From Nitrospirae bacterium CG2_30_53_67 (GTDB lineage Bacteria; CG2-30-53-67), in contig MNYV01000124.1 in assembly GCA_001873285.1 (NCBI GenBank), positions 1-15,855 of the forward strand: 15,855 bases of DNA, given 5' to 3'. The position numbers and the translations under genes are program-made. Shown here piece by piece: positions 1 to 15,855 of the stretch. The notes under the pieces were generated by a model that was given only the letters and a program-made list of their open reading frames with translations, was not told where the DNA came from and searched no databases. Within the stretch, counting starts at the first letter, position 1. The number at the start of each line of letters is the position of its first letter.

Positions 1-1
1 C

Positions 2-247
2 ATGGAAGAGGGAGGCCGGCATACGCCGTTTTTCAAGGGATACCGGCCCCAGTTTTATTTTCGGACCACGGACGTGACCGGCGTGGTGACGCTTCCGGAA
101 GGGGTTGAGATGGTCATGCCTGGGGACAACATATCGGTTCAGGTGGAGCTGATCACCCCGATCGCCATGGAGAAAGAGCTTCGGTTTGCCATCCGAGAAG
201 GCGGGCGGACCGTAGGCGCCGGCGTCATCAGCGAGATCATCGAATAG
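2..247 (+). CDS. tuf: Elongation factor Tu, C-terminal part (5' truncated by window edge)
   Basis: These are the last 81 codons of EF-Tu, the GTPase that brings aminoacyl-tRNA to the ribosomal A site. The visible part is domain 3: it begins with the EGGRHTPFF motif, continues with [15 protein letters not shown], and ends with [12 protein letters not shown], all hallmark EF-Tu sequence. The gene runs in from beyond the left edge, so its start is not visible and the first ATG here is an internal Met, not a start codon. The stop is TAG. It is followed 11 nt later by a heptamer repeat and then by rpmG, the usual tuf-rpmG-tRNA-Trp-secE-nusG order. A second tuf begins at the right edge of the window, so the genome probably carries two copies. 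Confidence 0.97.
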
Positions 248-258
248 GCAAGACAAAA

Positions 259-286
259 TTTGAAATTTGAGATCTGAAATTTGAAA
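259..286 (+). repeat. Four-unit heptamer repeat (TTTGAAA class) between tuf and rpmG
   Basis: The site has four consecutive 7-nt units: TTTGAAA, TTTGAGA, TCTGAAA and TTTGAAA, with no bases between them. It fills most of the tuf-rpmG gap and ends 14 nt before the rpmG start. The weak ribosome binding site AGGAC at 288-292 follows directly. A sister four-unit array lies before the second tuf at 15570-15597. Seven-nt periodicity is not compatible with coding. Function is unknown; it could be a protein binding array or a dispersed repeat. Confidence 0.7.
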
Positions 287-300
287 TAGGACAAAAAGAC

Positions 301-453
301 ATGCGAGAGATCGTGACATTGGTTTGTGCGGAGTGTAAACAGAAAAACTACACGACGACCAAAAACAAAAAATCCGCGCCGGACAAGCTGGAGTTCAAAA
401 AATATTGTCCTTTCTGCAGGACCCACACCACCCACAAGGAAGGGAAAAAATAG
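301..453 (+). CDS. rpmG: 50S ribosomal protein L33 (bL33), zinc-binding form
   Basis: This 50-residue protein matches bL33, a small protein of the large ribosomal subunit near the E site. It opens with [12 protein letters not shown] and carries two CXXC pairs (C9/C12 and C36/C39), so it is the zinc-ribbon form rather than the cysteine-free paralogue many bacteria keep for zinc starvation. The length is normal for the family. The start is the ATG preceded by a weak AGGAC at 288-292; no other ATG fits. It lies between tuf and tRNA-Trp, its common place in bacterial genomes, and is probably co-transcribed with both. Confidence 0.96.
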
Positions 454-493
454 GGGGAGGATTTTTCGGCGGGCGTGCAGAAGAAAAACCCGT

Positions 494-570
494 AGGCCAG
501 TAGCTCTAACGGCTAGAGCAGCGGACTCCAAATCCGCGGGTTGGGGGTTCGAATCCCTCCTGGCCTGCCA
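494..570 (+). tRNA. trnW: tRNA-Trp (anticodon CCA)
   Basis: The full cloverleaf can be drawn. The acceptor stem is AGGCCAG (494-500) with CTGGCCT (560-566). The D stem is GCTC with GAGC. The anticodon stem is GCGGA (521-525) with TCCGC (533-537), around loop CTCCAAA with anticodon CCA at 528-530. A 5-nt variable region follows, then the T stem GGGGG with CCCTC (one G-T wobble) around TTCGAAT. The discriminator base is G567 and the CCA end (568-570) is encoded in the DNA. CCA reads UGG, so this is tryptophan. Its position between rpmG and secE is the classical one, so it must be cut from a longer transcript or have its own promoter; I see none. Confidence 0.98.
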
Positions 571-625
571 GGAAACATGAGAGGGCATTGGAAAGGCTCT
601 CTTTTAGAGCAAAGAAAGGCGATCT

Positions 626-811
626 GTGATGCAGAAGATCCGGACCTTCCTTGAAGAGGTCAAGGGAGAGATGAAGAAGGTGACTTGGCCGACTTTTTTG
701 CAGACCAAGGGTTCCACCTGGGTGGTGATCATCATGGTCCTGATGATCGGCGTCTATTTCGGCGTCATTGATTTTTTTCTGGCAAAATTCATCCATATTT
801 TCCTCGGCTGA
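626..811 (+). CDS. secE: Preprotein translocase subunit SecE
   Basis: SecE is the small membrane subunit that clamps SecY in the SecYEG export channel of the inner membrane. The 60-61 residue protein has an amphipathic N-terminal helix with the conserved EMKKVTWP motif (about residues 14-21). One hydrophobic segment follows, about residues 31-52. This is the short single-span form; E. coli SecE has three spans. Two adjacent starts are possible, GTG at 626 and ATG at 629, behind AAAGG at 615-619. The spacings are 6 and 9 nt, so the ATG is equally plausible. The stop lies 25 nt before nusG, the gene that almost always follows secE. Confidence 0.94.
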   Translation: MMQKIRTFLEEVKGEMKKVTWPTFLQTKGSTWVVIIMVLMIGVYFGVIDFFLAKFIHIFLG

Positions 812-836
812 TACAGGCAGCGGGGCTGGAGTCGTC

Positions 837-1370
837 ATGGCCGTTCAGTGGTATGTCGTCCATACCTATTCAGGATTTGAAGGAAAGGTCAAAGAACATA
901 TCCTCAAAAAGGTCGAGTCCCTCGGCCTGCAGGAGCAGATTTCAGAAATGATCATTCCTTCTGAGGACATTGTTGAACTGAGGGGCGGGAAGAAGAGAAG
1001 ATCTTCAAGAAAGTTCTTTCCGGGATATATTCTGGTCAAAATGGAAATGAATGATGAAACCTGGCACATTGTCAACAGCACCCCCAAGGTGACGGGATTT
1101 CTGGGAGGAACCAAGAATCCGACGCCTCTGAAAGAGGAGGAGATGCAGGAGGTGCTCCAGCAGATGGATGCAGGGGTGGTGAGAACAACGTCAAAAGGGA
1201 ATTTCGACAAGGGTGAAGTGGTGCGGATCGTGGACGGTCCTTTTGTCAATTTCAACGGGGTGGTGGATGAAGTCCATCCGGACCAGGGGAAACTGCGTGT
1301 GATGGTCAGCATCTTCGGAAGGGCCACCCCGGTGGAGCTTGAATTTCTGCAGGTCGAGAAGGAAAAGTAG
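837..1370 (+). CDS. nusG: Transcription termination/antitermination factor NusG
   Basis: This 177-residue protein has both NusG domains. The NGN domain (about residues 4-112, starting [12 protein letters not shown] and including [10 protein letters not shown]) binds the polymerase clamp across the DNA channel. A short linker follows, then the KOW domain (about 124-177, with [12 protein letters not shown] and [11 protein letters not shown]), which contacts Rho or ribosomal protein S10. Length and motifs are normal for the family, with no extra inserted domain. An in-frame upstream extension to 768 overlaps secE and is rejected. The ATG at 837 has GGAG at 828-831, 5 nt away, and gives the canonical N-terminus. 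The gene forms the usual pair with secE and precedes rplK after a 281-nt gap filled with repeats. Confidence 0.98.
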
Positions 1371-1414
1371 CATATAAGATTTAATCATCTCCAAAAGAGT
1401 GGGTGAAAACATCA

Positions 1415-1593
1415 GGGGCCAAGGGGTCAAGGATTCCAGGGGTCAAGTGAAGTGCAAAAAACATAAGGGGCCGAGGGTCCTAGGGGTCAAGGGTTCCAGT
1501 GTTTTTCTCTGGAGATTTTGCTTGCGTTCTTGTACTCGGTTTACCGGTATCGGTATTTCACTTGACCCCTTGAACCCTGGAATCCTCGAACCC
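1415..1593. repeat. Three copies of the octamer-4+GTG element, as an inverted array between nusG and rplK
   Basis: Three 35-nt copies fill most of this gap. Copy 1 (+, 1415-1449) is GGGGCCAA, GGGGTCAA, GGATTCCA, GGGGTCAA, GTG. Copy 2 (+, 1467-1501) is GGGGCCGA, GGGTCCTA, GGGGTCAA, GGGTTCCA, GTG. Copy 3 (-, 1559-1593), read on its own strand, is GGGTTCGA, GGATTCCA, GGGTTCAA, GGGGTCAA, GTG. Copy 3 faces the other two, so the transcript can fold copy 3 onto copy 1 or copy 2; each pairing matches 27 of 35 positions. The pairing with copy 1 extends two more bases through GTGAA and TTCAC. The spacers are 17 nt between copies 1 and 2, and 57 nt between copies 2 and 3. A short plus-strand ORF across this region is not a gene. 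No convincing promoter is visible in the gap. Confidence 0.85.
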
Positions 1594-1603
1594 TTCTTAC
1601 CCA

Positions 1604-1630
1604 ATAGATGGGAGAAGAACCAGATTTAAG
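1604..1630 (+). promoter_or_regulatory. Possible L1-binding operator before rplK (tentative)
   Basis: ATAGATGGGAG at 1604-1614 resembles the ATAGGTGGGAG side of the L1 binding site in E. coli 23S rRNA helices 76-77. It lies shortly before the rplK ribosome binding site (GGAGG, 1636-1640). A weak UGG/CCA pairing (1609-1611 with 1620-1622) could form a small stem. L1 represses its own rplK-rplA transcript through such a mimic in several bacteria. The match is short and the opposite strand of the site is not convincing here. Confidence 0.2.
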
Positions 1631-1651
1631 ATTATGGAGGAATGAAAGAAG

Positions 1652-2074
1652 ATGGCCAAGGAAGTGATCGCAAAGATAAAATTGCAGGTGACGGCAGGGG
1701 CTGCGAATCCCTCTCCTCCTGTGGGGCCCGCGCTCGGGCAGCACGGTGTCAACATCATGGAGTTCTGCAAGGCCTATAATGCCCGCACCCAAAATCAGCA
1801 GGGGATGATCATCCCTGTTGAAATTACGGTCTATGCAGATCGTTCTTTTACCTTCATCACCAAGACTCCGCCTGCGGCCACGCTTCTCAAGAAGGCTGCC
1901 GGTATTGACAAGGGGTCTGGGGAGCCGCACATGAAAAAGGTGGGCAAGGTGAGCCGTGACGAGGTCAGAAAGATAGCTGAGCTCAAGATGCCGGATCTCA
2001 ATGCCAAGGATCTCGAAGGGGCCATGAAGATCATCGCCGGGACGGCGCGCAGCATGGGTATCGAGGTGGAATAG
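1652..2074 (+). CDS. rplK: 50S ribosomal protein L11 (uL11)
   Basis: This 140-residue protein is L11, which binds the GTPase-associated centre of 23S rRNA at the base of the stalk and takes part in factor-dependent GTP hydrolysis and in the stringent response. The N-terminal domain carries the proline-rich [20 protein letters not shown] stretch (about residues 16-35), where thiostrepton-type antibiotics bind. The C-terminal rRNA-binding domain ends at [11 protein letters not shown]. Length is standard. The start ATG lies 11 nt behind GGAGG (1636-1640). The stop codon overlaps the ribosome binding site of rplA 10 nt downstream, so the two are translated together. Confidence 0.98.
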
Positions 2075-2084
2075 GAGTCGACCG

Positions 2085-2792
2085 ATGAAAAAAGCAGGGA
2101 AGAAATATCAGGCAGCTCTGGAGAAAGTGAACAGGCTAAAACTCTATCCGATCAAGGAAGCCTTTGAACTGGTATCCCAGACAAAGGCTGCAAGCTATGA
2201 CGAGAGTGTGGACATCGCCGTGAGGCTGGGGGTCAATCCCAAATATTCGGACCAGATGGTGCGGGGCGCCGTGGCGCTGCCGCATGGGACCGGGAAAAGC
2301 GTACGCGTTCTGGTCTTTGCCAAAGGCGAAAAGGAAAAGGAGGCCAGGGATGCCGGAGCGGACATGGTCGGCGCTGAAGATCTGGTTGCGAAGATCAAAG
2401 GGGGATGGCTGGAGTTCGACCGGGTGATTGCCACGCCGGACATGATGGGACTGGTCGGCCCATTGGGTAAAATCCTCGGCCCACGGGGGCTGATGCCCAA
2501 TCCGAAATTGGGCACGGTGACCTTTGAACTGGCCCGGACCGTCAAGGAGATCAAGGCCGGAAAGATCGAGTTCCGTACGGAAAAAGCCGGGATTGTTCAC
2601 GCCATACTCGGCAAGTCATCCTTCGATTCTCAAAAACTTTATGAAAACAGCGCCGCTTTTTTTGAGATCCTGTTTAAACTGAAACCCGCGAGCAGCAAGG
2701 GCCAGTACTTAAGGAGCGTCGTGATCTCCACGACCATGGGGCCGGGCATCAAACTGGATCCGGTCGAGATCATGAATTTTTTTGGTCATTAA
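2085..2792 (+). CDS. rplA: 50S ribosomal protein L1 (uL1)
   Basis: This 235-residue protein is L1, which forms the mobile L1 stalk that guides deacylated tRNA out through the E site and in many bacteria represses its own operon. The family signature is plain: [20 protein letters not shown] followed by [12 protein letters not shown], about residues 115-146, in the second domain. The ending [16 protein letters not shown] and [13 protein letters not shown] is also typical. The ribosome binding site GGAG (2074-2077) overlaps the rplK stop, with 7 nt to the ATG. The TAA stop sits inside an AT-only 7-bp inverted repeat (TAAATAA 2790-2796, TTATTTA 2802-2808), a weak hairpin that I do not call as a terminator. 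Confidence 0.98.
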
Positions 2793-2830
2793 ATAAGTAT
2801 TTTATTTATTCAAACCCCTGAGATTTCGAC

Positions 2831-2951
2831 GGGCAGGATACCCGCCGGGCCTTTTGGGTCAACCTGTCAGAGACAGCAGGCGGTCTCTTTGAGATGAGAG
2901 TCTTAATCGGGGTATCCCGGCCTGCCGAGGCAGATCGTATTCCGCTTTTTT
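2831..2951 (+). ncRNA. Ribosomal protein L10 leader (autoregulatory mRNA element)
   Basis: This region in front of rplJ carries the conserved marks of the L10 leader, the mRNA site bound by the L10-L12 complex to repress rplJ-rplL. GACAGCAGG is at 2872-2880, CTTAAT at 2902-2907 and CCTGCCGAGG at 2921-2930. GCAGG (2876-2880) can pair with CCTGC (2921-2925), as expected for the family. A competing pairing is also present: GGATACCC (2836-2843) with GGGTATCC (2910-2917), and GGCAGG (2832-2837) with CCTGCC (2921-2926). The two foldings cross, so they exclude each other or form a pseudoknot. A run of six T at 2946-2951 follows, but I find no strong hairpin before it, so attenuation by termination is uncertain. 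The rest of the rplA-rplJ gap before 2831 shows nothing else. Confidence 0.8.
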
Positions 2952-2966
2952 ATGGAAAAGGTTCTG

Positions 2967-3050
2967 TCCTCTGATGGTGTGCACAGGCATCAAATTCCGG
3001 ATGAATCATTCCGGGAACCCAGCCTGTGAACAGATTAGAGGAAAGGAGGA
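2967..3050 (+). promoter_or_regulatory. Nested hairpin in the rplJ leader, able to reach the ribosome binding site
   Basis: CACAGGC (2982-2988) pairs perfectly with GCCTGTG (3022-3028). Inside it CCGGA (2997-3001) pairs with TCCGG (3010-3014), with TG and CA extending the inner stem. TCCTCT (2967-2972) can pair with AGAGGA (3037-3042) outside the hairpin, or TCCTC (2967-2971) can pair with GAGGA (3046-3050), which lies in the rplJ ribosome binding site. This layout could couple L10 binding upstream to access of ribosomes to rplJ. The pairings are seen; the regulatory role is inferred. Confidence 0.45.
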
Positions 3051-3058
3051 GTGAGCCG

Positions 3059-3577
3059 TTGAACAAACAGGAAAAGATAGAGATGGTTGCAGCTCTGCGG
3101 GAAAAATTCTCCAGGGCTAAAATGGCATTGCTGACGGATTACCGAGGCATGAGCGTCTCCGAGATGACCGGACTCCGCAGGAAACTACGGGGCGCATCCG
3201 TGGAATACGGCGTCGTCAAAAACAGCCTGGCGAGAATCGCATCAGATGGGACGACCTTGGAGCCGATCAAGGATCAATTTGAAGGTCCTACAGCAGTCGT
3301 GTTGAGTTACGAGGACCCGGTTGCGCCGGCCAAGATTCTGACCGATGCTCTCAAGGAGAATAAATACCTGGCGATCCGCACAGGCGTTTTCGAAGGAGCG
3401 GTTCTCAGCAAGGCCGAGATCGCTACCCTCGCGTCTCTCCCTTCACGGGAAGCGCTTCTCGGCATGTTCCTGCGGGTTCTTCAGAGTCCGCTGACCGGGT
3501 TGATGACGGTGATGCAGGCGCCCTTGAGAAATTTGCTGAACGCCTTGAATGCCGTAAAGGAAAAGAAGGCCGCGTAG
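3059..3577 (+). CDS. rplJ: 50S ribosomal protein L10 (uL10)
   Basis: L10 anchors the L12 dimers to 23S rRNA and so forms the base of the ribosomal stalk. The 172-residue protein shows the N-terminal rRNA-binding domain (EKIEMVAALREKFSRAK, LLTDYRGMSVSEMTGLRRKL, VVKNSLARIA). It ends in the long helix (about residues 135-168) that holds L12 dimers. The start is TTG: AAAGGAGG at 3042-3049 lies 9 nt before it, and the resulting N-terminus has normal family length. An in-frame GTG at 3026 would lie inside the leader hairpin, without a ribosome binding site. Two stop codons in a row (TAG TAA) end the gene. Repression by the L10-L12 complex through the leader upstream is expected. Confidence 0.97.
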   Translation: MNKQEKIEMVAALREKFSRAKMALLTDYRGMSVSEMTGLRRKLRGASVEYGVVKNSLARIASDGTTLEPIKDQFEGPTAVVLSYEDPVAPAKILTDALKENKYLAIRTGVFEGAVLSKAEIATLASLPSREALLGMFLRVLQSPLTGLMTVMQAPLRNLLNALNAVKEKKAA

Positions 3578-3641
3578 TAAGGCCGGGAGGAAAGAGGGCT
3601 CGTGGAGAGGTGCTGCTGTTCGTTTATGTAACAAGATCCGA

Positions 3642-3663
3642 TCCGGCGCCAAAGGCATCCGGA
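3642..3663 (+). promoter_or_regulatory. Hairpin in the rplJ-rplL intergenic region
   Basis: TCCGG (3642-3646) and GCC (3648-3650) pair with GGC (3654-3656) and CCGGA (3659-3663), with a small internal loop and an AAA end loop. It lies 9 nt before the rplL ribosome binding site. L12 is needed in several copies per L10, so a processing site or translational enhancer here would make sense, but that is inference. It lacks a T run, so it is not an intrinsic terminator. Confidence 0.35.
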
Positions 3664-3688
3664 CATCATGATGGAGGAAGAGTAGAAA

Positions 3689-4066
3689 ATGGCTATAACC
3701 AAAGAAGACGTTTTGAATTATATCGAAAAGGCGAACATGTTGGAAATCTCCGATTTGGTAAAAGAAATCGAGAACAAGTTCGGTGTTTCAGCCGCTCCTG
3801 TGGCTTATGCGGCAGGGCCGCAGGCCGCAGGGGAGGCGGCGGCCGTTGAGGAGAAGACGGCTTTCGATGTGATCCTCTCTGCTGTCGGAGAGAAGAAGAT
3901 CCAGGTGATCAAAGAGGTCAGGGCGATTACCAGTCTCGGACTCAAAGAGGCCAAGGATCTGGTCGAAGGGGCGCCCAAGACCGTGAAAGAAGGGGTCTCC
4001 AAGGAAGAAGCCGCTCAGATCAAGGAGAAACTCTCGGCGGTAGGGGCGACGGTGGAGATCAAGTAG
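3689..4066 (+). CDS. rplL: 50S ribosomal protein L7/L12 (bL12)
   Basis: This 125-residue protein is the multi-copy stalk protein that recruits EF-Tu, EF-G, IF2 and release factors and promotes their GTP hydrolysis. The N-terminal dimerisation domain spans about residues 1-33. An alanine-rich hinge follows (about 34-55). The globular C-terminal domain (about 58-125) contains [20 protein letters not shown] and [20 protein letters not shown], the surface that factors bind. All of this is standard. The start ATG follows GGAGG at 3673-3677, with 11 nt between. It follows rplJ after 111 nt and is followed by rpoB after a 74-nt gap in which I see no terminator, so read-through into rpoB is likely. 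Confidence 0.98.
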
Positions 4067-4140
4067 GTCTTCCGTTCCCGCCGGGGAAAGCAGCCTCGGC
4101 TGAAGGTTTTTCTGCGATATTGCCCAATGAGGAGTCCCAT

Positions 4141-7100
4141 ATGCATAAGGTGAGCCAGCCCGGTCTCAGGGTTCGGAAAGATTTTTCCAAGATTCGCGCC
4201 GTGATGGATATCCCGGATCTGATCGAGATCCAGAAACGTTCTTACAAGATGTTTCTGCAGGAAGGCATGGCGCCGGACAAGCGTGAAGATACAGGTCTGC
4301 AGTCGGCCTTCAACAGCGTTTTCCCCATCACGGACTTCAACGAGACACTCTCTCTTGAGTTCGTGGATTACTCCCTTGGCGAACCCAAGTATGACATCAT
4401 TGAATGCCTGCAACGCGGGGCGACCTATGCGGCGCCTCTTCGAGCCCGCATGCGTCTGATTGTCTACGACGTTCCTGAGGAGGGCAAAGGGAACAGGTCG
4501 GTCCGGGACATCAAGGAACAGGAAGTCTACCTGGGGGAGATCCCTCTCATGACGCCGAACGGGACCTTTATCGTCAACGGGACCGAGCGCGTCATCGTCA
4601 GTCAGCTCCACCGGTCACCGGGCGCCTTCTTCAGTTATGAGAAGGGGAAGACCAGTTCCGAGAAGCTCCTCTATACGGCCAGGATCATCCCGTACCGGGG
4701 TTCATGGCTCGATTTCGAGTTTGACTCCAAGGACCTGCTCTATGTCCGCATCGACCGCAGAAGAAAGCTTCTCGCGACCATCCTGCTCAGGGCGCTGGGT
4801 TTCAGCGCCCAGCAGCTGCTGAAGATCTATTACCAGACGGAAAGATTGCACGTGGATGACAAGGAGAACATCATCAAGGACGTGAATCCCGATGTTCTGA
4901 AGGGGACACGCGCCACGTCGAACATTTATGCGCCGGGCGCCCGGAAGATCATTGTCAAGGAGGGGTACAAGATCACCAAGGTCGCCCTGAAGCGCATTGT
5001 CGAATCCGGTCTGAAGGAGATGAAGGTCCAGAAAGAGGAACTGCTCGGAAGGGTCGTTCTTGATGACATTGTGGATCCGTCAACCGGCGAAGTCCTCGTG
5101 GAAGGGAACACCGAGCTGACCGAAGATATGGTGAATACCATTCTACAGAGAAAAGTCCGGGAATTTGAGATCCTTTTCATAGACAATATCCATGTCAGCT
5201 CGGCCCTCAGGGACACCCTGGCCCATGACAAGGTGGCCTCTCCCGAGGAAGCCATGATCGAGATCTACAAACGGATGCGGCCGGGAGAACCGCCTACGCT
5301 GGAGACGGCCAGGCATCTCTTTAACGACCTCTTCTTCAATCCTCGGCGCTACGATCTTTCTCCTGTGGGGCGTCTCAAGATGAACCACAAACTCGGCCTG
5401 GATATTCCCAGGGATGCCCGCACCCTGACCAAAGAGGATATCATCCGCACTGTCAAACACCTGATCGACTTGAAAAACGGGATCGGCGCCGTGGACGACA
5501 TTGATCATCTCGGGAACCGGCGGGTCCGGTCCGTGGGTGAGCTGCTGGAAAACCAGATCCGCATCGGCCTGGTCCGGATGGAACGGACCATCCGTGAGCG
5601 GATGAACCTTCAGGATGCGGAGACGGTCCTTCCCAAGACCCTGATCAACGCCAAGCCGGTTTCTGCGGCCATCAAGGAATTCTTCGGGAGCAGCCAGCTT
5701 TCACAGTTCATGGACCAGACCAATCCTCTCTCCGAGATCACGCACAAGCGGAGGCTCTCAGCCCTGGGGCCGGGCGGACTGACGCGGGAGCGGGCCGGAT
5801 TTGCCGTCCGGGACGTGCACCCGACCCATTACGGGAGGATTTGTCCGATCGAGACCCCTGAAGGTCCCAATATCGGACTGATCACCTCTCTTTCCACCTA
5901 TGCCCGTGTCAATGAATACGGTTTTATTGAAGCCCCCTATTCAAAGGCAGAGAACGGATGGATTACCGACCAGGTGAAATTCCTCAACGCGCTGGAAGGG
6001 GAACAGTATGTCATCGCTCAGGCCAATACGCCGCTCGATGCCAAGGGAAAGATCTCCGTCAGCCTGGTCTCTGCGAGGAAACAGGGGGATTTTATCATGG
6101 TCCCGCCGGAACAGGTGGACTATATGGATGTCTCTCCGAAACAGATGGTGAGCGTGGCCACAGCGCTGATTCCTTTCCTTGAGCATGACGATGCCAACCG
6201 GGCCCTCATGGGTTCCAATATGCAGCGTCAGGCTGTTCCGCTTCTCAAGACCGAGGCCCCGATCGTGGGGACCGGTATGGAATCCGTGGTGGCCAGGGAC
6301 TCAGGCGTGGTTTCGATCGCCCGCAGACCCGGGGTGGTGGACTATGTGGACGCCCAGAAGATCGTGATCAAGGCGGACAAGGAGAAGCAGGGGAGATCCT
6401 CGACCGGATCGCGCCTCGACATCTATAATCTTCTTAAGTATCAGCGGTCCAATCAAAATACTTGCATCAACCAGAAGCCCATCGTGAAAAAAGGCGACCA
6501 CGTGGTTCAGGGACAGATCATTGCAGACGGTCCCGCGACGGACCAGGGGGAACTGGCGCTGGGACAGAACGTTCTGGTGGCCTTCATGCCGTGGCGGGGG
6601 TTTAATTATGAAGACGCCATCCTGATCAGCGAGAAGCTCGCCCGGGAGGACCGATACACCTCGATTCACATCGAGGAGTTCATGATGGAGGCGAGGGACA
6701 CGAAACTCGGGCAGGAGGATATCACCCGGGACATTCCGAACGTCAGTGAGGAAGGACTCCGGGATCTGGACGAAAGCGGCATTGTCCGAATCGGGGCCGA
6801 GGTCAAACACGGCGACATCCTGGTCGGGAAGGTCACCCCCAAGGGTGAGACGCAACTGACCCCGGAAGAAAAACTGCTCCGGGCCATTTTTGGAGAGAAG
6901 GCCGGAGACGTACGGGACGCCTCGCTCCGGGTTCCTCCAGGAATCGAGGGGACGGTGGTGGATGTCAGGGTTTTTGTGCGCCGAGGAGTGGACAAGGATG
7001 AACGGACCTTGAGCATGGAAGATGAGGATATCCTGAAGATCCAGAAGGACTATGAAGAAGAGATGCGGATCATTCAGGAGGAGTATCTTTCCAAGAAGAG

Positions 7101-8097
7101 GAGCCTGCTGGTCGGATACAAGGTCGTTGAATCCGTCCGTCACCCGGAGAAGAAGAAAGTCCTTCTTAAAAAAGGCGGCGTTTTGTCCCCGGAGATCATC
7201 GAAGAAATCCCGCTGGATTTATTCGAGTCCATTGAAGTGGAAACCGATGACAGCCTTAAGGAAAAGCGGGAGGCGCTGGAAGACCGGCATCAGGAGAACC
7301 TGGCGGATATCCAGACCTTCTACGATGAGAAGATCAACCGGGTACGCAAGGGCGACGAGCTCCCTCCGGGAGTCATCAAGATGGTCAAGGTCTACGTGGC
7401 CATGAAGCGCAGGCTTTCCGTGGGCGATAAAATGGCGGGGCGCCACGGGAACAAGGGCGTCGTGTCGAAGATCCTTCCCATAGAGGACATGCCCTATCTT
7501 CCGGATGGAAGGTCAGTGGACATCGTTCTTAATCCCCTCGGAGTCCCATCCCGAATGAACATCGGCCAGATCCTGGAGACCCATTTGGGCTGGGCGGCGA
7601 AGGCCTTGGGGCTGTACATTGCCACGCCGGTATTTGACGGGGCCACGGAGAAAGAAATCAAAGAGATGCTGAAAAAAGCCGGCCTTCCGACCCGGGGACA
7701 GTCGGTCCTCTATGACGGGAAAACCGGCGAGCCCTTCCATCAGGATGTGACGGTGGGCTGCATGTATATCATGAAGCTCCATCATTTGGTCGACGACAAA
7801 CTGCATGCGAGATCCATCGGGCCCTATTCTCTGGTCACCCAGCAGCCTCTCGGCGGCAAGGCCCAATTCGGAGGACAGCGTCTGGGCGAGATGGAGGTAT
7901 GGGCCTTGGAGGCCTACGGGGCGGCCCATACCCTTCAGGAGTTCCTGACTGTCAAATCAGACGATGTGTCGGGACGCACCCGGATTTACGAGTCGATCGT
8001 AAAAGGGCAGAATATTCTGGAGTGCGGACTGCCCGAATCCTTCAACGTTCTGGTCAAAGAACTTCAGAGCCTTTGTCTGGATGTGGAATTGATATAG
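4141..8097 (+). CDS. rpoB: DNA-directed RNA polymerase subunit beta
   Basis: This 1318-residue protein is the beta subunit of the polymerase core. The rifampicin pocket is complete and of sensitive type: [20 protein letters not shown], then [19 protein letters not shown], with D525, H535 and S540 matching E. coli D516, H526 and S531. The active-site segment [16 protein letters not shown] starts at residue 1095, and the C-terminus has the [20 protein letters not shown] and beta-clamp motifs. A charged, coiled-coil-like insert (about residues 960-1075, rich in E, K and R) precedes the active-site segment, as in Proteobacteria and relatives; Firmicutes lack it. The start is ATG at 4141 with GAGGAG (4129-4134) 6 nt away. 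An in-frame TTG at 4120 would put that site inside the gene and is rejected. It is co-transcribed with rpoC across a repeat-filled gap. Confidence 0.98.
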
Positions 8098-8104
8098 ATA
8101 AATA

Positions 8105-8203
8105 GGGTTCAAGGGGTCGAGGGGTCAAGGATTCAAGTGAGAAGAAGAGAAAATGGTTGGGAAAAGAACACTTGAACCCTGGGACCCTTGGACCCTTGAA
8201 CCC
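8105..8203. repeat. Inverted pair of octamer-4+GTG elements between rpoB and rpoC
   Basis: Copy 4 (+, 8105-8139) is GGGTTCAA, GGGGTCGA, GGGGTCAA, GGATTCAA, GTG. Copy 5 (-, 8169-8203), read on its own strand, is GGGTTCAA, GGGTCCAA, GGGTCCCA, GGGTTCAA, GTG. They match at 28 of 35 positions and face each other across a 29-nt loop (8140-8168), with one more A-T pair outside (8104 and 8204). In mRNA this would be a long hairpin with closed ends and a few mismatches in the middle. The element begins 7 nt after the rpoB stop and ends 9 nt before the rpoC ribosome binding site, so it makes up nearly the whole gap. No flanking target-site duplication is visible. Confidence 0.85.
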
Positions 8204-8225
8204 TGTTCTCTCGGAGGGAATACGA

Positions 8226-11200
8226 TTGAAAGACTTATACAGCTTGTTTGATAAACCCAAGAGCGCCGTGAGTTTTGACAAGATCCGCATCGGGATCGCT
8301 TCGGCGGAGAAGATCCGTTCCTGGTCTCATGGGGAAGTGAAAAAGCCGGAGACCATCAACTACCGGACCTTCAAGCCGGAGCGGGACGGGCTTTTCTGCG
8401 CCAAGATTTTTGGTCCCACCAAGGATTGGGAGTGTACCTGCGGAAAGTACAAACGGATGAAGCACCGGGGCGTGATCTGCGACAAGTGCGGTGTGGAGGT
8501 CATCCAGTCCAAGGTGCGGCGAGAGCGCCTCGGCCATATCGAGCTGGCCTGCCCGGTCTCTCATGTCTGGTTCTTCAAGGCCCTTCCCAGCCGGATCGGC
8601 AGCCTGCTGGATCTGACGCTGAAAGAGTTGGAGAAGGTCCTTTATTTTGAATCCTATATCGTGATCGACGGAGGGACGTCCCCCCTGAAACCTTTGACCA
8701 TTTTAAGTGAAGAGCAGTACCGCAAGGCCCGAGAGGACTATGGGGATGCCTTTAAAGCGGGGATCGGGGCCGAGGCCATCAAAAGCGTTCTTTCCGCCCT
8801 GGATCTGGACAAGCTCTCCGAGGAACTCCGGGAAGGCGGCAGGACGGTCAAGTCCAAGGCCCTCAAGGCCAAGATGATTAAACGGCTGAGAGTGGTGGAG
8901 GCCTTCCGGGGTTCCGGAAATCGTCCGGAATGGATGATCCTGGACGTGATCCCCGTCATCCCGCCGGAACTCCGCCCCCTGGTCCCCCTTGAAGGAGGAC
9001 GTTTTGCCACGTCGGACCTGAATGATCTCTACCGGCGCGTGATCAACCGGAACAACCGGCTCCGCAGACTGATCGAGCTCAAGGCGCCTGATGTGATCAT
9101 CCGAAACGAAAAAAGGATGCTTCAGGAGGCCGTTGACGCCCTGTTTGACAACGGCCGGCGCGGGCGGATCATCCGCGGCCCGAACAAACGCCCGCTCAAA
9201 TCCCTAAGCGACATGCTCAAAGGGAAACAGGGGCGTTTCCGTCAGAATCTCCTGGGAAAAAGGGTGGACTATTCCGGGCGTTCCGTAATCGTCGTGGGGC
9301 CGGAATTGAAGCTGAACCAGTGCGGCATCCCTAAGAAGATGGCGCTTGAGCTCTTCAAGCCGTTCATCTTCAATAAACTCGAAGAGAAAGGGTACGTGAC
9401 GACCATCAAGAGCGCCAAGAAGATGGTGGAGAAGATGAAAGAGGAGGTTTGGGATGCCCTGGACGAGGTGATTCAGGAGCATCCGGTTCTCCTGAACCGC
9501 GCCCCGACCCTGCACCGCCTCGGGATCCAGGCCTTTGACCCGATCCTTGTGGAAGGGAAGGCCATCAGGCTTCACCCCCTGGTCTGCGCGGCCTTCAATG
9601 CGGACTTCGATGGAGACCAGATGGCGGTGCACATTCCCCTTTCGGTGGAGGCTCAGACCGAGGCACGGGTCCTCATGCTTTCGATCAACAACATCCTCTC
9701 TCCGGCCAACGGCCGGCCCATTACCATCCCCAGCCAGGACATGGTTCTCGGATGCTACTACATGACCATTGAGGCCCCTGGCGCCAAAGGCGAGGGGATG
9801 CGTTTTTCCAGCATCAATGAGGTCCGGATGGCCTATGATGCGGGGGTGGCCAGCCTCCATGCCAAGGTCTTTGTGAGGATAAACGGCAAGATCGTTGAAA
9901 CCACGATCGGCCGCGCCCTGATCGGCGATATCCTGCCCCCGGGCATTCCGTTTTCAAGCGTGAATCAGCTTCTCAAGAAGAAGACCATCAGTGCGATCAT
10001 CGATGAGGCCTACCGTAGGGTCGGACCCTCGGAGACCGTTATCCTTCTTGACCACCTCAAGGATTTGGGGTTTGAGTTCGCCACACTGTCCGGCGTATCG
10101 GTCTGTCTTGACGACATGCATATTCCGTCCAACAAGCCGAAGATCCTGGACAAGGCCATGAAGGACGTGGATGAAATCTCCAGGCAGTATGCCGACGGGC
10201 TGATCACGGACGGTGAGCGGTACAACAAGGTGATCGATATCTGGGCCCAGGTCACGGATGCCGTTTCCGCCGAAATGATGAAGGAGCTGGGGAGCGAGGA
10301 ACAGGGGAGGGAAAAAAGGGGACGGGAATTCAACCCGATCTTTATGATGGCGGACTCAGGCGCCAGAGGTTCGGCCCAGCAGATCCGGCAGCTTGCCGGC
10401 ATGAGAGGGCTGATGGCCAAGCCGTCCGGAGAGATCATCGAGACCCCGATCACCTCCAATTTCCGTGAAGGACTGACCGTGCTGCAGTACTTCATCTCCA
10501 CGCACGGCGCGCGTAAGGGTCTGGCGGACACGGCCTTGAAGACGGCCAATTCAGGATACCTGACCCGCCGCCTGGTGGATGTGGCTCAGGACAGTATCAT
10601 CCTGGAAAACAACTGCGGGACCCTGGACGGGATCGAGGTCTCCTCCCTGGTGGAGGGGGGCGAGATCATCGAGCCCCTCTATGACCGGATTTTGGGCCGC
10701 TCGGCCGCTGAGGATATTATGGATCCGGACGGCAAGAGCGTCATCGTCAAGGCCGGCGAAGATATAGACGAAAAGACCGCATCCATGATCGTGGATTCGG
10801 GTATCTATACTGTCAAGATCCGTTCCCCATTGACGTGCGAAACCCAGCGAGGGGTCTGCGCCAAGTGTTACGGGCGGGATCTCTCGAGGGGGACCCTGAT
10901 TGATATCGGTGAGGCGGCCGGTGTGATCGCGGCGCAATCCATCGGAGAGCCGGGGACCCAGCTCACCATGAGAACCTTCCATATCGGCGGAACCGCCAGC
11001 CAGGTCGCTGAGCAGACCACGCTCGAAGCCAAAAACAACGGGATCGTGGCCTACGAAAACATCAAGACCGTCATCAACAAAGACGACAAGATCGTGGTCA
11101 TGAACAGAAACGGCCAGCTCCTGATCCTGGACAAAAAAGGAAGGGAGAAGGAGCGGTACAGCGTGGTTTACGGGGCCGCACTCAAGGTCAAGGAAAAACA

Positions 11201-12362
11201 GCCGGTCAATGCAGGAGAGAGTCTGGTGGAATGGGATCCCTATACCGCATCCATCCTGACCGAAGTCGGAGGGAAGGTGGCCTTCGGCGACATTATAGAA
11301 GGCATTTCCATGAGGGAGGAGGTCGATGAGATCACCGGACTCTCGAGAAGGGTGATCATGGATTACTCCCATACGGACCTCAGGCCCAGGCTCTCGATCA
11401 AGGGCGCGGACGGGAAGACCTTGAAGCTTCCCGGCGGGAGGGGCGATGCCCGGTACATCCTTCCGGCAGGGGCCAATATCCATGTTGAGAAGGGCGCGGA
11501 GGTCTATCCTGGGGACGTGCTGGTCAAGATTCCGAGGGAGACCACCAAGACCAAGGACATTACCGGAGGGCTCCCCCGTGTGGCGGAACTTTTCGAGGCC
11601 AGGAAGCCCAAGGAGCAGGCCGTGATCAGCGAGGTGGATGGTGTGGTCAAGGATGGAGGGTTCCTGCGCGGCGCCCGGAGGATTATCGTCGTTACGGAGA
11701 ACGGAGAGGAACACGAATACAACATCCCGAGAGGCAAGCACGTCAACGTCCATGAAGGAGATTTCGTGAAGGCCGGCGAACCCTTGATGGACGGGTCGGC
11801 CAACCCGCACGACATCCTGAGGATCCTGGGGCCGAAGGAACTTCAGAAATACTTTGTGGACGAGATCCAGAAGGTCTATCGCCTCCAGGGCGTCTCCATC
11901 CACGACAAGCATATTGAGATCATCGTCCGGCAGATGCTGAAAAAGGTCGTCATCGAAGAGAGCGGGGACACGGACTTTCTGATTGGAGAGCAGGTGGATA
12001 AGGTTCTCTTCTCCAGAAAGAACGCGGAGATGGTCAAGCAGAAGAAACAGCCGGCCATGGGGAAACCCCTGCTTCTGGGGATCACCAAGGCGTCCCTGAA
12101 CACGGACAGTTTCATCTCGGCAGCGTCTTTCCAGGAGACCACCCGGGCATTGACCGAGGCGTCGATCAGCGGGAAGGTGGATGATCTGGTCGGTCTGAAA
12201 GAGAATGTGATCATGGGGAGGCTGATCCCGGCCGGGACGGGGATCCGCCAGTATCTCGATACCGTAGTCAAGCTGGATGAACCTGAGGAGACTGAGGAGC
12301 CCGTGAAGGAAGAGGCCCCGGGCGGTGAGGTTGCAGGGAGCCTTGAAGAGGCCGCCAAGTAG
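8226..12362 (+). CDS. rpoC: DNA-directed RNA polymerase subunit beta'
   Basis: This 1378-residue protein is the catalytic beta' subunit. Zinc site 1 is C70, C72, C85 and C88, the same numbering as E. coli. The magnesium-binding NADFDGD motif is at residues 458-464 (D460, D462, D464). Zinc site 2 is C797, C871, C878 and C881. The bridge helix spans about 750-787 ([20 protein letters not shown]). The trigger loop starts at 907 ([16 protein letters not shown]) and is split by an insert of about 180 residues (about 925-1105) like the proteobacterial SI3 domain. The tail (about 1350-1378) is acidic and probably disordered. The start is TTG at 8226, with GGAGGG (8213-8218) 7 nt upstream; it gives the expected [11 protein letters not shown]. 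An in-frame upstream extension to 8157 merely translates the octamer repeat and is rejected. Confidence 0.98.
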
Positions 12363-12417
12363 GATACGAGGATGGCCGGCCGGATCAAAATGCAGGATCA
12401 TAAATATTGTTTCATAG

Positions 12418-12454
12418 AGCAGAAAAGTCTTGACAGGCAGTCTCGATTTCTGCT
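12418..12454. promoter_or_regulatory. Perfect 8-bp inverted repeat around the str promoter -35 box
   Basis: AGCAGAAA (12418-12425) and TTTCTGCT (12447-12454) are exact reverse complements, separated by 21 nt that contain the TTGACA box. The right arm reaches the first base of the -10 box. The arm centres are 29 bp apart, which could suit a dimeric DNA-binding protein. As RNA from rpoC read-through it could also be a hairpin, followed by only AAATTT, so a poor terminator. No protein is identified. Confidence 0.35.
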
Positions 12455-12459
12455 AAATT
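12430..12459 (+). promoter_or_regulatory. Sigma-70-type promoter of the str operon (rpsL-rpsG-fusA-tuf)
   Basis: A perfect -35 box TTGACA (12430-12435) and a -10 box TAAATT (12454-12459) are separated by 18 bp, and TGC just before the -10 (12451-12453) gives an extended -10. Transcription would begin near 12466 and leave a leader of about 98 nt before rpsL. This is the only strong promoter I can see in the window. It lies 68 nt after the rpoC stop, where the str operon is expected to begin. The remainder of the rpoC-rpsL gap holds only a small hairpin (TAAAG 12462-12466, CTTTA 12472-12476) and the ribosome binding site. Confidence 0.75.
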
Positions 12460-12563
12460 TCTAAAGTTTCGCTTTAAACGACAACATATCGGGCGGAGAT
12501 TGAAATACTTGTAAAACTGAAGGGTTACACCTCGAAACGGAAGAGGGAGGATGGAGGGAAAAG

Positions 12564-12938
12564 GTGCCGACCATTAATCAGCTGGTCAGAAAAGGAAGGA
12601 AAAAGAGTCCGGTGAAGACCACCGCTCCGGCTTTGCAGGGGAGTCCTCAAAGACGGGGGGTCTGTACGAGGGTTTATACCTCCACGCCGAAGAAGCCGAA
12701 TTCGGCCCTCCGGAAAGTGGCCAGAGTCCGGCTGACGAATGGATACGAGGTAACTTCTTATATACCCGGAGTCGGGCATAATCTGCAGGAGCATTCCATC
12801 GTGCTCATCCGCGGCGGAAGAGTCAAGGATCTTCCCGGTGTCCGGTACCACATCATCCGGGGGACTCTGGATTCCGTGGGGGTTGCGGACCGCAAGCAGA
12901 GCCGGTCGAAATACGGGGCGAAACGGCCCAAGAAATAG
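12564..12938 (+). CDS. rpsL: 30S ribosomal protein S12 (uS12)
   Basis: S12 lies at the decoding centre of the small subunit and governs accuracy. The 124-residue protein is standard: [13 protein letters not shown] at the N-terminus, [20 protein letters not shown] in the middle, and [15 protein letters not shown] near the end. K43 and K88, where streptomycin resistance changes occur in other bacteria, are wild type. D89, the residue that RimO methylthiolates in many bacteria, is present. The start is GTG, set by GGAGGG at 12553-12558, 5 nt upstream, and by the canonical MPTINQ N-terminus. It is the first gene after the str promoter and lies 21 nt before rpsG. Confidence 0.98.
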
Positions 12939-13430
<492 letters not shown>

Positions 13431-13486
13431 ATATGGCGGGAGCCGCTCTGTTGACAGTTCAAGAGAAGGATCGGAGGAAAGCGGTT

Positions 13487-15574
13487 GTGGGCAGAGATGA
13501 CGCTTTATCGAGATATAGAAACATCGGGATTATGGCCCATATCGATGCGGGAAAGACCACAACCACGGAACGGATCCTGTTCTATACGGGGATCTCCCAT
13601 AAAATGGGAGAGGTTCATGACGGCGCTGCGGTCATGGACTGGATGATCCAGGAGCAGGAGCGGGGCATCACCATCACCTCCGCCGCCACGACCTGCTTCT
13701 GGAAGGACCATCGGATCAATATCATTGATACCCCGGGCCATGTGGATTTTACCATTGAGGTGGAGCGCTCACTGCGTGTCCTCGATGGCGCCATCGCGGT
13801 GTTTTGTGCGGTCGGAGGCGTGGAACCCCAGTCTGAGACCGTCTGGAGACAGGCGGACAAGTACAGGGTTCCCCGAATCGCCTTTGTGAATAAGATGGAC
13901 CGTGTCGGCGCCGACTATATCAGATGTATTGACATGATCCGCTCACGGCTCGGATCCCGGCCCTTGGTGGTTCAGCTCCCGGTCGGCAAGGAAGAAGGCT
14001 TTGCAGGGGTCATCGACCTGGTCGGCATGCAGGCCATGCTTTGGGAGGGTGAAACCTCTCTCGGCCAGATCTATCATGTGACCGATATCCCTGAAGGTTT
14101 GAAGGAGGAGGCCGGTTCGTACCGTGAAAAGATGATCGAGACCCTGTCGGAATACGATGAAGGCATCCTGGAAGATTATTTGAAGGGGGCGGCTATTTCC
14201 GCCGATACCGTCCGCAAGGCCGTCCGCAGGGCCACGCTTGAACTCAAGATCGTCCCGGTGCTCTGCGGTTCGGCGTTCCGTAATAAAGGCGTGCAGCCCC
14301 TTCTGGATGCCGTGATTGATTATCTTCCCTCTCCCATGGATGTCCCACCCGTAGAGGGCTTCCAGCCCGGCACGGAAAAAAAGATCATTCGCAAGCCCGA
14401 TGACCATGAACCCTTTTCAGCCCTGGCCTTCAAGATCATGACCGATCCTTATGTAGGCCAGTTGACCTTCTTCCGTGTCTATTCAGGTCATCTGGAGGCC
14501 GGTGATCACGTTTATAACAGCCGCAGTCAGCGGCGTGAACGCGTGGGCCGGATTCTTCGGATGCATGCCAATAAACGGGAGGACATCAAAGAGGTTTCCG
14601 CCGGTGATATCGCAGCCGCAGTGGGTCTGAACAGCTGCATGACCGGCGATACGCTCTGCGATCAGAAGAAACAGATCGTCCTCGAATCCCTGGAGTTTCC
14701 GGATCCGGTGATATCCGTGGCCATTGAACCCAGGACCAAGGCCGATCAGGACAAGCTGGGGATCTCGCTTTCCAAACTCACGCAGGAAGACCCTTCCTTC
14801 CGGGTGCATACGGACCGGGAGACCGGACAGACCATTATTTCGGGGATGGGGGAGCTTCATCTGGAGATCATTGTGGATCGGCTGATGCGGGAGTTCAAGG
14901 TGGACGCCAACGTAGGAAAACCCCAGGTTGCCTATCGTGAGGCGCTCCACAAGAGCGTAGAGTCGGTCGGGCGTTTCATCCGGCAGACCGGCGGGCGAGG
15001 ACAATATGGGCACGTGGTCATCAAAATGATACCCTTGGCTCCAGGCTCCGGCGTCCTGTTTGAAGACAAGACCAAAGGGGGTGTGGTCCCCAGGGAATTC
15101 ATCAGCGCGGTAGAGAAGGGAGTCCGGGAGGCCCTTGCGGGCGGGGTTCTTGCTGGATATCCCATGGTTGACCTTCAGGTGAACCTCATTGACGGATCCT
15201 CCCATGACGTCGACTCCTCGGAGATTGCCTTTAAGATTGCAGGATCCATAGCCGTGAAGGAGGGGGCCGTCAAGGCAGCGCCGTATCTGCTGGAGCCGGT
15301 GATGTCGGTGGAAGTCGTGGTCCCTGAGAATTATATGGGGCAGGTGATCGGCGATTTAAATGCCAGGCGCGGTCACGTGATCGGGATGGAGTCCAGAGGG
15401 AACATCCAGGAGATCAAGGCGCATGTCCCCTTATCGGAGATGTTCGGATATTCCACGGATCTCCGTTCCGAAACCCAGGGAAGGGCTACGCATACCATGC
15501 AGTTTTCGCATTATCAGGAGGTTCCGCGCCAGATTTCTGATGAGATCATAGCGAAGATACAGGGAAGATTTTGA
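13487..15574 (+). CDS. fusA: Elongation factor G
   Basis: EF-G is the GTPase that drives translocation and, with RRF, ribosome recycling. The 695-residue protein has every G motif: P-loop AHIDAGKT (17-24), RGITI (59-63), DTPGH (81-85, with the catalytic histidine H85), NKMD (135-138) and GSAF (261-264). Domain II, domain III, domain IV (with [13 protein letters not shown]) and domain V follow. The frame is open upstream to a GTG at 13424 that overlaps rpsG. The GTG at 13487 is chosen because GGAGG (13473-13477) lies 9 nt before it. It also leaves ten residues before RNIG, exactly as in E. coli EF-G. The stop TGA lies inside the first unit of a heptamer repeat. The sequence reads as the canonical translocase rather than a tetracycline-protection or EF-G2 paralogue. 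Confidence 0.97.
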
Positions 15575-15597
15575 AATTTCAAATTTCAAATTTGAAA
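15570..15597. repeat. Four-unit heptamer repeat (TTTGAAA/TTTCAAA class) between fusA and tuf
   Basis: The units are TTTGAAA, TTTCAAA, TTTCAAA and TTTGAAA, contiguous. TTTCAAA is the reverse complement of TTTGAAA, so the order is plus, minus, minus, plus. The first unit contains the fusA stop codon TGA. The array ends 14 nt before the tuf ribosome binding site. It is the counterpart of the array at 259-286, which follows the other tuf copy. It is AT-rich and can form a hairpin, but no terminator T run follows. Function is unknown. Confidence 0.7.
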
Positions 15598-15625
15598 TTC
15601 GTTTCTCAGAAAAGGAGGGAGATCC

Positions 15626-15855
15626 ATGGCGAAGGCTAAATTTGAACGGACGAAGCCTCATGTGAACATTGGGACCATCGGTCACGTGGATCACGGGAAG
15701 ACGACGTTGACGGCGGCCATCACCCGGGTGTTGTCGAACCGGGGTTTGGCGGAATACAAGGCCTTTGATCAGATCGACAATGCGCCGGAGGAGCGGGAGC
15801 GCGGGATCACGATAGCGACGGCGCACGTAGAGTATGAGAGCGTAAATCGTCACTA
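15626..15855 (+). CDS. tuf: Elongation factor Tu, N-terminal part (3' truncated by window edge)
   Basis: These are the first 76 codons of a second EF-Tu gene. The reading begins [20 protein letters not shown], with the P-loop GHVDHGKT (residues 19-26). The switch I region follows with [20 protein letters not shown], and the window stops in the next segment. AAAGGAGG (15611-15618) lies 7 nt before the ATG. The gene follows fusA, the standard place of the tuf copy in the str operon, and would be transcribed from the rpsL promoter. The visible piece does not overlap the C-terminal piece at the left edge, so the two copies cannot be compared here. Confidence 0.97.

Follow-up and report, generated by a model that had tools for sequence, protein, structure and literature searches.

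Octamer arrays in two operon spacers of a Nitrospirae bacterium are probably the ends of small, IVP-associated mobile elements

Results

Octamer arrays lie between nusG and rplK and between rpoB and rpoC

The stretch of DNA analysed here (the window; 15.9 kb) is contig C124 of a 2.36-Mb, 183-contig genome, and its organism is placed by sequence in the genus of the groundwater MAG Hainich-H32-bin143-1, as a genus mate (G001) gives identical matches to that MAG. Based on what is known of the proteins and their order, we take the genes to run tuf-rpmG-tRNA-secE-nusG-(copies 1-3)-rplK-rplA-rplJ-rplL-rpoB-(copies 4-5)-rpoC-rpsL-rpsG-fusA, where the nusG product is presumed from knowledge of nusG itself and of the secE-nusG-rplK arrangement. 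The first-pass annotation of the window had described five 35-nt intergenic copies, each made up of four 8-nt units and a closing GTG. All five are present, every one of their contiguous octamers matches GGRKYCNA without a mismatch, and no further arrays were found in the 15.9-kb window. It had overlooked that the copies form inward-facing pairs (+,+,- in cluster 1 and +,- in cluster 2), and that cluster 1 carries approximately 30 nt of conserved sequence outside its arrays as well as a target-site duplication (TSD). No known RNA family was matched at the repeats, the sole match in the window being a tRNA.

Copies 1-3 correspond to arrays A, B and C within a single composite, MITE-like transposon (element 1; window positions 1385-1621), set between its neighbouring genes as follows:

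768..1370, + strand: nusG reading frame (ORF), upstream neighbour of element 1
1377..1384, no strand: target-site duplication, left copy, AGATTTAA, 8 bp (sequence and family-wide TSD statistics)
1385..1414, + strand: left terminal inverted repeat, family consensus GGATCATCTCCAAAAGAGTGGGTGAAAACATCA
1415..1449, + strand: array A, GGGGCCAA GGGGTCAA GGATTCCA GGGGTCAA GTG
1450..1466, + strand: spacer AAGTGCAAAAAACATAA, whose opening bases match the IVP start of other copies (GTGAA-GTG CTC AAA ...)
1467..1501, + strand: array B, GGGGCCGA GGGTCCTA GGGGTCAA GGGTTCCA GTG
1502..1558, + strand: core spacer TTTTTCTCTGGAGATTTTGCTTGCGTT...CGGTATTT, common to many copies
1559..1593, - strand: array C, inverted, GGGTTCGA GGATTCCA GGGTTCAA GGGGTCAA GTG
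1594..1621, - strand: right terminal inverted repeat; family consensus, reverse complement, GGTTCTTCTCCCATTTAGTGGGTAAAAA
1622..1629, no strand: target-site duplication, right copy, AGATTTAA (sequence and family statistics)
1652..2074, + strand: rplK (L11; ORF), downstream neighbour of element 1

Copies 4 and 5 make up element 2 (8105-8203), a simple inverted pair that has no outer MITE repeats, fills the rpoB-rpoC spacer and stops approximately 9 nt 5' of the Shine-Dalgarno-like GGAGG of rpoC:

4120..8097, + strand: rpoB (ORF), upstream neighbour of element 2
8105..8139, + strand: arm 1, GGGTTCAA GGGGTCGA GGGGTCAA GGATTCAA GTG
8140..8168, + strand: loop, unlike those of other copies read
8169..8203, - strand: arm 2, GGGTTCAA GGGTCCAA GGGTCCCA GGGTTCAA GTG
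8226..12362, + strand: rpoC (ORF; likely TTG start at 8226 after GGAGG), downstream neighbour of element 2

Element 1 belongs to a transposon family that duplicates its target site

Most of the arrays that were read across the genome belong to a single composite element type with terminal inverted repeats (TIRs) GGATCATCTCC.../GGTTCTTCTCC..., in which the left end GGATCATCTCCAAAAGAGTGGGTGAAAACATCA is followed by array A, a 17-nt spacer, array B, a core spacer, the inverted array C and the right end TTTTTACCCACTAAATGGGAGAAGAACC, an imperfect inverted repeat of the left end. The copies read are approximately 150-430 bp in size, contain no transposase ORF, and differ by the gain or loss of internal modules that include a GGGTTACGCTTCGCGTG... 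insert, a CCCCGTTAGAG...CTCTAACGGGG hairpin and an IVP-derived stretch. Two perfect A..A palindromes (C47 and C154) were set aside as fold-back assembly artefacts, as the DNA that follows the element repeats, in reverse complement, the DNA that precedes it.

Of 42 elements with both ends, 22 have 8-mers immediately outside the element that agree at no fewer than 6 of 8 positions, and 16 reach at least 7. When the left flank of one element was paired with the right flank of another, the corresponding frequencies were 7.5% and 1.6%, and the observed count was never attained in 2000 permutations. As these flank matches exceed those of the cross-pairings, we conclude that the elements are bordered by 8-bp duplications of AT-rich target sites, the duplicated 8-nt sites being 85% AT. 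The copy in the window scores 2 of 8 in this fixed-offset test because its left end, which reads TC rather than RGATC before ATCTCC, appears to be missing approximately three bases. The first-pass suggestion that the whole element is copied as one module therefore applies to cluster 1, a single member of a transposon family that is bounded by TIRs and has 8-bp TSDs. The five copies do not represent five separate modules. For simple pairs of the element 2 type, TSDs were not detected (n = 10).

The presence of TSDs points to a DDE-type enzyme. Within the roughly half of the genome that was read, no transposase lies inside any TIR pair and no IS has these ends. ISL3 (PF01610) and IS1595 (PF12762), guessed as sources from the GG ends and the 8-bp TSD, were rejected as neither has a homologue in the genome.

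Four octamers and a closing GTG are the predominant arrangement

Genome-wide, two GGRKYCNA units followed by GTG gave 318 matches (168 + 150) and three consecutive units gave 555 (282 + 273), against none for the reversed-pattern control in either case. Arrays were tabulated in 1.14 Mb of sequence, approximately half of the genome, comprising 101 stretches including the window, of which about half had been picked for containing matches. This sample holds 261 arrays, 221 of them ending in GTG, a proportion far above chance. Four units are present in 170 of the GTG-ended arrays, two or three in 41, and 5-14, resembling expansion by slippage, in the other ten. In the stretches taken irrespective of matches (450 kb including the window), 44 of the 59 GTG-ended arrays, from 71 arrays in total, have four units, and extrapolation from these stretches yields a rough estimate of 180 clusters per genome. 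The earlier view that unit number is fixed thus holds as a strong mode and not as an absolute rule, since arrays of 2-14 units occur; neither freely varying unit number nor GTG ends at chance level, either of which had been named in advance as fatal to it, was observed. Octamer positions 1, 2, 6 and 8 are nearly fixed and positions 3, 4, 5 and 7 vary.

Across the 1.14-Mb sample, 107 of 117 clusters are intergenic (between protein ORFs or at contig ends), versus an ORF coverage of 82.5%. The arrays mostly form inward-facing inverted pairs (><, >>< or ><<), with recurring spacings of 20, 24, 42, 63, 146 and 165 and shared flanks.

Beyond this genome, three octamers plus GTG were matched in 11 of 386 genomes surveyed: the window genome (252 matches), its genus mate G001 (54), three family members and six unrelated genomes with 1-7 matches each. 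Apart from those of the genus and of the Deltaproteobacteria MAG CG_2015-17_54_20 (G061), the pairs have no MITE ends and their loops are unrelated; element 2 of the window is of this simple kind. In the Nitrospirae MAG Glo_13 (G062), 26 of 30 GTG-ended arrays have four units; partner arms at its single-array loci look decayed, and detection favoured intact arms.

The arms are predicted to form a stable stem

For element 2, the predicted fold with both arms reaches -54 kcal/mol (z = -6.2) as sense RNA, and the antisense strand is nearly as stable; element 1 is predicted to fold at -92 kcal/mol (z = -3.9). The predicted stems are far better than those of shuffled sequences. Arms from the same element were complementary to no greater degree than type-matched arms taken from different ones, and as there is no covariation beyond these controls, selection on pairing is not supported. 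The two arms seemed to avoid identity, but this effect vanished in the window genome in comparisons restricted to arms of matching end type. Loop length showed a weak link with arm identity.

The arms enclose an IVP/S23p gene or its remnant in three lineages

In some copies, arrays A and C flank a sequence recognizable as that of an S23p/23S_rRNA_IVP protein; the copies in the window have no such ORF. Proteins of this family are common in bacteria, most of what is known of them comes from parasites within 23S rRNA genes, and we know of no established function for them. The window genome (G000) contains 12 matches to PF05635 (23S_rRNA_IVP/S23p), nine of which, all partial, are either enclosed by arms or located at contig ends where the assembly breaks within an element. 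The IVP frame opens 2 nt after the closing GTG (GTG-AA-GTG CTC AAA CAC TAC AAG GAG TTA AAG) and terminates within the opposite array (...ENK H L T P stop). In G062, an intact 118-aa IVP ORF lies between inverted arms with its stop codon in the array. In G197, which belongs to another family and is outside the phylum set of the window, the arms enclose an IVP N-terminal remnant, MLKNYKELKVWQKSYQICLDIYRITKDFPKEEKYG, in a register, GTG-AA-ATG CTG AAG, shared with the window genome. An IVP gene or its remnant is therefore found between the arms in three lineages. Because the array reads GTG-AA-start codon in both the window genome and the third lineage (G197), the closing GTG is part of a conserved array/ORF junction.

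The sole array detected in a 4.4-Mb genome (G036) is close to a truncated IVP gene. No arrays flank the IVP genes of other phylum members or the remaining loci read in G036, G047, G061 and G062, and most loops of G062 carry no IVP trace. Among viral contigs, five IVP relatives are without arrays, and no array is followed by the IVP ORF start. As many IVP loci have no flanking arrays, the link is limited to a subset of IVP genes: IVP is the gene associated with this element family, and not every IVP gene belongs to the family. IVP could be a passenger.

Discussion

We consider it likely that the repeats are the ends of small, non-autonomous, IVP-associated mobile elements that have been amplified in this genome within a MITE. 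This reading is built on the observed copy number, arm pairing, TIRs, TSDs, IVP sequence between arms and operon position, together with the predicted stem. As to the direction of evolution, we infer an ancestral design in which inverted ends, each A-(GGRKYCNA)4-GTGAA, enclosed a gene for a four-helix-bundle S23p/23S_rRNA_IVP protein that would have started 2 nt past the closing GTG and stopped in the opposite array. Most copies would have lost this gene wholly or in part while retaining the two arms, and in the genus of the window a pair may have been captured inside a MITE with TIRs of approximately 28 bp. A trans-acting transposase, presumably of the DDE type, would then have carried the MITE into AT-rich intergenic sites, well over a hundred in number, generating 8-bp duplications, as at element 1. 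At the RNA level, the arms are predicted to pair into a long imperfect stem like those of 23S rRNA intervening sequences (IVSs), which may make insertion inside operons tolerable, probably as a hairpin for RNase III or other processing.

An ordinary MITE, mobilized by a lost or unseen IS transposase and carrying octamers as slippage-inflated passenger repeats and IVP as an accidental acquisition, would account for the clear TIRs and TSDs, for the slippage-like arrays of 5-14 units and for the many internal inserts that make the element a mosaic. We regard it as unlikely, however, as inverted pairs of four octamers plus GTG occur without those TIRs in other genera and phyla, and as IVP sits between the arms in three lineages, in two of which the start register is identical. 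That the repeats are instead REP/BIME-like sequences moved by a RAYT (Y1 tyrosine transposase), a mobilizing enzyme that the first-pass annotation had proposed to look for, is very hard to credit. The genome does encode a full-length Y1_Tnp ORF (326 aa) and two contig-end fragments, but no array borders the RAYT-like gene, which is separated from the closest cluster by other genes and approximately 1 kb, and single arrays are non-palindromic and carry neither a GTAG nor a CGTC tag. Y1/HUH enzymes do not generate TSDs. The 8-bp TSDs and the absence of flanking arrays at Y1_Tnp thus refute this mechanism for the TIR-bounded form and exclude it as the main explanation.

It is also improbable that the arrays are primarily fixed-length binding sites (four sites at 8-nt spacing) for a host DNA- or RNA-binding protein, selected locus by locus, with mobility secondary. 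The near-fixation of positions 1, 2, 6 and 8 beside four variable ones would suit such a role, as would the retention of four units plus GTG in several phyla with unrelated loops. Against it stand the decayed partner arms at single-array loci of the Nitrospirae MAG, the bias of detection towards intact arms, and the lack of a match in most of the genomes surveyed. Selection on the layout, as first proposed, is plausible and not proven: the arrangement recurs across phyla, while several partner arms have decayed and intact ones were favoured in detection. Returning to the mobile-element reading, the four units and closing GTG are best explained as having been kept partly by copying of the module and partly by the ORF junction; recognition by a recombinase, or by IVP itself, may also contribute to keeping them.

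A further, tentative and rather doubtful, possibility is that the octamer arms and IVP/S23p constitute one functional system, in which the protein binds the four-octamer arms, as DNA or RNA, and the element depends on it to persist or to move. By homology, the IVP protein would be a pentameric four-helix bundle; 2GSC and 2RLD are solved structures of homologues. If true, arms and IVP together would be a very small mobile element of a new class, which may be an ancestor or a sister of rRNA IVSs. The occurrence of IVP between countable, conserved end arrays in at least three lineages means that its role can be examined in a free-standing mobile element, and the MITE form has loaded the ribosomal-protein and RNA-polymerase operons of one bacterium with hairpin-forming insertions. 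In the literature searched, which covers part of the field, neither the octamer strings nor a tie between IVP and such repeats was found.

Comparison with known systems

The closest parallel in architecture is the 23S rRNA IVS, a selfish element with stem-forming terminal inverted repeats and an S23p ORF of family PF05635 in the loop, as in Coxiella burnetii, where the IVS has a 28-bp terminal stem and is excised by RNase III (PMC4990558). A terminal stem with an S23p ORF in the loop is likewise found in G062, G197 and the window genome. In contrast, the present elements are intergenic and of high copy number, their ends consist of four degenerate octamers plus GTG, and most have no ORF. As their genomic place differs despite the same architecture, the window elements lying at nusG-rplK and rpoB-rpoC and not inside a 23S rRNA gene, we do not file them as 23S IVSs.

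With bacterial MITEs, they share a short, non-coding body that has no internal transposase, TIRs, a TSD (8 bp, in the TIR-bounded form), AT-rich intergenic targets and high copy number, and they differ in having internal octamer-array arms and IVP remnants. REP/BIME sequences with RAYTs are similarly intergenic, paired in inverted orientation and present in hundreds of copies; yet whereas REPs are 20-40 bp palindromes with a GTAG or CGTC tag, the tags being those named in PMC3733652, the unit here is 35 nt long, non-palindromic when single and ends in GTG with neither tag, TSDs are present, and no RAYT is adjacent. Cyanobacterial STRR heptamers are also short, degenerate tandem units between genes, whereas here the unit is 8 nt, the modal count is four, and the arrays are laid out as inverted pairs inside a transposon.

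Arms and inserts of the array elements

In the simple elements of Nitrospirae Glo_13, inward-facing array pairs that lack outer terminal inverted repeats (8 pairs, stretches L209-L228), arms of the same element were less alike at the variable octamer positions than randomly drawn arms (0.44 versus 0.56), which may reflect the presence of two end types.

Two contig ends of the window's genome fold back on themselves, with the stretch that precedes the element recurring in reverse complement behind it; this is an artefact that the repeats introduced during assembly:

L070 (G000:C47) 6525-7232, fold-back contig end
L127 (G000:C154) 6947-7625, fold-back contig end

L075 encodes a RAYT-like Y1_Tnp protein, full-length at 326 aa and of the transposase class of REP repeats, that bears no relation to the arrays:

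L075 15250-16230, minus strand, RAYT-like gene

Some arrays have an inserted hairpin, CCCCGTTAGAG...CTCTAACGGGG, adjoining the closing CAC/GTG:

L080 4178-4450, hairpin
L106 2560-2620, hairpin
L116 6072-6431, hairpin

Within arrays of several genera lies a module of approximately 75 nt, GGGTTACGCTTCGCGTGTCCCGC...GCCGTCTGCGACGGC...AAGGCATCTTGGG, that keeps the octamer register, as exemplified by:

L083 7291-7620, module
L189 541-840, module
L202 483-726, module
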